Assembly (NCBI GenBank): GCA_022710975.1
Contig: JAKLGA010000010.1
Span: 124,001-188,000 of the forward strand
DNA length: 64,000 nucleotides
Direction of reading: 5' to 3'
From: Myxococcota bacterium
GTDB lineage: Bacteria; Myxococcota; B64-G9
The notes below the pieces were generated by a model. That model searched no databases and was not told where the DNA came from. It worked only from the letters and a program-made list of their open reading frames with translations. The position numbers and the translations under genes were made by a program. Below are positions 1 to 64,000 of this stretch, piece after piece (positions within the stretch are counted from its first letter, which is position 1; the number at the start of each line of letters is the position of its first letter).

Positions 1-381
1 CCCGCCGCCAGACGCCTCGAAGTAGGCCCGATCGCGGAGCAGCTCCCCCACCAGCTCGTCCAGCGTCCACTCGCGGCCGAGCACCTCCAGGGCCGCGGCC
101 GGGCACTCGCGCGCGCAGGCCCCGCAGGCCTGGCAGCGCTGCGGATCGGGGCGCGGGCCCTGCGCGGGCGGGCGCAGCGCCCCGCGCGGGCAGACCGGCT
201 CGCAGGCCCGGCAGCCCAGGCAGGCCTGCGGGTTCCAGGCCGTGCGCGGACGGCGCTCGATGCTCTCCGGGTTGTGGCACCAGCGGCAGGAGAGCGAGCA
301 GCCCTTGAAGAACACGGTGGTGCGGATGCCGGGCCCGTCCTCGGTGGACATGCGCTGGAGGTTCAGCAGGGTGGCCTTCAT
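1..381 (-). CDS. glycyl radical enzyme activase (radical SAM), 3' end outside window
   Basis: The first 127 residues are visible; the gene runs off the left edge. Residues 28-35 carry the radical-SAM triad C28-x3-C32-x2-C35 (CSLSCRWC), preceded by the typical MSTEDGPGIRTTVFFKGC stretch of PFL-activating enzymes. Two inserted 4Fe-4S ferredoxin motifs follow (C54, C57, C60, C64 and C83, C86, C89, C93), the layout of activases for eliminase- and decarboxylase-type glycyl radical enzymes and not of the short PflA. The family uses SAM and a reduced 4Fe-4S cluster to put a radical on the partner's C-terminal glycine. The ATG at 381 overlaps the stop codon of the upstream glycyl radical enzyme (ATGA), so the pair is surely co-translated. 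The C-terminal half of the TIM barrel cannot be judged. Confidence 0.93.
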   Translation of the reverse strand, partial: MKATLLNLQRMSTEDGPGIRTTVFFKGCSLSCRWCHNPESIERRPRTAWNPQACLGCRACEPVCPRGALRPPAQGPRPDPQRCQACGACARECPAAALEVLGREWTLDELVGELLRDRAYFEASGGG

Positions 382-2888
382 GGCGCGCGGTGGCTCTCCC
401 GGGCGATCACCTCGTCCTGGAGCTCCTTGCCGATGGCGGTGAAGTAGGCGTTGTAGCCGGTCACCCGCACCAGCAGGTGGCGGAAGTCGCCCGGGCGGCG
501 CTGGGCCTCCCGCAGCACCTCGGCGTCCAGCACGTTGAGCTGCAGGGCCGTGCCGCCGTTCCTGGCGTAGCCCTTCAGGAAGGCCTTGAGCTTCTCGCGG
601 TGGGCGGGATCACGGACCAGGGCCGGGTGGAAGGTGAGCGTGTGCGAGGCGCCGTTGGGCAGCAGGTTGAAGAGCCCGGCGAAGTCGCCGCCCAGGCCGT
701 CCGGAGCCGCTCCGCCGAGCGCCTTGCCCACGGAGTTGGCGCAGGCGGTCGGGCCCTTGAGATCGGCGCCGTTCGTGGGGCAGATGGCGTTCGACAGGAA
801 CTGGCCCTGGGGCCGCCCGTCGGCGCTGGCCGCCATCACGTAGCCGTCGCCCACCCAGTAGTTCCAGGACAGCATGCCCGGACGGAACTGCCGGCCGGTC
901 GCGCGCGTGCGGTGGCGCCAGACCTCGTCGGTCCAGGTGCGCATCACGCGCAGCGCCAGCGCGTCGGCCGCGTCCTCGTCCCGCCCGTACTTGGGCGCCC
1001 GGAAGCGGGCCCAGGCCTGCAGACGCTCGTGGCCGCTCCAGTTGTCGCGCAGCGCCCGGACGAGCTCCCCCGTGCTGCAGCGCTTCTGCTCGAAGACCAG
1101 CTCGCGGATGGCCAGCAGGGAGTCCACGCAGGTGGCGAAGGTGACCCCCTCCAAGGTCACGAAGCTGAGCTCCGCCCCGCCCTGGGTGACGTCCCGGGCC
1201 TGGCGCGCGCAGCCGCGCACCAGGCAGGACAGGTAGGGAGTGGGGGCGGTCTCCGCGCGGATGGACTCCGACAGCTCGTACAGCGCCACGCAGCGCGCGA
1301 TCATGGCGCGCATCTGGCGGGTGAAGGCCGCGTAGAAGGCCTCGAAGTCGGGCATGCGGTCCGGATCGCCGGTGGCCGGGCCGTCCTGGCGCACGGGATC
1401 GGCCTTGCCGGTGAGCGCGTCCACTGCCGGGACGAGATCGCGCCCGCCGGCCAGCGCCAGCTCGACCGCCTTGAGCAGGTTCAAGTTGCAGTCCACCGTG
1501 CCGGAGCGGTCGTTGCCCTGCATGGTGTTCTCCAGGCAGCCGACCGGGGCGTAGTCGTGCACGTTGCCGGGGTGGATCCTGTCCTCCACGCCCGCCAGGC
1601 GGGCCTGGCGCAGCAGCCCGGCCATGGAGCGCTCGTCGAAGTTGAGCAGGAAGGGCGCGCCCTGGCTGCGGGCGATCATGTCCACCAGCCTGTCCAGCAG
1701 CGCCTCGGGGCTCCGCTGGTGCAGGCGCACGTTGGGCTTGGGCTCGAGGATGGGCGAGAGCTCGTCGATCACCTCCAGCACCGCCCAGGTCAGATCGTTG
1801 GTGAGATCGCGGCCACCGGGCCCGAGCCCGCCCAGGGTGACGAGCTGGCCGAAACCCGAGGTGATGCCCTGGTTGCCGCCCACCCGCAGCATGGCGTCGT
1901 AGGCCGTGTTGGCGTGGATCCAGAAGCAGCCGAGCAGCTCCTTGCCCAGCTCGCGCGGCATGCCCTGGGCCAGGGAGCGCTCCCAGTAGGGCCCGAGCAG
2001 CTGATCGAAGCGGCCGAAGGACACGCCCGGGCCGGGGTAGCCCTCGTCGGCCATGACCAGCATGTGGGCGAGCCACAGCGACTGCAACGCCTCCCAGAAG
2101 CTCTCGGCCGGCCGCCAGGGCACCCGCTCCAGGTTGGCGGCCATCTGCGCGAGCTCGGCCCGCCGGGCGGAGTCGGCCTTCGCCTCGGCCGCCGCGCGGC
2201 ACACGCCGGCGTAGCGCGTCGCCAGATCGCGCGCCAGGCAGGCCGCGGTGCGCATGGCGCGGAGCTGCGCCCCCGGCGCGCCGGCCTGCTCGGCCGGCGG
2301 CAGGGCGTCGTGCAGCTCGACCAGCTCCTGGTGGATGCCCTGGAATCCCTCCTGGAGCACCCGCCGGTAGTCCGGGATCAGGTGGCCGGAGGTGGCCCCG
2401 GCGTTGCCGTAGCCGTGACGGTGAAAGCGCATCACCTCGGCGCGGGCGCGTTTCACCCCGCGCTCGCGCGCGCGGGCCTCGGACCGGGTCCAGCAGCCGG
2501 AGCACTGCACGTTGAAGCGGCCGCCGGCCAGCAGGTCCCCGGGCAGCAGCTCGGCCGGCAGGTGCTCGAGCATGACCTGGCGCAGGAACCAGGCCCGCCG
2601 CTCGGGCAGGCTCCAGCGCCAGAAGTCCGGGTGCAGCGGCACGGGCCTGGCGGCCTGGCGCAGCGAGGTGCCGAAGACCTGCAGGAAGGGGTAGGTCTCC
2701 GGCACGATGTGGAAGGACAGCTCGTTGTAGATGGAGTCCCAAGCGGTGCCGGTGGTGAAGGCGCACCACTCGTTCCGCCAGGGGCGCTCGACCCCCTGGA
2801 AGTAGAAGTCGCGCAGCCGCTGGACGCGAGGGCTCAACGAGTGGGGCTGCTTGATACACCTGGCCGGATCGAGCCGGGAGCCTGCCAT
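378..2888 (-). CDS. glycyl radical enzyme (PFL-like family, substrate unknown)
   Basis: The 836-residue protein has the two hallmarks of the family: the C-terminal glycyl radical loop RVTGYNAYF with the radical Gly at about 811, and a thiyl Cys at 451 in GCLEN. Glu453 two residues later gives the C-x-E arrangement of lyase/dehydratase/decarboxylase-type enzymes; true pyruvate formate-lyase has adjacent cysteines. Conserved family features include GHLIPDY (about 168-174) and the NLNLLKAVELAL helix after the active site. The ATG at 2888 follows GGAGGGA at good spacing. The activase gene overlaps its stop by 4 bp. I cannot name the substrate: the choline, glycerol, isethionate, arylacetate and alkane branches all remain possible, and no microcompartment or aldehyde-processing genes are visible on this side. 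Confidence 0.93.
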   Translation of the reverse strand: MAGSRLDPARCIKQPHSLSPRVQRLRDFYFQGVERPWRNEWCAFTTGTAWDSIYNELSFHIVPETYPFLQVFGTSLRQAARPVPLHPDFWRWSLPERRAWFLRQVMLEHLPAELLPGDLLAGGRFNVQCSGCWTRSEARARERGVKRARAEVMRFHRHGYGNAGATSGHLIPDYRRVLQEGFQGIHQELVELHDALPPAEQAGAPGAQLRAMRTAACLARDLATRYAGVCRAAAEAKADSARRAELAQMAANLERVPWRPAESFWEALQSLWLAHMLVMADEGYPGPGVSFGRFDQLLGPYWERSLAQGMPRELGKELLGCFWIHANTAYDAMLRVGGNQGITSGFGQLVTLGGLGPGGRDLTNDLTWAVLEVIDELSPILEPKPNVRLHQRSPEALLDRLVDMIARSQGAPFLLNFDERSMAGLLRQARLAGVEDRIHPGNVHDYAPVGCLENTMQGNDRSGTVDCNLNLLKAVELALAGGRDLVPAVDALTGKADPVRQDGPATGDPDRMPDFEAFYAAFTRQMRAMIARCVALYELSESIRAETAPTPYLSCLVRGCARQARDVTQGGAELSFVTLEGVTFATCVDSLLAIRELVFEQKRCSTGELVRALRDNWSGHERLQAWARFRAPKYGRDEDAADALALRVMRTWTDEVWRHRTRATGRQFRPGMLSWNYWVGDGYVMAASADGRPQGQFLSNAICPTNGADLKGPTACANSVGKALGGAAPDGLGGDFAGLFNLLPNGASHTLTFHPALVRDPAHREKLKAFLKGYARNGGTALQLNVLDAEVLREAQRRPGDFRHLLVRVTGYNAYFTAIGKELQDEVIARESHRAP

Positions 2889-2908
2889 GGCTGTCCCTCC
2901 AGGGGGAC

Positions 2909-2938
2909 AAGCTAGCCCGAATGACGCCGGCGGGTCCA
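2909..2938 (-). promoter_or_regulatory. candidate sigma-70-type promoter of the glycyl radical enzyme operon
   Basis: On the minus strand TGGACC (2933-2938) and TAGCTT (2909-2914) are 18 bp apart, about 20 bp upstream of the start codon. Almost the same block (TGGACCCGCCG...GCTAGCTTGTC) precedes the histidine kinase gene at 5232-5260 with a 17-bp spacer. The recurrence supports it as a promoter; the spacing and role are inferred. Confidence 0.45.
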
Positions 2939-2973
2939 GCCTGGTGAGCAGGGGCGCGGGCCGGGCGGGCGGG

Positions 2974-3273
2974 TCAGAACTTGCACTTGCCGGAGCTGCA
3001 GCTCCCGCCCGGGCACTCGGAGTTGAAGCTGCACTTGCCGTCCGGGGCGGTGGAGCACTTGCCGCTGTTGCACTTGGCGCCGTTGCCGCCGCAGTCCGAG
3101 TCGAACGAGCAGCTCGAGCCGGCCGAGTCCGCGCACTTGCCGCTCGAGCACTTCACGCCCGAGTGGCAATCGGAGTTGAAGCTGCACTTGCCGTACTCCC
3201 CGGCCACGGCCGAGAGCGCGAAGAGGCCGAGCGCCAGGATGGCCACCACCGCCAGCATTCTCCGCATCGACAT
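2974..3273 (-). CDS. small secreted Cys-rich protein with three Dickkopf-like repeats
   Basis: The protein has 99 residues: a signal peptide (MSMRRMLAVVAILALGLFAL, cleavage near AVAG) followed by three imperfect repeats of the form CSFNSDC-x5-C-x3-C. The twelve cysteines in pairs imply a disulfide-stabilised periplasmic or extracellular product. The start at 3273 is chosen because AAGGAGGAGGAACC lies directly upstream; the frame stays open further 5' but that part is GC hairpin sequence and not signal-peptide-like. It lies upstream of the glycyl radical enzyme gene in the same orientation, with 85 bp between them holding a separate candidate promoter. No function is known to me; such repeats in Myxococcota usually occur in large surface proteins, so a stand-alone version is notable. 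Confidence 0.8.
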   Translation of the reverse strand: MSMRRMLAVVAILALGLFALSAVAGEYGKCSFNSDCHSGVKCSSGKCADSAGSSCSFDSDCGGNGAKCNSGKCSTAPDGKCSFNSECPGGSCSSGKCKF

Positions 3274-3299
3274 GGTTCCTCCTCCTTGAGATGGGTGAT

Positions 3300-3334
3300 C
3301 CGCCCACCCGCGCCTGCGGCGCGGGCGCGGGCGG
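3300..3334 (-). terminator. very stable GC hairpin between histidine kinase and Cys-rich gene
   Basis: CCCGCGCC (3307-3314) pairs perfectly with GGCGCGGG (3318-3325) around a 3-nt loop, and an outer CCGCCC/GGGCGG pair (3300-3305 with 3329-3334) extends it. It sits 45 bp after the kinase stop and about 10 bp upstream of the Shine-Dalgarno of the Cys-rich gene. There is no T run, so it is either a factor-assisted terminator of the kinase transcript or a 5'-end stabilising hairpin: a GCTAGCAT -10-like box at 3336-3343 would place a transcript start within it. Confidence 0.5.
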
Positions 3335-3378
3335 AATGCTAGCACGCTCAGACGGAAGCGGGCGCGTTTCTCTCGCGC

Positions 3379-5181
3379 TCAGGGAGGCGACCCGCCGCCC
3401 AGCACCCGCCCCAGGGCCTGGCCGAGTTCGCGGATGGAGATCGGCTTGAACAGCACCACGGCCTCGCCGTCCGCCTGCGCCTGCTCGAGCAGCGGGTCGT
3501 GGCTGCCGCTGACGAGCACCACCGGCACCCGCGGCGCGATCTCGCGCAGGGCGCGCAGGCACTCGAGGCCGCTGAGGTGCGGCAGGCGCTGGTCGAGGAT
3601 CACGGCGTCGATGCGCTCCTTGCCGGCGCGGAAGAGCTCGAGCGCCTCGAGCGGGGAGGAGGCGGGGACCACCGTGTAGCCGAGGTGCTCCAGCATGGAG
3701 CCCTCCACCTGCAGGACGGTCTCCTCGTCGTCCACGAGCAGGACGCAGCCCGAGCCCCGCACGGGGCCGGCGGGCGTGGGCGGCTCGGCCCCGGCGCGCG
3801 GGGCCTGGGCCAGCGGGAAGAACAGGTGGAAGGCGGTGCCCCGGCCGGGGGCGGTCTCCAGCTGCAGCACGCCTCCACAGCGATCGATCACCCGACGCAC
3901 CATGGCCAGGCCCATGCCGGTGCCATTCGCCTTGGTGGTCACGAAGGGCTCGAACACCTTCGGCAGGAGCTCCGGCGGGATGCCGCAGCCGGTGTCGCGC
4001 ACCGTGACGCGCGCGAACTCGGTGCCCGGCGCGCTGCCCGGGGGGCCACCCGGCGAGCCACCCACCTCCCGCGAGGTCTCGAAGCTGAGCACGCCGCCGT
4101 CGGGCATGGCGTCGCGGGCGTTGAGGGTGAGGTTCACCAGGGCCTCGTGGAGCTCGCCCGGCTCGCCCTCGAGGAACAGCGCCTCCGGGTGGAGGCAGCG
4201 CTCCAGGCGCACCCTGCCGCCCAGCGGGCGAGCGAGCAAGGCGAGCACCTCCTCGATCAGCCGGTGGAGATCGATCGGGCCGCTGCGGTGTCGGTCTGGC
4301 CGGGCGTAGTCCAGCAGCTGCCGGGTGAGCTCGGAGCCTCGCCGGGCCGCCTGCCCGATCACCTCGACCGCGCGGGCCTCGTCGCTGTCGGGGCGCAGGC
4401 CGGACTTCAGCAGCTCGGTGTGTCCGAGGATGCCGGACAGGAGGTTGTTGAAGTCATGCGCGATGCCGCCCGCGAGCTGTCCCATGACCCTGAGCTTCTC
4501 GTCCTGCAGCAGGCGCGCCTGCTGCTCCTGGATGACCCGGGTGCGCGCCTGGACCTCCTCCTCGAGGTGCAGCTTGTGCTGCTCCAGCTCGCGCCGGGAG
4601 GCGGAGAGCTGCCGCAGGTTGCGCTCCCCGAGCGCGTTGACCGCCACCGTCAACACCCACATGCCGATCAGCGGGGTGGCGAAGCCCGTCAACACGTCGA
4701 TCTGCTCGAGGGGGACCCTCCACAGCAGGTGGCCGAACTGGCCGGCCGTCGTGAGGCTCGCGTACAGCAGGTAGGGGCGCAGATCGAGCACGGAGGCGGC
4801 CAGGGCGAGGATGCTGCAGTGGTAGATGACGCCCGTCGACAGGACCTGCAGCCCGGGCAGGCGCAGGTAGTAGAGGTTGGGGATCAGCACGACCTGGAGG
4901 GAGATCAGGTACAGCCAGCGGGCGAGCTGCGGCCTGCGCCGCTGCAGCAGCCACAGCCCGGGGTGCAGGAGCACCCACGCGGCGTAGGTGAGCCTCACGG
5001 TGAGCGCGCCCTCGGGCCTGCACAGCGCCAGGATCGAGCCGGACACGCCGTTCAGGCCCGCCAGGCAGGTGAAGATCAGGGAGATCTTCACCAGCGCGGA
5101 GCGCACCTCCTCGACGTTGGCGACGGTGAACCACCGGCGCCCCTGGACGACGAGGTCGGCGAACCTGGTCAGGGCGTTCAC
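3379..5181 (-). CDS. membrane-bound hybrid sensor histidine kinase with C-terminal receiver domain
   Basis: This 600-residue protein has, in order, about six membrane helices (residues 30-185), a coiled-coil-like linker (190-228), a HisKA domain with phosphoacceptor His242 in GGIAHDFNN, a HATPase_c domain (N box around 350-356 NLTLNARDA, G1 DTGCGIP near 396, G2 GTGMGLAMV near 420), and a receiver domain from 478 with acidic pocket D484/D485, phosphoacceptor D530 and Lys579. No output or DNA-binding domain is attached and no response regulator gene is adjacent, so it is an orphan hybrid kinase whose partner must lie elsewhere. The start is GTG with GGAGGGG upstream. The sensory signal is unknown; the N-terminal membrane region has no extracytoplasmic domain, suggesting sensing within the membrane. 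Confidence 0.93.
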   Translation of the reverse strand: MNALTRFADLVVQGRRWFTVANVEEVRSALVKISLIFTCLAGLNGVSGSILALCRPEGALTVRLTYAAWVLLHPGLWLLQRRRPQLARWLYLISLQVVLIPNLYYLRLPGLQVLSTGVIYHCSILALAASVLDLRPYLLYASLTTAGQFGHLLWRVPLEQIDVLTGFATPLIGMWVLTVAVNALGERNLRQLSASRRELEQHKLHLEEEVQARTRVIQEQQARLLQDEKLRVMGQLAGGIAHDFNNLLSGILGHTELLKSGLRPDSDEARAVEVIGQAARRGSELTRQLLDYARPDRHRSGPIDLHRLIEEVLALLARPLGGRVRLERCLHPEALFLEGEPGELHEALVNLTLNARDAMPDGGVLSFETSREVGGSPGGPPGSAPGTEFARVTVRDTGCGIPPELLPKVFEPFVTTKANGTGMGLAMVRRVIDRCGGVLQLETAPGRGTAFHLFFPLAQAPRAGAEPPTPAGPVRGSGCVLLVDDEETVLQVEGSMLEHLGYTVVPASSPLEALELFRAGKERIDAVILDQRLPHLSGLECLRALREIAPRVPVVLVSGSHDPLLEQAQADGEAVVLFKPISIRELGQALGRVLGGGSPP

Positions 5182-5231
5182 CTGGCGACCCCTCCACGTG
5201 CAGACCGCAGCTGCGGGCTTGATCGGGAGAC

Positions 5232-5260
5232 AAGCTAGCGTAAAAACGGCGGCGGGTCCA
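5232..5260 (-). promoter_or_regulatory. candidate sigma-70-type promoter of the histidine kinase gene
   Basis: Minus-strand TGGACC (5255-5260), a 17-bp spacer and TAGCTT (5232-5237) lie in the 96-bp gap before the kinase start at 5181. The block is nearly identical to the one upstream of the glycyl radical enzyme. Confidence 0.5.
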
Positions 5261-5277
5261 GCGGGGCCGGGTGGCTA

Positions 5278-6411
5278 CTACGCCAGGCCCTTCTCGCGGA
5301 GCAGGCGGTCGTAGACCGCCACCGTGGCCTCGGTGGGCGAGCGCCCGAAGCGCGCCACCACGTGGGCCCGGCCGCGCGCGCCCATGGCCTGGCGCGCCCC
5401 GGGGCCGAGCGCCAGCATGCGCTCGATGGCGTCCGCCAGCGGTCCGGGCCAGAAGGTGGGCACCTCGAAGCCGGTCTCGCCGTCGACGATGGTCTGGTCG
5501 AGGTTGGTGGCGCGGGACAGGATGGCCGGCAGCCCCGTGGCGCAGCCCTCCAGGGCGGCGTTGGACAGCCCCTCGTAGAGCGACGGCAGGGTGAGCACGT
5601 CCGCCGCCCAGTACAGGCTGCGGATGTCTTTCTGCGCGTCCAGGAAGCGCACCTGGTCCCGCAGCCCGGGCCGCGCGCGCAGCCAGTCCACCAGCCGGGC
5701 GGTGCCGGGATCCCGGCGGCGGCCGGCCAGCAGGAAGACCGCCTGCGGCGCCAGGCGCCGCTGGTGCGCCAGGCTTGACAGGGACCAGAGCAGGCCGAGC
5801 TGGTGCTTCTGCAGGCTGATCCGGCCGGGCAGCAGGAAGGCGACCTGCTGCTCGCCGAGCTGCCAGGCGGCCCGGGCGGCCTGGCGCTCCTCGGGCGTGG
5901 GCGGCCGGAAGAACTCGGTGTCCAGGATGTTGTAGATGACCTGGACCTTCTCCGGGCGCACCCGGGCCCAGGTGACCAGCTCGGCCTTGACCGACTCCGA
6001 GTTGCTCAGGATGAGGTCGGCGCGGTCCGAGAGGTGGCGCTCCAAGGCCATCAGGTGCGGCTGCATGAACCGGTTGCGGGAGGAGGTGATGACGATCGGC
6101 ACCCCGGCCCGGCGGGCCGTCAGCCGGCCCCAGAAGTTGGCCTTGTCCCGGTAGCAGTGCAGGATGTGCGGCCGCTCCTCGCGCAGGATGCGGGTCAGCT
6201 CCTCGACCCCCGCCAGGTTCATGCGCTTGTGCCCGAGCACGTGCCTGGGTTGCCCCGGGATCAGCTCGTCCTGGTAGAACACCAGATCGTGGTACAGGCA
6301 CAGCACGGGCTCGAAACGAGCCGGCAGGGAGCGGATGAGCCTGAGGAGCTGCTGCTCCGTGCCGCCCTGCTGCAGGTTGGGGATGAAGTAGAAGATCTTG
6401 ATCCTGTCCAT
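5278..6411 (-). CDS. glycosyltransferase, GT4-like (group 1) family
   Basis: The 377-residue protein has the GT-B layout: an N-terminal domain opening with FYFIPNLQQGGTEQQLLRLI (donor/acceptor loop GGTE) and a C-terminal glycosyltransferase 1 domain. The latter has the E-x7-E-type region LPSLYEGLSNAALEGCATGLPAILS followed by DGETGFEV, as in nucleotide-sugar-dependent retaining enzymes. The longer open frame adds 15 residues, but the ATG at 6411 is preferred because GGAGCG sits just upstream and the conserved strand begins there. It is probably a cytoplasmic, membrane-associated enzyme of capsule, exopolysaccharide or LPS synthesis; donor and acceptor cannot be read. No other glycan genes adjoin it, so it stands alone between the kinase and the divergent fur operon. 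Confidence 0.9.
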   Translation of the reverse strand: MDRIKIFYFIPNLQQGGTEQQLLRLIRSLPARFEPVLCLYHDLVFYQDELIPGQPRHVLGHKRMNLAGVEELTRILREERPHILHCYRDKANFWGRLTARRAGVPIVITSSRNRFMQPHLMALERHLSDRADLILSNSESVKAELVTWARVRPEKVQVIYNILDTEFFRPPTPEERQAARAAWQLGEQQVAFLLPGRISLQKHQLGLLWSLSSLAHQRRLAPQAVFLLAGRRRDPGTARLVDWLRARPGLRDQVRFLDAQKDIRSLYWAADVLTLPSLYEGLSNAALEGCATGLPAILSRATNLDQTIVDGETGFEVPTFWPGPLADAIERMLALGPGARQAMGARGRAHVVARFGRSPTEATVAVYDRLLREKGLA

Positions 6412-6427
6412 GCACGCTCCGAACGGA

Positions 6428-6456
6428 AATATTCCATCGCCCCGCCGCCTCGTCAA
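6428..6456 (-). promoter_or_regulatory. candidate promoter of the glycosyltransferase gene
   Basis: Minus-strand TTGACG (6451-6456), 17-bp spacer and AATATT (6428-6433) lie in the AT-richer divergent region, about 17 bp before the ATG at 6411. Both boxes fit the sigma-70 consensus well for so GC-rich a genome. Confidence 0.55.
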
Positions 6457-6469
6457 CTCCGTAATTCAC

Positions 6470-6498
6470 TTGCGCCGTGAGCGGCGGGCTGGTATGCG
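6470..6498 (+). promoter_or_regulatory. candidate promoter of the fur-transporter-methylase operon
   Basis: TTGCGC (6470-6475), a 17-bp spacer and TATGCG (6493-6498) face the fur-like gene. The predicted transcript start would fall about 3 nt before the ATG at 6508, giving an almost leaderless mRNA; no good Shine-Dalgarno is visible, which agrees. Confidence 0.4.
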
Positions 6499-6507
6499 AT
6501 CCGCAAG

Positions 6508-6972
6508 ATGCAACACAGTTGCACAAAGAACGGAGCCCGCGGAGCCGGCCCGGACCCCTCCGCGGAGGCCGCGCTGGCCGCGGCGGGGCTGCGGCGGACC
6601 GGGCCGCGCCTGGCGGTGCTGCGGGCGCTGTTTCGGGCCCGGCGGCCGCTCGCCCACGCGGAGCTGGCCGCCCGCGCGGCGCTCGGCGGGCTCGACCGGG
6701 TGACGATCTACCGGGTGCTGGCCGCGCTGCGCCGGGCCGGGCTGGTGCACGAGGTGCGCGGCGTGGACGGCACGCTGCGCTTCGGCTGGCACCCCGGGCA
6801 GGACGCCCACTGCCCGGGCGACCACGCCCACTTCCTGTGCCTGCGCTGCGGGGGCATGCAGTGCCTCTCGGAGCAACCCATGCCCCGGGTGGCGGTCCCG
6901 CGGGGCGCGCGGGTCCAGGGCAAGCAGCTGCTGGCCTACGGCACCTGCGCGAGGTGCCTGCCCCATGGCTGA
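6508..6972 (+). CDS. Fur-family metal-dependent transcriptional regulator
   Basis: The 154-residue protein has an N-terminal winged helix (about 20-90, including LRRTGPRLAVLRAL and the recognition-helix region LDRVTIYRVLAAL) and a C-terminal dimerisation domain. The latter has HAHFLCLRCG (H106, H108, C111, C114) and a second CxxC pair at C147/C150, the structural zinc site of Fur, Zur and PerR proteins. Which metal or signal it senses cannot be told from the sequence. It is the first gene of a tight operon: the next start codon overlaps its stop by 8 bp (ATGGCTGA), so it probably controls the downstream oxyanion transporter and exported methylase-like protein. A 15-bp inverted repeat at its own start codon suggests autoregulation. 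Confidence 0.92.
   Translation: MQHSCTKNGARGAGPDPSAEAALAAAGLRRTGPRLAVLRALFRARRPLAHAELAARAALGGLDRVTIYRVLAALRRAGLVHEVRGVDGTLRFGWHPGQDAHCPGDHAHFLCLRCGGMQCLSEQPMPRVAVPRGARVQGKQLLAYGTCARCLPHG
6509..6523. promoter_or_regulatory. inverted repeat at the fur start codon, candidate autoregulatory operator
   Basis: TGCAAC-ACA-GTTGCA is a perfect 6-bp-arm inverted repeat with a 3-bp centre. It lies 10 bp downstream of the candidate -10 box and overlaps codons 1-6 of the Fur-family gene, so a bound repressor would block transcription start. Assignment to this regulator is inferred from position and from the size of Fur-family operators. Confidence 0.45.
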
Positions 6973-8224
6973 GCTCCGCCGCGGCTGGCTGGCCGGGTTT
7001 CGTTTCGACCGCCTGGAGCTGTCGGGCTCGCTGGGCGATCTTGGCACCTTCCTGCCGCTGGTGGTGGCCATGGTGCTCGCCAGCCGCCTCGATCTGGGGG
7101 TGGTGCTGGTGTGCGCCGGGCTGATGAACGTGGCCACCGGCTTGCTCTTCCGCCAGCCCGTCCCGGTCCAGCCCATGAAGGCCATCGCGGCCGTGGCCAT
7201 CACCGAGGGGCTCACCCAGGGGGAGCTGGTGGCCTCGGGCCTGGCGCTGGGCGGGATCATGCTGGCGCTGTCGCTGACCGGGGCCATCGGGCTGCTGACC
7301 CGCTGGGTGCCGCGGGCCGTGGTGCGGGGCATCCAGCTCGGGGTCGGGCTCAAGCTGGCCGTGCAGGGCTTCGCCTCCCTCGGGAAGCTGCCCTGGCTGG
7401 GCGCGGACTGCCTGCTGCTCGGGGTGGGGGCGGCCGCGCTGCTGCTGCTGCTGTGGGCCTGGCGGAAGCCGGCGGTGCTGTGGCTCTTCCTGGGCGGGCT
7501 CGCCTACCTGGCCCTGGTGCGGCCCGAGGCCTACCAGGGCCTGACGCCCGGCCTGCCGGCCTTCGCCCTGCACTGGCCCGCGGGCGCGGACTGGCTGGGT
7601 GGGCTGTGGAAGGCCGGCCTGCCGCAGGTCCCGCTGACCGTGCTGAACTCCGTGCTGGCGGTGTGCGCCCTGTCGGCCGATTACTTCCCCGGCCAGGGCA
7701 TCTCCCCCCGGCGCATGGCGGCCAGCGTGGGGCTGATGAACCTCCTGTGCGCACCGCTGGGCGGCATCCCCATGTGCCACGGCTCGGGCGGGCTGGCGGC
7801 CCAGGTGCTGTTCGGCGCCCGCACCGGCGGCAGCGTGGTCATGCTGGGTCTCGGCAAGGCGCTGGCCGGGCTCGCCTTCGGCGGCGCGCTCCTGAGCCTG
7901 CTGCAGTCCTACCCCTCGGCCATCCTGGGGGTGCTGCTGGTGTTCGCCGGGCTGGAGCTGGCGCGGGCGGCGCGGGAATCGCTGACCGGCCCGGGGCTGG
8001 TGGTGGTGCTGGCCACCGCGGCCGGCATCCTGGGGCTGGACACCGCCGCGGGCTTCCTGATCGGCTGCGCGCTGTCCGCGCTGGGCTGGGCCGCGCGGCG
8101 GCTCACGAGAGATCGACAACCCAAGGAGGAGATCCATGCGGAAGAAGCTGGTGGCCTGGGCGCTCGTGCTGCTGAGCCTGGCGGCGGGCCAGGCCGCGCT
8201 GGCGGCGGGCAAGCAGCAGGGTAA
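6965..8224 (+). CDS. MOT1-family (sulfate/molybdate permease-like) membrane transporter
   Basis: This 419-residue integral membrane protein has about ten predicted helices. The N-terminal LSGSLGDLGTFLPLVVAM and the QPVPVQPMKAIAA motif match the MFS_MOT1 family, whose characterised members carry molybdate and which resembles the SulP sulfate permeases; a second GGSVVMLGLGKALAG segment repeats the pattern in the C-terminal half. The start overlaps the fur-like gene by 8 bp. The reading frame continues 89 bp into the next gene; the last 30 or so residues (Gly/Ala-rich after RDRQPKEE) look like read-through and not a conserved part. Substrate oxyanion is a family-based inference. Grouping with a Fur-type regulator suggests metal-responsive control. 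Confidence 0.88.
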   Translation: MAELRRGWLAGFRFDRLELSGSLGDLGTFLPLVVAMVLASRLDLGVVLVCAGLMNVATGLLFRQPVPVQPMKAIAAVAITEGLTQGELVASGLALGGIMLALSLTGAIGLLTRWVPRAVVRGIQLGVGLKLAVQGFASLGKLPWLGADCLLLGVGAAALLLLLWAWRKPAVLWLFLGGLAYLALVRPEAYQGLTPGLPAFALHWPAGADWLGGLWKAGLPQVPLTVLNSVLAVCALSADYFPGQGISPRRMAASVGLMNLLCAPLGGIPMCHGSGGLAAQVLFGARTGGSVVMLGLGKALAGLAFGGALLSLLQSYPSAILGVLLVFAGLELARAARESLTGPGLVVVLATAAGILGLDTAAGFLIGCALSALGWAARRLTRDRQPKEEIHAEEAGGLGARAAEPGGGPGRAGGGQAAG

Positions 8225-9074
8225 GTTCTACGTCATCGGGATGGGCACCTCGCCCGACCTGGTCACCGTGCGCGGGCTGGAGGTGATCAAGCGGGCCGAC
8301 CTCGTCCTGCTGGAGGACAAGTCGGATCTCGAGGCCTGGGGCAAGTGGATCGGGAAGAAGCCGGTCGTCTACGCGCCTCACCTGGCGAAGGTCTTCTACG
8401 GGACCGATCCCGCCAGCCTGACGGACCCGGCCAAGCGGGCCTGGGCCGAGAAGAACGACGCCATCCGCAAGGAGCTGGCGGCGAAGGTCCAGCAGGCCGT
8501 CGTCGCCGGCAAGGTCGTGGCGTACCTGCAGTGGGGCGACGCGATGCTCTACGGCAACCTGTACCTGCTGGAGATGCTGCCGCCCGCGATCCCCACGGAG
8601 GTCGTGCCCGGGGTGGGTGCCTTCCAGGCCGCCAGCGCCGCCCTCGAGCGCAGCACGGTCTACGGCTGGGACACCAACGGGGTGATCCTGACCATGGGGG
8701 ACTGGCCCGGCCGGGCCGACACCAACGAAAAGTTGATGGCGGCCGGGACGAGCATGGTGTTCTACACCATGCACCTCGACTACCCCGCGGTCTTTGCGCA
8801 GCTCGCCAGGGCCTACCCGGCCGACACGCCCGTGGCGGTGGTGTCCTTCGCCGGGGATCCCCGGAACCAGAAGATCGAGCGCAGCACCGTGGGCAAGTTC
8901 CTGACCGAGGTGGACTGGGCCCACCTGCCAGCGGAGATGCACACCCTGTTCGTCGGCAAGTTCCTGACGGTCGGCCAGGCGCGCAAGGACGGGGTGAGCC
9001 ACGGCAAGGACTGGATCCAGCAGCAGCACGGGGACGACACGCCGCTCGGCCAGCCCACCTGCGAGCAGCCCTGA
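8136..9074 (+). CDS. tetrapyrrole methylase-fold protein with an N-terminal signal peptide
   Basis: The 312-residue protein begins with a clear signal peptide (MRKKLVAWALVLLSLAAGQA, cleavage near ALAAG) after a strong AAGGAGGAG ribosome site. A tetrapyrrole (corrin/porphyrin) methylase domain follows: VIGMGTSPDLVTVRGLEVIK (N-terminal strand and SAM/substrate loop), ADLVLLED, AYLQWGDAMLYGN (equivalent of the GDPxxYG motif), and VVPGVGAFQAASAAL. Family enzymes are cytoplasmic and need SAM, which is not expected in the periplasm, so export of an apparently intact fold is odd; binding or trafficking of a tetrapyrrole is an alternative to catalysis. It overlaps the end of the transporter gene by 89 bp and is the last gene of the fur operon. 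Function remains open. Confidence 0.82.
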   Translation: MRKKLVAWALVLLSLAAGQAALAAGKQQGKFYVIGMGTSPDLVTVRGLEVIKRADLVLLEDKSDLEAWGKWIGKKPVVYAPHLAKVFYGTDPASLTDPAKRAWAEKNDAIRKELAAKVQQAVVAGKVVAYLQWGDAMLYGNLYLLEMLPPAIPTEVVPGVGAFQAASAALERSTVYGWDTNGVILTMGDWPGRADTNEKLMAAGTSMVFYTMHLDYPAVFAQLARAYPADTPVAVVSFAGDPRNQKIERSTVGKFLTEVDWAHLPAEMHTLFVGKFLTVGQARKDGVSHGKDWIQQQHGDDTPLGQPTCEQP

Positions 9075-9112
9075 GGCGTGGCCCCGTCCCTGGGGCGCCG
9101 TGTGCTCGGTAG

Positions 9113-12024
<2,912 letters not shown>

Positions 12025-12028
<4 letters not shown>

Positions 12029-13080
12029 GTCTGCGTCCCCGCTCGCGCTGGCCCGCGGCCGCCGAACAGGCGGTGCCACAGGCCGCCCACGCCGGGCAGC
12101 GACAGCACCCGCTCGACCCGGGCCGCGCGCTCGCCGGCCGGCGCGGCCGCCAGGAGCCCGACCAGCTCGGCCGCCAGCCAGCCCTGCAGCGAGTGGAGGT
12201 AGGCCGCGAAGTACGGATCTCGGCCCGCGGCGTAGGAGCCCTCGCCGGCCCGGAACTGCTTGGCCGCCTCCAGGAAGCGGAGCAGCTCGGCCTCCAGCCG
12301 TTTCAGCGCGGCGCGCTCCGCGGGGGACTCCCAGATGGCCTGGCCGAAGCGGAACACCCGCCCCACGGGGCTGACCAGCTCCCGCAGCTTGGCCCAGGCG
12401 GTCCGGAAGGCCCCCGCCCTGGGCTTGCGCTGGAACAGGGGCCGCACGGGCGCCCAGGCCTGGACCAGGCCGTCGTGGTAACCCTGGAGCGTCCGCAGCC
12501 TGACCGCCAGCGGGGCCAGCGCCCGCTGCAGGTCCTGGCCCACGCGGTCCGCCTGGGCCTGGACCACCTCCTCCGCCGGCCGGGGCGCGGGCTGCCCCAG
12601 GGCGCGCTCGAGGGTCGCGCCGGCTTGCTTGAAGGCCAGGCGGGTCATGGCCAGGGCCGACTGGGGCAGCTTCTCGTCCAGCACCCGGGTGAGGAGCTCG
12701 GGCGAGGTGGTCTTGAACATGGCCGGGAAGAAGGCGATCAGCCGGCGCAGGTAGTTGCCCAGCTCCTCGGTGGGCTGGCGCTCGGCCACGGGCCGGCGGG
12801 TCACCTCGGCCAGCATGCGGCTGAAGCCCGCCAGCGCCTCGGGCAGGAGGTCCGCCTGGCAGAGCTTCGCCAGCACCTCGGCGCGCAGGCTCCGGCCGAG
12901 GCTGCGCTCCAGGCGCCTGCGCCGGCTCCGCAGCGCGCGCAGGGGGTTTCTGGCGCGGCAGGCCGGGCAGCGCCTGGCGAACCGCCCGAGGCTCGCGCCG
13001 CAGGCGCAGCGCATCGGGAGGTCGTCCCGCCAGGCCGCGCTCCACGCGGCCTCCCCGCCGTGCAAGGGCAGGTTGCTCAC
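12025..13080 (-). CDS. zinc-ribbon protein of unknown function, translationally coupled to the kinase
   Basis: The 351-residue soluble, mostly helical and Arg/Leu/Ala-rich protein has a possible zinc ribbon at its N terminus (C25-x-C27, C38-x2-C41: CACG...CPAC). The rest has no domain I recognise and no membrane segment. The GTG start at 13080 lacks a Shine-Dalgarno but lies 7 bp after a TTGACA-N17-TTGATC promoter-like pair, so translation may be leaderless; ATG at 13014 is an alternative that would still keep the ribbon. The 4-bp overlap with the Ser/Thr kinase gene implies a partner, adaptor or substrate of that kinase, which is inference only. Confidence 0.75.
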
Positions 13081-13087
13081 CCGGGTG

Positions 13088-13116
13088 GATCAACCACCCT
13101 TCTCGCCGGCTGTCAA
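13088..13116 (-). promoter_or_regulatory. candidate promoter of the zinc-ribbon/kinase operon, possibly leaderless
   Basis: Minus-strand consensus TTGACA (13111-13116) is followed after 17 bp by TTGATC (13088-13093). Only 7 bp separate the -10 box from the GTG at 13080, so the transcript would start at or next to the start codon. Confidence 0.4.
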
Positions 13117-13160
13117 CGGGCGGGGTTGGATTCCGGCCCGGAACCTGATAGACAGGCCGC

Positions 13161-13880
13161 GTGGAACTGCGAGCGCTGAGGACCCGCTTCTCCGCCGTGC
13201 TGGCCCGCAAGGGCCTGGCCTGGCAGGCCTGGAAGATGACCATCGGCCTGCTCACCGTGGCCTGGGTGTACGTGCTGTACATGCCGGCCTCGCACTACAC
13301 CGCGGACCGCTCGTACGATCTGCTGACGAGGCTGGACGCCTCCATCCCCTTCATCCCCTGGACCTGGTGGCTGTACTTCCCCGGCTACCTGTTCGGGCTG
13401 GCCTTCGCCATCATCGCCATCCGCGATGACAAGGTCTACCTGCGCTCGGTGGCCGCCATCATGCTGGCCCAGGTGCTCAACAGCGTGGTCTACCTCACCA
13501 TGCCCTCGACCTTCCCGCGGCCGGTGGACTGGCAGGGCACCGGCTTCACCGCCGAGGCCATCCGCTGGTTCTGGACCATCGACCCGCCCAACAACACCTT
13601 CCCCTCCAGCCACGTGGCCCTGGCGACGCTGGCGGCGCTCGCCCTGTGGCGCGAGCGGAACCCCTGGCGCTGGGTGCCCACGCTGACCGCCCTTGGCATC
13701 TTCGTGACCGTGCACACGGCCAAGCAGCACTACTGGATGGACGCGGTGGCCGGGGTGGCCATCGCCTTCCTGATGCACTTCCTGGTGTTCGAGGGCTGGC
13801 CGCGCCTGCGCGACCGCTCGCGCGGCGGCGGTCGGGACCCCTCGCGCTACCCGGCCAAGGAGCCGGCCGGCTCGGGCTGA
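13161..13880 (+). CDS. PAP2-superfamily membrane phosphatase/phosphotransferase
   Basis: The 239-residue protein has about six membrane helices. The PAP2 signature blocks are TFPSSHVALATLAAL (His of the SSH block) and TAKQHYWMDAVAG (catalytic His-x3-Asp). The first PAP2 block (K-x6-RP) is not evident; FPRPVDW upstream is only a weak counterpart, as in inositolphosphotransferase-like PAP2 proteins. The family dephosphorylates lipid phosphates or transfers phospho-headgroups at the membrane surface; the exact lipid is unknown. The start is GTG at 13161, diverging from the zinc-ribbon gene, and it converges with the ArfB gene (8 bp between stops). It appears monocistronic. Confidence 0.87.
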   Translation: MELRALRTRFSAVLARKGLAWQAWKMTIGLLTVAWVYVLYMPASHYTADRSYDLLTRLDASIPFIPWTWWLYFPGYLFGLAFAIIAIRDDKVYLRSVAAIMLAQVLNSVVYLTMPSTFPRPVDWQGTGFTAEAIRWFWTIDPPNNTFPSSHVALATLAALALWRERNPWRWVPTLTALGIFVTVHTAKQHYWMDAVAGVAIAFLMHFLVFEGWPRLRDRSRGGGRDPSRYPAKEPAGSG

Positions 13881-13888
13881 ACCCGGGC

Positions 13889-14335
13889 TCAGTCGGCGCC
13901 CTCCTGACCGCCTCCGCGGCGCAGCGTCTTCTTGGTCTTCTGGTGCCGCTTGTCGGCCAGCCGGCGCCGCTTCTGGCCGGCCGAGGGCCGGGTGGGGCGG
14001 CGCGGCTTGGGAGGGCGCTCCACCGCGCGCAGCATGTCGGTGAGCTTCTCCAGACAGGCCTCGATGTTGCGCGCCTGGTCGCGGTGCTCCTCGCTGGCGA
14101 GCACCAGCTCGCCCTCCCGGGTCACCCGGGAGCCGAAGCGGGCCAGGAAGCGCGCGCGCACGCCGGGCGGCAGGCTGGGGCTGTGACGGAGGTCCCAGCG
14201 CAGGACCGCCTTGGAGTTGACCTTGTTCACGTTCTGCCCGCCGGCGCCCGAGCTGCGGGCGAAGGTGAACTCGAGCTCGGCGCGCGGGATGCGCAGGCTC
14301 GCGCTCACCTCAAGGAATGCGCCGTCGAGGTCCAT
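13889..14335 (-). CDS. arfB: ArfB-type peptidyl-tRNA hydrolase (ribosome rescue factor)
   Basis: This 148-residue protein has the class-I release-factor domain with the catalytic GGQ at residues 32-34 in RSSGAGGQNVNKV and a basic C-terminal tail (KPRRPTRPS...KRRRLADKRHQKTKKTLRR). ArfB uses such a tail to probe the empty mRNA channel of stalled ribosomes. The length agrees with the family (about 140). The start at 14335 is taken because GGAGG lies upstream and the conserved fold begins there; the open frame extends 14 residues further without support. It hydrolyses peptidyl-tRNA on non-stop ribosomes in the cytoplasm. It is divergent from the Cys-rich lipoprotein gene and has its own TTGACC-N17-GAACAT promoter candidate at 14359-14387. 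Confidence 0.92.
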   Translation of the reverse strand: MDLDGAFLEVSASLRIPRAELEFTFARSSGAGGQNVNKVNSKAVLRWDLRHSPSLPPGVRARFLARFGSRVTREGELVLASEEHRDQARNIEACLEKLTDMLRAVERPPKPRRPTRPSAGQKRRRLADKRHQKTKKTLRRGGGQEGAD

Positions 14336-14400
14336 GGCTTGCCTCCGTGGCCTCTGGCATGTTCCGACCTCGGGCACCCCTGGTCAAGGACCTCTGAGAC

Positions 14401-14430
14401 GTGACCTTCTCCTTCTGGCGGGCGTATCAT
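14401..14430 (+). promoter_or_regulatory. candidate promoter of the Dickkopf-like lipoprotein gene
   Basis: GTGACC (14401-14406), 18-bp spacer and TATCAT (14425-14430, five of six consensus bases) lie 35 bp before the ATG at 14465, in the divergent region shared with arfB. Confidence 0.45.
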
Positions 14431-14464
14431 GCCCGTGGCGATCCACTCTCTTGGAGGTGAGGAG

Positions 14465-15811
14465 ATGAGGGCGAACCTGGTGGGCCTCTTCCTGCTCGCG
14501 GGCGCCGTGTGCTGGGTGGGCGCTGGCTGCTCGGACGACAGCGCGGGCGGGGACGACGGCGGCGTGGATGGGCTCGCGCAGGACGGGCAGGACGGCGCGT
14601 CCGGGGGTGACGACGGCCCGACCCAGGGCGACTGCTCGGCCACGGGGGCGACCTGCGGCTCGGCGGCGGAGTGCTGCTCTGGCCGGTGCCTGAATGGGCT
14701 GTGCGGGGATTGCCTGGCGCTGGGCCAGGAGTGCAGCGACTCCGCCGCGTGCTGCTCGGGCCGGTGCGAGTCGGTGGCCGGCGGCACCAACCAGTGCGTC
14801 GAGGGCGGCGCCTGCCTGGCCGACGGCTTCCTGTGCGTGCAGGCCGCGGATTGCTGCAGCCTGTCATGCCAGGAGGGCCGCTGCGTGGCCGAGGCGCTCT
14901 GCGCCCAGGTGGGCGAGGACTGCGCCGCGGACGCCGACTGCTGCAGCGACGACTGCGGCCAGGATCTGAAGTGCGCCTCCACCGGATCGAGCTGCCTGCC
15001 CCTGGGGGAGGCCTGCGCCAATGACGCCTCGTGCTGCTCGGGGGATTGCTCCGAGTCCGCGGACGGGCTGCGCTGCCAGCAGTCCTCGGTCTGCCGCGGC
15101 GAGGGCGACATCTGCGACGCGGCTGGCGACTGCTGCACCGGGGTGTGCACCGACGGGCTGTGCCCGGTGCTGGCCGAGTGCGGGACCGCGGGCCAGCCCT
15201 GCACGGGCTTCCACGAGTGCTGTTCGGGCCTGTGCTCGGATCCGGGCACCGGGACCCTGGTGTGCCAGTACGTGTCCGGCTGCCGGCCCATCGGCGAGGT
15301 GTGCCGGCGCGAGGCGGACTGCTGCGGGGGGCTGTGCGAGCCCGAGGGCATGACCGGGGTGTCGCGCTGCGAGAAGCCGCAGAACCCGGGCTGCCTGATG
15401 GCCGGGGAGACCTGCGGCGGCTTCTCCCAGGGGACGTCCTACAACTGCTGCCCGCCCGGGGCCGGCGGCGGCGCAGCCCTGTGCCTGGAGACCGAGCTCG
15501 GGGTGACCCGCTGCTTCGGCGAGGGCACGAACACGCAGTGCCTGGCGGACGGCGCCACCTGCGCCTTCGCGGACGAGTGCTGCAGCGGTCTCTGCCTGCC
15601 GGACGCGGGCGGGGCGCTGACGTGCGGCGCGGTGTGCGTGCCCGCGGCCGGGCTGTGCACCACCCACGCCGATTGCTGCTCCGGCCTGGTGTGCCTGGAC
15701 GGGTCGTGCCAGGAGAACCCCTACGCCTGCACCCCGCTGGGCGGGGCCTGCGAGACCGCCGCCGAGTGCTGCACCAGCGCTTGCACCAACCAGACCTGCA
15801 ACGAGCCCTGA
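14465..15811 (+). CDS. Cys-rich lipoprotein with Dickkopf-like CCSGxC repeats
   Basis: The 448-residue protein has a lipoprotein signal (MRANLVGLFLLAGAVCWVGAGC, lipobox Cys22) followed by an acidic Gly/Asp linker. About eleven repeats of the pattern C-x(3-6)-C-x5-CCSG-x-C-x(2-10)-C follow, for example AECCSGRCLNGLC and ADCCSDDC. This Dickkopf N-like pattern is frequent in Myxococcota and predicts a rod of small disulfide-bonded modules on the outer surface. There is no catalytic domain. The ATG at 14465 has TTGGAGGTGAGG before it. The next gene starts 113 bp downstream, also for a surface protein, but with its own promoter candidate. Function is unknown; a structural, adhesive or ligand-binding role is the usual guess. 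Confidence 0.85.
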   Translation: MRANLVGLFLLAGAVCWVGAGCSDDSAGGDDGGVDGLAQDGQDGASGGDDGPTQGDCSATGATCGSAAECCSGRCLNGLCGDCLALGQECSDSAACCSGRCESVAGGTNQCVEGGACLADGFLCVQAADCCSLSCQEGRCVAEALCAQVGEDCAADADCCSDDCGQDLKCASTGSSCLPLGEACANDASCCSGDCSESADGLRCQQSSVCRGEGDICDAAGDCCTGVCTDGLCPVLAECGTAGQPCTGFHECCSGLCSDPGTGTLVCQYVSGCRPIGEVCRREADCCGGLCEPEGMTGVSRCEKPQNPGCLMAGETCGGFSQGTSYNCCPPGAGGGAALCLETELGVTRCFGEGTNTQCLADGATCAFADECCSGLCLPDAGGALTCGAVCVPAAGLCTTHADCCSGLVCLDGSCQENPYACTPLGGACETAAECCTSACTNQTCNEP

Positions 15812-15825
15812 TCGAACCCCTGCCC

Positions 15826-15854
15826 TGGATCTGGCCTCGCGCCTGCGGTAGATC
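15826..15854 (+). promoter_or_regulatory. candidate promoter of the beta-helix/PKD giant gene
   Basis: TGGATC (15826-15831), 17-bp spacer and TAGATC (15849-15854) closely resemble the TGGACC/TAGCTT pairs at 2.9 and 5.2 kb. They precede the ATG at 15925 by 70 bp. Confidence 0.4.
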
Positions 15855-15924
15855 TCCGGAGGGCGAGGAACTCGCGGGTTCTTCCGTCTCTCGGGGCGGG
15901 ACCCACCATGCCAGGAGGATTTCC

Positions 15925-18900
15925 ATGAAGGTGCGGACGCATTCCGGCGCGGCGCTGGCGCTCGTGACCCTGCTCGGCCTGCTCGGGGCGGCCCCCGGGG
16001 CCCGGGCGGTCGACTACTCCGGCACCCTCAACTCGAACACCACCTGGAGCGCGGGCGACGTGGTGGTCGTCACCGGCGACCTCAGCGTGGCCCCGGGCAT
16101 CACCCTGACGGTGAACGAGGGCGCCCTGGTGCAGGTGCGCGGCGCCTACCGCCTCACGGTGAACGGGACGCTGGAGGTGAACGGCAGCCAGGCCGCCCCG
16201 GCCGTGTTCCAGCCCGAGAACGCCGGCGCGGCGCGGGGCGCCTGGGTCGGGCTCGTCGTGGAGGCTGGCGCGACCGTCGATCTGGAGCACGCGATCCTCC
16301 GCAAGGCCCAGTGGGGGCTGCAGGTCAACGGTCTCACCGCCAGCCCGGTCGGGGTGCGTCAGCCCGAGTTCTCCGAGTGCTCCCTGGGCGCGGTGAACGT
16401 GGTGAGCGGGGCGGGGGCGCGCTCGGCGACGCTGGACGCGGTGCGGGTGCACCACAACGGGACGAACTCGGGCAGCTCGGCGCTGTACGTGGGCAACGGG
16501 GAGAGCCTGACGGTGCAGAACGGGCTCTTCTACGCGAACACGGGCAACGGGCTGGAGAGCTACTACGGCACGCTGACGGCGACGAACTGCACGGTGCACG
16601 GGCAGACGGCTTACGGGCTGTACCTGTGGTACGGCACGGCCACGGTGAAGAACTGCATCGTGAGCGCGAACAGCTCGAATGGCATCTACACCAACGGGAC
16701 GAGCTACTCGGCCTCGTACAACGACGTGTGGGGGAACGGCAACAACGGCAACGCGGGCTCGAGCTCGATCAGCGCCAACCCCCTGTTCGTGGACGCGGCC
16801 GGGTACGACTTCGGCCTGACCCACCGCTCGCCGGGCCGGAAGCTGGGCGAGGGCGGGACCTGGCAGGGGGCGCTCGAGTGGGCCGGGGCCCAGACCGTGG
16901 GCAACCTGGGGTACGTGTGGGAGGACCTGACCATCCCGGCCGGGGACTTCGTCATCGCCGGCGACTTCACCGTGGCGCCCGGGGTGACCTTGACGGTCGA
17001 CCCGGGGGCGGTGCTGAAGTTCGCGGCCGTGGACGCCATGGGCTCGAACGACGCGCTGGCCGAGCTGCGGGTGGAGGGGACGCTGAACGCCGACGGCACG
17101 CTGGGGGAGCCGATCGAGCTGCGCCCCGAGAGCGACGGGGCGGCGCGCGGGTCCTGGACCGGGGTGGTGGCGCTCCCGGGCGCGAGCTTCACCCTGGACA
17201 GCGCGGTGATCCGCAAGGCCAAGGTCGGGTTGAGCTGCGAGGCGGCGGGCGCGCTGGTGACCCAGACGGAGATCGCCGACTGCACGCAGAACGCGGTGAA
17301 CGTGGTGAGCGGGGCGGGGGCGCGCTCGGCGACGCTGGACGCGGTGCGGGTGCACCACAACGGGACGAACTCGGGCAGCTCGGCGCTGTACGTGGGCAAC
17401 GGGGAGAGCCTGACGGTGCAGAACGGGCTCTTCTACGCGAACACGGGCAACGGGCTGGAGAGCTACTACGGCACGCTGACGGCGACGAACTGCACGGTGC
17501 ACGGGCAGACGGCTTACGGGCTGTACCTGTGGTACGGCACGGCCACGGTGAAGAACTGCATCGTGAGCGCGAACAGCTCGAATGGCATCTACACCAACGG
17601 GACGAGCTACTCTGCCTCGTACAACGACGTGTGGGGGAACGGCAACAACGGCAACGCGGGCTCGAGCTCGATCACCGAGGATCCCATGTTCGTCAACGTC
17701 GTCGAGCCCAACCTGCACCTGCTGGACTCGAGCCCGTGCATCGACACCGGCACCGCCACGGGCGCGCCCGACCACGACCTCGAGGGCCAGCCCCGGCCGC
17801 TGCAGGGCCGCGAGGTGGGCTCGCCCATCCACGACATGGGCGCCTACGAGTTCAACCGCACCTCGAACCGCTACCCGGTGGCGGACGCCGGCGCGGATCG
17901 CACGGTCGTCAAGGACGCGCCCGTCCAGTTCGACGGCAGCCCCTCGGTCGACCCGGACGGCAGCGTGGTGGCCTGGGCCTGGGACTTCGGCGACGGCCAG
18001 CTCGGCAGCGGTGCCACCCCGATCCACACCTACGCCACGGCCGGCACCTACCAGGTGACCCTGGTGGTGACCGACGACGGCGGGCTGACGGGCTCGGACC
18101 GGGCCAGCATCCACGTCAACACCCGGCCCACGGCCGCGGCCGGCCCGGACAAGAACGCCGCGGTGAACGAGACGGTGTACTTCGACGCCAGCGGCTCCGC
18201 CGACGTGGACGGCAGCCTGGTCGGCTTCCTGTGGGACTTCGGCGACGGGCAGACGGCCACGACCAGCTTCGCCAGCCACCGCTACGCCTCGTCCGGCCTC
18301 TACACGGCCACCCTGACCGTCACGGACGACGACGGCGCCTCGGCCAGCGACACGGCCCGGGTGACGGTCGGCGACCCCGCCGACACCACGGGTCCGGTGG
18401 TGATCCACACCCAGGTGCCCGACGGCCAGCCCGACGGCGTGGACGTGGCCGTGGTGGCCACCATCTCCGACGAGAGCGGCGTGCGCTCGGCCAGCCTGTA
18501 CTACCGCCCGACGGGGCAGCCGGGCTTCAGCGCGGCGCCCATGGTCGTGGTGGCCGGCAGCCAGTACGCCGGGCTCATCCCGGCCGCGGCGGTCACCACC
18601 GCCGGTGTGGACTACTACCTGGAGGCCGAGGACGACAGCCCGGCGCACAACCCGAGCCTGTCGCCCGCGGGCGGGGCGGGCGCGCCGTACCACTTCGGCG
18701 TGGTGGCGGTGGACCGCGATCCGCCCAGCATCGCGCACACCCCGGTGGGCGACGGCCAGCCAGCCGGCCAGCCGGTGTCCGTCACCGCCGAGGTGACCGA
18801 CGAGACCGGGATCGCCCTGGTGCGCCTGTGGTACCGCGTGGCCGGGGCCGCCGGGTTCACCTCCGTGGAGCTGATCCACGGGGCGGGCGACAGCTACCAG

Positions 18901-21351
18901 GCGGACATCCCCGCCGGCGCGGTGACCGCGGCCGGGGTGGACTACTACCTGGAGGCCGCGGACACGGCCGTGCCCGTGCACGCGGGCAGCCTGCCGGACG
19001 ACGCGCCGGCCAGCTACTTCCACTTCACGGTGACCGCGGCCGACACGGCCGCGCCCAGCATCCAGCACACGCCGGTGGCGGACGGGCAGCCCGAGGGCCT
19101 GCCGGTGCGGATCGCGGCCACGCTGACCGACCCGAGCGGGGTGGGGGAGGCGCGCCTGTTCTACCTGGGCGGCGGCGCCGTGGTCTACACCGAGCTCGCG
19201 CTGAGCGCGGTGGGCGGCGACGTGTACGAGGCCGAGATCCCGGCCGCGGCCGTGACCTACCCGCGGGTGAGCTACTACCTGGAGGCCGTGGACCAGGCCG
19301 CCACGCCCAACCAGGGCAGCCTGCCCGCCGGGGCGCCGGCCGAGGTGTTCACCTTCGCGGTGTCGCGCGAGGTGGTGGCGGAGCCGGGCGACGTGATCGT
19401 TTCGGAGATCATGGCCGACACCAGCCTGTCCGAGCCGTCCAGCGAGTGGTTTGAGCTCACCAACACCACCGACGCGGACATCGACCTGACGGGCTGGGTG
19501 GTGGCCGATCTGGGCCAGGACTCGTTCGAGATCGGCGGGCCCGGGCCGGTGGTCATCCCGGCCGGCGGCACGCTCGTGCTCGGGCGCAGCGCGGACCTGC
19601 AGGTGAACGGCGGGGTGGGGGTGGACTACGTCTACGCCGGCCTGATCCTGGCCAACTCCGCCGACGAGCTCGTCCTGCTGGCCGGGGCGACCGAGGTGGA
19701 CCGCGTGGCCTGGGACCGCTCGGCCGGCTGGCCGCTCGCGGAGGGCCGCTCGCTCAGCCTCGACCCGGCCTGGCTGGACGCCTCGGCCAACGACCTGCCG
19801 GAGCACTGGTGCCAGGCGACCACGCCGCTGCCCGGCGGTGACACGGGCACGCCCGGCGAGCCCAACGACAGCTGCGGCGCCGGGGTGGACGAGGAGGGGC
19901 CGGCCATCGCCTTCACCCCGATCGCCGACGGCCAGCCGGCGGGCCAGGACGTGCTGCTGGACGCGGTCATCGCCGATCCCAGCGGGCTGGCCAGCGCCAC
20001 CTGCTTCTACCGCCTGGAGGGCGCGGGGAGCTGGGCCCAGGCCGACTTCGCCCTGGTCACCGGAGACCTCTACCAGGCCGTGCTGCCCGGCGCGTCCATG
20101 GCCGAGCCGGGCGTGGACTACTACGTGGTGGCGGTGGACGCCTCGCCCAACCAGAACCTCTCCGAGCAGCCCGCGGGCGGGGCCGCCGCGGCCCTGCACT
20201 TCACGGTGGACGACACGGCCATCGACACCCAGGGCCCGTCCATCACCCACCAGCCGGTCGCCGGCCCAGTGGAGGCTGGCACCGCGCTCGAGCTGACCGC
20301 GCTGGTGAGCGATCCGAGCGGCGTGGACGGCGTGCGCGTGCTCTACCGCGCCCTGGGCGCCGCGGACTACTCGGCGCTCGAGCTGCAGCCCGGCCCGGGC
20401 GCGCCCGGCGTCTACCTGGCGACGCTGCCCGCGGGCGCCGTCCAGGTGCCGGGTGTGCAGTACTACCTGGAGGCCACCGACGCGTCGCCGGCCTCCAACT
20501 CCTCCGCCTTCCCGGTGGACCACGCCACGGCGCCGATCACCTTCCAGGTGGTGGACTCGAGCGACCGGATCGGCCCGGACATCGCGCACACACCAGTCGC
20601 CGGACCCGTGCTCGAGGGCACGCCGGTGGAGATCGAGGCCGAGGTCACCGACCCCTCGGGGGTGGCCGAGGTGACCCTGTTCTACAAGGGCGGCCTGCAG
20701 GCGTCCTTCACCGCGCTCACCTGCAGCCCGGATGGCGACGGGACCTACCGCGCCAGCATCCCGGCCGCGGCGGTGCTCCAGCCCGCGGTGCTCTACTACC
20801 TGGAGGCCGTGGACGGCTCCCCCAACCAGAACGCCTCGCTGGAGCCGGCCGACGGGGCGCTGGCCCCGCGCCAGTTCCTGGTCGAGGAGGACGTCAGCCA
20901 GGACAGCGACCCGCCCGTGATCACCGACGTGCACGCGCTCGCGGACCCGGCCGTGGCGGGCCTGCCGGTCACCCTGGCCGCGACCATCGCCGATCCTTCG
21001 GGGGTGGCCTCGGCCCAGGTGTTCCTGCGCACCCGCGGGTCCGGGCTGTCCTTCGTGGGCGTGGCCCTGGAGGCCCAGGGCGGCGACGCCTACCAGGCCT
21101 CGGTGCCGGGCGCCCTGGTCGAGCTGGGCGTGCTCGAGTACTACGTGGAGGCGCGCGACGCCTCCGCGCTGCAGAACCTGGGGCGCGCCCCGGCGGACGC
21201 GCCCACGACGCTGTACGCCCTGACGGTGGAGGACGGCGAGCAGCCCCCGGCCTCCGGGGATGGCTGCGGCTGCGGCGCGGCGGGGGCCGGGGGGCTCGGG
21301 CTCCTGGGCCTGGCCGGCCTGGCCCTGGCCCTGCTGCGCCGACGCCGTTAG
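15925..21351 (+). CDS. giant secreted beta-helix/PKD/lamin-tail surface protein with MYXO-CTERM tail
   Basis: The 1808-residue protein begins with a signal peptide (1-26). Two right-handed beta-helix segments (about 30-640) follow, with an almost perfect internal DNA duplication. Two PKD domains (about 650-815) each carry a WDFGDG motif. Seven Ig-like modules of about 105 residues share IPAxxVTxxGVDYYLEAxD. A lamin-tail domain (about 1155-1320, IVSEIMADTSLSEPSSEWFELTN) is inserted after module three. The C terminus is a MYXO-CTERM tail: GCGCGAAGAGG, hydrophobic helix, four Arg. Such tails are thought to be processed for envelope anchoring. No enzymatic site is evident; the likely role is adhesion, matrix or carbohydrate binding. 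A GGAGGATTTCC ribosome site supports the ATG. It is probably transcribed alone. Confidence 0.92.
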   Translation: MKVRTHSGAALALVTLLGLLGAAPGARAVDYSGTLNSNTTWSAGDVVVVTGDLSVAPGITLTVNEGALVQVRGAYRLTVNGTLEVNGSQAAPAVFQPENAGAARGAWVGLVVEAGATVDLEHAILRKAQWGLQVNGLTASPVGVRQPEFSECSLGAVNVVSGAGARSATLDAVRVHHNGTNSGSSALYVGNGESLTVQNGLFYANTGNGLESYYGTLTATNCTVHGQTAYGLYLWYGTATVKNCIVSANSSNGIYTNGTSYSASYNDVWGNGNNGNAGSSSISANPLFVDAAGYDFGLTHRSPGRKLGEGGTWQGALEWAGAQTVGNLGYVWEDLTIPAGDFVIAGDFTVAPGVTLTVDPGAVLKFAAVDAMGSNDALAELRVEGTLNADGTLGEPIELRPESDGAARGSWTGVVALPGASFTLDSAVIRKAKVGLSCEAAGALVTQTEIADCTQNAVNVVSGAGARSATLDAVRVHHNGTNSGSSALYVGNGESLTVQNGLFYANTGNGLESYYGTLTATNCTVHGQTAYGLYLWYGTATVKNCIVSANSSNGIYTNGTSYSASYNDVWGNGNNGNAGSSSITEDPMFVNVVEPNLHLLDSSPCIDTGTATGAPDHDLEGQPRPLQGREVGSPIHDMGAYEFNRTSNRYPVADAGADRTVVKDAPVQFDGSPSVDPDGSVVAWAWDFGDGQLGSGATPIHTYATAGTYQVTLVVTDDGGLTGSDRASIHVNTRPTAAAGPDKNAAVNETVYFDASGSADVDGSLVGFLWDFGDGQTATTSFASHRYASSGLYTATLTVTDDDGASASDTARVTVGDPADTTGPVVIHTQVPDGQPDGVDVAVVATISDESGVRSASLYYRPTGQPGFSAAPMVVVAGSQYAGLIPAAAVTTAGVDYYLEAEDDSPAHNPSLSPAGGAGAPYHFGVVAVDRDPPSIAHTPVGDGQPAGQPVSVTAEVTDETGIALVRLWYRVAGAAGFTSVELIHGAGDSYQADIPAGAVTAAGVDYYLEAADTAVPVHAGSLPDDAPASYFHFTVTAADTAAPSIQHTPVADGQPEGLPVRIAATLTDPSGVGEARLFYLGGGAVVYTELALSAVGGDVYEAEIPAAAVTYPRVSYYLEAVDQAATPNQGSLPAGAPAEVFTFAVSREVVAEPGDVIVSEIMADTSLSEPSSEWFELTNTTDADIDLTGWVVADLGQDSFEIGGPGPVVIPAGGTLVLGRSADLQVNGGVGVDYVYAGLILANSADELVLLAGATEVDRVAWDRSAGWPLAEGRSLSLDPAWLDASANDLPEHWCQATTPLPGGDTGTPGEPNDSCGAGVDEEGPAIAFTPIADGQPAGQDVLLDAVIADPSGLASATCFYRLEGAGSWAQADFALVTGDLYQAVLPGASMAEPGVDYYVVAVDASPNQNLSEQPAGGAAAALHFTVDDTAIDTQGPSITHQPVAGPVEAGTALELTALVSDPSGVDGVRVLYRALGAADYSALELQPGPGAPGVYLATLPAGAVQVPGVQYYLEATDASPASNSSAFPVDHATAPITFQVVDSSDRIGPDIAHTPVAGPVLEGTPVEIEAEVTDPSGVAEVTLFYKGGLQASFTALTCSPDGDGTYRASIPAAAVLQPAVLYYLEAVDGSPNQNASLEPADGALAPRQFLVEEDVSQDSDPPVITDVHALADPAVAGLPVTLAATIADPSGVASAQVFLRTRGSGLSFVGVALEAQGGDAYQASVPGALVELGVLEYYVEARDASALQNLGRAPADAPTTLYALTVEDGEQPPASGDGCGCGAAGAGGLGLLGLAGLALALLRRRR
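16389..16771 (+). repeat. first copy of a 383-bp internal direct repeat
   Basis: This segment, encoding beta-helix rungs of the giant surface protein, recurs at 17292-17674, offset by 903 bp. In the comparison by eye I found one mismatch (g at 16710, t at 17613), while the flanking beta-helix sequence diverges strongly. Confidence 0.93.
17292..17674 (+). repeat. second copy of the 383-bp internal direct repeat
   Basis: Same as 16389-16771 except for one base. Even third codon positions are conserved, which indicates recent duplication or ongoing gene conversion and not selection on protein alone. Confidence 0.93.
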
Positions 21352-21374
21352 CCCCGCGCCCGCCCGCCGGCCGC

Positions 21375-21404
21375 TTGACAGGCACGACCGGACCGCGCTA
21401 CTGC
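21375..21404 (+). promoter_or_regulatory. candidate promoter of the Tricorn-like protease gene
   Basis: Consensus TTGACA (21375-21380), 18-bp spacer and TACTGC (21399-21404) occupy the 91-bp gap before the ATG at 21443. Confidence 0.45.
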
Positions 21405-21442
21405 CGCCTGGTGGGTTGGGGAACCTGAAGGGAGGGATCTCC

Positions 21443-24400
21443 ATGAAGGCGCGTCTTGCCCCGCTGGCGATCGTGCTGCTCCTGCTCGGCGGCCCGGGCG
21501 CCGCGGAGGCCCGCGTCGGCTACCTGAACCGGCCGGACGTGCACGGCGATCAGGTGGTCTTCACCGCCGAGGACGATCTATGGCTGGTCTCCGACCGCGG
21601 CGGCGCGGCCCGCCGCCTGACCAGCCACCCCGGGGTGGAGACCGCCCCGCAGTTCTCCCCGGACGGCAAGTGGATCGCCTTCAGCGGCGACTACGACGGC
21701 AACCAGGACGTCTACCTGGTGCCGGCGGGAGGCGGCGAGCCCACCCGGCTCACCTGGCACCCGTCCCCGGACGGGGTGATCGGCTGGACGCCCGACGGCG
21801 CGGCCGTCCTGTTCCGCTCCCCGCGCGATCACCCCCACGGGCTGGCCGAGATCTTCCGCGTCTCGCCCGCGGGCGGCGAGCCGGCCAAGGTGCCGCTGGG
21901 TTACGCCTTCCGCCTGGCCATCGATCCCCTCAGCGGCCTGTGGGCCTTCAACCGCCAGAGCTGGGAGTCGCGCACCTGGAAGCGCTACCGGGGCGGCACC
22001 GCGCCGGGCATCTGGGTGGGCGATCCGCGCAAGGCCGACTTCAGGAAGGTCACCGCCTTCGACGGCCTGAACGCCTTCCCCATGTGGCACGGCGGGCGCG
22101 TCTACTTCCTGAGCGATCAGGGCGGCACGGCCAACCTGTGGTCGATGAAGCCCGACGGCGCGGAGCGCAAGCGCCTGACCGATCTGCAGGGTTTCGACGC
22201 CCGGTTCCCGTCGATGGGCCCGGACGGGCGGATCGCCTTCAGCCTGGCAGGGGACATCCACCTGTTCGATCCGGCCACCGGGAGCGAGCGCAAGCTGGAC
22301 ATCGATCTGCCCAGCGAGCGCGCGCTGACCCGGCTGCGCTACCCCAACCCGGCCCGGTTCCTCGACTGGTTCGAGCTCTCTCCGGAGGGCGACCGCGTGG
22401 CCGTGGTGGCGCGCGGGGAGATCTGGAGCGTGCCGGTGAAGCCCGGGGTGACCATCCCCATCACCCGCGGCAGCGGCGTGCGCGAGCGCTGGGCCTCCTT
22501 CGACCGCGAGGGCAAGCGCCTGGCCTACGTGTCGGACGCGACCGGCGAGCAGGAGATCCGGGTGCTCGACGCCTGGGGCCGCGGCGAGCCGAAGACCGTG
22601 CGCGCGGCGGGCCAGAGCGGCTACCTGTTCCCGCCGGCCCTCTCCCCGGACGGCAAGTGGCTGGCCTACTCCGACCAGACCGGCAGCCTGTACGTGCAGG
22701 CGGTCGCGGGCGGCGCCCCGCGCCTGGCCGATCGCTCGACCCAGTGGCGTATCCGCGACTACACCTGGAGCCCGGACGGGCGCTGGCTGGCCTACTCCAA
22801 GACCCTGCCCACCGACTACCAGGCGCTCCACCTGTACGACACGCAGGCCGGCAAGGTCCACTGCCTGTCCAGCGCCTTCACCTACGACTACTCGCCGGCC
22901 TGGGATCCCCAGGGCCGCTACCTGTACTTCGTGAGCGATCGGGCCACCAACCCGGTGCTGGACACGCGCGACTCCCAGAACGTCGAGCTGCGCAACACCA
23001 AGCTCTTCGCCCTGCTGCTCAGCCGCAAGGTGAAGAACCCGGTGGCGCCGCTGGAGGGCATGCCGCCCACGGAGGCGGAGGCCGCGGACAAGGCCAGGCA
23101 GAAGCAGCAGGAGAAGGAGAAGGAGGAGGCGGCGGGCGGCAAGCCCAGGCCGCCCGAGCCGATCGAGCTCGAGCTGGACGGCCTGGCCGGGAGGGTGATC
23201 GAGCTGCCCGTGCCGGTGGGGACCTACGCCGGCCTCGGGGCCACCGCGAAGACCCTGTTCTTCCTCTCGTTCCCCATCCAGGGCATGGGCGAGGGGCCGA
23301 GCTGGCCCGCGGAGCCCGAGCCGCGCGCGACGCTGATGGCGTACGACCTGGAGAAGAAGAAGGCCAAGCCGTTCATGGAGGGCGTGGGCGCCTACTCGCT
23401 GCCGACCGGCGGGGCCAAGCTCGCGGTGATGAAGAAGAAGGGGGAGATCTTCGTGCTGGGCGCGGACGCGCCGCCCACCCCCGAGGCGCTGGGGGAGGCG
23501 CGCGTGGCCCTCGAGCACCTGGTGGTCGAGGTCGATCCCCGGGAGGAGTGGCGGCAGATCTACCGCGAGGCCTGGCGCCAGATGCGCGACTTCTACTGGG
23601 ACGCGGGCATGGGCGGGGTGGACTGGAAGGCCATGGGCGCGCGCTACGAGGGGCTGCTGCCGCGAGTGGCCACCCGGAGCGAGCTCAACGACCTGATCGG
23701 CGAGCTGATCGGCGAGCTGGGCACGTCGCACACCTACGTCTGGGGCGGCGATCCCGGGGTGGAGCCGCCGCGGGTGTCCACCGGGCTCCTGGGCGCGGAC
23801 CTCGAGCGCCAGGGGGACGCCTTCCGGGTGGCCCGCATCTACCGCGGGGACGCGGCCGACAACGCCCGCTCCCCGCTGTCCGAGCCCGGGGTGGAGGTGC
23901 GGGAGGGCGACTTCATCCTGGCGGTGAACCACGGCCGTTTCACCCCGGGGCGGCCGTTCGAGAGCCACCTGGCCGGCCTGGCCGGGAAACCGGTCGTGCT
24001 CAGCGTGGGCAAGTCGGCCCGGGACCCGAAGGCGCGCGAGGTGGTGGTGGTGCCGCTGGCCAGCGAGGATCCGCTGCGCTACGCCGACTGGGTGCGGCAG
24101 AACCGCGAGCTGGTGGCCGCGCGGACGGGCGGCAAGGTGGGCTACCTGCACCTGCCGGACATGTCCACCGACGGGCTGACGCGCTTCAACACCTGGTTCT
24201 ACCCCCAGCTCGACAAGCAGGCGCTCATCGTCGACGCGCGCTTCAACGGCGGCGGCTTCGTCTCCCAGCAGATCGTCGAGCGCCTGCGGCGCAGGGTGGT
24301 GGCCTTCGACCGCACCCGCCAGGGCGCGGTGTTCACCTACCCGGCCCGCGTGCTGAACGGGCCGTTCGTGGTGCTGACCAACGAGTGGGCCGGCTCGGAC

Positions 24401-24763
24401 GGCGATATCTTCCCCATGGTCATCCAGCTCGAGAAGCTGGCCCCGGTCATCGGGGTGCGCACCTGGGGCGGGGTGATCGGCATCAGCGGCGAGCGCCAGG
24501 CGGTGGACACCGGCATGGGCACCGAGCCCGAGTTCGCCTACTGGAATCCGCAGTCGGGCTGGAACCCCGAGAACCGGGGGGTGACGCCGGACATCGAGGT
24601 GGACGATCTGCCCCAGGAGCTGGCCCGCGGGCAGGACGCCCAGCTCGAGCGCGGCCTCCAGGAGGTCCTCCAGCTGCTCAAGAGCCGTCCGCCCGTCGTC
24701 CCCGAGTTCGGCCCCGTTCGCGACCGCTCCCGGGACGCGTTCCGCCCCGAGCTGCCCCGCTGA
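21443..24763 (+). CDS. secreted Tricorn-type S41 peptidase with beta-propellers and PDZ domain
   Basis: The 1106-residue protein begins with a signal peptide (MKARLAPLAIVLLLLGGPGA). Two TolB/WD40-like propellers follow, with repeated FSPDGKWIAFSGD, LSPDGKWLAY and WSPDGRWLAY motifs, then a charged linker rich in Lys/Glu (about 540-580). A core domain, a PDZ domain (about 780-880) and the C-terminal S41 protease domain complete it. The nucleophile is Ser985 in NEWAGSDGD, matching the GSDGD of archaeal Tricorn, with substrate loops GGGFVSQQ and WGGVIGISG. The family degrades oligopeptides threaded through the propeller pore. The signal peptide places this one in the periplasm or outside. The ATG at 21443 has GGAGGGATCTCC upstream. 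It fits the nearby clostripain-like proteins in protein breakdown. Confidence 0.92.
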   Translation: MKARLAPLAIVLLLLGGPGAAEARVGYLNRPDVHGDQVVFTAEDDLWLVSDRGGAARRLTSHPGVETAPQFSPDGKWIAFSGDYDGNQDVYLVPAGGGEPTRLTWHPSPDGVIGWTPDGAAVLFRSPRDHPHGLAEIFRVSPAGGEPAKVPLGYAFRLAIDPLSGLWAFNRQSWESRTWKRYRGGTAPGIWVGDPRKADFRKVTAFDGLNAFPMWHGGRVYFLSDQGGTANLWSMKPDGAERKRLTDLQGFDARFPSMGPDGRIAFSLAGDIHLFDPATGSERKLDIDLPSERALTRLRYPNPARFLDWFELSPEGDRVAVVARGEIWSVPVKPGVTIPITRGSGVRERWASFDREGKRLAYVSDATGEQEIRVLDAWGRGEPKTVRAAGQSGYLFPPALSPDGKWLAYSDQTGSLYVQAVAGGAPRLADRSTQWRIRDYTWSPDGRWLAYSKTLPTDYQALHLYDTQAGKVHCLSSAFTYDYSPAWDPQGRYLYFVSDRATNPVLDTRDSQNVELRNTKLFALLLSRKVKNPVAPLEGMPPTEAEAADKARQKQQEKEKEEAAGGKPRPPEPIELELDGLAGRVIELPVPVGTYAGLGATAKTLFFLSFPIQGMGEGPSWPAEPEPRATLMAYDLEKKKAKPFMEGVGAYSLPTGGAKLAVMKKKGEIFVLGADAPPTPEALGEARVALEHLVVEVDPREEWRQIYREAWRQMRDFYWDAGMGGVDWKAMGARYEGLLPRVATRSELNDLIGELIGELGTSHTYVWGGDPGVEPPRVSTGLLGADLERQGDAFRVARIYRGDAADNARSPLSEPGVEVREGDFILAVNHGRFTPGRPFESHLAGLAGKPVVLSVGKSARDPKAREVVVVPLASEDPLRYADWVRQNRELVAARTGGKVGYLHLPDMSTDGLTRFNTWFYPQLDKQALIVDARFNGGGFVSQQIVERLRRRVVAFDRTRQGAVFTYPARVLNGPFVVLTNEWAGSDGDIFPMVIQLEKLAPVIGVRTWGGVIGISGERQAVDTGMGTEPEFAYWNPQSGWNPENRGVTPDIEVDDLPQELARGQDAQLERGLQEVLQLLKSRPPVVPEFGPVRDRSRDAFRPELPR

Positions 24764-24921
24764 GCCTGGAATTCCTCCCAATCCTCCGTCCAATCTGCGG
24801 AATCCGAGCCGGTCCCGGCGTGGATTTTTCGGTTGCATCCGGGCCCGGCCCGGGTCCAGAGTAGCTGCGAAATCCGGCTGGCGCTCTAGGTCCTGGACCC
24901 TCTTCGAAAGGGGAAGTGAGC
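24764..24921. other. 158-bp intergenic region with a GC palindrome, no gene seen
   Basis: The spacer between the Tricorn-like gene and the first EGF/clostripain gene has an AT-rich patch (gtggatttttcggttgcat, 24820-24838) followed by CCGGGCC-C-GGCCCGG (24839-24853). The palindrome could be part of a terminator for the protease gene, but no T run follows. No promoter with good boxes was found for the next gene. Confidence 0.4.
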
Positions 24922-27900
24922 ATGCGCAGGTCGAACACGTGGAAGCATGTGGGGCTGTGTCTCTCGGTGCTGTCCCTGGCGCTGTTCGGCGCCGCGGGCT
25001 GCGACGGTGGCGGGGGCGGCGACGAATGCGCCGTGGACTCCTGCAGCGGGCACGGCACCTGCGACGACGCGAGCGGGGACATCGTGTGCACCTGCGACGC
25101 GGGCTACGCGGGTGACGTCTGCGACGCCTGCGCCACCGGCTACCACGACGACGGGCAGGGGACGTGCGTGCCCGACGCGGTCACCTGCCAGGCCGACTCG
25201 TGCAGCGGCCACGGCGCCTGCGACGACACGAGCGGGGCGATCGTGTGCACCTGCGACGCGGGCTACACCGGCGCTGCCTGCGATGCCTGCGCGGCCGGTT
25301 ACCACGACGACGGCGCGGGCGCCTGCGTGGCCGACACCACCTGCGGGGCGAACACCTGCAGCGGGCACGGGACCTGCGACGACACGACCGGCGTCCTCGT
25401 GTGCACCTGCGACGCCGGCTACGCCGGCGACTCCTGCGAGGTGTGCGCGGCCGGTTACCACGATGACGGCGCGGGCGCGTGCGTGCCCGACGGCCAGACC
25501 TGCCAGGCCGACTCCTGCAGCCTGCACGGGCTGTGCGACGACTCGACCGGGTCGATCGTGTGCAGCTGCGACGCCGGCTACACCGGCGACGCGTGCGAGG
25601 CGTGCGCGGCCGGGTACCACGACGACGGCGCGGGCGCCTGCGTGGCCGACACCACCTGCGGGGCGAACACCTGCAGCGGGCACGGCACCTGCGACGACAC
25701 GACCGGCGCGCTGGTGTGCACCTGCGATGCGGGCTACACCGGTGACTTCTGCGAGGGGTGCGCGGCCGGCTACCACGACGACGGCGCGGGCGCCTGCGTG
25801 GCCGACACCACCTGCGGGCTGAACACCTGCAGCGGGCACGGCACCTGCGACGACACGACCGGCGCGCTGGTGTGCACCTGCGACGAGGGCTACGCCGGCG
25901 ACTTCTGCGAGGCGTGCGCGGCCGACTACCAGGACCACGACGGGGACGGCACCTGCGCCCCGGGCTGCAACCTGGTGGACTGCCAGCCGAACGCCTCCTG
26001 CGACGACGCGAGCGGCGCGGCCGTGTGCGCGTGTGACGCGGGCTACCACGACGACGGCGCGGGCGCCTGCGTGGCCGACACCGCCTGCGGGGCGAATTCC
26101 TGCAGCGGGCACGGCGCCTGCGACGACTCGACCGGCGCGATCGTGTGCACCTGCGACGCGGGCTACGCCGAGCCCTTCTGCGCGACCTGCGCGGCGGGCT
26201 ACCACGACGACGGCGCGGGCGCGTGCGTGCCCGACGGGGTGACCTGCCAGGCCGACTCCTGCAACGGGCACGGCGCCTGCGACGACTCGACCGGCGCGAT
26301 CGTGTGCACCTGCGACGAGGGCTACGCGCAGCCCGTATGCGCGACCTGCGCGGCGGGCTACCACGACGACGGCGCGGGCGCGTGCGTGCCCGACGGGGTG
26401 ACCTGCCAGGCCGACTCCTGCAACGGGCACGGCGCCTGCGACGACACCACGGGCGCCATCGTGTGCACCTGCGACGCGGGCTACGCCGAGCCCCTCTGCG
26501 CGACCTGCGCGGCGGGCTACCACGACGACGGCGCGGGCGCCTGCGTGCCCGACGGCGAGACCTGCCTGGCCGATTCCTGCAGCTTCCACGGCGCCTGCGA
26601 CGACACGACCGGCGTGATCGTGTGCAGCTGCGACGAGGGCTACGCCGAGCCCGTGTGCGCGACCTGCGCCGCGAGCCACCAGGACAACGACGGCGACGGC
26701 ACCTGCCTGCCCACCTGCGAGGCGCTGGGCTGGACCTGCAGCGGGCACGGCCAGTGCGACGACACGGGCGGCGCGGCGGAGTGCCTGTGCGACCAGGACT
26801 ACCAGCCGGACGGGCTGGGCAACTGCGTCGGCCTGGGCGACGGCGAGACCTGCGCATCCCCCCTGCTGCTCGACCTCGGGCAGACCTCGGTCAGCGGCAC
26901 CACCGTGGGCTTCGCCGACGACTACGTCCCGGATTGCCAGGGCAACTCGAGCGCCCCGGATGTGGTGTACACCTTCACCATCCCCCAGGCCATCCACCTG
27001 AGCGTGCAGACCGATGGCCTGTTCGACTCGGTGCTGTACCTGCGCGACGACTGCGCGGCGGCGGACCTGTTCTGCAACGACGACGGCGGCCCGGGCCTGG
27101 GCTCGCTCCTCGAGGCCGACCTGGCCGCGGGCACCTACTACCTGATCGTGGACGCCTACACGACCAACAGCGGCGCCTACACCCTGACCATCGACGTGGA
27201 CTGCGGCGTGGGCTTCGTGTACGACCCGGTGAGCGGCGACTGCGTGGACGACCCCTGCCTCGATCCCAACCCCTGCCAGGCTCCCCACCAGACCCTGTGC
27301 GTGGTGGACCTGCCGGGCTTCACCTGCGAGTGCGATCCGGGCTACATCCCCGACGGAGGTGGCGGCTGCATGCTGGACCCGAACCCGCAGGGCGAGGGCT
27401 GCGCCGACGCCATGAACCTGCCGGTGGCCAACCCCGGCCAGGTCAGCGGCTCGACCGTCGGCGCCGCGCCCGACTCCGACAGCGGCTGCGCCTACCAGAG
27501 CCCGGGCCCGGACCGGGTGTACTTCGTCGAGATCACCGAGCAGTCGATCCTGTGGGCCCAGACCGACGGCCAGTACGACTCGATCCTGCACCTGCAGTCG
27601 ATCTGCGGCGACGTGGGCAGCGAGCTGGCGTGTGACGACGAGGGCGGCCCGGCCTCGGGCTCGCTGATCGAGGTGCTGCTCGACCCGGGCACCTACTACC
27701 TGTGGGTGGACACCTACGGCTCGGGCGTGGGCGGCGCCTACGTGCTCGACTACGCCATCCGCCCGAGCCCCTGCGCGGACGAGGAGGCGGCCTGCCCGGG
27801 CACCCCGGTGTGCGTGCCCGCGGACGACTGGTCGAGCTTCACCTGCACCTGCCCCGAGGGCACGCTGCCTTACAACGGCGACTGCATCGACGATCCCTGC

Positions 27901-29754
27901 GTGCCGCAGAACCCGTGCACGGACGAGAACCAGAACCAGTGCGTGCCCGATCTGCCCGGCTACGTGTGCGACTGCAACCCGGGCTACGTGCCCGACGGCA
28001 GCGGCGGCTGCATGGTGGACCCGAACCCGCACGGCGAGGCCTGCGCGGACGCCCTGCTGCTGCCGGTGGTGCCGGTGGGCTCGGTGGCCGGCACGACCGC
28101 CGACGCCCTGGCCGACTCCGGCGCGGGCTGCGGCGGCGGCGCGACCGGACCAGACCGGGTGTACGCCTTCACCCTGACCGAGGAGGTGCGCTTCGAGGCG
28201 CAGACCGACGGGCAGTACGACTCGGTCATGTACCTGCAGACCGTGTGCGGCGACCTGGGCAGCGAGATCGCCTGCGACGACGACTACGGCCCGAACAACG
28301 GCTCGCTCCTGCTGCAGATCCTGCAGCCGGGCTCCTACTACCTGTGGGTGGACGGCTACGGCTCCGCGAGCGGCGCCTACATCCTCGACTACACCATGCG
28401 CCCGAACCCCTGCGCGGACGACGAGCTGGTGTGCGCGGGCGTGCCGGTCTGCCAGGCCTCCGACGACTGGTCGAGCTACACGTGCGTGTGCCCGGCCGGG
28501 ACCATCCCCTGGAACGGCGACTGCCTGGACGACCCCTGCGATCCGAACGAGTGCACGCTGATCGAGCACAAGAACCGCTGCGTGGTGGACGATCCCACGA
28601 CTCCGCCCTACGCCCACTGCGAGTGCAACATCGGCTACATCCCGGACCCGGGCGATCCCGACCTGTGCGTCATGGACCCGAACGCCAACGAGTGGGCCTT
28701 CATCGTGTTCCTGAACGCCGACAACAACCTCGAGAGCTTCGGCCACGAGGACGTGGCCGAGATGGGGGTGGCCGGCAGCACGGCCTACGTGCACATCGCG
28801 GCCCTGTTCGACACCGCCTCCGGCCCCGGCCAGATCATCTACGTGACCCAGGGCGGGTACGACGTGATCTCCGACGAGGGCGAGACCGACATGGGCGCCT
28901 GGCAGACGCTGCGCGACTTCGGCGTCTGGGCGGTGCAGAACTACCCGGCCCGGCACTACGCCTTCACCATGTGGAACCACGGCGCGGGCTGGGAGAAGGG
29001 CGCCCAGCCCAAGAACCCGGTGCTCAAGGGCTTCTCCAACGACGACAACGGCTCGTACGAGGGCATCTCGGTGGCCAACGGCGACTACGCCCAGGCCCTG
29101 GCCGGGATCACCGCGGCCCTGGGCGCGAAGCTCGACATCGTGGGCTTCGACGCCTGCCTGATGGGCATGTGGGAGGTGGCGCACGAGAGCGCGCCCTACG
29201 TCGACTTCCTGGTGGCCTCCGAGGAGACCGAGCCGGGTGCGGGCTGGGCCTATGACCAGTTCCTGCCCGGGCTGGTCGCGGACTACCAGATGTCGGCCGT
29301 GGAGCTGGCCAGCTCGATCGTGGACGCCTACTACAACTCCGGCAGCGGCAACAGCACCCTGGCGGTGACTGACCTCAACACCCTGGACGAGCTCGAGGTC
29401 GCCATCAACGCCCTGGCCGACGCCATGATGGCCCACCCGGAGAACAAGGCCGCCATCGTGACCATCGCCGGCGCCACCCAGAGCTTCTACTACAGCGACA
29501 ACAAGGACCTGCAGGACTTCGCCGAGCGGCTGGTGGCCGGCGCGTCCATCCACCAGGACGTCAAGGCCGCGGCCCAGGCCCTCATCGGCCAGCTCGGCCT
29601 GACGGTGGTGTACAACCGCAACCAGGCGGACTACCCGGGCGCCAACGGCCTGGCCGCCTACCTGCCCACCTCGAGCCCGAGCTCGGCCTACGCCAGCGCC
29701 ATGTGGGCCGCCGGCAGCCGCTGGGACGACTTCCTGACCTGGCTGAACCAGTAG
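24922..29754 (+). CDS. EGF-repeat lipoprotein with PPC domains and C-terminal clostripain-family (C11) peptidase
   Basis: The 1610-residue protein has a lipoprotein signal (LALFGAAGC lipobox) and a Gly-rich linker. About twelve EGF-like modules (DSCSGHGxCDD...CTCDAGY...CAAGYHDDGAGAC) fill residues 35-640. Three bacterial pre-peptidase C-terminal (PPC)-like modules (about 645-1230) alternate with Cys-rich EGF-like linkers. The peptidase C11 domain (about 1255-1610) has the dyad His1353 in MWNHGAGW and Cys1412 in GFDACLMGMWE, 59 residues apart. C11 enzymes cleave after Arg or Lys. This architecture implies an outer-membrane-tethered protease held on a long disulfide-rich stalk. The ATG at 24922 follows AAAGGGGAAG; an in-frame GTG two codons upstream is less likely. 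The next gene is a shorter paralogue. Confidence 0.9.
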   Translation: MRRSNTWKHVGLCLSVLSLALFGAAGCDGGGGGDECAVDSCSGHGTCDDASGDIVCTCDAGYAGDVCDACATGYHDDGQGTCVPDAVTCQADSCSGHGACDDTSGAIVCTCDAGYTGAACDACAAGYHDDGAGACVADTTCGANTCSGHGTCDDTTGVLVCTCDAGYAGDSCEVCAAGYHDDGAGACVPDGQTCQADSCSLHGLCDDSTGSIVCSCDAGYTGDACEACAAGYHDDGAGACVADTTCGANTCSGHGTCDDTTGALVCTCDAGYTGDFCEGCAAGYHDDGAGACVADTTCGLNTCSGHGTCDDTTGALVCTCDEGYAGDFCEACAADYQDHDGDGTCAPGCNLVDCQPNASCDDASGAAVCACDAGYHDDGAGACVADTACGANSCSGHGACDDSTGAIVCTCDAGYAEPFCATCAAGYHDDGAGACVPDGVTCQADSCNGHGACDDSTGAIVCTCDEGYAQPVCATCAAGYHDDGAGACVPDGVTCQADSCNGHGACDDTTGAIVCTCDAGYAEPLCATCAAGYHDDGAGACVPDGETCLADSCSFHGACDDTTGVIVCSCDEGYAEPVCATCAASHQDNDGDGTCLPTCEALGWTCSGHGQCDDTGGAAECLCDQDYQPDGLGNCVGLGDGETCASPLLLDLGQTSVSGTTVGFADDYVPDCQGNSSAPDVVYTFTIPQAIHLSVQTDGLFDSVLYLRDDCAAADLFCNDDGGPGLGSLLEADLAAGTYYLIVDAYTTNSGAYTLTIDVDCGVGFVYDPVSGDCVDDPCLDPNPCQAPHQTLCVVDLPGFTCECDPGYIPDGGGGCMLDPNPQGEGCADAMNLPVANPGQVSGSTVGAAPDSDSGCAYQSPGPDRVYFVEITEQSILWAQTDGQYDSILHLQSICGDVGSELACDDEGGPASGSLIEVLLDPGTYYLWVDTYGSGVGGAYVLDYAIRPSPCADEEAACPGTPVCVPADDWSSFTCTCPEGTLPYNGDCIDDPCVPQNPCTDENQNQCVPDLPGYVCDCNPGYVPDGSGGCMVDPNPHGEACADALLLPVVPVGSVAGTTADALADSGAGCGGGATGPDRVYAFTLTEEVRFEAQTDGQYDSVMYLQTVCGDLGSEIACDDDYGPNNGSLLLQILQPGSYYLWVDGYGSASGAYILDYTMRPNPCADDELVCAGVPVCQASDDWSSYTCVCPAGTIPWNGDCLDDPCDPNECTLIEHKNRCVVDDPTTPPYAHCECNIGYIPDPGDPDLCVMDPNANEWAFIVFLNADNNLESFGHEDVAEMGVAGSTAYVHIAALFDTASGPGQIIYVTQGGYDVISDEGETDMGAWQTLRDFGVWAVQNYPARHYAFTMWNHGAGWEKGAQPKNPVLKGFSNDDNGSYEGISVANGDYAQALAGITAALGAKLDIVGFDACLMGMWEVAHESAPYVDFLVASEETEPGAGWAYDQFLPGLVADYQMSAVELASSIVDAYYNSGSGNSTLAVTDLNTLDELEVAINALADAMMAHPENKAAIVTIAGATQSFYYSDNKDLQDFAERLVAGASIHQDVKAAAQALIGQLGLTVVYNRNQADYPGANGLAAYLPTSSPSSAYASAMWAAGSRWDDFLTWLNQ
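25140..26660 (+). repeat. tandem EGF-module coding repeats, alternating 156/159-bp periods
   Basis: The string encoding YHDDGAGAC recurs at 25141, 25300, 25456, 25615, 25771, 26044, 26203, 26359 and 26518, mostly 156 or 159 bp apart. Long stretches are identical at the DNA level, so the array probably changes copy number by recombination. Confidence 0.9.
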
Positions 29755-29778
29755 CACCCGCTCCCTGACCACACACGA

Positions 29779-29811
29779 CGGGAGGGGCGATCCGTGGGGT
29801 CGCCCCTCCCG
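29779..29811 (+). terminator. 12-bp-stem hairpin after the first EGF/clostripain gene
   Basis: CGGGAGGGGCGA (29779-29790) pairs perfectly with TCGCCCCTCCCG (29800-29811) around a 9-nt loop, 25 bp after the stop codon. There is no T run downstream, so it would be a hairpin-only or factor-assisted terminator. Confidence 0.65.
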
Positions 29812-29879
29812 CTTGCACCCCGCCCCGGAACGTCCGAGGATGGGGCGGTTTCCCCCGGGGGCGAGGAAGGGCAGGGTCC

Positions 29880-32800
29880 ATGCGCGGCCTCGAACACGGC
29901 TTGAAGGCGCGGGCGGGTCTGGGGCGCTGGCTGGTGGCCTTGGCGGCCCTGGCCGCGGCCGGCTGCGACGGCGGCGGGGGAGGGCCGGAGGACGTGTGCG
30001 AGGGCTACCTGTGCTCGGGGCACGGGACCTGCGTGGACCAGGCCGGCGAGCCCGTGTGCGAGTGCGAGCCGGGCTACACCCGGGCCGACTGCGGCCTGTG
30101 CGCGGCCGGCTACCACGACGACGGCACCGGCGCGTGCCTGCCCGACCAGGTGGTCTGCCAGGCTGACTCCTGCAGCGGCCACGGCGCCTGCGACGACTCG
30201 ACCGGCGCGCTCGTGTGCACCTGCGACCCGGGCTACGCCGGGGACACCTGCGCCGCCTGCGCGGCCGGCTACCACGACGACGGGGCGGGCGGCTGCGTGC
30301 CCGACGGCGACGCCTGCCTGGTCGACTCCTGCAGCTTCCACGGGCTGTGCGACGACAGCACGGGCGCGCCCGTATGCACCTGCGACGCGGGCTACACCGG
30401 CGGCCGCTGCGAGGGCTGCGCGGCCGACCACCAGGATCACGACGGCGACGGCTCCTGCCTGCCGGGCTGCGCGCTCACCCCGTGCCCGGCGCACGCGACC
30501 TGCGACGACGGGAGCGGCCAGGCCGTGTGCGGCTGCGACCCGGGCTACACCGGGGCCGACTGCGACGAGTGCGCCGCGGCCTACCAGGACCACGACGGGG
30601 ACGGCACCTGCGCGCCTGGCTGCGGCCTTTCGGGCCTGGAGTGCGGCCCGCACGGCCAGTGCGACGACAGCACGGGCGCACCCGGGTGCACCTGCGACCC
30701 GGGCTACACCGGCGACGGCTGCCTGGCCTGCGACGCCGGCTACCAGGACCACGACGGGGACGGCGCCTGCCTGCCGACCTGCGAGGCGCTGGGCTGGACC
30801 TGCAGCGGGCACGGCCAGTGCGACGACACGACCGGAGAGGCCACCTGCCTGTGCCAGAACGGCTACCAGCCCGGGAACCCGGGCCAGTGCGTCCCGACCG
30901 GGACCGGCCAGAGCTGCGCCTCACCGCTGTGGCTGGACCTCGGCCAGGCCGAGGTGCCGGGCGACACCCAGGGGGCAGGTGACGAGGCCGCGCCCTCCTG
31001 CCAGGCGAACTCCGACGCGCCCGAGGTGGTGTACGTGTTCGACATCACCCGGCCCGTGCGGGTGACCTTCAGCACCGACGGCGGTTTCGACTCGGTGCTC
31101 TACCTGCGCAGGAGCTGCGCGGCCGGCCCGGATCTCGCCTGCAACGACGACGGCCCCGGCGGCGTCGGCTCCCGGCTGAGCTACGACTTCACCCAGGCGG
31201 GCACCTACTACCTGCTCGTGGACGGGTACGCGGACAGCGCCGGGGCCTACCTGCTGCGCGTCGAGGTCGAGTGCGGCGCGGGCGAGGTGTACGACCCGGG
31301 CGCGGGCGCGTGCGTGGACGACCCGTGCGCGCCGAACCCCTGCCAGGCCGCCCACCAGACGCGCTGCGTGGTGGCGCTGCCGGGCTTCCTGTGCGCGTGC
31401 GATCCGGGCTACCTGCCGGACGGGGCCGGCGGCTGCGCGCTCGATCCGGACCCGCGCGGCGAGTCCTGCGCGGACGCCATCCCGCTCACCGCCGCCGAGG
31501 GCCAGCTGAGCGGCACCACCGCGGACGCCCAGCCCGACGCCGGCGCGACCTGCGGCGGCGGCGCGCTCGGCCCGGACCGGGTGGTCGCCTTCAGCGCGGC
31601 CGGCGACGTGCGCGCGCACTTCGAGACCGACGGCCTGTACGACTCCGTGCTGCACCTGCGCTCGGCCTGCGACGACCCCGGCACCGAGATCGAGTGCGAC
31701 GACGACTCGGGCGTCTACCCGGGCTCGGCCATGACGCTGGTGCTGCCGGCCGGCAGCTACAGCCTGTGGATCGACTCCTACGGCGCGGGCGGCGCCTACA
31801 CCCTGAGCTACAGCCTGCGCCCGAACCCCTGCGCGGACGAGGAGGCGGCCTGCCCCGGCAGCCCGGTCTGCCAGGTGTCCGGGGACTGGTCCAGCTTCGC
31901 CTGCGTGTGCCCGGCCGGGACCCTCCCCTGGAGCGGCGCGTGCCTGGACGACCCCTGCGCGCCGAATCCGTGCAGCCTGGCCGAGCACCAGGGCAGGTGC
32001 GTGGTGGACGATCCGAGCGTGCCCGCCTCGCACTGCGAGTGCGACGTCGGCTACCTGCCCGATCCGGGCGACCCCGACCTGTGCGCGCTGGACCCGGACG
32101 CCAACGAGTGGGCCTTCCTCGTGTTCCTGAACGCCGACAACAACCTCGAGAGCTACGGCTTCGAGGACGTGGCCGAGATGGGGGTGGCCGGGAGCACCGC
32201 CCAGGTGCACATCGCCGCCCTGTTCGACACCTACGCCGGCCCGGCCCAGCTCATCTACGTGACCCCGGGCGGCTACGACGTGGTGTCCGAGCAGGGCGAG
32301 CTGGATCTGTCCGACTGGCAGGTGCTGCGCGACTTCGGCGTCTGGGCGGTGCAGAGCTTCCCTGCCCGGCACCACGCCCTCATCCTGTGGAACCACGGCA
32401 GCGGCTGGACCAAGGCCGGCGCGCCCCCGAACCCCCTGCTCAAGGGCTTCTCCAACGACGATCACGGCACGGCCGGGGAGATCTCGGTGGCCGGCGGCGA
32501 CTACGCCCGGGCCCTGGCCGGGATCACCCAGGCGCTGGGGAAGAAGCTCGATCTCGTCGGCTTCGACGCCTGCCTGATGGGCATGTGGGAGGTGGCGCAC
32601 GAGAGCGCGCCCTACGCCGACTACCTGGTGGCCTCCGAGGAGACCGAACCGGGCGCGGGCTGGGCCTACGACGGCTTCCTGCCCGGGCTCGTCCAGGACC
32701 CGGGCATGACGCCGGCCGCCCTGGGCGCCGCCATCGTGGAGGCCTACTTCCAGGCCGATCCGGGCAACAGCACCCTGGCGGTCTCGGACCTCGGCACGCT

Positions 32801-33167
32801 CGCGGACCTGGAGGCGGCGCTGTCGGCCCTGGCCACGGCGATGATGGCCCACCCCGAGAACCGGGCCGCCATCCAGGGGGTGGCCCAGGCCAGCCAGGGC
32901 TTCACCGGGGTCTCCACCGATCTGCGCGACTTCGCCGAGGGGCTGCTGGCCGCGGCGGGCGTCCACCAGGACATCAAGACCGCGGCCCAGGCGCTCGTCA
33001 CCCGGCTCGAGCTCACGGTGGTGCACCACCGCAGCCAGCCCGACTACCCGGGCGCGTTCGGCCTGGCCGCCTACCTGCCGAGCTGGAGCGTGGAGGCGGC
33101 CTACACCGGCGCCTCCTGGTCGGCCGCGACCACCTGGGACGAGTTCCTGGTCTGGTTGAACCCGTAG
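29880..33167 (+). CDS. second EGF/PPC/clostripain-family (C11) lipoprotein, paralogue of the preceding gene
   Basis: The 1095-residue protein has the same plan as its upstream neighbour, only shorter: lipobox LAAAGC, six EGF-like modules instead of twelve, two PPC-like modules instead of three, and a C11 peptidase domain. The domain has His839 in LWNHGSGW and Cys898 in GFDACLMGMWE, again 59 residues apart. The peptidase domains are highly similar (for example ANEWAFxVFLNADNNLES and ASEETEPGAGWAYD), so this is a tandem gene duplication followed by module gain or loss. The ATG at 29880 has CAGGG upstream, a modest ribosome site. The 125-bp gap with a terminator-like hairpin suggests separate transcription. 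The gene ends 1 bp before the convergent DUF2378-like gene. Confidence 0.9.
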   Translation: MRGLEHGLKARAGLGRWLVALAALAAAGCDGGGGGPEDVCEGYLCSGHGTCVDQAGEPVCECEPGYTRADCGLCAAGYHDDGTGACLPDQVVCQADSCSGHGACDDSTGALVCTCDPGYAGDTCAACAAGYHDDGAGGCVPDGDACLVDSCSFHGLCDDSTGAPVCTCDAGYTGGRCEGCAADHQDHDGDGSCLPGCALTPCPAHATCDDGSGQAVCGCDPGYTGADCDECAAAYQDHDGDGTCAPGCGLSGLECGPHGQCDDSTGAPGCTCDPGYTGDGCLACDAGYQDHDGDGACLPTCEALGWTCSGHGQCDDTTGEATCLCQNGYQPGNPGQCVPTGTGQSCASPLWLDLGQAEVPGDTQGAGDEAAPSCQANSDAPEVVYVFDITRPVRVTFSTDGGFDSVLYLRRSCAAGPDLACNDDGPGGVGSRLSYDFTQAGTYYLLVDGYADSAGAYLLRVEVECGAGEVYDPGAGACVDDPCAPNPCQAAHQTRCVVALPGFLCACDPGYLPDGAGGCALDPDPRGESCADAIPLTAAEGQLSGTTADAQPDAGATCGGGALGPDRVVAFSAAGDVRAHFETDGLYDSVLHLRSACDDPGTEIECDDDSGVYPGSAMTLVLPAGSYSLWIDSYGAGGAYTLSYSLRPNPCADEEAACPGSPVCQVSGDWSSFACVCPAGTLPWSGACLDDPCAPNPCSLAEHQGRCVVDDPSVPASHCECDVGYLPDPGDPDLCALDPDANEWAFLVFLNADNNLESYGFEDVAEMGVAGSTAQVHIAALFDTYAGPAQLIYVTPGGYDVVSEQGELDLSDWQVLRDFGVWAVQSFPARHHALILWNHGSGWTKAGAPPNPLLKGFSNDDHGTAGEISVAGGDYARALAGITQALGKKLDLVGFDACLMGMWEVAHESAPYADYLVASEETEPGAGWAYDGFLPGLVQDPGMTPAALGAAIVEAYFQADPGNSTLAVSDLGTLADLEAALSALATAMMAHPENRAAIQGVAQASQGFTGVSTDLRDFAEGLLAAAGVHQDIKTAAQALVTRLELTVVHHRSQPDYPGAFGLAAYLPSWSVEAAYTGASWSAATTWDEFLVWLNP

Positions 33168-33168
33168 G

Positions 33169-33762
33169 TCACTTCCAGCGGAAGGAGTACTCGCAGGCCG
33201 CCTCGCCGAAGCACTGGCAGGTGACCTCGTGCACCACCACCGAGCGGCCGCCCATCATCTCGGCGGCCCGCTGGTAGTAGCCCTCGGCGCTCAGGCAGAA
33301 CAGGCGCGAGCAGCACGGGTAGCCGAACAGCCGGATGGTGCCCGCGCCGCCCTCGTGGGGCGCGTAGACGGCCTGGCCGAAGTCGAGGAAGCGGTCGTGC
33401 AGCAGGGCCTCCTGGCGGAAGAAGGCGTGCGGATCCCCGCGCTGGAAGGCCTTGTAGAACAGGGTCAGGTTCTGCTCCGCGGAGAAGCGGCCCAGCTCGC
33501 GGGCCACGCGGTCGGCGGGCAGCTCCAGCAGGCTGGCGATGGTCCGGTCGAGCTCGATCAGCGCGCGGAACGGGTACCAGCTGATGGGCATGACCGACTG
33601 CCGCAGGGCCTCGGCGAGCACCGCGGGCGCGGCGGCGGCCAGGCGCGCCTGGGCGTCCGCGCCGGCCTGGCGCTCGAACCAGCGCAGGTGGGCCAGCAGC
33701 ATGGTGCCCTTGACCTGCCCGCCCTCCAGCTTCTCCTCGGCCTCTCTCCGGCGTTCACCCAC
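33169..33762 (-). CDS. DUF2378/TIGR02265-like protein with C-terminal vinyl-reductase-like Cys motif
   Basis: The 197-residue soluble protein opens with VKGTMLLAHLRWFERQAG and continues with SWYPFRALIELDRTI and ELGRFSAEQNL, a pattern I associate with the myxobacterial TIGR02265/DUF2378 paralogue family. The C terminus (LFCLSAEGYYQRAAEMMGG, then TCQCFGEAACEYSFRW) resembles the V4R-type ending in which conserved Cys and Trp may bind a small ligand or metal. The frame is open much further upstream but only as antisense to the glycosidase gene. The GTG at 33762 is chosen because GGGAGGCTGCC precedes it. A TTGTCC-N18-TTCAAT promoter candidate lies at 33783-33812. The family has no established biochemical role that I know of. 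Confidence 0.75.
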   Translation of the reverse strand: MGERRREAEEKLEGGQVKGTMLLAHLRWFERQAGADAQARLAAAAPAVLAEALRQSVMPISWYPFRALIELDRTIASLLELPADRVARELGRFSAEQNLTLFYKAFQRGDPHAFFRQEALLHDRFLDFGQAVYAPHEGGAGTIRLFGYPCCSRLFCLSAEGYYQRAAEMMGGRSVVVHEVTCQCFGEAACEYSFRWK

Positions 33763-33876
33763 GGCAGCCTCCCGGTCAACCCATTGAAGCACGAAGGAGA
33801 GCCCCGGGACAACGCGCCCGGAGCCAAGCTCGAGCATCTGGGGTACAATGCCCGGGTGCGGAGGAGGCGAAGACCG

Positions 33877-36300
33877 ATGGACCTGCGCTGCCTGGCTTCG
33901 CTGCTGGTGGCCCTGGGGCTGGCGTGGCCTGCCGCGGCTACGGACACCTGGACCACTCCCTACACCGGGGTGCGCCACCTCTACCGCACCACCGGCACGC
34001 CCTGGCGCATCCACGCCCTGGAGGTGAACCTGTGCGCCCGCGGGGTCGAGGTGCGCGCCACCAAGGGCGGCGAGAAGTGGCGGCGGACCTCTTCCTTCGG
34101 CAGCCTGGTGGGCGCCGAGGCGGCCGTCAACGGCGACTTCTTCTCCTACGACACCCACCTGCCCACCGGCCTGGCCATCGGGGCCGGGGAGCACTGGCAC
34201 GCGGACAGCTCGAGCTCGGGCGAGGCGGCCTTCGGGGACGACCACGCCCTGGTCGAGTGCCCGGGCACCAACTGGAGCACCCCGGCCGCCTGGATGCGCA
34301 ACGCCGTGGGAGGGCGGCCCCTGCTGGTGCGCGAGGGCGAGGCGCTGACCTCCTTCAACCGCACCGACTGCACCGTCCGCCACCCGCGCACGGCGGTGGG
34401 CCTGTCCCGGGATCGCCAGACCCTGTACCTGGCGGTGGTGGACGGGCGCTCCGGCGTCAGCGTGGGCATGACCTGCCGCGAGCTCGCCACGCTGATGGCC
34501 GGCCTGGGCGCCTGGACGGCCATGAACCTGGACGGCGGCGGCTCCACCACCATGTGGCTGCGCGGGACGGGCGTGCTCAACGACCCGTCGGACGGCAGCG
34601 AGCGCACCGTGTCCGACCACCTGGCGGTGCTGGCCGACGGCAGCGGGGCCCCTGGCTCGTGCGACTGGAGCGTGGACGAGCCGCTGCTGCAGGCCGGCGA
34701 GCTCGACGCGAGCGGCACCACCGACCTCGACGGCGACGGGCGCGCGGACGTGTGCGCCCGGGCCGCGGCCGGCCTGCGCTGCAGCCGCTCCACGGGTGAC
34801 GGCTTCGCCGCCGGCTTCCGCGTCGACGAGCTGTCGAACGACAACGGCTGGAACGACGAGAGCAACTACGCGACCCTGCGCATGGGCGACGTGACCGGGG
34901 ACGGGCTGGCGGACGCCTGCCTGCGCGGCAACGGCGGGGTGGTGTGCTTCCCGTCCACCGGCACCGGGTTCGGTGCGCGCATCGACGGGCCGGGGCTGTC
35001 CGACGCCAGCGGCTGGAGCAAGCCCCAGTACTTCAGCACCCTGCGCCTGGCGGACGTGACCGGGGACGGGCTGGACGACGTGTGCGCGCGGGCCGCCGCG
35101 GGGCTGCGCTGCTACCCCGCCACGGGCGCCGGCTTCGGGCCGGCCATCGCCAGCGCGGCCTTCGCCGACGCCGACGGCTTCGACGCGGTGGACAAGTTCG
35201 GCACCCTGCGGGTGGGCGACGTGGACGGGGACGGGCTCATGGATGTGTGCGGGCGCGGGCGGACGGGGATGGAGTGCTGGCGCTCCACGGGCGCGGCCTT
35301 CGAGGGGCCGATCGCCGGGCCCGGCTGGAGCGACGCGGGCGGCTGGGACGACGTGGCCTACTGGAGCACCATCCGGCTGCGCGACATGGACGGGGACGGC
35401 CGCGCGGATCTGTGCGCGCGGGCCGCCGCCGGCTTCCGCTGCCACCTGTCCACGGGCGACGGGTTCGGGGCGGCCATCGACTCGGGGGTGCTGGCCGACG
35501 CGAGCGGCTGGGCCGACCACGGTAACTACGACACCATCCGCCTGGGCGACGTGGACGGGGACGGCCGGGCGGACCTGTGCGCCCGGGCCAAAGCGCGGGT
35601 GTACTGCTGGCTGTTCACCGGCGCCGGCTTCCCCACGCGCATCGACGGGCCGGAGCTGTCCGACGCCAGCGGCTGGAACGACCACCGCTACCACTCGAGC
35701 CTGCGGCTGGCCGACATCGACGCCGATCGCCGGGCCGATGTGTGCGCCCGGTCCGCGGCCGGGGTGCAGTGCTGGCTGTCCACGGGCAACGCCTTCCCGA
35801 CCGTGGTCAGCGGCCCGGGCTGGTCGGATGACTCGGGCTGGGACGGCTTCATGTACTACTCGAGCATCCGCCTGGCCGGCCCGCGCTGTGGGGCCGAGCG
35901 CTGCAACGGACGGGACGACGACTGCGACCAGGAGGTGGACGAGGGCTGCGGCGAGCCCGACGGCGGCCCTGGAGACGGCAGCCAGGAGGATGGGGACGGA
36001 GGCGGCCTCGAGGACGGGGACGGAGACACACAGGAGGACGAGGACGAAACCTCGGAGGAGGACAGCGGAATCCTCGAGGAGGAAATCGCGCAGGACTTGC
36101 AACAGGATGATTCTTCTGGAGAAGAAGGAGAATCCATCGAGGAGGAACCCGTCGGAGGTTGCGCTTGCGGTCGGCTCCGCGCTGGTTTAGCGAACGGGGA
36201 CGGAGGCCTTCTCGCCATGGGCTGCGTGCTTCTCGTCAGGCGCACTCTACGCAGGCGACGACTAGGACTTCCATGCCCCTTGAAAACCACCATATACTGA
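33877..36300 (+). CDS. secreted phosphodiester glycosidase (NAGPA) with Cys-paired VCBS-like repeats
   Basis: The 807-residue protein begins with a signal peptide (cleavage near AWPAAA). A phosphodiester glycosidase domain (about 25-260) has the hallmark MNLDGGGSTTMWL. Seven repeats of about 54 residues follow, each starting D-x-DGDG-x-ADVCARAAAGLRC, an FG-GAP/VCBS-like calcium loop with an added Cys pair. A MopE-type motif CNGRDDDCDQEVDEGC comes next, then about 60 acidic residues and a C-terminal GGCACG, hydrophobic, RRTLRRRR tail resembling MYXO-CTERM. Family enzymes uncap GlcNAc-phosphodiesters or act on glycan phosphodiesters; the exact substrate is unknown. Base use becomes more AT-rich from about 36.1 kb. 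GGAGGAGGCGAAGACCG and a TACAAT -10 box (33844-33849) precede the ATG. Confidence 0.88.
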   Translation: MDLRCLASLLVALGLAWPAAATDTWTTPYTGVRHLYRTTGTPWRIHALEVNLCARGVEVRATKGGEKWRRTSSFGSLVGAEAAVNGDFFSYDTHLPTGLAIGAGEHWHADSSSSGEAAFGDDHALVECPGTNWSTPAAWMRNAVGGRPLLVREGEALTSFNRTDCTVRHPRTAVGLSRDRQTLYLAVVDGRSGVSVGMTCRELATLMAGLGAWTAMNLDGGGSTTMWLRGTGVLNDPSDGSERTVSDHLAVLADGSGAPGSCDWSVDEPLLQAGELDASGTTDLDGDGRADVCARAAAGLRCSRSTGDGFAAGFRVDELSNDNGWNDESNYATLRMGDVTGDGLADACLRGNGGVVCFPSTGTGFGARIDGPGLSDASGWSKPQYFSTLRLADVTGDGLDDVCARAAAGLRCYPATGAGFGPAIASAAFADADGFDAVDKFGTLRVGDVDGDGLMDVCGRGRTGMECWRSTGAAFEGPIAGPGWSDAGGWDDVAYWSTIRLRDMDGDGRADLCARAAAGFRCHLSTGDGFGAAIDSGVLADASGWADHGNYDTIRLGDVDGDGRADLCARAKARVYCWLFTGAGFPTRIDGPELSDASGWNDHRYHSSLRLADIDADRRADVCARSAAGVQCWLSTGNAFPTVVSGPGWSDDSGWDGFMYYSSIRLAGPRCGAERCNGRDDDCDQEVDEGCGEPDGGPGDGSQEDGDGGGLEDGDGDTQEDEDETSEEDSGILEEEIAQDLQQDDSSGEEGESIEEEPVGGCACGRLRAGLANGDGGLLAMGCVLLVRRTLRRRRLGLPCPLKTTIY

Positions 36301-36436
36301 CATCCATGTCAGTGGCCGAATTCCAACCCTCTAAAAAATCCTATTCTTCTCTTTGGGTTATGTTGTGGCCTAGACTTTGCTTTGCCAGCGCCCATCGGAT
36401 ATGGACGGAGACGAACAACCGATGGGAGAGGGAGCC
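36301..36436. other. AT-rich intergenic region with a short hairpin
   Basis: This 136-bp gap is strikingly AT-rich for the window (for example ctctaaaaaatcctattctt). It holds CTGACA-TCCA-TGTCAG (36297-36312), a 6-bp-stem hairpin overlapping the glycosidase stop. A TAGACT box (36371-36376) could be the -10 of the next gene, but no -35 at proper distance is convincing. Confidence 0.4.
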
Positions 36437-37027
36437 ATGAGAGCCGAGTCGAGCCGGAAGCTGCGCTGGGGTCTGGTGATCGGTCTGGCGCTGACCGCCT
36501 GCAGCACGGGCAAGGTCAACTTCACTGTGGCCGAGGATGACGCGATCATGCAGGTGCTGGCCACGGAATTCTCGACCCTGGAAGGGTCGGTCCTCAGCCT
36601 GTGCGAGAACCGGGAGCTCTCGGACGCCTGGAAAGATCCGGGCGGTTGCCAGGAGGCCCACGTGGTGCGCGGCGGTGGCAGGGGGCTCGCGCACAGCGAG
36701 GACGAGCCCTCGAGCATCGGCTGCGGCGGCTGCCCCTTCGCCGTGCTGGCCTACGTGAAGGGCACCTGGACAGGGGCGCCCTTCGCCGAGCCGGTCGAGG
36801 TCGAGGGCGAGGTGGCGCTGGGCGACCTGCACGAGCCAGGAGGCGTGTTCGGGTACCCCTTCCAGGTGTACCTGACCTGCAAGGGCGATTCCCCGGCCTG
36901 CGCGGTCATCGACGGGGAGCTGCAGGAGAACGGCCACCTGGCCCTGCGCGTGCACGAGAACTGGGACGATCCGGACGCCCCGGCCTTCACCCTGCAGGCC
37001 GGCGCGGCGGCGAGCTGCGGGGATTGA
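36437..37027 (+). CDS. lipoprotein of unknown function, first gene of a three-gene unit
   Basis: The 196-residue protein has a lipoprotein signal (LRWGLVIGLALTAC, lipobox LTAC) and ten or so cysteines, including a GCGGCPF loop. It contains a predicted beta-rich segment (VEVEGEVALGDLHEPGGVFGYPFQVYLTC). I recognise no domain. The ATG at 36437 is favoured over three in-frame ATGs upstream because GAGAGGGAGCC lies directly before it and the signal peptide begins there. The next gene starts 11 bp after the stop, so it is probably co-transcribed with the flavoprotein and the following unknown gene. Periplasmic or outer-membrane location is predicted. Confidence 0.75.
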   Translation: MRAESSRKLRWGLVIGLALTACSTGKVNFTVAEDDAIMQVLATEFSTLEGSVLSLCENRELSDAWKDPGGCQEAHVVRGGGRGLAHSEDEPSSIGCGGCPFAVLAYVKGTWTGAPFAEPVEVEGEVALGDLHEPGGVFGYPFQVYLTCKGDSPACAVIDGELQENGHLALRVHENWDDPDAPAFTLQAGAAASCGD

Positions 37028-37038
37028 GCGGAGGCGAC

Positions 37039-37626
37039 ATGCGCGTGGTGGCCTGGAACGGGAGCGCCCGCAAGGACGGCAACACCGCCCACCTGCTGCG
37101 GGCCGTGCTCCAGGAGCTCGAGAAGGCCGGGATCGAGACCGAGCTGGTGCAGCTCGCGGGCCAGCCCCTGCGGGGCTGCACGGCCTGCTACCGGTGCGCC
37201 GAGCGCAAGGATCGGCGCTGCGCCGTGACGAGCGACAGGCTGAACGAGCACATCGAGAAGCTGCTCGCGGCCGACGGCATCCTGCTTGGCTCGCCGACCT
37301 ACTTCACCGACGTGAGCGCCGAGATGAAGGCCCTCATCGACCGGGCGGGCATGGTGGGCAAGTTCAACGGCAACGCCTACCGGCGCAAGGCCGGGGCGGC
37401 CGTGGTGGCCGTGCGCCGGGCCGGGGCCATGCACGCCTTCGACACCCTCAACCACTTCTTCACCATCGCCGAGATGATCGTCCCGGGCGCCTCCTACTGG
37501 AACGTGGGCATCGGCCGGAACCCGGGCGAGGTGGAGTCCGACGCCGAGGGCATGGAGACCATGCGCTGCCTCGGCCGCAACATGGCCTGGCTGCTCGAGC
37601 GCATCGCCGGCCCGACAGGCGGGTGA
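37039..37626 (+). CDS. NAD(P)H-dependent FMN reductase / iron-sulfur flavoprotein-like
   Basis: The 195-residue flavodoxin-fold protein starts with VVAWNGSARKDGNTAHLL, the FMN phosphate-binding loop. A compact Cys cluster (GCTACYRCAERKDRRC, spacing C-x2-C-x2-C-x7-C) follows at about 52-65, as in the Isf family where it holds a 4Fe-4S cluster. Downstream, GSPTYFTDVSAEMKALIDRAG is the isoalloxazine-binding region. The protein is cytoplasmic and probably moves electrons between ferredoxin or NAD(P)H and an unknown acceptor. It is spaced 11 bp from the lipoprotein gene and 15 bp from the next gene, with GAGCGGAGGCGAC as ribosome site. The ATG at 37039 begins exactly at the flavodoxin fold. Confidence 0.87.
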   Translation: MRVVAWNGSARKDGNTAHLLRAVLQELEKAGIETELVQLAGQPLRGCTACYRCAERKDRRCAVTSDRLNEHIEKLLAADGILLGSPTYFTDVSAEMKALIDRAGMVGKFNGNAYRRKAGAAVVAVRRAGAMHAFDTLNHFFTIAEMIVPGASYWNVGIGRNPGEVESDAEGMETMRCLGRNMAWLLERIAGPTGG

Positions 37627-37641
37627 GGGGGAGGGGACGAC

Positions 37642-38376
37642 ATGGAGGAGCTGGACCTGCCGCCGTTGCGCATCGACGCCGACGGGGTGCGGCGCTACGC
37701 GGGCAACAGGCTGCTCGAGGGCGTGCGCTGGGCCGATCTGGTCAGGGTCACGATTCGCACCACGGACCAGGGGCCCATCACGGAAGACATGTTCTGGGTG
37801 TTGCACGCCCAGGACGGGACGGGCTGCGTGGTGGGCAGCGAGCTGTCACCCGGCCAGGGCCTGCTGGCCTGGCTCCAGCGCCTGCCGGGCTTCGACAACC
37901 AGGCCGTGATCGACGCCAGCAGCTGCACCGAGGACAAGGAGTTCCTGTGCTGGCAGGGCAAGCCGGGCGACGGCCTGGCGGCCGCGGGCCTGGAGGCCTC
38001 GCCCCAGGCGCCTCTGCCTGCGCCCCCCCCGCCGGCCATCCCGCGCAAAGTGAGCCTCCGGGATGAGCGGGACGAGCGTGGGACCCGCCACCTGGAGGCC
38101 TCGTTCACCGATGGCGGGGACCTCCTTCTCGCGGGCCAGGATCTCGGTCGGGGCGTGTCCGACTTCTTCGGCGAGGGCGGCTCGGAGTACGAGTTCGCCT
38201 GGAGCGTGAAGCGGACCGACCTGCCGAGGCTCCTCCAGGCCCTGGGCGGTGCGCCCGGGGCCGATCTGCTCGAGCTCCTGGCGGCGCGCTTCACCGGGCC
38301 GGCGGCCGCGGGCATCCAGGGCTTCCTGGAAGAGCACCGCATTCCCGCCGAGTTCTGGAGCCGCGTGGGAGACTAG
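37642..38376 (+). CDS. hypothetical two-domain protein, third gene of the flavoprotein unit
   Basis: The 244-residue soluble protein has no signal peptide. The N-terminal part (1-105) contains EDMFWVLHAQDGTGCVVGSEL and FDNQAVIDASSCTEDKEFLCWQ. A Pro-rich linker (PQAPLPAPPPPAIP, about 122-134) leads to a C-terminal part with GDLLLAGQDLGRGVSDFFGEGGSEYEF and a closing alpha-helical segment. I recognise neither domain with certainty; the C-terminal half recalls small proteins often found as immunity or conserved accessory domains, but that is a weak impression. It has AGGGGGAGGGGAC as ribosome site and lies 15 bp behind the flavoprotein gene. Its stop overlaps the convergent beta-helix lipoprotein gene by 4 bp. 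Confidence 0.75.
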   Translation: MEELDLPPLRIDADGVRRYAGNRLLEGVRWADLVRVTIRTTDQGPITEDMFWVLHAQDGTGCVVGSELSPGQGLLAWLQRLPGFDNQAVIDASSCTEDKEFLCWQGKPGDGLAAAGLEASPQAPLPAPPPPAIPRKVSLRDERDERGTRHLEASFTDGGDLLLAGQDLGRGVSDFFGEGGSEYEFAWSVKRTDLPRLLQALGGAPGADLLELLAARFTGPAAAGIQGFLEEHRIPAEFWSRVGD

Positions 38377-39773
38377 CGCTCGTCCGCGCCGAGGTCGGGC
38401 TGGGCGTCGCGGGGCTCGGCGTCCACGTCGTCGTCGCACAACCCGGCCGCGAGCGGGGCGCCCTGGTCGATGGCCTGGGCGGCGTCGGCGGCCAGGTGCA
38501 GGTCGCCCGCGGCCGCGTCCACGAACAGCGCCAGGGGTGCGGACTCGAGGTTGTCCGTCAGGCTGGCCTCGGCGTCCTCGCGCGCGCGCAAGGGGTGGGT
38601 GGCCAGGTTGGAGACCAGCGCGATGCCGCGGCTGGCGGCGAACCGCCACTCGACCGCCGAGAACATGGCGCCGGTGGATACCACGCTGTTGTGCGCCACC
38701 TGGGCCCCGCAGGCCGACCACAGGCACACCCCGCAGTCGAAGCCGTCCGCGGAGGCCAGGAGAGCCGGATCGTCGGCCGAGATGAAGTTGTTGCGGATGA
38801 TCCCCAGGTAGTGGTCCACGTAGGTGCCGGCCGGGAGCCCCGGGCAGGCCGCGTCGGCGTAGGTGCGGGCGTCGCCCTCCGTGGCCAGGCCGAACCCCAC
38901 CCCGCGGGCGTTGTTGCGCAACCGGTTGCGCTCCACCAGGGTGTCGCGCGAGCCGCGCCACATGTGGATGGCGTGCTCGGACAGGCCGGTCGGGCACCAG
39001 AATCCCTCGATCAGGTTGTCCCTCAGCACCCAGCCCCGGGCCTGGTGCCCGTCGACGCCGCCGGTGTAGCAACCGGTGGCGACCGGGTTGACGTTCGGGC
39101 GTCCCGCGGCGGTCAGCTCGAGGTGGCTGCAGGTGATCTCGCCCTGGTCCGGGTAGCCCGCCCCGGCCGGGTTGATCTTGATGGCCTGCTCGCGTGGGTC
39201 GATCACCTGCACGTCGTGGATGCGTGTCCGGAGCGTGTCCCCGCCGCCGCCGGTGGTCACGTGGACGGCGTGGGTGCCCGCGCGGCGGATGGTGAGGTGC
39301 GCGAGGGTCACGTCGGAGGACGCCACGGTGATCACCTCGGTGGTGGCGTACTCCCCGTCGAGCACCACGGCCTCGCGGTCGCCCGAGGCCGAACGCAGTG
39401 TCACCCCGGGGGTGGAGACCCACAGGTACACCCCGCCGAGCGGGTAGATGCCATCCTCGAACAGCAGGGTGTCACCCTCGGCGAGCCCGGAGACGATCCC
39501 GGTCAGCTCCGCGGTCTGGGCGGGTGCGACGCGGACCACGCGACCAGCCGGAGGCGGCAACGCGGCGCAGCGCTCGGCCGGCCCGCCCTGGTCCGCCCCG
39601 TCCTCCGCGTCCAGCCCGTCCGCCGCGTCCGCCCCGTCCTCTGCGTCCAGCCCGTCGATGCCATCGGCCGCGTCCTGCCCGTCCTCTCCACCGTCCGCCT
39701 GGCCCGGGTCCGAAGCGCAGCCTCCCAGGGCCAGCCAGGAGGCGAGCAACACCACTTGCCAGCGTAGGTGCAT
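38373..39773 (-). CDS. right-handed beta-helix lipoprotein with acidic tandem linker
   Basis: The 466-residue protein has a lipoprotein signal (VVLLASWLALGGC, lipobox GGC). An acidic linker of repeating DGxDxxDGxDAxDG units (residues about 22-60) leads to a parallel beta-helix of pectate-lyase/NosD-like rungs (for example VTLAHLTIRRAGTHAVHVTT, RGWVLRDNLIEGFW, NRLRNNARGVGFGLA). No catalytic residues could be assigned. Proteins of this type bind or cleave polysaccharides at the cell surface. The start at 39773 is taken as the ATG just before the signal; the frame extends 17 residues further but into the terminator region. The Shine-Dalgarno is poor. The 3' end overlaps the convergent gene by 4 bp. 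Confidence 0.83.
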   Translation of the reverse strand: MHLRWQVVLLASWLALGGCASDPGQADGGEDGQDAADGIDGLDAEDGADAADGLDAEDGADQGGPAERCAALPPPAGRVVRVAPAQTAELTGIVSGLAEGDTLLFEDGIYPLGGVYLWVSTPGVTLRSASGDREAVVLDGEYATTEVITVASSDVTLAHLTIRRAGTHAVHVTTGGGGDTLRTRIHDVQVIDPREQAIKINPAGAGYPDQGEITCSHLELTAAGRPNVNPVATGCYTGGVDGHQARGWVLRDNLIEGFWCPTGLSEHAIHMWRGSRDTLVERNRLRNNARGVGFGLATEGDARTYADAACPGLPAGTYVDHYLGIIRNNFISADDPALLASADGFDCGVCLWSACGAQVAHNSVVSTGAMFSAVEWRFAASRGIALVSNLATHPLRAREDAEASLTDNLESAPLALFVDAAAGDLHLAADAAQAIDQGAPLAAGLCDDDVDAEPRDAQPDLGADER

Positions 39774-39786
39774 GTGAATGACCCCC

Positions 39787-39816
39787 AAAAAAAACCGCCC
39801 CCGGAGGCGGGGGCGG
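39787..39816 (-). terminator. rho-independent terminator of the RRM protein gene
   Basis: On the minus strand an 8-bp GC stem (CCGCCCCC 39795-39802 with GGGGGCGG 39809-39816, 6-nt loop) is followed by eight consecutive T residues (39794-39787). It begins 27 bp after the RRM stop codon and is the only classical terminator I found in the window. Confidence 0.92.
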
Positions 39817-39842
39817 CCCTTCAATCGAGCTGGAGCAAGGTC

Positions 39843-40130
39843 TTATTCGTCACGACGGCCGCCGCGGCCGCCGCGCCCGCCGCCGCCCTCGCGGGGCCGA
39901 GCCTCGTTGACGTTCAGCGTGCGGCCGTCGAGGTCCTTGCCATTCACGGCCTCGATGGCGCGGCGCGCCTCTTCCTCGTTGTTCATCTCGACGAAGCCGA
40001 AGCCGCGGGAACGGCCGGTCTCGCGATCCGTGATGACGCGGGCCGAGGAGACTTCTCCGTGGGCCTCGAACAGTGCGCGCAGCTGGTCATCCGTGGTTTT
40101 GAACGACAGGTTTCCGACGAAGATATTCAC
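39843..40130 (-). CDS. single-RRM RNA-binding protein with Gly/Arg-rich tail
   Basis: The 95-residue protein has one RNA recognition motif: RNP2 as IFVGNL (3-8) and RNP1 as RGFGFVEM (about 42-49), with DLDGRTLNVNEARPRE closing the fold. A short RGG-type tail (GGGGRGGRGGRRDE) follows. This is the common bacterial Rbp type known from cyanobacteria and myxobacteria, cytoplasmic and often cold- or stress-induced. The gene is monocistronic: a promoter candidate about 110 bp upstream, a structured leader and a strong terminator frame it. The ATG at 40130 has only a weak Shine-Dalgarno, and the leader may control translation. The precise RNA targets are unknown. Confidence 0.95.
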   Translation of the reverse strand: MNIFVGNLSFKTTDDQLRALFEAHGEVSSARVITDRETGRSRGFGFVEMNNEEEARRAIEAVNGKDLDGRTLNVNEARPREGGGGRGGRGGRRDE

Positions 40131-40144
40131 GACTCACCCAATCC

Positions 40145-40195
40145 TTGCCCGAGAAGCACGATGCATGAGTAAGAACCGCCGCGGTCCTCGGGCAA
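40145..40195 (-). promoter_or_regulatory. structured 5' leader of the RRM gene
   Basis: TTGCCCGAG (40145-40153) and CTCGGGCAA (40187-40195) are perfectly complementary 9-nt arms enclosing 33 nt that contain an inner ACCG/CGGT pairing. The element lies 15 nt before the start codon within the expected untranslated leader. It is a plausible thermosensor or autoregulatory RNA site; the role is inferred. Confidence 0.5.
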
Positions 40196-40239
40196 ACCGC
40201 CTTGGTCCGTTCCCCCTCCTACCGGGGGATCCTGGGCGC

Positions 40240-40267
40240 ATAGTAGGGCATCTCCGGGGGAATGCAA
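40240..40267 (-). promoter_or_regulatory. candidate promoter of the RRM gene
   Basis: Minus-strand TTGCAT (40262-40267), 16-bp spacer and TACTAT (40240-40245). It gives a leader of about 100 nt that includes the 9-bp inverted repeat. Confidence 0.5.
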
Positions 40268-40295
40268 GAAGTTTGTTTCCGTCCGGGTTGCAGCT

Positions 40296-40934
40296 TCACG
40301 CCGCCAACCGAAGGGACGGGGAGAGGTTGCGCCGTAGCGCGGCGGCCAGCCAGCCCGCGTCGGGGACCCCGGCCAGCTGGCGGAGCGAGCCGACGAACTC
40401 CCGGTGGGTGCGGCCTTGGCGGTAGTCGGGTTCTCTTGGCGGATGGCGGAGATAGCGCTCCATCGCCCCCACGTCGGGCTCCACCAGCAGGCTGGTCGTG
40501 TAGTGCACGAGGTCCCGGGAGCGAGCCATCGAGGCGCCCCCGATCTTTCGATCGCCCAGGGCGAGGTCGCAGACCCCGCGCATGGCCACCCCGGTCACGC
40601 CCAGGCGCGCCAGGGCCTCCGCCAGCCAGGCGGTGAGGCGCCGGTAGAGCTCGGGGATACCGCCCGGGCCGCGGGCCCGCGCCGCCAGGGAGACCACCAC
40701 GTCACCCGGATCCAGCACCACCGCGCCACCACCTCCGTCCCTGCGGAGCAGGGGTACTCCGTCCGCCAGCACCCGCTCCAGGTGCAGCTCCCGCTCCGCC
40801 TGCCCGGCCCGGCCCAGGACCACCCGCAGACCCTCCGGCCGGCTCACCCGCACCCGCGCCAGGCCGTCCCGGCGGGTGTCCGCCAGCAACCCGTCGTCCT
40901 CCGCCCAGCGCGGGAGCGAGGGGGAGGGGCTCAC
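40296..40934 (-). CDS. lplA: lipoate-protein ligase A-type enzyme
   Basis: The 212-residue protein belongs to the biotin/lipoate ligase fold. RRDGGGGAVVLDPGDVVVSL corresponds to the RRxSGGGxVxHD lipoate-binding loop, and DLALGDRKIGGASMARS contains the Lys that contacts the lipoyl-adenylate in LplA. The family activates lipoate with ATP and attaches it to the lipoyl domain of E2 proteins. The protein is shorter than E. coli LplA because the C-terminal accessory domain is missing or reduced, so it may need a partner or act as an octanoyl/lipoyl transferase. The GTG start overlaps the stop of the E3 gene (GTGA). It is the last gene of the 2-oxoacid dehydrogenase operon, whose E2 is the obvious substrate. 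Confidence 0.85.
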   Translation of the reverse strand: MSPSPSLPRWAEDDGLLADTRRDGLARVRVSRPEGLRVVLGRAGQAERELHLERVLADGVPLLRRDGGGGAVVLDPGDVVVSLAARARGPGGIPELYRRLTAWLAEALARLGVTGVAMRGVCDLALGDRKIGGASMARSRDLVHYTTSLLVEPDVGAMERYLRHPPREPDYRQGRTHREFVGSLRQLAGVPDAGWLAAALRRNLSPSLRLAA

Positions 40935-42361
40935 GCCCTGGCTCCCTGGGACGCGCCAGGCAGCACGTGCACCGCCTGGCCCGCGGCCACCTCGGCCGCC
41001 TCGAGGATGGCCTCGGACAGCGTGGGGTGGGGGTGGATGGTGACCAGCAGGTCCTCGAGCGTGGCGCCCAGCTCCAGCGCCAGCACCCCCTCGGCGATCA
41101 TCTCCGAGGCGTGCGGGCCGACGATGCCCACACCCAGGACGAGGCCCGAGCTCGGGTCGGCCAGTACCTTGACCAGCCCGTCCGTGCGGTCGAGCGTGCG
41201 CGCCCGGCCCAGCGCCCGCAGCGGAAAGGCACCCACCTTGACGGCCCGGCCCTGGGTCCGGGCCTCCTGCTCGGTCAGCCCAGCCCAGGCGAGCTCGGGA
41301 TCGGTGTACACCACGGCCGGGATGGCCCGGTTGTCGAAGGCCGATTTGTGCCCGGAGATCGCCTCGGCCACCACCTTGGCCTCCCGGCTGGCTTTGTGGG
41401 CCAGCATGGGCCCCGGGGTGACGTCCCCGAGGGCCCAGATCCCTGGCACCCGCGTGCGACCCATCTCGTCGACGTGCAAGAATCCGCGCGAATCGGGCGC
41501 CAGCCCGAGTGACTCCAGCCCGAGCCCGGCCGTGGCCGGATCGCGGCCCACGGCGGCCAGCACCTGCTCGGCCTCCAGGGTCTCCTGCGCCCCGCCGTGC
41601 TCGACCCGCAGGGCGTAGCCGCCCGCGCGGCGCTCGACGCCCGCCACCCTGGAGTCCACCAGCACCCGGTGCAGGCGCTTGCTGGCCGACCGCACCATGA
41701 TCTCGACCAGGTCGGGATCCGCGCCCGGCAAGAAGCGCGGCGAGAACTCCACCAGCGTCACCTCGGCGCCGAGCCCGGCGTAGACCAGCCCGAGCTCCAG
41801 ACCGATGTAGCCGCCGCCGATCACCACCAGCCGGTGAGGCACCTCCGGCAGGGCCAGCGCCTCGGCCGAGCCCCACACCGGCAGCTCGCCGGCCAGCGCC
41901 AGCCGGCGCGCGCGGGAGCCCGTGGCGATGATGGCGTGGCGGAAGTCGATGCCCGCGCTGGCCGCGCCCTCGATGGCCAGCGAGTGCGGCCCGTCGAAGC
42001 GGGCCCGGCCCTGCACGTACTCGACCCCGCGCTTCTTCAGCAGCGTCTGCACGCCCGAGGACAGGCCGGACACCACCCCGGACACGAAGGTACGCAGGCG
42101 CGCGAGGTCCACCCCCGGCGCGGCGAAGTCGAGTCCTATCCGCTTCGCCTCGCGGGCCAGGCTGGCCACCTCCACGGCGTGGATCAGCGCCTTGGAGGGG
42201 ATGCAGCCCTCCAGCAGGCAGGCGCCGCCAGGCTGGGGGCGTTCGTCGACCAGCACCACCTCGCGGCCGAGGTCGGCGGCCCGGATGGCGGCCACGTAGC
42301 CGCCCGGACCTGCGCCGATGACGACGATCTCGGCTTCCTGCCTGAGCGAGCCCATGACCAT
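40931..42361 (-). CDS. lpdA: dihydrolipoamide dehydrogenase (E3)
   Basis: The 476-residue FAD-dependent pyridine nucleotide-disulfide oxidoreductase has the N-terminal FAD motif VIGAGPGGYVAAIRAADLG and the redox disulfide GGACLLEGCIPSKAL (Cys-x4-Cys; LLEG replaces the usual LNVG/LNRG). The NAD motif is VVIGGGYIGLELGLVYAGLG, and the C-terminal active-site segment HPHPTLSEAILEAAE supplies the His-Glu pair of the dimer partner. It reoxidises the lipoyl group of the E2 with NAD+. The first ATG (42361) has GGGGGAGG six bases upstream; a second ATG two codons in is possible. It is spaced 18 bp from the E2 gene and overlaps lplA. Confidence 0.95.
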   Translation of the reverse strand: MVMGSLRQEAEIVVIGAGPGGYVAAIRAADLGREVVLVDERPQPGGACLLEGCIPSKALIHAVEVASLAREAKRIGLDFAAPGVDLARLRTFVSGVVSGLSSGVQTLLKKRGVEYVQGRARFDGPHSLAIEGAASAGIDFRHAIIATGSRARRLALAGELPVWGSAEALALPEVPHRLVVIGGGYIGLELGLVYAGLGAEVTLVEFSPRFLPGADPDLVEIMVRSASKRLHRVLVDSRVAGVERRAGGYALRVEHGGAQETLEAEQVLAAVGRDPATAGLGLESLGLAPDSRGFLHVDEMGRTRVPGIWALGDVTPGPMLAHKASREAKVVAEAISGHKSAFDNRAIPAVVYTDPELAWAGLTEQEARTQGRAVKVGAFPLRALGRARTLDRTDGLVKVLADPSSGLVLGVGIVGPHASEMIAEGVLALELGATLEDLLVTIHPHPTLSEAILEAAEVAAGQAVHVLPGASQGARA

Positions 42362-42379
42362 GGCGTGCCTCCCCCGCGC

Positions 42380-43789
42380 TCAGCCGCCGAGCAGCAGCTG
42401 CTCGGGCTCCTCGAGCATGTGCACCACGGCGTTGACGAAACGGGCCGCGTCGGCGCCGTCGATCAGCCGGTGATCGAAGCTCAGCACCAGCGGCAGGATG
42501 CGGCGGACCACCACCTGTCCGTCCCGCACCACGGGCCTGTCCTGGGCGCGGCCCAGGGCCAGGATGGCGACCTCGGGGTAGTTGACGATGGGCGTGGCGG
42601 CCAGGCCGCCGATCGGGCCGATGTTGGTGATGGTGAAGGTGCCTCCGCGGAGCTCCTGCGCCTCGAGCTTGTCCTCGCGCGCCGCCCTGGCCAGGCGATC
42701 GATCTCGGCCGCCAGCTCGAGCGGCGAGCGGCGCTCGGCGTCCCGTATCACCGGCACCACCAGCCCGCGCGGGGAGGCCACCGCCACCCCCAGGTGGTAG
42801 AACTTCTTGAGCACGATCTCCTCGCGCCCGAGGTCCACGGAGGCGTTCAGCTTCGGGTGCGCGCGCAGCGCCCGGGTCACGGCCTGCACCACGAACGGCA
42901 GCAGGCTGAGCGGCGGCCCGCCCTGGGCGCTCAGGCGCGCCTTGTGGCGCTGGCGCAGGGCCTCCAGCGAGCTCACGTCGGCCTCGTCGAAGTGGGCCAC
43001 GTGCGGCACCAGGGTCGCGGCCGTGACCATGCGGCGCGCGGTCAGCCGGCGCACCCCGCGCAGCGGTTCCTTCTCCACCGGGCCCTGCTGCGCGTAGTCG
43101 GGCAGGAGCTCCGGAGAGAAGAGGAAGGAACCCGAAGAGGAAGGATTCATTGAGGGTGAAGAAGAGGCAGCCAAGACCTGCTCGGGCGAAGGTTGGGATT
43201 GCGCCGGGCGGTTGCTTTCTGGGCTCGCTGGGCCACTGGCCGTCACCCGCTGCGCTGCCTGCCCTGTGGCCAATCCTGCTTCCTGCCCTCCTGCTTCACC
43301 CTTTAAGAACTCCTCTCCTGTCCTTCCCTCCTTCGATTGGAAGGTCTCGAGATCCTCGGGCGTGACCCGGCCCCCGGGGCCGGTGCCCTGGACCTGGCTC
43401 AAGTCGAGGCCTAGCTCGCGTGCCAGGCGGCGGGTGGCGGGGGCGGCCGGGATCGGCCCTGTCCGCGCGGGCGCCGGAGCCGCGGCCGGTGGCGTCGTGG
43501 CCGAGGCCCGGGGGGCCGGCGGAGCCGCGGGCTGGGCGGCTGGCTGCTCAGCCGCGCCCGTGTCCAGCTCGGCCAGCACCTGGCCGACCTTGACGATGTC
43601 GCCCGGCTTCCCGCCCAGGCGGACGAGCCGGCCCTTCACCGGGCTGGGGATGGTGACCGTGGCCTTGTCCGTCAGCACGTCCACCAGGGGGGCGTCCTGC
43701 TCCACCTGCTGGCCCTCGCCCACGTGCCACTGGACGATCTCGCCCTCGTGGATCCCTTCCCCGAGGTCCGGCAACTTGAGGGTGTACAC
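42380..43789 (-). CDS. dihydrolipoyl acyltransferase (E2) of a 2-oxoacid dehydrogenase complex
   Basis: The 469-residue protein has one N-terminal lipoyl domain (about 1-75, lipoyl Lys in DVLTDKATVTIPSP), a Pro/Ala-rich linker and a peripheral subunit-binding domain (about 113-150, APATRRLARELGLDLSQVQGTGPGGRVTPEDL). A second long flexible linker rich in Ser/Pro/Gly (150-235) leads to the catalytic domain, which ends in SFDHRLIDGADAARFV with the catalytic His-x3-Asp-Gly. It transfers the acyl group from lipoamide to CoA. Sequence around the lipoyl Lys resembles branched-chain and Gram-positive-type pyruvate complexes, so substrate choice (pyruvate or branched-chain 2-oxoacids) is open. The gene lies 13 bp after E1 beta and 18 bp before E3. 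Confidence 0.93.
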   Translation of the reverse strand: MYTLKLPDLGEGIHEGEIVQWHVGEGQQVEQDAPLVDVLTDKATVTIPSPVKGRLVRLGGKPGDIVKVGQVLAELDTGAAEQPAAQPAAPPAPRASATTPPAAAPAPARTGPIPAAPATRRLARELGLDLSQVQGTGPGGRVTPEDLETFQSKEGRTGEEFLKGEAGGQEAGLATGQAAQRVTASGPASPESNRPAQSQPSPEQVLAASSSPSMNPSSSGSFLFSPELLPDYAQQGPVEKEPLRGVRRLTARRMVTAATLVPHVAHFDEADVSSLEALRQRHKARLSAQGGPPLSLLPFVVQAVTRALRAHPKLNASVDLGREEIVLKKFYHLGVAVASPRGLVVPVIRDAERRSPLELAAEIDRLARAAREDKLEAQELRGGTFTITNIGPIGGLAATPIVNYPEVAILALGRAQDRPVVRDGQVVVRRILPLVLSFDHRLIDGADAARFVNAVVHMLEEPEQLLLGG

Positions 43790-43802
43790 GGCTGCACCTC
43801 GC

Positions 43803-44786
43803 TCAACGGTAGTCCAGGGTGTGCTCGAGGGCCCTGGCCACCCGGGCGGCGTCCGGGATGTAGGCCTTCTCGCGCCCGAAGTACGGGGTCACCACGTCGA
43901 AACCACTCACCCGGGCCACCGGCGCCTCCAGCCGATCCAGGGCCCGGTCGTTGAGCCGGGCGATGATCTCCGCGGCCGGTCCGTAGCTCTGCGGCGATTC
44001 CTGGACCACCACCGCGCGGCCGGTCCGGCTCACCGAGTTCACCACGGTCTCGCCGTCGAGGGGCGCCAGGCTCAAGAGGTCCACCACCTCGGTGCGCGTC
44101 CCGCGGCGCCGGTCCACCTCCTCGGCGGCCTGGAGGCTGCGGTGCAGCATGGCCCCCCAGGTCACCAGGGTCAGGTCGCGACCCTCCTTGACCACCTGGG
44201 CCTGTCCGAGGGGCAGGGCCTCCGCCTGCTCCGGTACCTCCTCCTTGAAGGCCCGGTAGAGCGCCTTGGGCTCCATGAAAACCACGGGGTCCGGATCGCG
44301 GATGGCGGACACCAGCAGGGCCCGGGCGTTGCGCGGGCCCGAGGGTATCACCACCTTGAGCCCGGGCACGTGGGCGTAGAGCACCTCCCGGGCCTCGGAG
44401 TGGTGCTCCAGGGCGCGCACCCCGCCGCCGTACGGGAAGCGCAGCACCATCGGCACCGTGCGTTGCCCCTGGCTGCGTGCGCGCAGCCGGCTGGCGTGCC
44501 CCTCGAGCTGGGGGATGGACAGGTAGGAGAAACCGTCGAACTGCATCTCGGCCACGGGCCGCAGGCCGCCCAGGGCCATGCCGATGGAGGTGCCCACGAT
44601 GGCGGCCTCGGCCAGCGGCGTGTCGATCACCCGGGCCTCTCCGAACCTGGTGAGCAGGCCGGCCGTCACCCGGAACACGCCCTCGTCCAGGCCCACGTCC
44701 TCGCCCAGCACGACCACCGTGCCGTCTCGCTCCATCTCCTGGTGCAGCGCCAGGTTGATGGCCTGGACCATGTTCAGCTTAGCCAT
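43803..44786 (-). CDS. 2-oxoacid dehydrogenase E1 beta subunit
   Basis: The 327-residue protein has the transketolase pyrimidine-binding domain (MVQAINLALHQEMERDGTVVVLGEDVG, with the Glu that activates thiamine diphosphate in the ED motif; GVFRVTAGLLTRFGEARVIDTPLAEAAIVGTSIGMA) and the C-terminal transketolase domain (DLTLVTWGAMLHRSLQAAEEV, TEVVDLLSLAPLDGETVVNSVSRTG). It forms the alpha2beta2 E1 decarboxylase with the product of the preceding gene. The start overlaps the E1 alpha stop by 8 bp, a coupling expected for equimolar subunits. Length and motifs are normal for the family. Pyruvate versus branched-chain specificity cannot be decided. Confidence 0.94.
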   Translation of the reverse strand: MAKLNMVQAINLALHQEMERDGTVVVLGEDVGLDEGVFRVTAGLLTRFGEARVIDTPLAEAAIVGTSIGMALGGLRPVAEMQFDGFSYLSIPQLEGHASRLRARSQGQRTVPMVLRFPYGGGVRALEHHSEAREVLYAHVPGLKVVIPSGPRNARALLVSAIRDPDPVVFMEPKALYRAFKEEVPEQAEALPLGQAQVVKEGRDLTLVTWGAMLHRSLQAAEEVDRRRGTRTEVVDLLSLAPLDGETVVNSVSRTGRAVVVQESPQSYGPAAEIIARLNDRALDRLEAPVARVSGFDVVTPYFGREKAYIPDAARVARALEHTLDYR

Positions 44787-45882
44787 GCCGCGCCTCCGGG
44801 CCTCCGGCCTGGGCCAGCTCGCGCAGGAAGGTCTTGCGCTGGCCCTCGAGCTCCGGGTGGGGCGTGCCGAAGACGTGGTCGAAGGGGGCGTCGGGCTTGA
44901 AGTCGCGGCGCGCCTCGAAGCGCGCCACGGCCGCCTCGACCTCGGCCTTGACCTCGGCCTCCAGGGCCGCGTGCCCGGCCTCGTCGAGCAGGCCCTGCGC
45001 GCCCAGGTACAGGCGGAAGCGCTTGAGGGGGTCGCGCTGCCACCACTCCTGGACCTCGGCCTCGGTGCGGTACTTGGTGGGGTCGTCGGAGGTGGTGTGC
45101 ATCATCAGCCGGTAGGTGACCGCCTCGATCAGCGTGGGCCCGCCGCCCGCCTTGGCGCGCGCGAGGGCCTCCTGGGTGGCGCGGAACATGGCCAGCGCGT
45201 CGTTCCCGTCCACCTGGATCCCGGGCATGTCGTAGGCGATGGCCTTCTGCGCCAGGGTGCGCGAGTGGGTCTGCTTCCCGACCGGCAGCGAGATGGCCCA
45301 CTGGTTGTTCTGGCAGATGAACACGACCGGCGCCTGCCACACGGAGGCGAAGTTGAGCGCCTCGTGGAAGTCACCCTGCGAGGTGGCGCCGTCCCCGAAG
45401 AAGGCCACCACCGCCGAGTCCTGCTCGCCCCTCAGCTTCATGGCGTAGGCCAGCCCGACCGCGTGCAGCGTCTGCGAGCCGACGATGATGTTGACGGGCA
45501 GGGTGCGCCCCAGGCTCGGGAACACGCTGCCCTCCTCCCAGCCGTTGTGGAACCACAGGAAGTTCTCCAGCGGCATGCCGCGCGCCAGCCAGCCGCCCAG
45601 CTCGCGGAAGGCGCCCACGAACCAGTCCCGCTCGGTCATGGCGAAGGCCGGCGCGGTCGAGGCCGCCTCCTGGCCCGTGGACGGGCCGAAGGTGCCGATG
45701 CGGCCCTGGCGCTGCAGTTTGATGGCCTTCTGGTCGCCCTCCCGGGCCAGCAGCATGGCGCGGTAGAGCGCCAGCTTCTGCGCCCTGGTCAGGTCCGGTT
45801 CGAGGGACTGGTCCAGCTTGCCGTCCTGGTCCAGCACCTGCAGGCGCTGCACCTGGAAACTGGCCAGATCGCTGAGGGGCAT
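44779..45882 (-). CDS. 2-oxoacid dehydrogenase E1 alpha subunit
   Basis: The 367-residue thiamine-diphosphate enzyme subunit has the cofactor motif VAFFGDGATSQGDFHEALNFASVWQAPVVFICQNNQWAIS (GDG...NN) and the phosphorylation-loop region YRLMMHTTSDDPTKYRTEAE. The latter resembles the branched-chain/archaeal-type and Gram-positive-type E1 alpha proteins. It decarboxylates the 2-oxoacid and reductively acylates the E2 lipoyl group. The ATG at 45882 is selected over an upstream in-frame start because AAGGAG lies 7 bp before it. It is the first gene of the E1a-E1b-E2-E3-lplA operon; 85 bp separate it from the cytochrome gene upstream in the same orientation. No clear promoter was found there, so read-through from the redox operon is possible. 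Confidence 0.94.
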   Translation of the reverse strand: MPLSDLASFQVQRLQVLDQDGKLDQSLEPDLTRAQKLALYRAMLLAREGDQKAIKLQRQGRIGTFGPSTGQEAASTAPAFAMTERDWFVGAFRELGGWLARGMPLENFLWFHNGWEEGSVFPSLGRTLPVNIIVGSQTLHAVGLAYAMKLRGEQDSAVVAFFGDGATSQGDFHEALNFASVWQAPVVFICQNNQWAISLPVGKQTHSRTLAQKAIAYDMPGIQVDGNDALAMFRATQEALARAKAGGGPTLIEAVTYRLMMHTTSDDPTKYRTEAEVQEWWQRDPLKRFRLYLGAQGLLDEAGHAALEAEVKAEVEAAVARFEARRDFKPDAPFDHVFGTPHPELEGQRKTFLRELAQAGGPEARHG

Positions 45883-45967
45883 GACGGCTCCTTGTCCGAG
45901 TCGCCTGGATGTGCGGCTCACCCAGCGGTCGCGCCGCGGGTGCGCTTCCTTTCAGGCGGTACGGAGC

Positions 45968-48900
45968 TCAGCGGGCGGGGGCGGGGGGCTGGACGGGCGG
46001 GAGGGGGAGGGAGCGCGCGCGCCCCCCCACCTCGGCCGGGTCGCCGGGGTAGCCGAGCGCCGAGAAGTCCATGCGCCCGGTGCGCTCCGGGTACCTGGCC
46101 CGGGTCAGCCCGGCCGCGTCCAGGTCCTGCCGCGCGCCCGGGTGACAGCGGCCACAGGCCAGCAGCTCGGACCGATGGCAGTCGGCGCAGCCCAGGGCCT
46201 TGTCGGCGCTCTGCACCTCGTGCTCGATGCCCAGGTACAGGCGGGTCGGCGCGAAACCGAATTCACCCGAGAAGTCCTGGCCCGCCGCGGCCATGCCCTG
46301 GCGGAGAGACTCGGACCAGGTGACCGCCTCTCCGAGCCCGGGCAGCCAGCGCGGCAGGGCCAGCACCTTGCGCCCCAGATCGTAGGGCTGCTTGCCCTCG
46401 AGGATCTTGAACGGGCTGACACGCGAGGCCGGATCGGCCCTGGAGCCCATGGGCGGGTTGAGCTGGGTCTCGACCGCGGGGTCGATCTCCTGGCCCACGG
46501 CGTAGCGCTCGTGGGTCCCGTCGTACCACAGGTAGGTGGGCACGAGGTCCTGGCCCAGCACCCGCGTCCCCTCGGCCGGGCTGTGGAGGTGCGAGGCGTC
46601 CTGGGGCAGGTCGGCCGGGCGCGGCCCCCCGGCCGTGGACCAGTCCCACAGCACCACGGTCGGGGTGATGCGGGCGAAGGAGGGGATGTGGCAGCTCTCG
46701 CAGGCCACGTGGGCGACGTGGGCGTCGAGGTGGGCGCCCGTCTTGTCCACCAGGGCGTGGGGCGCCTCCCCGTGGCAGTCCAGGCAGGCCACCCGGCCCT
46801 CGTTGGGGGGGTAGGACAGGGACTGGCCGGCGATGCGGTGATCGGCGGTGCGGTGGCAGGCCTGGCAGTTGAAGCCCACCAGGCCCATGTGCACGTCGGT
46901 TTCCGCGGTCGGCGTGGCCAGCTCGGGCCCCAGGTCGCCGTGCTTCTCGTTGGGCCCGGTGCACACCTCGAAGTGGCAGCTACCGCAGTTGGCCCGGCTG
47001 GGCCGGCCGACCTTCTCCGCGATGGACACCAGGTCGAGATCCGCCGGAGGCCGGCCGCCGCGGGTGGGATCCTTGGTGTAGCGCCCGGTGGTGTCGTGGC
47101 AGACCAGGCAGTCGATGGCCTCGGCGCGGCGCGGGTCGAAGTTCGCCTCGGCCCGCCCGTAGCCTGCGTGGCAGTTGGTGCACCGCTCCATGTTCGCGCC
47201 GGCGTGGATGCGGAGGTTGTTCACCACGTTGGGCAGGCCCAGGTCCACGCGGTTCTCGTGTCCGCGGGTGGCCGGCGAGGCGCCCTCCCAGCGCCAGTGC
47301 ACGGAGTCGAGCACCTCGCGACCCGACTCCGGGTGGCACTTGAGGCAGCGGGCGGTGACCTCCTCTGGCCCCGCACCGGCGGCCAGCTCCATGTAGGCCT
47401 TGTGGTCGGGCACGTTCGGGTGGTGGCACTCGTTGCAGCCGAGCGGGGCCTTGCCGGCGCCGAGCCGCTCGTGGCAGCCCATGCACTGGCGGTGGAGGGC
47501 CGCCTTCAGCCCCGGGCGCTGGGGGGCGTCCGGCTCGTTGGGCCGGCCGTGGCAGCGCGAGCAGGCCTGGGGCGGGTTGTCGGACTGGTCCCCGTGGCAG
47601 CTCGAGCAGGCGCCGCCGATCTGCTCGCCGGCCTCTCGGTGCATGGCGAGGATATCCTGCCCCTGGCGATCGCCCTCCTGTCCGGAGTGGCGGTGGTGGC
47701 ACACCGCGCAGTTGGCGTGGCTCCAGGCGTCGTGCGCGCGGTGCGGGAAGAGCACTGGCTCGAAGTCGTCGGCGCGCTCGTTCACCACCGGGTTGTTGAG
47801 CAGGTAGAGCGTCTGGTAGCCCCTGGGGCGCTCGGGCTGGGCGATCTCGGGCACCTTCTGCCAGACCTGGGCCACCCGGGTGACGGCGATGGTCTCGTAG
47901 GTGCCGCCCTGCTCGGCGGTCTCGTGCACCAGGGTGTAGAACACCACGAAGCCGAGCAGGAAGGCGGCGGCCAGCCCGCGCACGGTCCAGTTCCAGCGCC
48001 GGGCGCTGGCCCGCTCCTCGGGATCGAGGCTCTCGGCCGGCCCGGCAGCCTCCGCCGCCCCGGGGGCCTGGCTGGCCTCCATGACGGGCAGGTAGTTGAC
48101 GAAGAAGCGATAGGTCAGCACGAGGGTGGCCACCAGCCCGGCGGTGAGCGCGAGCTCGCCGATGGACGGGTAGTACGAGGAGGTGGCGTGGGGCGGGTGG
48201 AAACCGACCACGAACACGTTCACCCGGTTGAGCACCACGCCGGCCACGATCATCAGGCTCGCGGTCATCAGCCAGCGCACGGAGCAGCGCCGCGCGGGCC
48301 GGAGCAGCATGACGAAGGGGATGACCACGCCCACCATCAGCTCGACGGCCAGCGCCACCGCGTCGCCCGGGTGCTCGCCCAGGCTCAGGCTGCCGTGGCG
48401 CACCAGCAGATCGCCGAGCTTGACCAGGCCGTACAGGCCCAGGAACCACGGGATGATGCGCGAGAGGGGCGCGAGCGCGGCCAGCTCGGCCGGGCGGCCG
48501 AAGCTGCGCGCCGACAGGATGGACTCGACCATGACCATGGGCAGGCCGACCATGAGGGCCGAGAGCAGGAAGAGCAGCGGCAGGATGGGCGTCCACCACA
48601 GCGGGCTCAGCTTGGAGGGGGCGATCAGCATGAGCGCGCCCAGCGAGGACTGGTGCATGCAGGAGAGCACCACGCCGGCCACCACGAAGACCGGCAGCGC
48701 CAGGCGCACGACCCGCTGCAGCGCGCGCGCCGGCTTGACGAACGGCCTGAGGAAACGCGCGTCCCAGCCGCGCGCCTCCCCCCGGGCGATCAGCCCCTCC
48801 AGCAGCGCGGGGGCCATCTCCACGGTCAACACGAAGAGGTAGGCCATGACGCACATGCCCACCTCGAACAGCACCGAGTTGCCCTGCCAGTTGACGATCG

Positions 48901-49255
48901 GCCGCCAGATGTTCCAGTAGCGTCCCAGGTCGAAGGTCAACCCCAGGCCGACGAAGGCGTAGCCCAACCAGGCCGTCAGGATGGCAGGGCGCAGGAGGGC
49001 GTGGTACCTCCGGCGGCCGAAGATCTCGACCAGCGCGGCGGTGGTGAAGCCGCCGGCGGCCAGCGCCACGCCGCAGGCCACGTCGATGGCGATCCAGATG
49101 CCCCAGGGGTGGGAGTCGCTCAGGTTGGTGACCGGTCCGAGGCCGGTCAGCAAGCGCGCCAGGCCGAAGGCCCAGCCCACCAGGGCGACCGCCACCAGCA
49201 GCAGGGTGCCCGGGGTGAAGAACGGCCTGGCGGCCGGAGCGTGCGCGTCCGCCAT
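45968..49255 (-). CDS. NrfD/HybB membrane quinone-reactive domain fused to a 14-heme cytochrome c
   Basis: The 1095-residue protein starts with a NrfD/HybB-type membrane domain of about ten helices (1-400; motifs SHPWGIWIAIDVACGVALAAGG, GMCVMAYLFVLTVEM, LSCMHQSSLGALMLIAP). One more helix at about 420-440 leads to a periplasmic domain with fourteen CxxCH sites between Cys516 and Cys1034. The first five (516-610) are closely spaced, like class III/c7 cytochromes. The rest, from CLKCHPE at 637, follow the octaheme tetrathionate reductase-like family (NLRIHAGANMERCTNCHAGY, NCGSCHFEVC, FNCQACHRTADHRIAGQ, CLDCHGEAPH). It probably passes electrons between menaquinol and the periplasm together with the Tat-exported ferredoxin encoded 3 bp upstream. 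Separate genes usually encode these parts. Confidence 0.93.
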   Translation of the reverse strand: MADAHAPAARPFFTPGTLLLVAVALVGWAFGLARLLTGLGPVTNLSDSHPWGIWIAIDVACGVALAAGGFTTAALVEIFGRRRYHALLRPAILTAWLGYAFVGLGLTFDLGRYWNIWRPIVNWQGNSVLFEVGMCVMAYLFVLTVEMAPALLEGLIARGEARGWDARFLRPFVKPARALQRVVRLALPVFVVAGVVLSCMHQSSLGALMLIAPSKLSPLWWTPILPLLFLLSALMVGLPMVMVESILSARSFGRPAELAALAPLSRIIPWFLGLYGLVKLGDLLVRHGSLSLGEHPGDAVALAVELMVGVVIPFVMLLRPARRCSVRWLMTASLMIVAGVVLNRVNVFVVGFHPPHATSSYYPSIGELALTAGLVATLVLTYRFFVNYLPVMEASQAPGAAEAAGPAESLDPEERASARRWNWTVRGLAAAFLLGFVVFYTLVHETAEQGGTYETIAVTRVAQVWQKVPEIAQPERPRGYQTLYLLNNPVVNERADDFEPVLFPHRAHDAWSHANCAVCHHRHSGQEGDRQGQDILAMHREAGEQIGGACSSCHGDQSDNPPQACSRCHGRPNEPDAPQRPGLKAALHRQCMGCHERLGAGKAPLGCNECHHPNVPDHKAYMELAAGAGPEEVTARCLKCHPESGREVLDSVHWRWEGASPATRGHENRVDLGLPNVVNNLRIHAGANMERCTNCHAGYGRAEANFDPRRAEAIDCLVCHDTTGRYTKDPTRGGRPPADLDLVSIAEKVGRPSRANCGSCHFEVCTGPNEKHGDLGPELATPTAETDVHMGLVGFNCQACHRTADHRIAGQSLSYPPNEGRVACLDCHGEAPHALVDKTGAHLDAHVAHVACESCHIPSFARITPTVVLWDWSTAGGPRPADLPQDASHLHSPAEGTRVLGQDLVPTYLWYDGTHERYAVGQEIDPAVETQLNPPMGSRADPASRVSPFKILEGKQPYDLGRKVLALPRWLPGLGEAVTWSESLRQGMAAAGQDFSGEFGFAPTRLYLGIEHEVQSADKALGCADCHRSELLACGRCHPGARQDLDAAGLTRARYPERTGRMDFSALGYPGDPAEVGGRARSLPLPPVQPPAPAR

Positions 49256-49258
49256 GGT

Positions 49259-50206
49259 TCACTTCCCCCCTGGATCGGGGCAGGACGGCGCCTCGACCTT
49301 GGGCGGCTGCTTGCGGTTCCGGCGGCCGGTCCACCACATCAACCCGGCCAGCCCGGCGTACACCGCGGTGGGGATGGCCGCGTAGCGGAAGATGCCGTGC
49401 TGGATGCTCTCGGTCAGCCTCGGCGGCGCCTCCTGCGGGAGCGCCTGGAACCCGAGCTCGGTCCACGGGCGGCCGCTTAGGTACAGCCAGGAGGTGCCAC
49501 CCACCTCGTGCTCGCCGTAGATGTGGTCGAGGTAACGGTCCGGTCGCCGGCGGATGCGCTTGCGGGCCAGCTCGATCAGCGCCCGGCGGTCGCCGAACAG
49601 GATGGCCTCCACCGGGCAGGCCTCGGCGCAGGCCGGGCGAGCCCCGGCGTAGCCCTCGCGGCCCCGGCAGAATTCGCACTTCCGCACCCGGGGGGCCAGC
49701 ACCTTGTGGTACTCGTAGGCCGGCACGCCGAAGGGGCAGGCCACCATGCAGTAGCGGCAGCCCAGGCAACGGCTGGCGTCGTAGATCACCGGGCCGTCCT
49801 CGGCCACGGTGAAGGCGCCCACGATGCAGGCCGAGACGCAGGCCGGGTCGATGCAGTGCATGCACTGGATCTTCGCGAAGGTCTCGGGGTGGTTGGTCTG
49901 GACGGCGGAGGGGGGACCCGCGTAGGCGTTGACCACGGTGAAGGCGGCGTGGTCCATGCGGCGGTGATCCCGGAGCACGGTGGGATCGCGGAACGAGCGG
50001 GCCGGCCGTGGCAGGTGATTCGCGCGGTTGCAGGCCTCCTCGCACTGGCGGCAGCCGATGCACAGGGTGAGGTCGACGAGGCAGCTCGCCCGCGCACCCT
50101 TGACCCGGTCCGCCAGGGGGTTCGCGGCCCGCGCCCGGCCCGGATCACCGAGCGCGGCGAGCGCCGCGAAGCCAGCACCCAGGTTGAGGAAGTCGCGCCG
50201 CTTCAT
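49259..50206 (-). CDS. Tat-exported four-cluster ferredoxin (HybA-like) with C-terminal membrane anchor
   Basis: The 315-residue protein has a twin-arginine signal (MKRRDFLNLGAGFAALAALG) and four Cys clusters: CIGCRQCEEACN, CMHCIDPACVSACIVG, CLGCRYCMVACPFG and CEFC...CAEACPVEA. These bind four 4Fe-4S clusters as in HybA, DmsB and HmcB. A C-terminal helix (IPTAVYAGLAGLMWWTG) tethers it to the membrane as in HybA. It would wire the NrfD-type quinone site to the periplasmic hemes or to an unseen catalytic subunit. It is the first gene of the two-gene operon, 3 bp before the fusion cytochrome gene, with GGAAGGAG as ribosome site and a good promoter upstream. No molybdopterin or hydrogenase subunit is encoded nearby. 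Confidence 0.94.
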   Translation of the reverse strand: MKRRDFLNLGAGFAALAALGDPGRARAANPLADRVKGARASCLVDLTLCIGCRQCEEACNRANHLPRPARSFRDPTVLRDHRRMDHAAFTVVNAYAGPPSAVQTNHPETFAKIQCMHCIDPACVSACIVGAFTVAEDGPVIYDASRCLGCRYCMVACPFGVPAYEYHKVLAPRVRKCEFCRGREGYAGARPACAEACPVEAILFGDRRALIELARKRIRRRPDRYLDHIYGEHEVGGTSWLYLSGRPWTELGFQALPQEAPPRLTESIQHGIFRYAAIPTAVYAGLAGLMWWTGRRNRKQPPKVEAPSCPDPGGK

Positions 50207-50248
50207 CCAGACTCCTTCCGAGGTTGGATATCAGGCGTCCAGTAGTCG

Positions 50249-50277
50249 TTTATAGCTGAATCCTCTCGGTCTGCCAA
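50249..50277 (-). promoter_or_regulatory. strong candidate promoter of the ferredoxin/NrfD-multiheme operon
   Basis: Minus-strand TTGGCA (50272-50277), exactly 17 bp, then TATAAA (50249-50254), in the 93-bp gap after the Nudix gene. The leader would be about 35 nt with a GGAAGGAG ribosome site. It is one of the best consensus matches in the window. Confidence 0.65.
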
Positions 50278-50299
50278 GGGTGGCCTGGGCGGCCAGGGT

Positions 50300-51283
50300 T
50301 CAGGGGCTCTCGAAGCCCATGGCGGTGTGGACCATGGCCCGGTCGAAGAAGGCCACGATGCGGCGGTCGAGCTCCAGCACGCGGTAGGCCTCGAGCGGCC
50401 GGGACCAGACCCCGTGCCCCCGGGCGAATTCCCAGATCTGCTTCCGCAGGAGGGTGAGCGAGCTCAACACCTCGTGCAGGGCGAAGCCCTGGCGGCGGCG
50501 CTCCTGGCCGAGGTTCTGGTAGAAGGCCCGCACCTCGACCAGGGCGCCGGCCCCCGACAGCCAGTGGCCGAACTGGCTGAGCGCGACCACCGCCCGCGAG
50601 ACGGCCTCGTCCTCCTCGAGCTTGCGGTAGGAGGTCGTGGTCGGGTTGGAGCGCACCTCGGCCAGCCAGCCCGCGGCGATCTCCCGGACGTGCACGTCGA
50701 GCAGCCGCAGCAGGGCGTCCGACAGGAGCGCCGCCCCCTCCGAGCCTGCCTCCATGCGCTGGAAGGAGTCCTGGATGGCCCAGCTCTCCCCGTGCCGGGC
50801 GGCGTAGGCGCAGAGCGCCTTCGTGTTCGAAGGGAAGGCCAGCGGCGGGACCTGGTCCAGCGGCTGGTAGGTGGCCTCCTCGGCGTCGTCGCCCGGGCAG
50901 GCTTGGCCCGAGACCCGCTCGATCTCGAAGGAGACCACCAGCAGATCGCCGTAGAAGTCGCTGGCGTAGGAGTCCACGTCCAGCAGCCCCAGCACCCGGC
51001 CGGTGATGCCGGCCTCCTCGCGGAGCTCGCGCAGCGCCGCGGCCTCGATGGTCTCGTCGAGCTCCGCGAAACCCATGGGCAGGCACCACATGCCGCGCCT
51101 GGGCTCGCGCTTGCGGCGCACCAGCAGCACCCGCCGGGCCTCGTCCACCACCACCGCGGAGGCCACCGGCAGGGGGTTCTGGTAGAAGATCGTGTGGCAG
51201 GCCGGGCACACGTCCCGCTCCCGGTCCTCCACGACCCGGCGGGTCAGGGCCGCGCCGCACTGGTTGCAGAGCTTGGGTTTCAT
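50300..51283 (-). CDS. Nudix hydrolase with zinc ribbon, fused to an RsbRD_N-like sensor domain
   Basis: The 327-residue protein starts with a zinc ribbon (C6-x2-C9 ... CPAC, about 26-29), as in NudC-like proteins. The Nudix domain (about 35-170) has the box GFAELDETIEAAALRELREEAGI, matching Gx5Ex7REUxEExGI. A helical C-terminal domain (about 190-327, LLDVHVREIAAGWLAEVRSNPTTTSYRKLEEDE ... FGHWLSGAG ... FYQNLGQERRRQGFALHEVLSSLTLLRKQIWEF) resembles the RsbRD N-terminal domain of sensor kinases and stressosome proteins. Nudix enzymes hydrolyse nucleoside diphosphate derivatives. The fused sensor-like domain suggests ligand control or a non-catalytic signalling role. The ATG overlaps the methyltransferase stop (ATGA). 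The fusion is unusual to me. Confidence 0.82.
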   Translation of the reverse strand: MKPKLCNQCGAALTRRVVEDRERDVCPACHTIFYQNPLPVASAVVVDEARRVLLVRRKREPRRGMWCLPMGFAELDETIEAAALRELREEAGITGRVLGLLDVDSYASDFYGDLLVVSFEIERVSGQACPGDDAEEATYQPLDQVPPLAFPSNTKALCAYAARHGESWAIQDSFQRMEAGSEGAALLSDALLRLLDVHVREIAAGWLAEVRSNPTTTSYRKLEEDEAVSRAVVALSQFGHWLSGAGALVEVRAFYQNLGQERRRQGFALHEVLSSLTLLRKQIWEFARGHGVWSRPLEAYRVLELDRRIVAFFDRAMVHTAMGFESP

Positions 51284-52128
51284 GGCTTCCGCGGTCCCCT
51301 CCGGGGACTGCTGCGCTTCCCCCTCCGGGGGTCGCTCCGCGGACCCCTGCAGCGGAACACGGCGTCGTCCTTCTCCACCGTGACCTCCTCCCCGCCCGCG
51401 TGGCGGGCCCCGGCCGCGGCCCGCAGCCGCTCGGCGAAACCGGGCGCGGGTTCGCCGTTCGTCAGGATGGGCAGCTTGAAGCCCGTGTAGGCGACGAGCT
51501 CCTCCTCCGTCCCGGGCGGGAACACCAGCCGGTTGGGGTAGGGGACCCGCTCGACCTCGCGGAAGTGGGGCGCGAGCAGGGCCGCGCCGTTCTCGGCCGA
51601 GAAGCGCTCGAGCAGCCCGGCCAGCGGGGAGCGGGCCGGCTCGAGCCCGGCCAGCGAGAGCAGGCTGGCGAACGAGCCCGCGCTGTGGGTGACGGCCACG
51701 AACAGCCCCCCGGGCCGGAGCACCCGGGCGATGTCCGGGAGCGCCTCGACGAAGAAGTACAGGGAGTAGGCCGCCATCACCAGATCGAAGGACTCGTCCG
51801 GCCGGTACGGGCGCTCGTCCACCTGGACGCACAGGAACTCGGCCCGCGCCCGGCCGCGCCCGGCGCGCTCGAGGAACGGAGCGCGGTTGGCCTCGAGCGC
51901 GTCCACCCCGAGCAGGTGCGCGCCCTCGGGCAGCCGGCGCGAGAGCTCCTCGGCCCACAGGCCGAAGCCGCAGCCGAGGTCGAGCGCGTCCCGCACCCCG
52001 GAGAGATCCAGCCCGTCGAGGGCCACCGCCCGGATGTCGGCCGGGTTGCTGGACCGGCGGCGCACGATGGCCGCGGCCGCCTCGTGGCGCTCGGGCCGGC
52101 GGAAGGGTTTCAGCCAGTCGGTCTTCAC
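51280..52128 (-). CDS. class I SAM-dependent methyltransferase
   Basis: The 282-residue Rossmann-fold enzyme has motif I in ALDLGCGFGLWAEELSRRL, motif II acid in LGVDALEAN, the motif IV region ESFDLVMAAYSLYFF and RPGGLFVAVTHSAGS (motif VI region). The pattern is that of small-molecule or lipid methyltransferases (ubiE/bioC-like); substrate unknown. The last 20 or so residues (CRGPRSDPRRGKRSSPRRGPRKP) are Arg/Pro-rich and encoded by GC-rich hairpin repeats, so they may be a non-conserved extension. The start is taken as GTG at 52128; a TTG at 52146 is possible. It overlaps the Nudix-RsbRD gene by 4 bp and forms a two-gene operon with it. Confidence 0.85.
   Translation of the reverse strand: MKTDWLKPFRRPERHEAAAAIVRRRSSNPADIRAVALDGLDLSGVRDALDLGCGFGLWAEELSRRLPEGAHLLGVDALEANRAPFLERAGRGRARAEFLCVQVDERPYRPDESFDLVMAAYSLYFFVEALPDIARVLRPGGLFVAVTHSAGSFASLLSLAGLEPARSPLAGLLERFSAENGAALLAPHFREVERVPYPNRLVFPPGTEEELVAYTGFKLPILTNGEPAPGFAERLRAAAGARHAGGEEVTVEKDDAVFRCRGPRSDPRRGKRSSPRRGPRKP
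51294..51331. repeat. paired GC-rich hairpin repeats at the methyltransferase 3' end
   Basis: GTCCCC-TCC-GGGGAC (51294-51308) and CCCCC-TCC-GGGGG (51319-51331) share the core CCCCTCCGGGG about 24 bp apart, just before the overlapping Nudix start codon at 51283. They encode the Arg/Pro-rich tail of the methyltransferase and could affect mRNA structure at the junction. Confidence 0.5.
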
Positions 52129-52177
52129 CGGGCCATCATACTCCAACTGGGGTGCGCTCCGGCCATCCGGGTGACAG

Positions 52178-52206
52178 TTGACCGGTTGGAGTGCCCGTGC
52201 TGAACT
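52178..52206 (+). promoter_or_regulatory. candidate promoter of the paralogous lipoprotein cluster
   Basis: TTGACC (52178-52183), 17-bp spacer and TGAACT (52201-52206) lie about 33 bp before the ATG at 52239. The -10 is weak. Confidence 0.35.
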
Positions 52207-52238
52207 CTTGGATGGACTTGCAGAGAGGTGGAGCGACC

Positions 52239-53348
52239 ATGAGGAGCGCCTGGAGGCTCGGCCTGCTATCCTGGATGTCCCTGAGCGCGGGCTGCGCGGT
52301 CTGGCTGGGCGAGGTCCCGGCCCTCAAGCCCGGTCCCTCCGACGCCACCGATCATCCGGTCCAGCGCGCGCCCGTGGCCCTGTTCGTGGAGCGGCCCGAG
52401 ATCGTGGACAACGACGACGAGAAGGACGTCACGCCCTTCGCGGAGAACTTCAGCCTGGCATTGCAGCAGCGCATCGCCGACTACGCCTGCGTGCGAAACG
52501 CCTTCGCCCGCTGCAGCGCCAAGCCCAGCGAGGGCGCCTACCGGTTGGCCAGCAAGGTGATCGTGGACAACTTCCGCCAGGGTTATGGGGGGTTCACGCT
52601 CGGGTTCCTCGGCGGGCTCCTGCTGCCTCCCCTCGTGGGAATGGCCTGGGCCTTCCCGGTCGCCTTCGGCTCCTGCGACATCGGGGTGCAGTGGAGCCTG
52701 ATCTCGCCCGAGGGTGAGCCGCTGTGGCAGGGCGAAGGGGTGTTCGCCGATGGCTTCGAGGGCTGTGAGAGCGCGGAGTACTTCGGCTGGAACATGAAGA
52801 GCGCGCTCGACGAGGTGCTGCCCGCCATGGCCAACGCGGCGTCCGGCGCGGAGGAGGTGGCGGCCCGGGCGCGGGCGGCCAGGCCGGTCGAGGTGGCCCT
52901 GCCGGTGAAGGCCCCGGAGCCCGCGGCCAGGCGGGAAGTGCTGGCGGTCTTCGACGTCCAGGACGTGGCCAACCAGTTCAAGGACCGGGAGGCCGAGCTC
53001 TCCCAGCTCACCGCCTTCCTGGCGACCGCCATGGCGGCCACCGGCAAGTTCACCGTGGTGCCCCGGGAGCAGCTCCGGGACCGGCTGGTGGACGAGAAGA
53101 AGGCGAGCTACCGGCAGTGCTTCGACAACGCCTGCCAGATCGAGATGGGCAAGGCCGTGTCCGCCCAGAAGACGCTGGCGACCCAGCTCCTCAAGGTGGG
53201 CAGCAAGTGCGCCGTGGTCGCCAACCTCTACGACCTGCACACCGAGACGGCCTCCTCCGCCGCCATGGTGCAGACCGAGTGCGACGCGGACAGGCTGCTG
53301 GGCGCCATGCAGGAGGTGTCCGCGCAGATCTCGGCCCAGGCCCGGTAG
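52239..53348 (+). CDS. lipoprotein with C-terminal TolB/FlgO-like domain, paralogue A
   Basis: The 369-residue protein has a lipobox (LSAGC). The N-terminal domain includes LFVERPEIVDNDDEKDVTPFAENFSLALQQRIADY and a hydrophobic segment GGFTLGFLGGLLLPPLVGMAWAFPVAFGSCD (about 125-155) that may insert in a membrane. The C-terminal domain from about 235 (EVLAVFDVQDVANQF ... LATAMAATGKFTVVPREQLRDRLVDEKKASYRQCFDNACQIEMGKAVSAQKTLATQLLKVG) recalls CsgG/FlgO/LpoB-like periplasmic folds. That domain is common in myxobacterial lipoproteins. It is about 60% identical by eye to the gene at 55150; the two flank a Cys-rich lipoprotein gene. The ATG at 52239 has GAGAGGTGGAG before it. The role is unknown, perhaps an envelope assembly factor. 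Confidence 0.8.
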   Translation: MRSAWRLGLLSWMSLSAGCAVWLGEVPALKPGPSDATDHPVQRAPVALFVERPEIVDNDDEKDVTPFAENFSLALQQRIADYACVRNAFARCSAKPSEGAYRLASKVIVDNFRQGYGGFTLGFLGGLLLPPLVGMAWAFPVAFGSCDIGVQWSLISPEGEPLWQGEGVFADGFEGCESAEYFGWNMKSALDEVLPAMANAASGAEEVAARARAARPVEVALPVKAPEPAARREVLAVFDVQDVANQFKDREAELSQLTAFLATAMAATGKFTVVPREQLRDRLVDEKKASYRQCFDNACQIEMGKAVSAQKTLATQLLKVGSKCAVVANLYDLHTETASSAAMVQTECDADRLLGAMQEVSAQISAQAR

Positions 53349-53402
53349 GCCGGGGCGGTGTGCGGCCGGGTGGGTGTGGGCTCGTTCCCGGAGGGTCTTG
53401 CC

Positions 53403-55088
53403 ATGAGAGTTCGCCTCCTGGCGCTGGCCTGGGTCTGCCTCGCGGGGTGCCAGAGCTACCAGAACGATCCGCCGGTGGAGCCCTGCGGCGGCTGTCCTGC
53501 CGGAGAGCGCTGCTGCGAGGGCGAGGAGCTGTGCTGGCCCACGGGCCAGGCCTGCCCCTGCCAGGGCGTGGTGTGCGACGAGCCGCCCGCGCCCGCGTGC
53601 CAGGACGACTTCACCCTGCGGGTGTACGGCGAGCGCGGCCAGTGCGGCGCGGGCCAGTGCAGCTACCCCTTCGAGGACCTGCGCTGCGAGACGGGCGTGT
53701 GCCTGGCCGGCGCTTGCCAGGGCGGCTGCGCGGGCGGGGGGTGCGTGAGCGACGCGGACTGCGACGACGGGAACCCGTGCACCGCGGAGGCCTGCCTGGA
53801 CACCTGCTGCTACTCCGACCCCCAGCCCGACGGCCTGGCGTGCGACGACGGGGACGAGTGCACCGGGGGGGACGCCTGCCAGACCGGCGTGTGCCGCGGC
53901 CTGCCCGTGCCCGGCTGCCTGCCCTGCCGGGAGGACGCCGACTGCGACGACGGCAACCCCTGCACCCGGGACGGGTGCATCCAGGGTAGCTGCGTGAACG
54001 AGCAGGCCGGCGACGGGATGTTCTGCGACGACGGCGAGCCGTGCACCCTCGACGACCGCTGCAGCGCGGGCGCGTGCGGCGGCTGGCCCGACCCCAGCTG
54101 CTTCGGCTGCGAGGCCGATCCCGGCCTGTGCGACGACCAGAACCCGTGCACCGAGGACCGCTGCGAGGCGCGTGTGTGCGTGAGCGAGAACCTGGAGGGC
54201 GCCAGCTGCGACGACGGGAACGCCTGCAGCCTCTCGAGCGCCTGCAGCCAGGGCGTCTGTGAGGGCAACGACTACCTGCCCGGCTGCTGGCCCTGCGGTG
54301 GGGTTCACGGCTACTGCCCAGGAGGAGAGGTCCCGGAACCCTGCTGGCACAGGGAGTGCATCGAGGGCCGCTGCGAAACCATCTACGAGGAGGAGGGCAC
54401 CTCCTGCGCCGAGGACGATGCCTGCGCGGTGGACTACCGCTGCCAGAGTACCCACTGCGTGGGCCACCCGGTGGGCGTCCTGGCCGGGTTGCTGTCGAGC
54501 TACGCGGTCGAGTCCGCCTGCCCGTGGTTCCCCGACCTCCTGGGAGTCTACCGGACCCGCTGGGGCCAGTGTGTGCTTTCCTTCCAGGCTCCCTCGGTGC
54601 CACCAGGAGATTTCCCGGGCTGCGTGGGCGCGGTGCGGGACGACGGGGGTCTGGACCTGACGTGCGTGGGCGGGGGCGAAGAACGCTCGAGTTGTTCGGT
54701 CCAGGCGGGCTTCGACCCGTGGGACTTCACCGCCGTGTGCGACGGGTGCGAGCTGCGCTTCACCGCCGACCAGGGCTGCTACCGGAACGCGGACTGCCCG
54801 CCTGGCGAGTCGTGCCAGGTGTTCCTGGCCTCCGACCCAATGGGCGGGCTCGCGCAAGCATGCCAGTTCGGCGCTGGACCCGGGTACGACAACACCGGGG
54901 CGAGCTGCACCAGCGACGCCGAGTGCTTCTCGGTCTGGTGCCTGGCGGATCTCGGGATCTGCAACGGGCTGTGCGTCACCGACGCCGACTGCCAGGCCGT
55001 GGACCCGACCCTCCTGTGCGCGGACGTACTCCTCGATCTCGGCGACGGCCTGGTGGACCTCCTCCGCCGCTGCGTGCCCGCGCCTTGA
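53403..55088 (+). CDS. disulfide-rich lipoprotein with CDDGNPCT repeats
   Basis: The 561-residue protein has a lipoprotein signal (VRLLALAWVCLAGC). Its first 350 residues hold about seven modules built on D-CDDGNPCT-x-D-x-C-x3-C (for example DCDDGNPCTRDGCIQGSC, CDDGEPCTLDDRCSAGAC), a Cys-rich surface motif common in Myxococcota. The C-terminal part (about 360-561) is less regular: PGDFPGCVGAVRDDGGLDLTC, then a C-x5-C pattern (CYRNADCPPGESC, SCTSDAECFSVWC). No enzymatic motif is visible. It lies between the two paralogous lipoproteins, with 54- and 61-bp gaps; the shared orientation suggests one transcript and a joint role at the outer membrane. The ATG at 53403 has CCCGGAGGG upstream. Confidence 0.83.
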   Translation: MRVRLLALAWVCLAGCQSYQNDPPVEPCGGCPAGERCCEGEELCWPTGQACPCQGVVCDEPPAPACQDDFTLRVYGERGQCGAGQCSYPFEDLRCETGVCLAGACQGGCAGGGCVSDADCDDGNPCTAEACLDTCCYSDPQPDGLACDDGDECTGGDACQTGVCRGLPVPGCLPCREDADCDDGNPCTRDGCIQGSCVNEQAGDGMFCDDGEPCTLDDRCSAGACGGWPDPSCFGCEADPGLCDDQNPCTEDRCEARVCVSENLEGASCDDGNACSLSSACSQGVCEGNDYLPGCWPCGGVHGYCPGGEVPEPCWHRECIEGRCETIYEEEGTSCAEDDACAVDYRCQSTHCVGHPVGVLAGLLSSYAVESACPWFPDLLGVYRTRWGQCVLSFQAPSVPPGDFPGCVGAVRDDGGLDLTCVGGGEERSSCSVQAGFDPWDFTAVCDGCELRFTADQGCYRNADCPPGESCQVFLASDPMGGLAQACQFGAGPGYDNTGASCTSDAECFSVWCLADLGICNGLCVTDADCQAVDPTLLCADVLLDLGDGLVDLLRRCVPAP

Positions 55089-55149
55089 GGCCGGGCCGCG
55101 TGATAGTCTCGTCGGGACATCGAATGGCCAAAGACGGAGTGGCAAGCAC

Positions 55150-56256
55150 ATGAAGGGAAACCTGATCCTCTGGGTCCTCGGACTCTCGACCGCGGGCTGC
55201 GCGGCCTGGCTGGGCGAGGTTCCGCCGCTCAAGGTCAACTCCGACACCGCTGCCTCGAACCCGGTCCAGCGCGCACCCGTTCCGCTTTTCGTCGAACGAC
55301 CGGAGGTCCTGGACAACGACGAAGAGAAGGACTTCACCCCCCTCGCCGAGAAGTTCAGCGTTTCCCTGCAGCAGCGCCTGGCCGAGTACCTGTGCGCGCG
55401 GGGCGCGTTCGCCCGATGCACCACCGAGCCGACCGAGGGGGCCTACAGGCTGGCGGGCAAGGTGCTCGTGGGCAATTTCCGCCCGACCCAGGGCGGCGCC
55501 GCTCTCGCCATCGTGGCCGGGCTCTTCCTGCCGCCCTTCCTGGGCATGATCTGGTCCTTCCCTGTCGGCTTCGGCTCCTGCGACCTCCGGGTGGAGCTCG
55601 CGCTCCACGGCCCGGCGGGAGAGGTCCTGTGGCGAGGAGAGCTGAGGACCGAGGGGATGGCGAGTTGTCAGGCGGCAGAGGTCATCGGTTACGCTCTCAG
55701 GACAGCGGTCGATGAGGTCCTGCCCGCGATGGCCAACGCAGCCTCCGGTGCGGAGGAGGTGGCGGCCAGGGCGAGGGCGCCACGGACCGCCGAGGTGGCC
55801 TCTCCCGTGGAGGCCCCTGCCCCGGCCGGGGTCGCCAGGCGCGAGGTGCTGGCGGTCTTTGACGTCCAGGACGTGGCCAGCCGCTTCAAGGGCAAGGAGG
55901 CCGAGCTGGTCCAGCTCACCACCTTCCTGGCGACCGCCATGGCGGCGACCGGAAAGTTCACCGTGGTGCCCCGGGAGCAGCTCCGCCAGCGGCTGCTGGA
56001 AGAGAAGAAGGACAGCTACCGGGCGTGCTACGACAACGCCTGCCAGATCGAGCTGGGCAAGGCCGTGGCCGCGGAGAAGACGCTGGCCACCCAGCTCATC
56101 CAGGTGGGCGCGGAGTGCGCCGTGGTCGCCAACGTGTACGATCTGCGCTCCGAGACCGCTGCGACCGCCGCTATGGTGCAGACCGCCTGCGGCGAGGCGC
56201 AGCTCCTCGACGCCATGAGGCAGGTGGCCGAGCAGATCGCCAGGCAGGCCAGGTAG
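55150..56256 (+). CDS. lipoprotein with C-terminal TolB/FlgO-like domain, paralogue B
   Basis: The 368-residue protein is collinear with the one at 52239 over its whole length: lipobox LSTAGC, VQRAPVPLFVERPEVLDNDEEKDFTPLAEKF, hydrophobic GLFLPPFLGMIWSFPVGFGSCD, and C-terminal EVLAVFDVQDVASRFKGKEAELVQLTTFLATAMAATGKFTVVPREQLRQRLLEEKKDSYRACYDNACQIELGKAV. The C-terminal domains are nearly identical while the N-terminal halves have drifted, so the two may share a partner but recognise different ligands. The first ATG is used; GGAG lies 10 bp before it. It is followed 12 bp later by a small membrane-protein gene. Confidence 0.8.
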   Translation: MKGNLILWVLGLSTAGCAAWLGEVPPLKVNSDTAASNPVQRAPVPLFVERPEVLDNDEEKDFTPLAEKFSVSLQQRLAEYLCARGAFARCTTEPTEGAYRLAGKVLVGNFRPTQGGAALAIVAGLFLPPFLGMIWSFPVGFGSCDLRVELALHGPAGEVLWRGELRTEGMASCQAAEVIGYALRTAVDEVLPAMANAASGAEEVAARARAPRTAEVASPVEAPAPAGVARREVLAVFDVQDVASRFKGKEAELVQLTTFLATAMAATGKFTVVPREQLRQRLLEEKKDSYRACYDNACQIELGKAVAAEKTLATQLIQVGAECAVVANVYDLRSETAATAAMVQTACGEAQLLDAMRQVAEQIARQAR

Positions 56257-56279
56257 GGGCGGACCCCGGTGTCCGCCCC
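56256..56279 (+). terminator. perfect hairpin at the junction of paralogue B and the next gene
   Basis: GGGGCGGAC (56256-56264) pairs with GTCCGCCCC (56271-56279) around a 6-nt loop. It begins in the stop codon of paralogue B and covers the ribosome site and GTG start (56269) of the next gene. It could be a terminator or a translation-blocking stem; there is no T run. Confidence 0.5.
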
Positions 56280-56913
56280 CAGACCGCAGGCCCGCGCCTC
56301 GGCGGTTCCGGCCGAGCCACCGAGGCGGCGCCCAGGTCTCTGGCGCTGGTCCCTCGGGGCCGCGGGGCTGACCTGCCTGGGGACGCTGCTGCCCTGGGTG
56401 GTGTGGGGGCCGTGGAGCATGCCGGGCGTGGCCGGGGACGGACTGCTCGCCCTGCTGGCCGCGCTCGGGGTCGCGGCCCTGGCGCTCTGGGGCCGGCGGC
56501 GGGAGGCCAGCGCGAGCCTCGCGGGCAGAATCGTCTCGCTGCTCGCCCCGGTGACGGCCCTGGGGGTGTGCCTGGCGGATCTCGGCTACCTGCTGCTCAG
56601 CGCCGCGGCCAGCGTCGGGGCCACCACCCTGGGGACCGTCGGCGTGCTCGGGCACGGGGCCGGGGACCTCGCCAGCCGGACCCTGGCCTTCCCCTGGGAG
56701 GCCTTCCTGTTCGGCTTGACCCTGGGCCGGTACGTCCCGGCGCTCGCCACGGCCGCGCCCGACCTGGCCGGCGACCTCGAGGGTCTCGTGCGAGCCGCGG
56801 ACTGGTTCGTCCGCCCGGGCTCGGGCCTGCTCCTGTCCATCCTCGGCGCCCTGGCCATGCTCGTCCTGAGCATCGCCTCGGCACTCCCCAGGGACACCGC
56901 GAAGATATCCTGA
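56269..56913 (+). CDS. hypothetical membrane protein with about five helices
   Basis: The 214-residue protein has a Pro/Arg-rich cytoplasmic N terminus (about 1-25) and four to five membrane segments (SLGAAGLTCLGTLLPWVVW, GDGLLALLAALGVAALAL, SLLAPVTALGVCLADLGYLLL, ASVGATTLGTVGVLGH and the C-terminal GLLLSILGALAMLVLSIASAL). The opening pattern of a helix with LLPWV, WG and a small-residue-rich second helix recalls small integral membrane proteins of unknown function. The GTG start at 56269 lies within the hairpin at 56256-56279; the preceding GGTAGGGGCGGA could serve as ribosome site if the hairpin opens. A later start would remove part of the basic leader only. Followed by an AT-rich convergent gap. 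Confidence 0.65.
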   Translation: MSAPRPQARASAVPAEPPRRRPGLWRWSLGAAGLTCLGTLLPWVVWGPWSMPGVAGDGLLALLAALGVAALALWGRRREASASLAGRIVSLLAPVTALGVCLADLGYLLLSAAASVGATTLGTVGVLGHGAGDLASRTLAFPWEAFLFGLTLGRYVPALATAAPDLAGDLEGLVRAADWFVRPGSGLLLSILGALAMLVLSIASALPRDTAKIS

Positions 56914-57042
56914 AAAGCCCCTATTTCAAGAAAAGATCAAGAAGTTCTATGAAGTAATGCTTTGATGTCGCGCAGCGGGGAAAGACCGCCTCAGGAGCGG
57001 GGACGGAGGTCGCCTGTAGGGACGCTGCATCGGCGAAGTAGG

Positions 57043-59034
57043 TCACCTCCGGCGCCGGGTCAGGGCGGCGAGCGCGAGCAGCCCGAGCCAGAGCCCGCCC
57101 GCGTCCGGGCCGCCGGCCCCGCAGCCGCAGCCAGACTCGTCCTCCGCGGGCTCGTCGCCTGCGTCCGCGCCGTCCAGGCCGCCGTCGTCCTGCGCCGTGC
57201 TGGCATCGTCCCCGGCCGCGCCGCCGTCGTCTTCGGCCGCACCGCCGTCGTCCTCGGCCGCGCCGCTGTCGTCCCCGGCCGCGCCGCCGTCGTCCTCGGC
57301 CGCGCCGCCGTCGTCCTCGGTCCCGCCCCCGTCATCTTCGGGGTCGATCCCCCCGTCACCGTCCTGGTCCTCCCCGTCGTCCCCGTCCGGCGTCCCTCCG
57401 TCCAGCTCCGGCCCGAGGCCGAGCACGGGCAGGACGAGCGCGCTCGGGGTGTCCGGGCCGTGGTGCAGTGTCAGGGTGCCGGGCTGGAGGCGGGTGTGCT
57501 GGCGGAACGGCTCGCCGGTCTGGGGGTTGGGATCGAAGCGGGGTGCGTTCGAGCCCGAGACGGAGACGCGGATGCGGTGCCCCGGGGCGAAGACCAGCGC
57601 GGTGGACCACAGATCCACCCAGCCCTCCTCGACCTGGCCCGGGGTGAGGAGCTGCTCGGCCTCGAACCCGTTCCGGTGCCGCGCCCGCAGGGCCCCGTCG
57701 AGCACCAGCATGGAGCGGCCATCGGGGTAGACGTCGGTCAGCCGCACGGCCAGATCGCAGTCCAGCACGTCGGCCGAGAAGTAGAGCCGCGCCCGGACCC
57801 GGCCGGCCAGGGTGACCGGCTCGGTGAGCGCGTCTGAGGTCCACACGGCCACGTCGGCCCGGCTCTCCACCCGGGGAGCCTGGTCGCACGGACCGGCCGC
57901 GAGGGTCAGGTTTGCGCCGCACACGGTGGGCACGGGATCGGCCGGATCGGACGGGAAGCTCATCTCGCCTGCCGCCGCCGGAGGCCCCGCGGGCGAGAGC
58001 ACGCCGCCGGGCTGGAGGAACCAGGCCTGCTCACCGGCCTCGGGCGGCGGCCAGGAGTCGGCCTCGCGCCACTCGTTGCCCGGGGCGCCCGCGGCCTCCG
58101 GATCGCCCATGAGGTAGTAGCGCACCGCGGGCCAGTCGTCGACCCCGCTGGCCTGGCCCTTGAGGCACCAGTTGAACCAGTCGAGCTGGGCCGCCAGGTA
58201 CGCGCCCTCGGTCCAGGCCGCGTCGGCCGGGTAGGTGAGCTCGCCCTGGCTGCGGTCGAAGAACGCCCCGTGGGTCCAGGGCCCGAGCACCAGCTTCTGG
58301 GTGTGCGTGGCGCCCGGGCCGCCTTCGGACGAGAAGCGCTGGAAGGCCTCGATGGTGCCCTGCAGGAAGATGTCGTAGAAGCCGCCGAAGTGCATGGCCG
58401 GCCAGTTCACGTTCGGGTACAGCCCCTCCAGCCGGACCGGGTCCCAGAACGCGTCGAGCAGCGGGTGCGCCACGATCTGCGGCAGCCAGTCCAGGCTGCC
58501 CTGGTTCCCCAGCCAGCCCTCGATGAGCGCCTTGAGGAACACGCCGCCCGGGAACATGGCGTGCGCGTAGAGATCCGGGGTGGCCACGTCCATCCACTGG
58601 CAGGCGAGCCCCTCGGGGCCCTGCCCGGCCAGCAGGTACTGGGTGATGCCGAGCGCCGAGCCCCCGAGCGTGCCCACCAGGCCGTTGCACCAGGGCTGGG
58701 CCAGGATCCAGGCCACGGTGTCGGCGCCGTCCGCGGCGTCGTCCTGGAAGACGGTGTCGTCGCCCTCCGAGCCGCCCCGGCCGCGGGTGTCCTGGGCGAC
58801 CACCCAGAAGAGCCCGTACTGCGCGAGCCCCTGGCCCAGGTCCGAGATCCCGTCCCGGCCGTAGGTGGTGCGGACCAGGAGCACGGGCCCGGGCGCCCAG
58901 TCGGCCGCCAGGTACACGTCGGTGGCGAGGCGCACCCCGTCGCGCATGGGCACCATCTCGGTGGTCACCTGGGCCTGGGCCAGGACGGGAACGGGCGCGC
59001 ACAGCAGGGCGCACAGCACGAGGCTCCGGCGCAT
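57043..59034 (-). CDS. secreted CocE/NonD-type serine hydrolase (S15 family) with MYXO-CTERM tail
   Basis: The 663-residue protein has a signal peptide (MRRSLVLCALLCAPVPVLAQ). The alpha/beta hydrolase domain (about 22-270) starts with MVPMRDGVRLATDVYLA, contains the oxyanion Tyr region VRTTYGRDG and DTRGRGGSEG, and has the triad Ser126 (GTLGGSALG), Asp221 (GGFYDIF) and His255 (GPWTHG). A C-terminal jelly-roll domain (about 370-560) completes the CocE/X-Pro-dipeptidyl-peptidase fold. An acidic tail of DDGGAA-type tandem repeats (about 575-635) precedes the MYXO-CTERM end (CGCGAGG, hydrophobic, RRRR). Likely extracellular peptide or ester hydrolase. GGAGGTGGAG precedes the ATG at 59034. Confidence 0.9.
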   Translation of the reverse strand: MRRSLVLCALLCAPVPVLAQAQVTTEMVPMRDGVRLATDVYLAADWAPGPVLLVRTTYGRDGISDLGQGLAQYGLFWVVAQDTRGRGGSEGDDTVFQDDAADGADTVAWILAQPWCNGLVGTLGGSALGITQYLLAGQGPEGLACQWMDVATPDLYAHAMFPGGVFLKALIEGWLGNQGSLDWLPQIVAHPLLDAFWDPVRLEGLYPNVNWPAMHFGGFYDIFLQGTIEAFQRFSSEGGPGATHTQKLVLGPWTHGAFFDRSQGELTYPADAAWTEGAYLAAQLDWFNWCLKGQASGVDDWPAVRYYLMGDPEAAGAPGNEWREADSWPPPEAGEQAWFLQPGGVLSPAGPPAAAGEMSFPSDPADPVPTVCGANLTLAAGPCDQAPRVESRADVAVWTSDALTEPVTLAGRVRARLYFSADVLDCDLAVRLTDVYPDGRSMLVLDGALRARHRNGFEAEQLLTPGQVEEGWVDLWSTALVFAPGHRIRVSVSGSNAPRFDPNPQTGEPFRQHTRLQPGTLTLHHGPDTPSALVLPVLGLGPELDGGTPDGDDGEDQDGDGGIDPEDDGGGTEDDGGAAEDDGGAAGDDSGAAEDDGGAAEDDGGAAGDDASTAQDDGGLDGADAGDEPAEDESGCGCGAGGPDAGGLWLGLLALAALTRRRR
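57180..57345 (-). repeat. tandem 21-bp repeats encoding the acidic DDGGAA linker
   Basis: Units encoding (E/G)DDGGAA recur about seven times in the linker before the MYXO-CTERM tail of the CocE-like hydrolase. Copies are nearly identical and likely to vary in number between strains. Confidence 0.75.
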
Positions 59035-59063
59035 GCTCTCCACCTCCTCGGCGATCGTCCCCG

Positions 59064-59093
59064 AGGATAGCCCGGCGAGGTCCCCGGCGTCGA
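59064..59093 (-). promoter_or_regulatory. candidate promoter of the CocE-like hydrolase gene
   Basis: Minus-strand TCGACG (59088-59093), 18-bp spacer and TATCCT (59064-59069), about 30 bp before the ATG at 59034. Confidence 0.35.
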
Positions 59094-59144
59094 GCGAGGT
59101 GGAGCGCGCGGCTGGACAGGACCCCGAGGAGGTGAGGACCGGGT

Positions 59145-59681
59145 TCAGCTCGGGGGCAGGGCGGGCGCCACGCGGCTCGTGCCGGAACCTTCCCGGCCGT
59201 CGTCCTCCCGGCAGCTGGAGTCCTCGACGGCCGCCTCGGCCTGGGCCTCCCAGCTCACGCAGGCAGGGGTCCCGGCCACGAACACCCCGGGCTCGCCCGG
59301 GTCGCAGGCCGCCTGGGCCAGGGAGTCCTGGCAGGCGCCGAGCTCGTCCGGGAAGGCCGACAGGAAGATCTGCTCGCAGGTGCTCGCCTGGCTGCAGTCC
59401 AGCCCGCAGAACATGAGATCCGCCTCCTCCGTCCCGGCCGGCGCGCAGGCCCGGCCGCGGGCGCACAGGGCGTCCACGTAGGCCTGGCACAGGGCCACCG
59501 GGTCCTCGGGGTAGGCGCAGCAACCCAGCTCGCAGCTGCCGCCCGGAGTCTGGCACAGGGCGCAGAGCTGCTGCCCGGGCGCCTCCCCCTCGCCGCAGCC
59601 CAGCCCCAGGAAACCCACCAACGCGAGCGGCGCCAGGAGCGCGCCCAGCACAGATCGATCCCTCCGAGAGCTCCTCGTCAT
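59145..59681 (-). CDS. small Cys-rich lipoprotein of unknown function
   Basis: The 178-residue protein has a lipoprotein signal (VLGALLAPLALVGFLGLGC, lipobox LGC). About fourteen cysteines follow in a non-repetitive pattern (CALCQTPGGSCELGCC, FCGLDCSQASTC), then an acidic stretch and a short Pro-rich end. It probably folds as one disulfide-bonded domain at the outer membrane. I recognise no family. The ATG at 59681 has CGGAGGAAGTC before it. It lies upstream of the CocE-like hydrolase in the same orientation, with 110 bp between them that hold a separate promoter candidate, so co-transcription is uncertain. Confidence 0.75.
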   Translation of the reverse strand: MTRSSRRDRSVLGALLAPLALVGFLGLGCGEGEAPGQQLCALCQTPGGSCELGCCAYPEDPVALCQAYVDALCARGRACAPAGTEEADLMFCGLDCSQASTCEQIFLSAFPDELGACQDSLAQAACDPGEPGVFVAGTPACVSWEAQAEAAVEDSSCREDDGREGSGTSRVAPALPPS

Positions 59682-59808
59682 GACTTCCTCCGATGGGTTG
59701 AATGGCCTGCTTCCGACTGGTTAACACGCCGGCGGCGGCTTTTGTCCCCTGGGGTCGAAGAGGGTCGGGAGGAAGCTCTTCGGGATCGGTGGGAGCGCGG
59801 TGCGGGCC

Positions 59809-60593
59809 CTAGGCCCCGCCGTCCTTGCGGACCCTGGTGGACTCGGTCAGGGCCGCGCGCAGGTACTCGCGGAACATGCGCGCCATGTGGGGCATCTCGA
59901 TCTGCTTGGGGCAGGCGGCGGAGCACTCGCCCTCGTTGGTGCAGTTGCCGAAGCCGGCCCGATCGGCCGCCTCCACCATGGCCAGCGCGCGCCGGGCCCG
60001 CTCCACCTCGCCCTGGGGCAGCAGCACGAAGTGGCTCACCCGGGCGCCCACGAACAGCATGGCGGAGGCGTTCTTGCAGGCCGCCACGCACGCCCCGCAG
60101 CCGATGCACGCGGCCGCGTCCATGGCCTGGTCGGCCCTGGGCTTCGGCACCGGGATGCTGCCCGCCTCGGGCGCCTGGCCGGTGTTGACCGAGATGTAGC
60201 CGCCGGCCTGCTGGATCCGGTCGAAGGCCGCGCGGTCCACCACCAGGTCCCGCAGGATGGGGAAGGCCCGCGCCCGCCAGGGCTCCACGTAGAGGTGCGA
60301 GCCGGGGCTGAACGAGCGCATGTGCACCTGGCACAGGGTGGTGCCCCGCTCGCCGCCGTGGGCGCGGCCGTTGACCATCAGCCCGCAGCAGCCGCAGATG
60401 CCCTCGCGGCAGTCGTGCTCGAAGGCGATGGGCTCCTTGCCCGCGCGCACCAGCTCCTCGTTGAGGTCGTCCAGCATCTCCAGGAAGCTCTGGTCGGGCG
60501 AGACGTCGGCCCGCTCGAAGACCTCCATGTGCCCGCGCTCCGCGGGGCCGCGCTGCCGCCAGACGTGCAACGTCAGGGAGAAGTTGGTGGTGC

Positions 60594-60597
<4 letters not shown>
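59809..60597 (-). CDS. sdhB: succinate dehydrogenase/fumarate reductase iron-sulfur subunit
   Basis: The 262-residue protein has the N-terminal 2Fe-2S ferredoxin domain ([15 protein letters not shown] ... TLCQ) and the C-terminal helical domain. The latter holds the 4Fe-4S cluster ([17 protein letters not shown]) and the cluster formed by [17 protein letters not shown], the usual 3Fe-4S site. It links the FAD of SdhA to the quinone site of SdhC at the inner face of the membrane. The ATG overlaps the sdhA stop by 4 bp. Sequence style and gene order are those of the menaquinone-linked type found in Bacteroidetes and delta/epsilon-proteobacteria. Direction in vivo (succinate oxidation or fumarate reduction) cannot be decided. 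Confidence 0.95.
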
Positions 60598-62506
<1,909 letters not shown>

Positions 62507-62507
<1 letters not shown>

Positions 62508-63202
62508 CACAGCACCCCCTTGAGCACGAGCAGGGCCGGGATGCAGCCGAAGCCCAGGAGCACCAGCAGCGCGTAGGCCCAGCCGAGCTTCTTCAGCTTC
62601 GGCGTCCAGCGCTCGTGGTTGAGGCCCAGGCTCTGGAAGGCGCTCTGGACGCCGTGGGACAGGTGCAGCATGAGCCCCAGCACGGCCAGGCCGTAGATGG
62701 CGGCCCACAGCCCGTTCGACAGGGTGGCCACCACGAGCTCGTACATGCCGCGCGGCTCGCTCACGCCCGAGAAGCGGAAGTTCACCAGGTGGATCACCAG
62801 GAACGCGCCGATGAAGCCCGCCCCGGTGTAGGGCATGGTGGCCGAGCCCCAGGTGCGGCCTCCCTCGGCCTTGTGCACCACGTAGCCCGGGCCGCGCGCC
62901 CGGATGTTCTGGAACCACAGGGTCAGCCCGAGGGTGATGTGGGTCAGGAAGAGCGCGGCCAGCAGGATCTCGATCACCAGGAGCAGCGGCGGGATGTGGC
63001 CGTAGGCGGCCATCACCCCCTGGAAGAAGGCCCCGCCGTCCGCCTCCCCGATGCGCCAGGTCGGACTGCCGTCGTCCTTGAGCAGCAGGACCACGTTGCC
63101 GATGAGGTGCACCAGCAGGAAGGCGCACAGCAGCAACCCGGTGGTGGCCATGAGGGCCTTCCTGCCCACCGAGGACCCGAGGAACCGGTGCCGCTGGCTC
63201 AT
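62507..63202 (-). CDS. sdhC: succinate dehydrogenase cytochrome b membrane subunit (SdhC, b558 family)
   Basis: The 231-residue protein has five membrane helices with conserved His positions for two hemes b ([51 protein letters not shown]), as in the Bacillus/Wolinella/Bacteroides-type single-subunit anchor. It carries the menaquinone site. The ATG at 63202 has AAAGGAGAAG upstream; the longer open frame adds 35 residues without support. It is the first gene of sdhCAB. Minus-strand TTGACG (63263-63268) followed by TTACGC (63241-63246) 16 bp on is a weak promoter candidate. The 144-bp upstream gap is AT-richer than its surroundings. Confidence 0.93.
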
Positions 63203-63346
63203 GGAGCTTCTCCTTTGCGTGACCCGATTTTCGGCCTGTTGCGTAACACCGCGTCCGGGCCCCGTCAAGGCCGAACCCATCCTCCGAACTGCGGCACAAT
63301 GAGACATTAACTGGATGAAAGAAGAGAGGATTCTTCGAGGTGAAGA

Positions 63347-63757
63347 TCAAAGAGCCGATCCCATCGCCTGCGGGCGACGCCGGGACGAGCGCCACAGGAG
63401 GAATCCGAGGATGTTGGAGGAGAGGAAGAGAAGGGACGCGGCGCCGAAATGCCAGGGGTAGGTGGTGCCTGCTTCGAGAAGGATGGCGGGACCCACGCTC
63501 ACGTCCGCGAGCTCGAGCGAGATCGCGACGCCGTAGACAGAAAGAACCGCTGTGAGGGTGGGACCCAGCCACCAGCGGATGCGCCAGGCGCCGACCACAA
63601 GGACCGAAGAGATCGCCGCCCAGGCCCAGATCTCCCCGAGGGAGGCTTCCTTGTCCATGACCTCCGCGAGGGCTGTCGATGGAAGCGTCACCAAGGCCAG
63701 GGCAGCGCCCGCTGCGACGATGCACCGCATCGTGGCGATCCGGTGTGTCAATGCCAT
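63347..63757 (-). CDS. small membrane protein with signal peptide, function unknown
   Basis: The 136-residue protein has an N-terminal signal ([21 protein letters not shown]) and about three membrane helices ([58 protein letters not shown]), ending with a basic RRRPQ tail. No family is recognised. The start at 63757 overlaps the stop of the upstream partial gene by 10 bp, which supports it over the ATG at 63730. Base composition here is lower in GC than the window average. It lies upstream of sdhCAB in the same direction, but a 144-bp gap makes a common transcript uncertain. Confidence 0.65.
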
Positions 63758-64000
63758 CCGCGTCCTTGATCCTCCAGCCCAGGATCGAGGTCGGCTGGCA
63801 GAGCCTCGACAAAGACTGGTGTACCCTCCAGGGTCGCTTCGATACTGGCGCCGGAAGCCCGGAGCTCCCGGAAGTCGATCAGTTGTATCCAGACATGGAC
63901 GGGTTCGGAGAGCTTCCCTGGAACCCTCAGGAGATGCGCGTTGGATGCCTGCGGGGTCATGACTTTCCCGTCGGAGACCCGCACGGAGCCCGAGAACACC
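63748..64000 (-). CDS. partial gene at the right edge, product unknown
   Basis: About 83 codons of the 3' end are visible ([16 protein letters not shown] ... [25 protein letters not shown]). The sequence looks like a beta-rich domain; no membrane segment and no recognised motif. The GTG near the edge is probably not the start; the frame runs off the window. The stop overlaps the start region of the next gene by 10 bp, the coupling typical of one operon, which is the main evidence that both are real. Confidence 0.5.

Follow-up and report, generated by a model that had tools for sequence, protein, structure and literature searches.

The window analyzed here, a 64-kb stretch of DNA, contains on its minus strand a ferredoxin gene lying directly upstream of a gene that encodes, in one reading frame, a HybB-like membrane domain, a class III cytochrome c3 domain and a domain of the octaheme tetrathionate reductase (OTR) family. 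The features of this locus, numbered by window position and given in the direction of transcription, are as follows:

50249 to 50277, minus strand: candidate σ70-like promoter, TTGGCA-N17-TATAAA (motif match)
49259 to 50206, minus strand: HybA/HmcB-like ferredoxin gene, 315 amino acids, with four [4Fe-4S] clusters, Tat signal, C-tail helix and Tyr152
45968 to 49255, minus strand: gene of the HybB-c3-OTR fusion protein, 1095 amino acids, ATG start, 14 CxxCH motifs, 11 predicted transmembrane helices
48071 to 49255, minus strand: NrfD domain, HybB/HmcC-like (residues 1-395), retaining D58, Y99, S127, E131, Y139, E244 and R344
47927 to 47983, minus strand: extra transmembrane helix (residues 425-443), predicted to bring the chain to the periplasm, with a conserved His444 at its outer end
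47417 to 47773, minus strand: class III cytochrome c3 domain, like the C-terminal domain of HmcA (residues 495-613), five CxxCH motifs
46166 to 47407, minus strand: OTR domain (residues 617-1030), eight hemes, every distal His of 1SP3 kept
47210 to 47212, minus strand: Arg682, at the position of OTR Cys64, which is Cys or Sec in 40/40 unfused OTRs examined
47168 to 47182, minus strand: motif CTNCH of OTR heme 2, the catalytic heme (residues 692-696)
46943 to 46945, minus strand: Lys771, equivalent of the heme-2 ligand Lys153 of OTR (alignment with 1SP3)
46142 to 46156, minus strand: 14th heme motif, CGRCH (residues 1034-1038), without counterpart in 1SP3; candidate distal ligand His842

The ferredoxin has 16 cluster cysteines, a twin-arginine signal and a C-terminal helix, and its best NCBIfam matches, neither of which reaches its cut-off, are HmcB (317 bits, cut-off 420) and HybA (246 bits), in agreement with the four-cluster, HybA-like, Tat-exported protein of the original prediction, made from the DNA letters. 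The unusually good promoter proposed there is also recovered, as the TTGGCA-N17-TATAAA motif is the sole σ70-like match of at least 10/12 within the 64 kb (0.55 expected in shuffles), although this is suggestive only of a promoter. The ferredoxin gene had further been taken as the only other gene of the operon, a claim that is not supported: an E1-alpha dehydrogenase gene begins 46-86 bp downstream of the fusion gene on the same strand, no terminator match was found on that strand between the two, and the downstream dehydrogenase genes may be co-transcribed with the fusion gene. The genes adjoining the module encode an E1 dehydrogenase, a NUDIX protein and a methyltransferase, and no hydrogenase gene was found among the neighboring genes examined. 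The same genome also encodes a canonical OTR that stands alone (G000:C1:541559), with genes for a cytochrome b561 and a protein of seven hemes in its vicinity, and the fusion is therefore not the sole OTR of the cell.

CxxCH motifs start at residues 516, 550, 565, 591, 607, 637, 692, 716, 757, 797, 824, 852, 1023 and 1034 of the fusion protein, and just two more occur outside it in the six frames of the whole window. The N-terminal domain matches Pfam NrfD (PF03916) with 57 bits (cut-off 25.8), and the protein stays under the cut-offs of NF008133 (HybB; 322 vs 450 bits) and HmcC (282 vs 550 bits). The Pfam matches of the heme part are Cytochrom_CIII, Cytochrome_C7 and Cytochrome_cB; the OTR domain matches NCBIfam TIGR04315 with 411 bits, above the cut-off of 375, and 1SP3, the Shewanella OTR, at 5.8e-96, and no NrfA or MccA family match was found among the NCBIfam matches of the protein. 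A single 1095-residue protein that joins NrfD/HybB to 14 hemes, as originally predicted, is thus confirmed, while the allotment of its hemes had to be revised in two places. The first five, described as c7/c3-like, are closest to the C-terminal c3 domain of HmcA and also resemble the nine-heme cytochrome, but are less like c7 (motif 550, with His539, is missing in several relatives). Of the nine ascribed to OTR, eight pair one-to-one with 1SP3 hemes in the alignment and the heme at 1034 is additional. AlphaFold2 models the whole protein with low confidence (pLDDT 57, pTM 0.42); for this reason the model serves here for fold matches and helices only, and not for distances between hemes or the geometry of their ligands. 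By fold, parts of the model match 1SP3 as well as two NrfD-like subunits, C and F, of alternative complex III.

Recurrence and unfused relatives

The same fused frame, with the same domain order, occurs in at least 28 species, i.e., 22 Acidobacteriota/Myxococcota (including, among the Acidobacteriota, Holophagales, Aminicenantes and Polarisedimenticola) and 6 Desulfobacterota, and two further fusion loci end at contig edges. This count is a lower bound, because it comes from one scan of GTDB species with two HybB peptide patterns and from samples of two phyla. The fusion-bearing species are mostly uncultured and most relatives are metagenome-assembled genomes, as is every fusion-bearing one whose record has a title; this would favor an assembly error or frameshift between the two halves, an event that the original prediction had named as fatal to it. 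When looked for, it was not upheld. The identical fusion is found on independent contigs in 28 species, hybA lies immediately upstream wherever the contig extends that far, and dN/dS is 0.04-0.27 in every domain and in the junction in three close species pairs, so that purifying selection acts across the junction in the three pairs tested. Recurrence and dN/dS together rule out an artefact, to which we attach a vanishingly small probability, and the fusion is therefore real and kept as one frame. Proteins with both NrfD and multiheme domains, which it had been suggested to survey, are thus not unique to the window, yet no description of a HybB-OTR fusion was found in the literature searched (subscription journals lay outside its coverage).

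The nearest relative of the fusion is the unfused hybA-hybB-OTR module. A three-gene module of HybA-like, HybB-like and OTR-family octaheme cytochrome proteins has been described by Gallego-Parrilla et al. 2024 (PMC10924467), where the section describing the module contains no mention of a fusion. The module shares with the window the tail-anchored Tat ferredoxin (the window ferredoxin matches the tail-anchored HybA class defined there), the HybB-like protein, the OTR-family cytochrome and the gene order. It differs in that HybB and the cytochrome, which form one frame in the window, are separate, the latter bearing its own signal peptide or anchor; moreover, position 64 is always Cys/Sec and heme 2 always present in the loci of this module read here, whereas the window has Arg682. 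The module is closer to the window than Hmc, Qrc and ACIII, the modules originally named for comparison. In seven Desulfobacterota loci (L121, L188, L190-L194), hybA and hybB are followed, in the same order, by a separate gene for a 13-heme c3-OTR protein. Fused and three-gene forms together are one clade of the OTR tree (94/90), in which the Acidobacteriota/Myxococcota fusions form a single group (100/99) and those of the Desulfobacterota are sister to the three-gene forms (97/99). The HybB tree returns the same two groups of fusions, the second of which is closer to HybA-HybB-13-heme modules of many phyla. Gene and domain trees therefore call for two or more changes of fusion state, either two fusions or one fusion and a later split; the trees lend no support to the view that all fusions arose once, since the fused HybB domains form two groups in the domain trees.

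Topology and the extra helix

The HybB part contains ten hydrophobic segments, in line with the roughly ten helices first proposed, and an eleventh, preceded by RRWNWTVRG, precedes the hemes; the AlphaFold2 model also has a helix at 412-450. Positive loops place both ends of the HybB part in the cytoplasm. Following the positive-inside rule, the eleventh helix would be needed for periplasmic hemes, because HybB ends in the cytoplasm and c-type hemes are attached in the periplasm. The corresponding helix of the Desulfobacterota fusions has the look of a classical, cleavable signal peptide, AxA site included (5/5; e.g., KPKKLSPVVLSVLAAGLFLALAGAPDTALA-AE in L185), and the separate cytochrome of the unfused forms carries a signal peptide or anchor of its own. 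For both reasons, the extra helix probably descends from the export signal or signal anchor of the cytochrome, and by leading the C-terminal end of HybB out of the cytoplasm and through the membrane it would have made the fusion possible.

The fusion could also be made as a polyprotein and cleaved by signal peptidase behind the extra helix to give the usual separate subunits, and such processing would be compatible with any function. The AxA-type helices of the Desulfobacterota fit this reading, and precursors of cytochrome b/c1 are known to be processed by cleavage, e.g., fbcH of Bradyrhizobium. However, in the window group AxA is found at the helix in just 6/22 members and is absent from 16/22, the window protein included, and Tyr440, His444 and Ala447 are conserved at the helix end instead, which makes processing improbable.

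Heme 2 and position 64 of the OTR domain

The fusion is a one-piece version of a recently described three-protein module, with an active site that is eroding in some lineages. The catalytic heme 2 of OTR is ligated by a conserved Lys and not by His (PMC11024163). The heme without a distal His that the original prediction had advised to look for is thus heme 2; its ligand is not missing in the window protein, which retains the heme-2 motif, Lys771 and all seven OTR distal His in the alignment with 1SP3, and the change lies at the neighboring Cys64. This residue of 1SP3, located ten residues before heme 2 and Cys or Sec in every unfused OTR examined, is Arg in the window.

In 17 of the 31 Desulfobacterota OTR loci read (L121 and 16 stand-alone OTRs), an in-frame TGA falls exactly at position 64. 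By inspection, each of these 17 has a 7-bp SECIS-like hairpin ~16-37 nt downstream (CUGGUGC-AGGU-GCACCAG or GCAACGA-GGC-UCGUUGC, once with one base changed), which is absent from the 14 Cys homologues, and mean folding is stronger in the TGA loci. selB is present in 16/17 of the TGA-OTR genomes; Cys-OTR genomes carry selB too. In a 2026 review, TIGR04315 appears among the selenoproteins on the strength of GenBank annotation, with no motif given (PMC13188914). A frameshift as the source of the internal TGA of L121 was rejected, since the codon is exactly at Cys64 and recurs in the 16 stand-alone OTRs with the hairpin. With Sec at this place, position 64, although not a curated defining feature of TIGR04315, would very probably be a redox-active catalytic residue, and hence its loss in the window is notable.

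Both catalytic features are lost in fused forms only: Cys64 in 11/26 fused vs 0/40 unfused proteins, and heme 2 in 6/26 vs 0/40, all six being also without Cys64. The Lys ligand is lost in two of the 11 fused proteins lacking Cys64. Five Acidobacteriota/Aminicenantes members have the heme-2 cysteines replaced and the His kept (SSALH, FSNIH, TSLFH, SSKFH and TSGLH), four of them retaining the Lys, and in L069 the heme-2 segment is deleted. The losses trace to two to three tree events (independent-pairs p = 1), which is why no statistical claim linking Cys64 and heme-2 loss is made. An OTR domain without heme 2 is still at a dN/dS of 0.083 (one pair); taken with the loss in six fused relatives, this indicates that reductase activity is dispensable for keeping the module. 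The window OTR domain lies on a long branch (1.07), and because of this and of Arg at position 64 its activity may be changed or lost.

With heme 2 and Lys kept, Cys64 replaced by Arg and heme 2 lost in relatives as in MmcA, both a reductase and a conduit are possible, and the pair of roles originally offered, an electron conduit or a membrane-anchored S-/N-oxide reductase, still provides the two leading readings. In a conduit, the OTR domain would no longer be catalytic and would pass electrons from quinol on to further cytochromes of the periplasm or outer membrane, the role proposed for MmcA of Methanosarcina. Besides the fused-only losses and the selection on a heme-2-less domain, this is supported by MmcA, which is OTR-related and acts as conduit without heme 2 and Lys (PMC11024163), a loss that parallels the six fused relatives, and by the additional 14th heme, which lengthens the wire. 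MmcA, however, is archaeal, Rnf-linked and has seven hemes, whereas the window protein retains heme 2 and Lys771, and the losses are too few events to test; a conduit is thus possible but doubtful. Tentatively, and with the chances rather against it, fusion to a quinone-reactive domain may let OTR drift from a tethered terminal reductase to a dedicated conduit or new catalyst, the window protein, with Arg for Cys64 but an intact heme 2, being an intermediate. If so, the His-only heme-2 site of the five members would fit a non-covalent heme or another metal, under purifying selection.

Proposed function

The reading that we prefer, giving it an even chance, is that the two genes encode a membrane-bound menaquinol:periplasmic-acceptor oxidoreductase, the fused form of the HybA-HybB-OTR module, in which an N- or S-compound is reduced at heme 2. 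For a complex with the architecture, the conserved quinone-site, Fe-S and heme-ligand residues, the recurrence and the purifying selection observed here, we infer direction, substrate and quinone type as follows. Menaquinol would be oxidized at a periplasm-facing site between the HybB domain and the ferredoxin. From this site electrons would travel via the tail-anchored ferredoxin and its four [4Fe-4S] clusters to the c3-like hemes and then to the OTR hemes, ending at the Lys771-ligated heme 2, where a small oxidized N- or S-compound would be reduced. The site is proposed on account of HybB D58, Y99 and S127, kept in nearly all fused members, and of ferredoxin Y152, kept in 23/23. The former are the counterparts of QrcD D70, Y110 and S138, which, together with QrcC Y113, are essential in Qrc, while in E. 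coli HybB D58 and Y99 matter for quinone chemistry and S129 does not (PMC13059093). By its place between two cluster cysteines, Y152 is the putative equivalent of QrcC Y113.

Regarding the substrate, OTR purified from S. oneidensis acts as a reductase of nitrite, hydroxylamine and tetrathionate (PMC4484225), and tetrathionate raises the level of an acidobacterial otr transcript (PMC8528874). Because Cys64 is Arg in the window member, nitrite or hydroxylamine would be favored over tetrathionate there, and N-compound reduction at heme 2 or pure conduction seems likelier than S-S chemistry. The hemes of S. oneidensis OTR are low-potential, in a range similar to the -100 to -450 mV of MmcA (PMC11024163). 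Such potentials are unfavorable for menaquinol as donor to some hemes. Also counting against menaquinol oxidation, HmcA/NhcA-like cytochromes are usually assigned to quinone-reducing or c3-linked complexes. Electrons might also flow in the reverse direction, from a periplasmic donor oxidized at the OTR end or via c3 to menaquinone, which is the direction of Qrc and the one proposed for Nhc. In keeping with this reading, the c3 domain has its closest likeness in the C-terminal domain of HmcA and in the nine-heme cytochrome, and HybB and Qrc operate as quinone reducers (PMC13059093). Yet the module is without a hydrogenase or dehydrogenase gene. OTR is, to our knowledge, known only as a reductase, and we consider the reverse direction unlikely.

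Whether menaquinol-oxidizing reductase or wire, the fusion holds a quinone site and a multiheme partner covalently in a fixed 1:1 arrangement, which is useful for working out how NrfD-type complexes transfer electrons to cytochromes. The natural variants of the family, which differ in heme 2 (intact, stripped of its cysteines or deleted) and in position 64 (Cys, Sec or neither of the two), make reductase vs conduit directly testable. It also links OTR, a reductase of cryptic physiological function, to the quinone respiration of uncultured Acidobacteriota and Myxococcota.

Other known systems resemble the module in part. The eight hemes, distal His and Lys153 of S. oneidensis OTR (SO4144, 1SP3) all align with the window OTR domain, but that protein is soluble, stand-alone, without c3 or HybB domain, fed by STC/CymA and has Cys64 where the window has Arg. 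From Hmc the window has an HmcB-like ferredoxin, an HmcC-like membrane domain and an HmcA-like c3 domain, but not HmcD/E/F, the 16-heme HmcA or the cytoplasmic arm, and its HmcC and HmcB scores are below cut-off. HybB proper is set apart by the NF008133 score and by the hydrogenase not found nearby. In CbcL of Geobacter, too, a membrane-bound cytochrome is joined to a c-type domain with several hemes, but its membrane part is of the heme-b and not the NrfD type. Ohc was rejected as the identity of the complex, being described with a heme-b membrane subunit and thus a different complex (PMC4641369). In NrfABCD and MccACD, an NrfD-type membrane subunit and a four-cluster ferredoxin feed a multiheme reductase (PMC8076601), as proposed here, although their catalytic cytochromes are unrelated or distant and their subunits separate.

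Probable selenocysteine and altered heme 2 in OTR domains

The position equivalent to Cys64 of the octaheme tetrathionate reductase (OTR) family (Shewanella 1SP3 numbering) is an in-frame TGA in 17 Desulfobacterota loci (L154, L157, L158, L162, L164, L166, L170, L171, L173-L179, L181 and L182, the last being the same locus as L121). Because a SECIS-like hairpin is present in all 17 and selB was found in 16 of the 17 genomes, this TGA is predicted to encode selenocysteine, and the position is probably catalytic. In the OTR domains of L060, L063, L064, L068 and L070, heme 2 has lost both cysteines; the retention of its His in all five, and of the Lys ligand in four, suggests that the old active site possibly holds a non-covalent heme or another metal.

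Related modules

A module of HybA, HybB and a separate 13-heme cytochrome of ~380 amino acids, which lacks any OTR domain, is widespread (many loci among L079-L132; Zixibacteria, Ignavibacteria, Planctomycetota). One divergent fusion retains only remnants of OTR similarity:

L093 6425-8857, HybB fused to 11 hemes

The window's own genome (G000) encodes a second, stand-alone OTR (L018/L026), whose neighbours are a cytochrome b561 and a protein with seven hemes, a quinone link different from that of the fusion:

G000:C1:541559-542770, stand-alone OTR

Genomic surroundings

In the window, a pair of genes that begins 46-86 bp downstream of the fusion on the same strand may share its transcript:

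43803-45921 (-), two-gene E1-alpha/E1-beta 2-oxoacid dehydrogenase

Also in the window, a NUDIX hydrolase carries a C-terminal RsbRD_N (RsbT co-antagonist) domain, an unusual pairing:

50300-51262 (-), NUDIX hydrolase

Elsewhere in this selB-containing genome, an apparent formate dehydrogenase is followed by an NrfD-like gene, and its frame is interrupted near 5411-5460 by a short gap, a candidate selenocysteine codon:

L027 (G000:C11), about 4743-10000, apparent formate dehydrogenase
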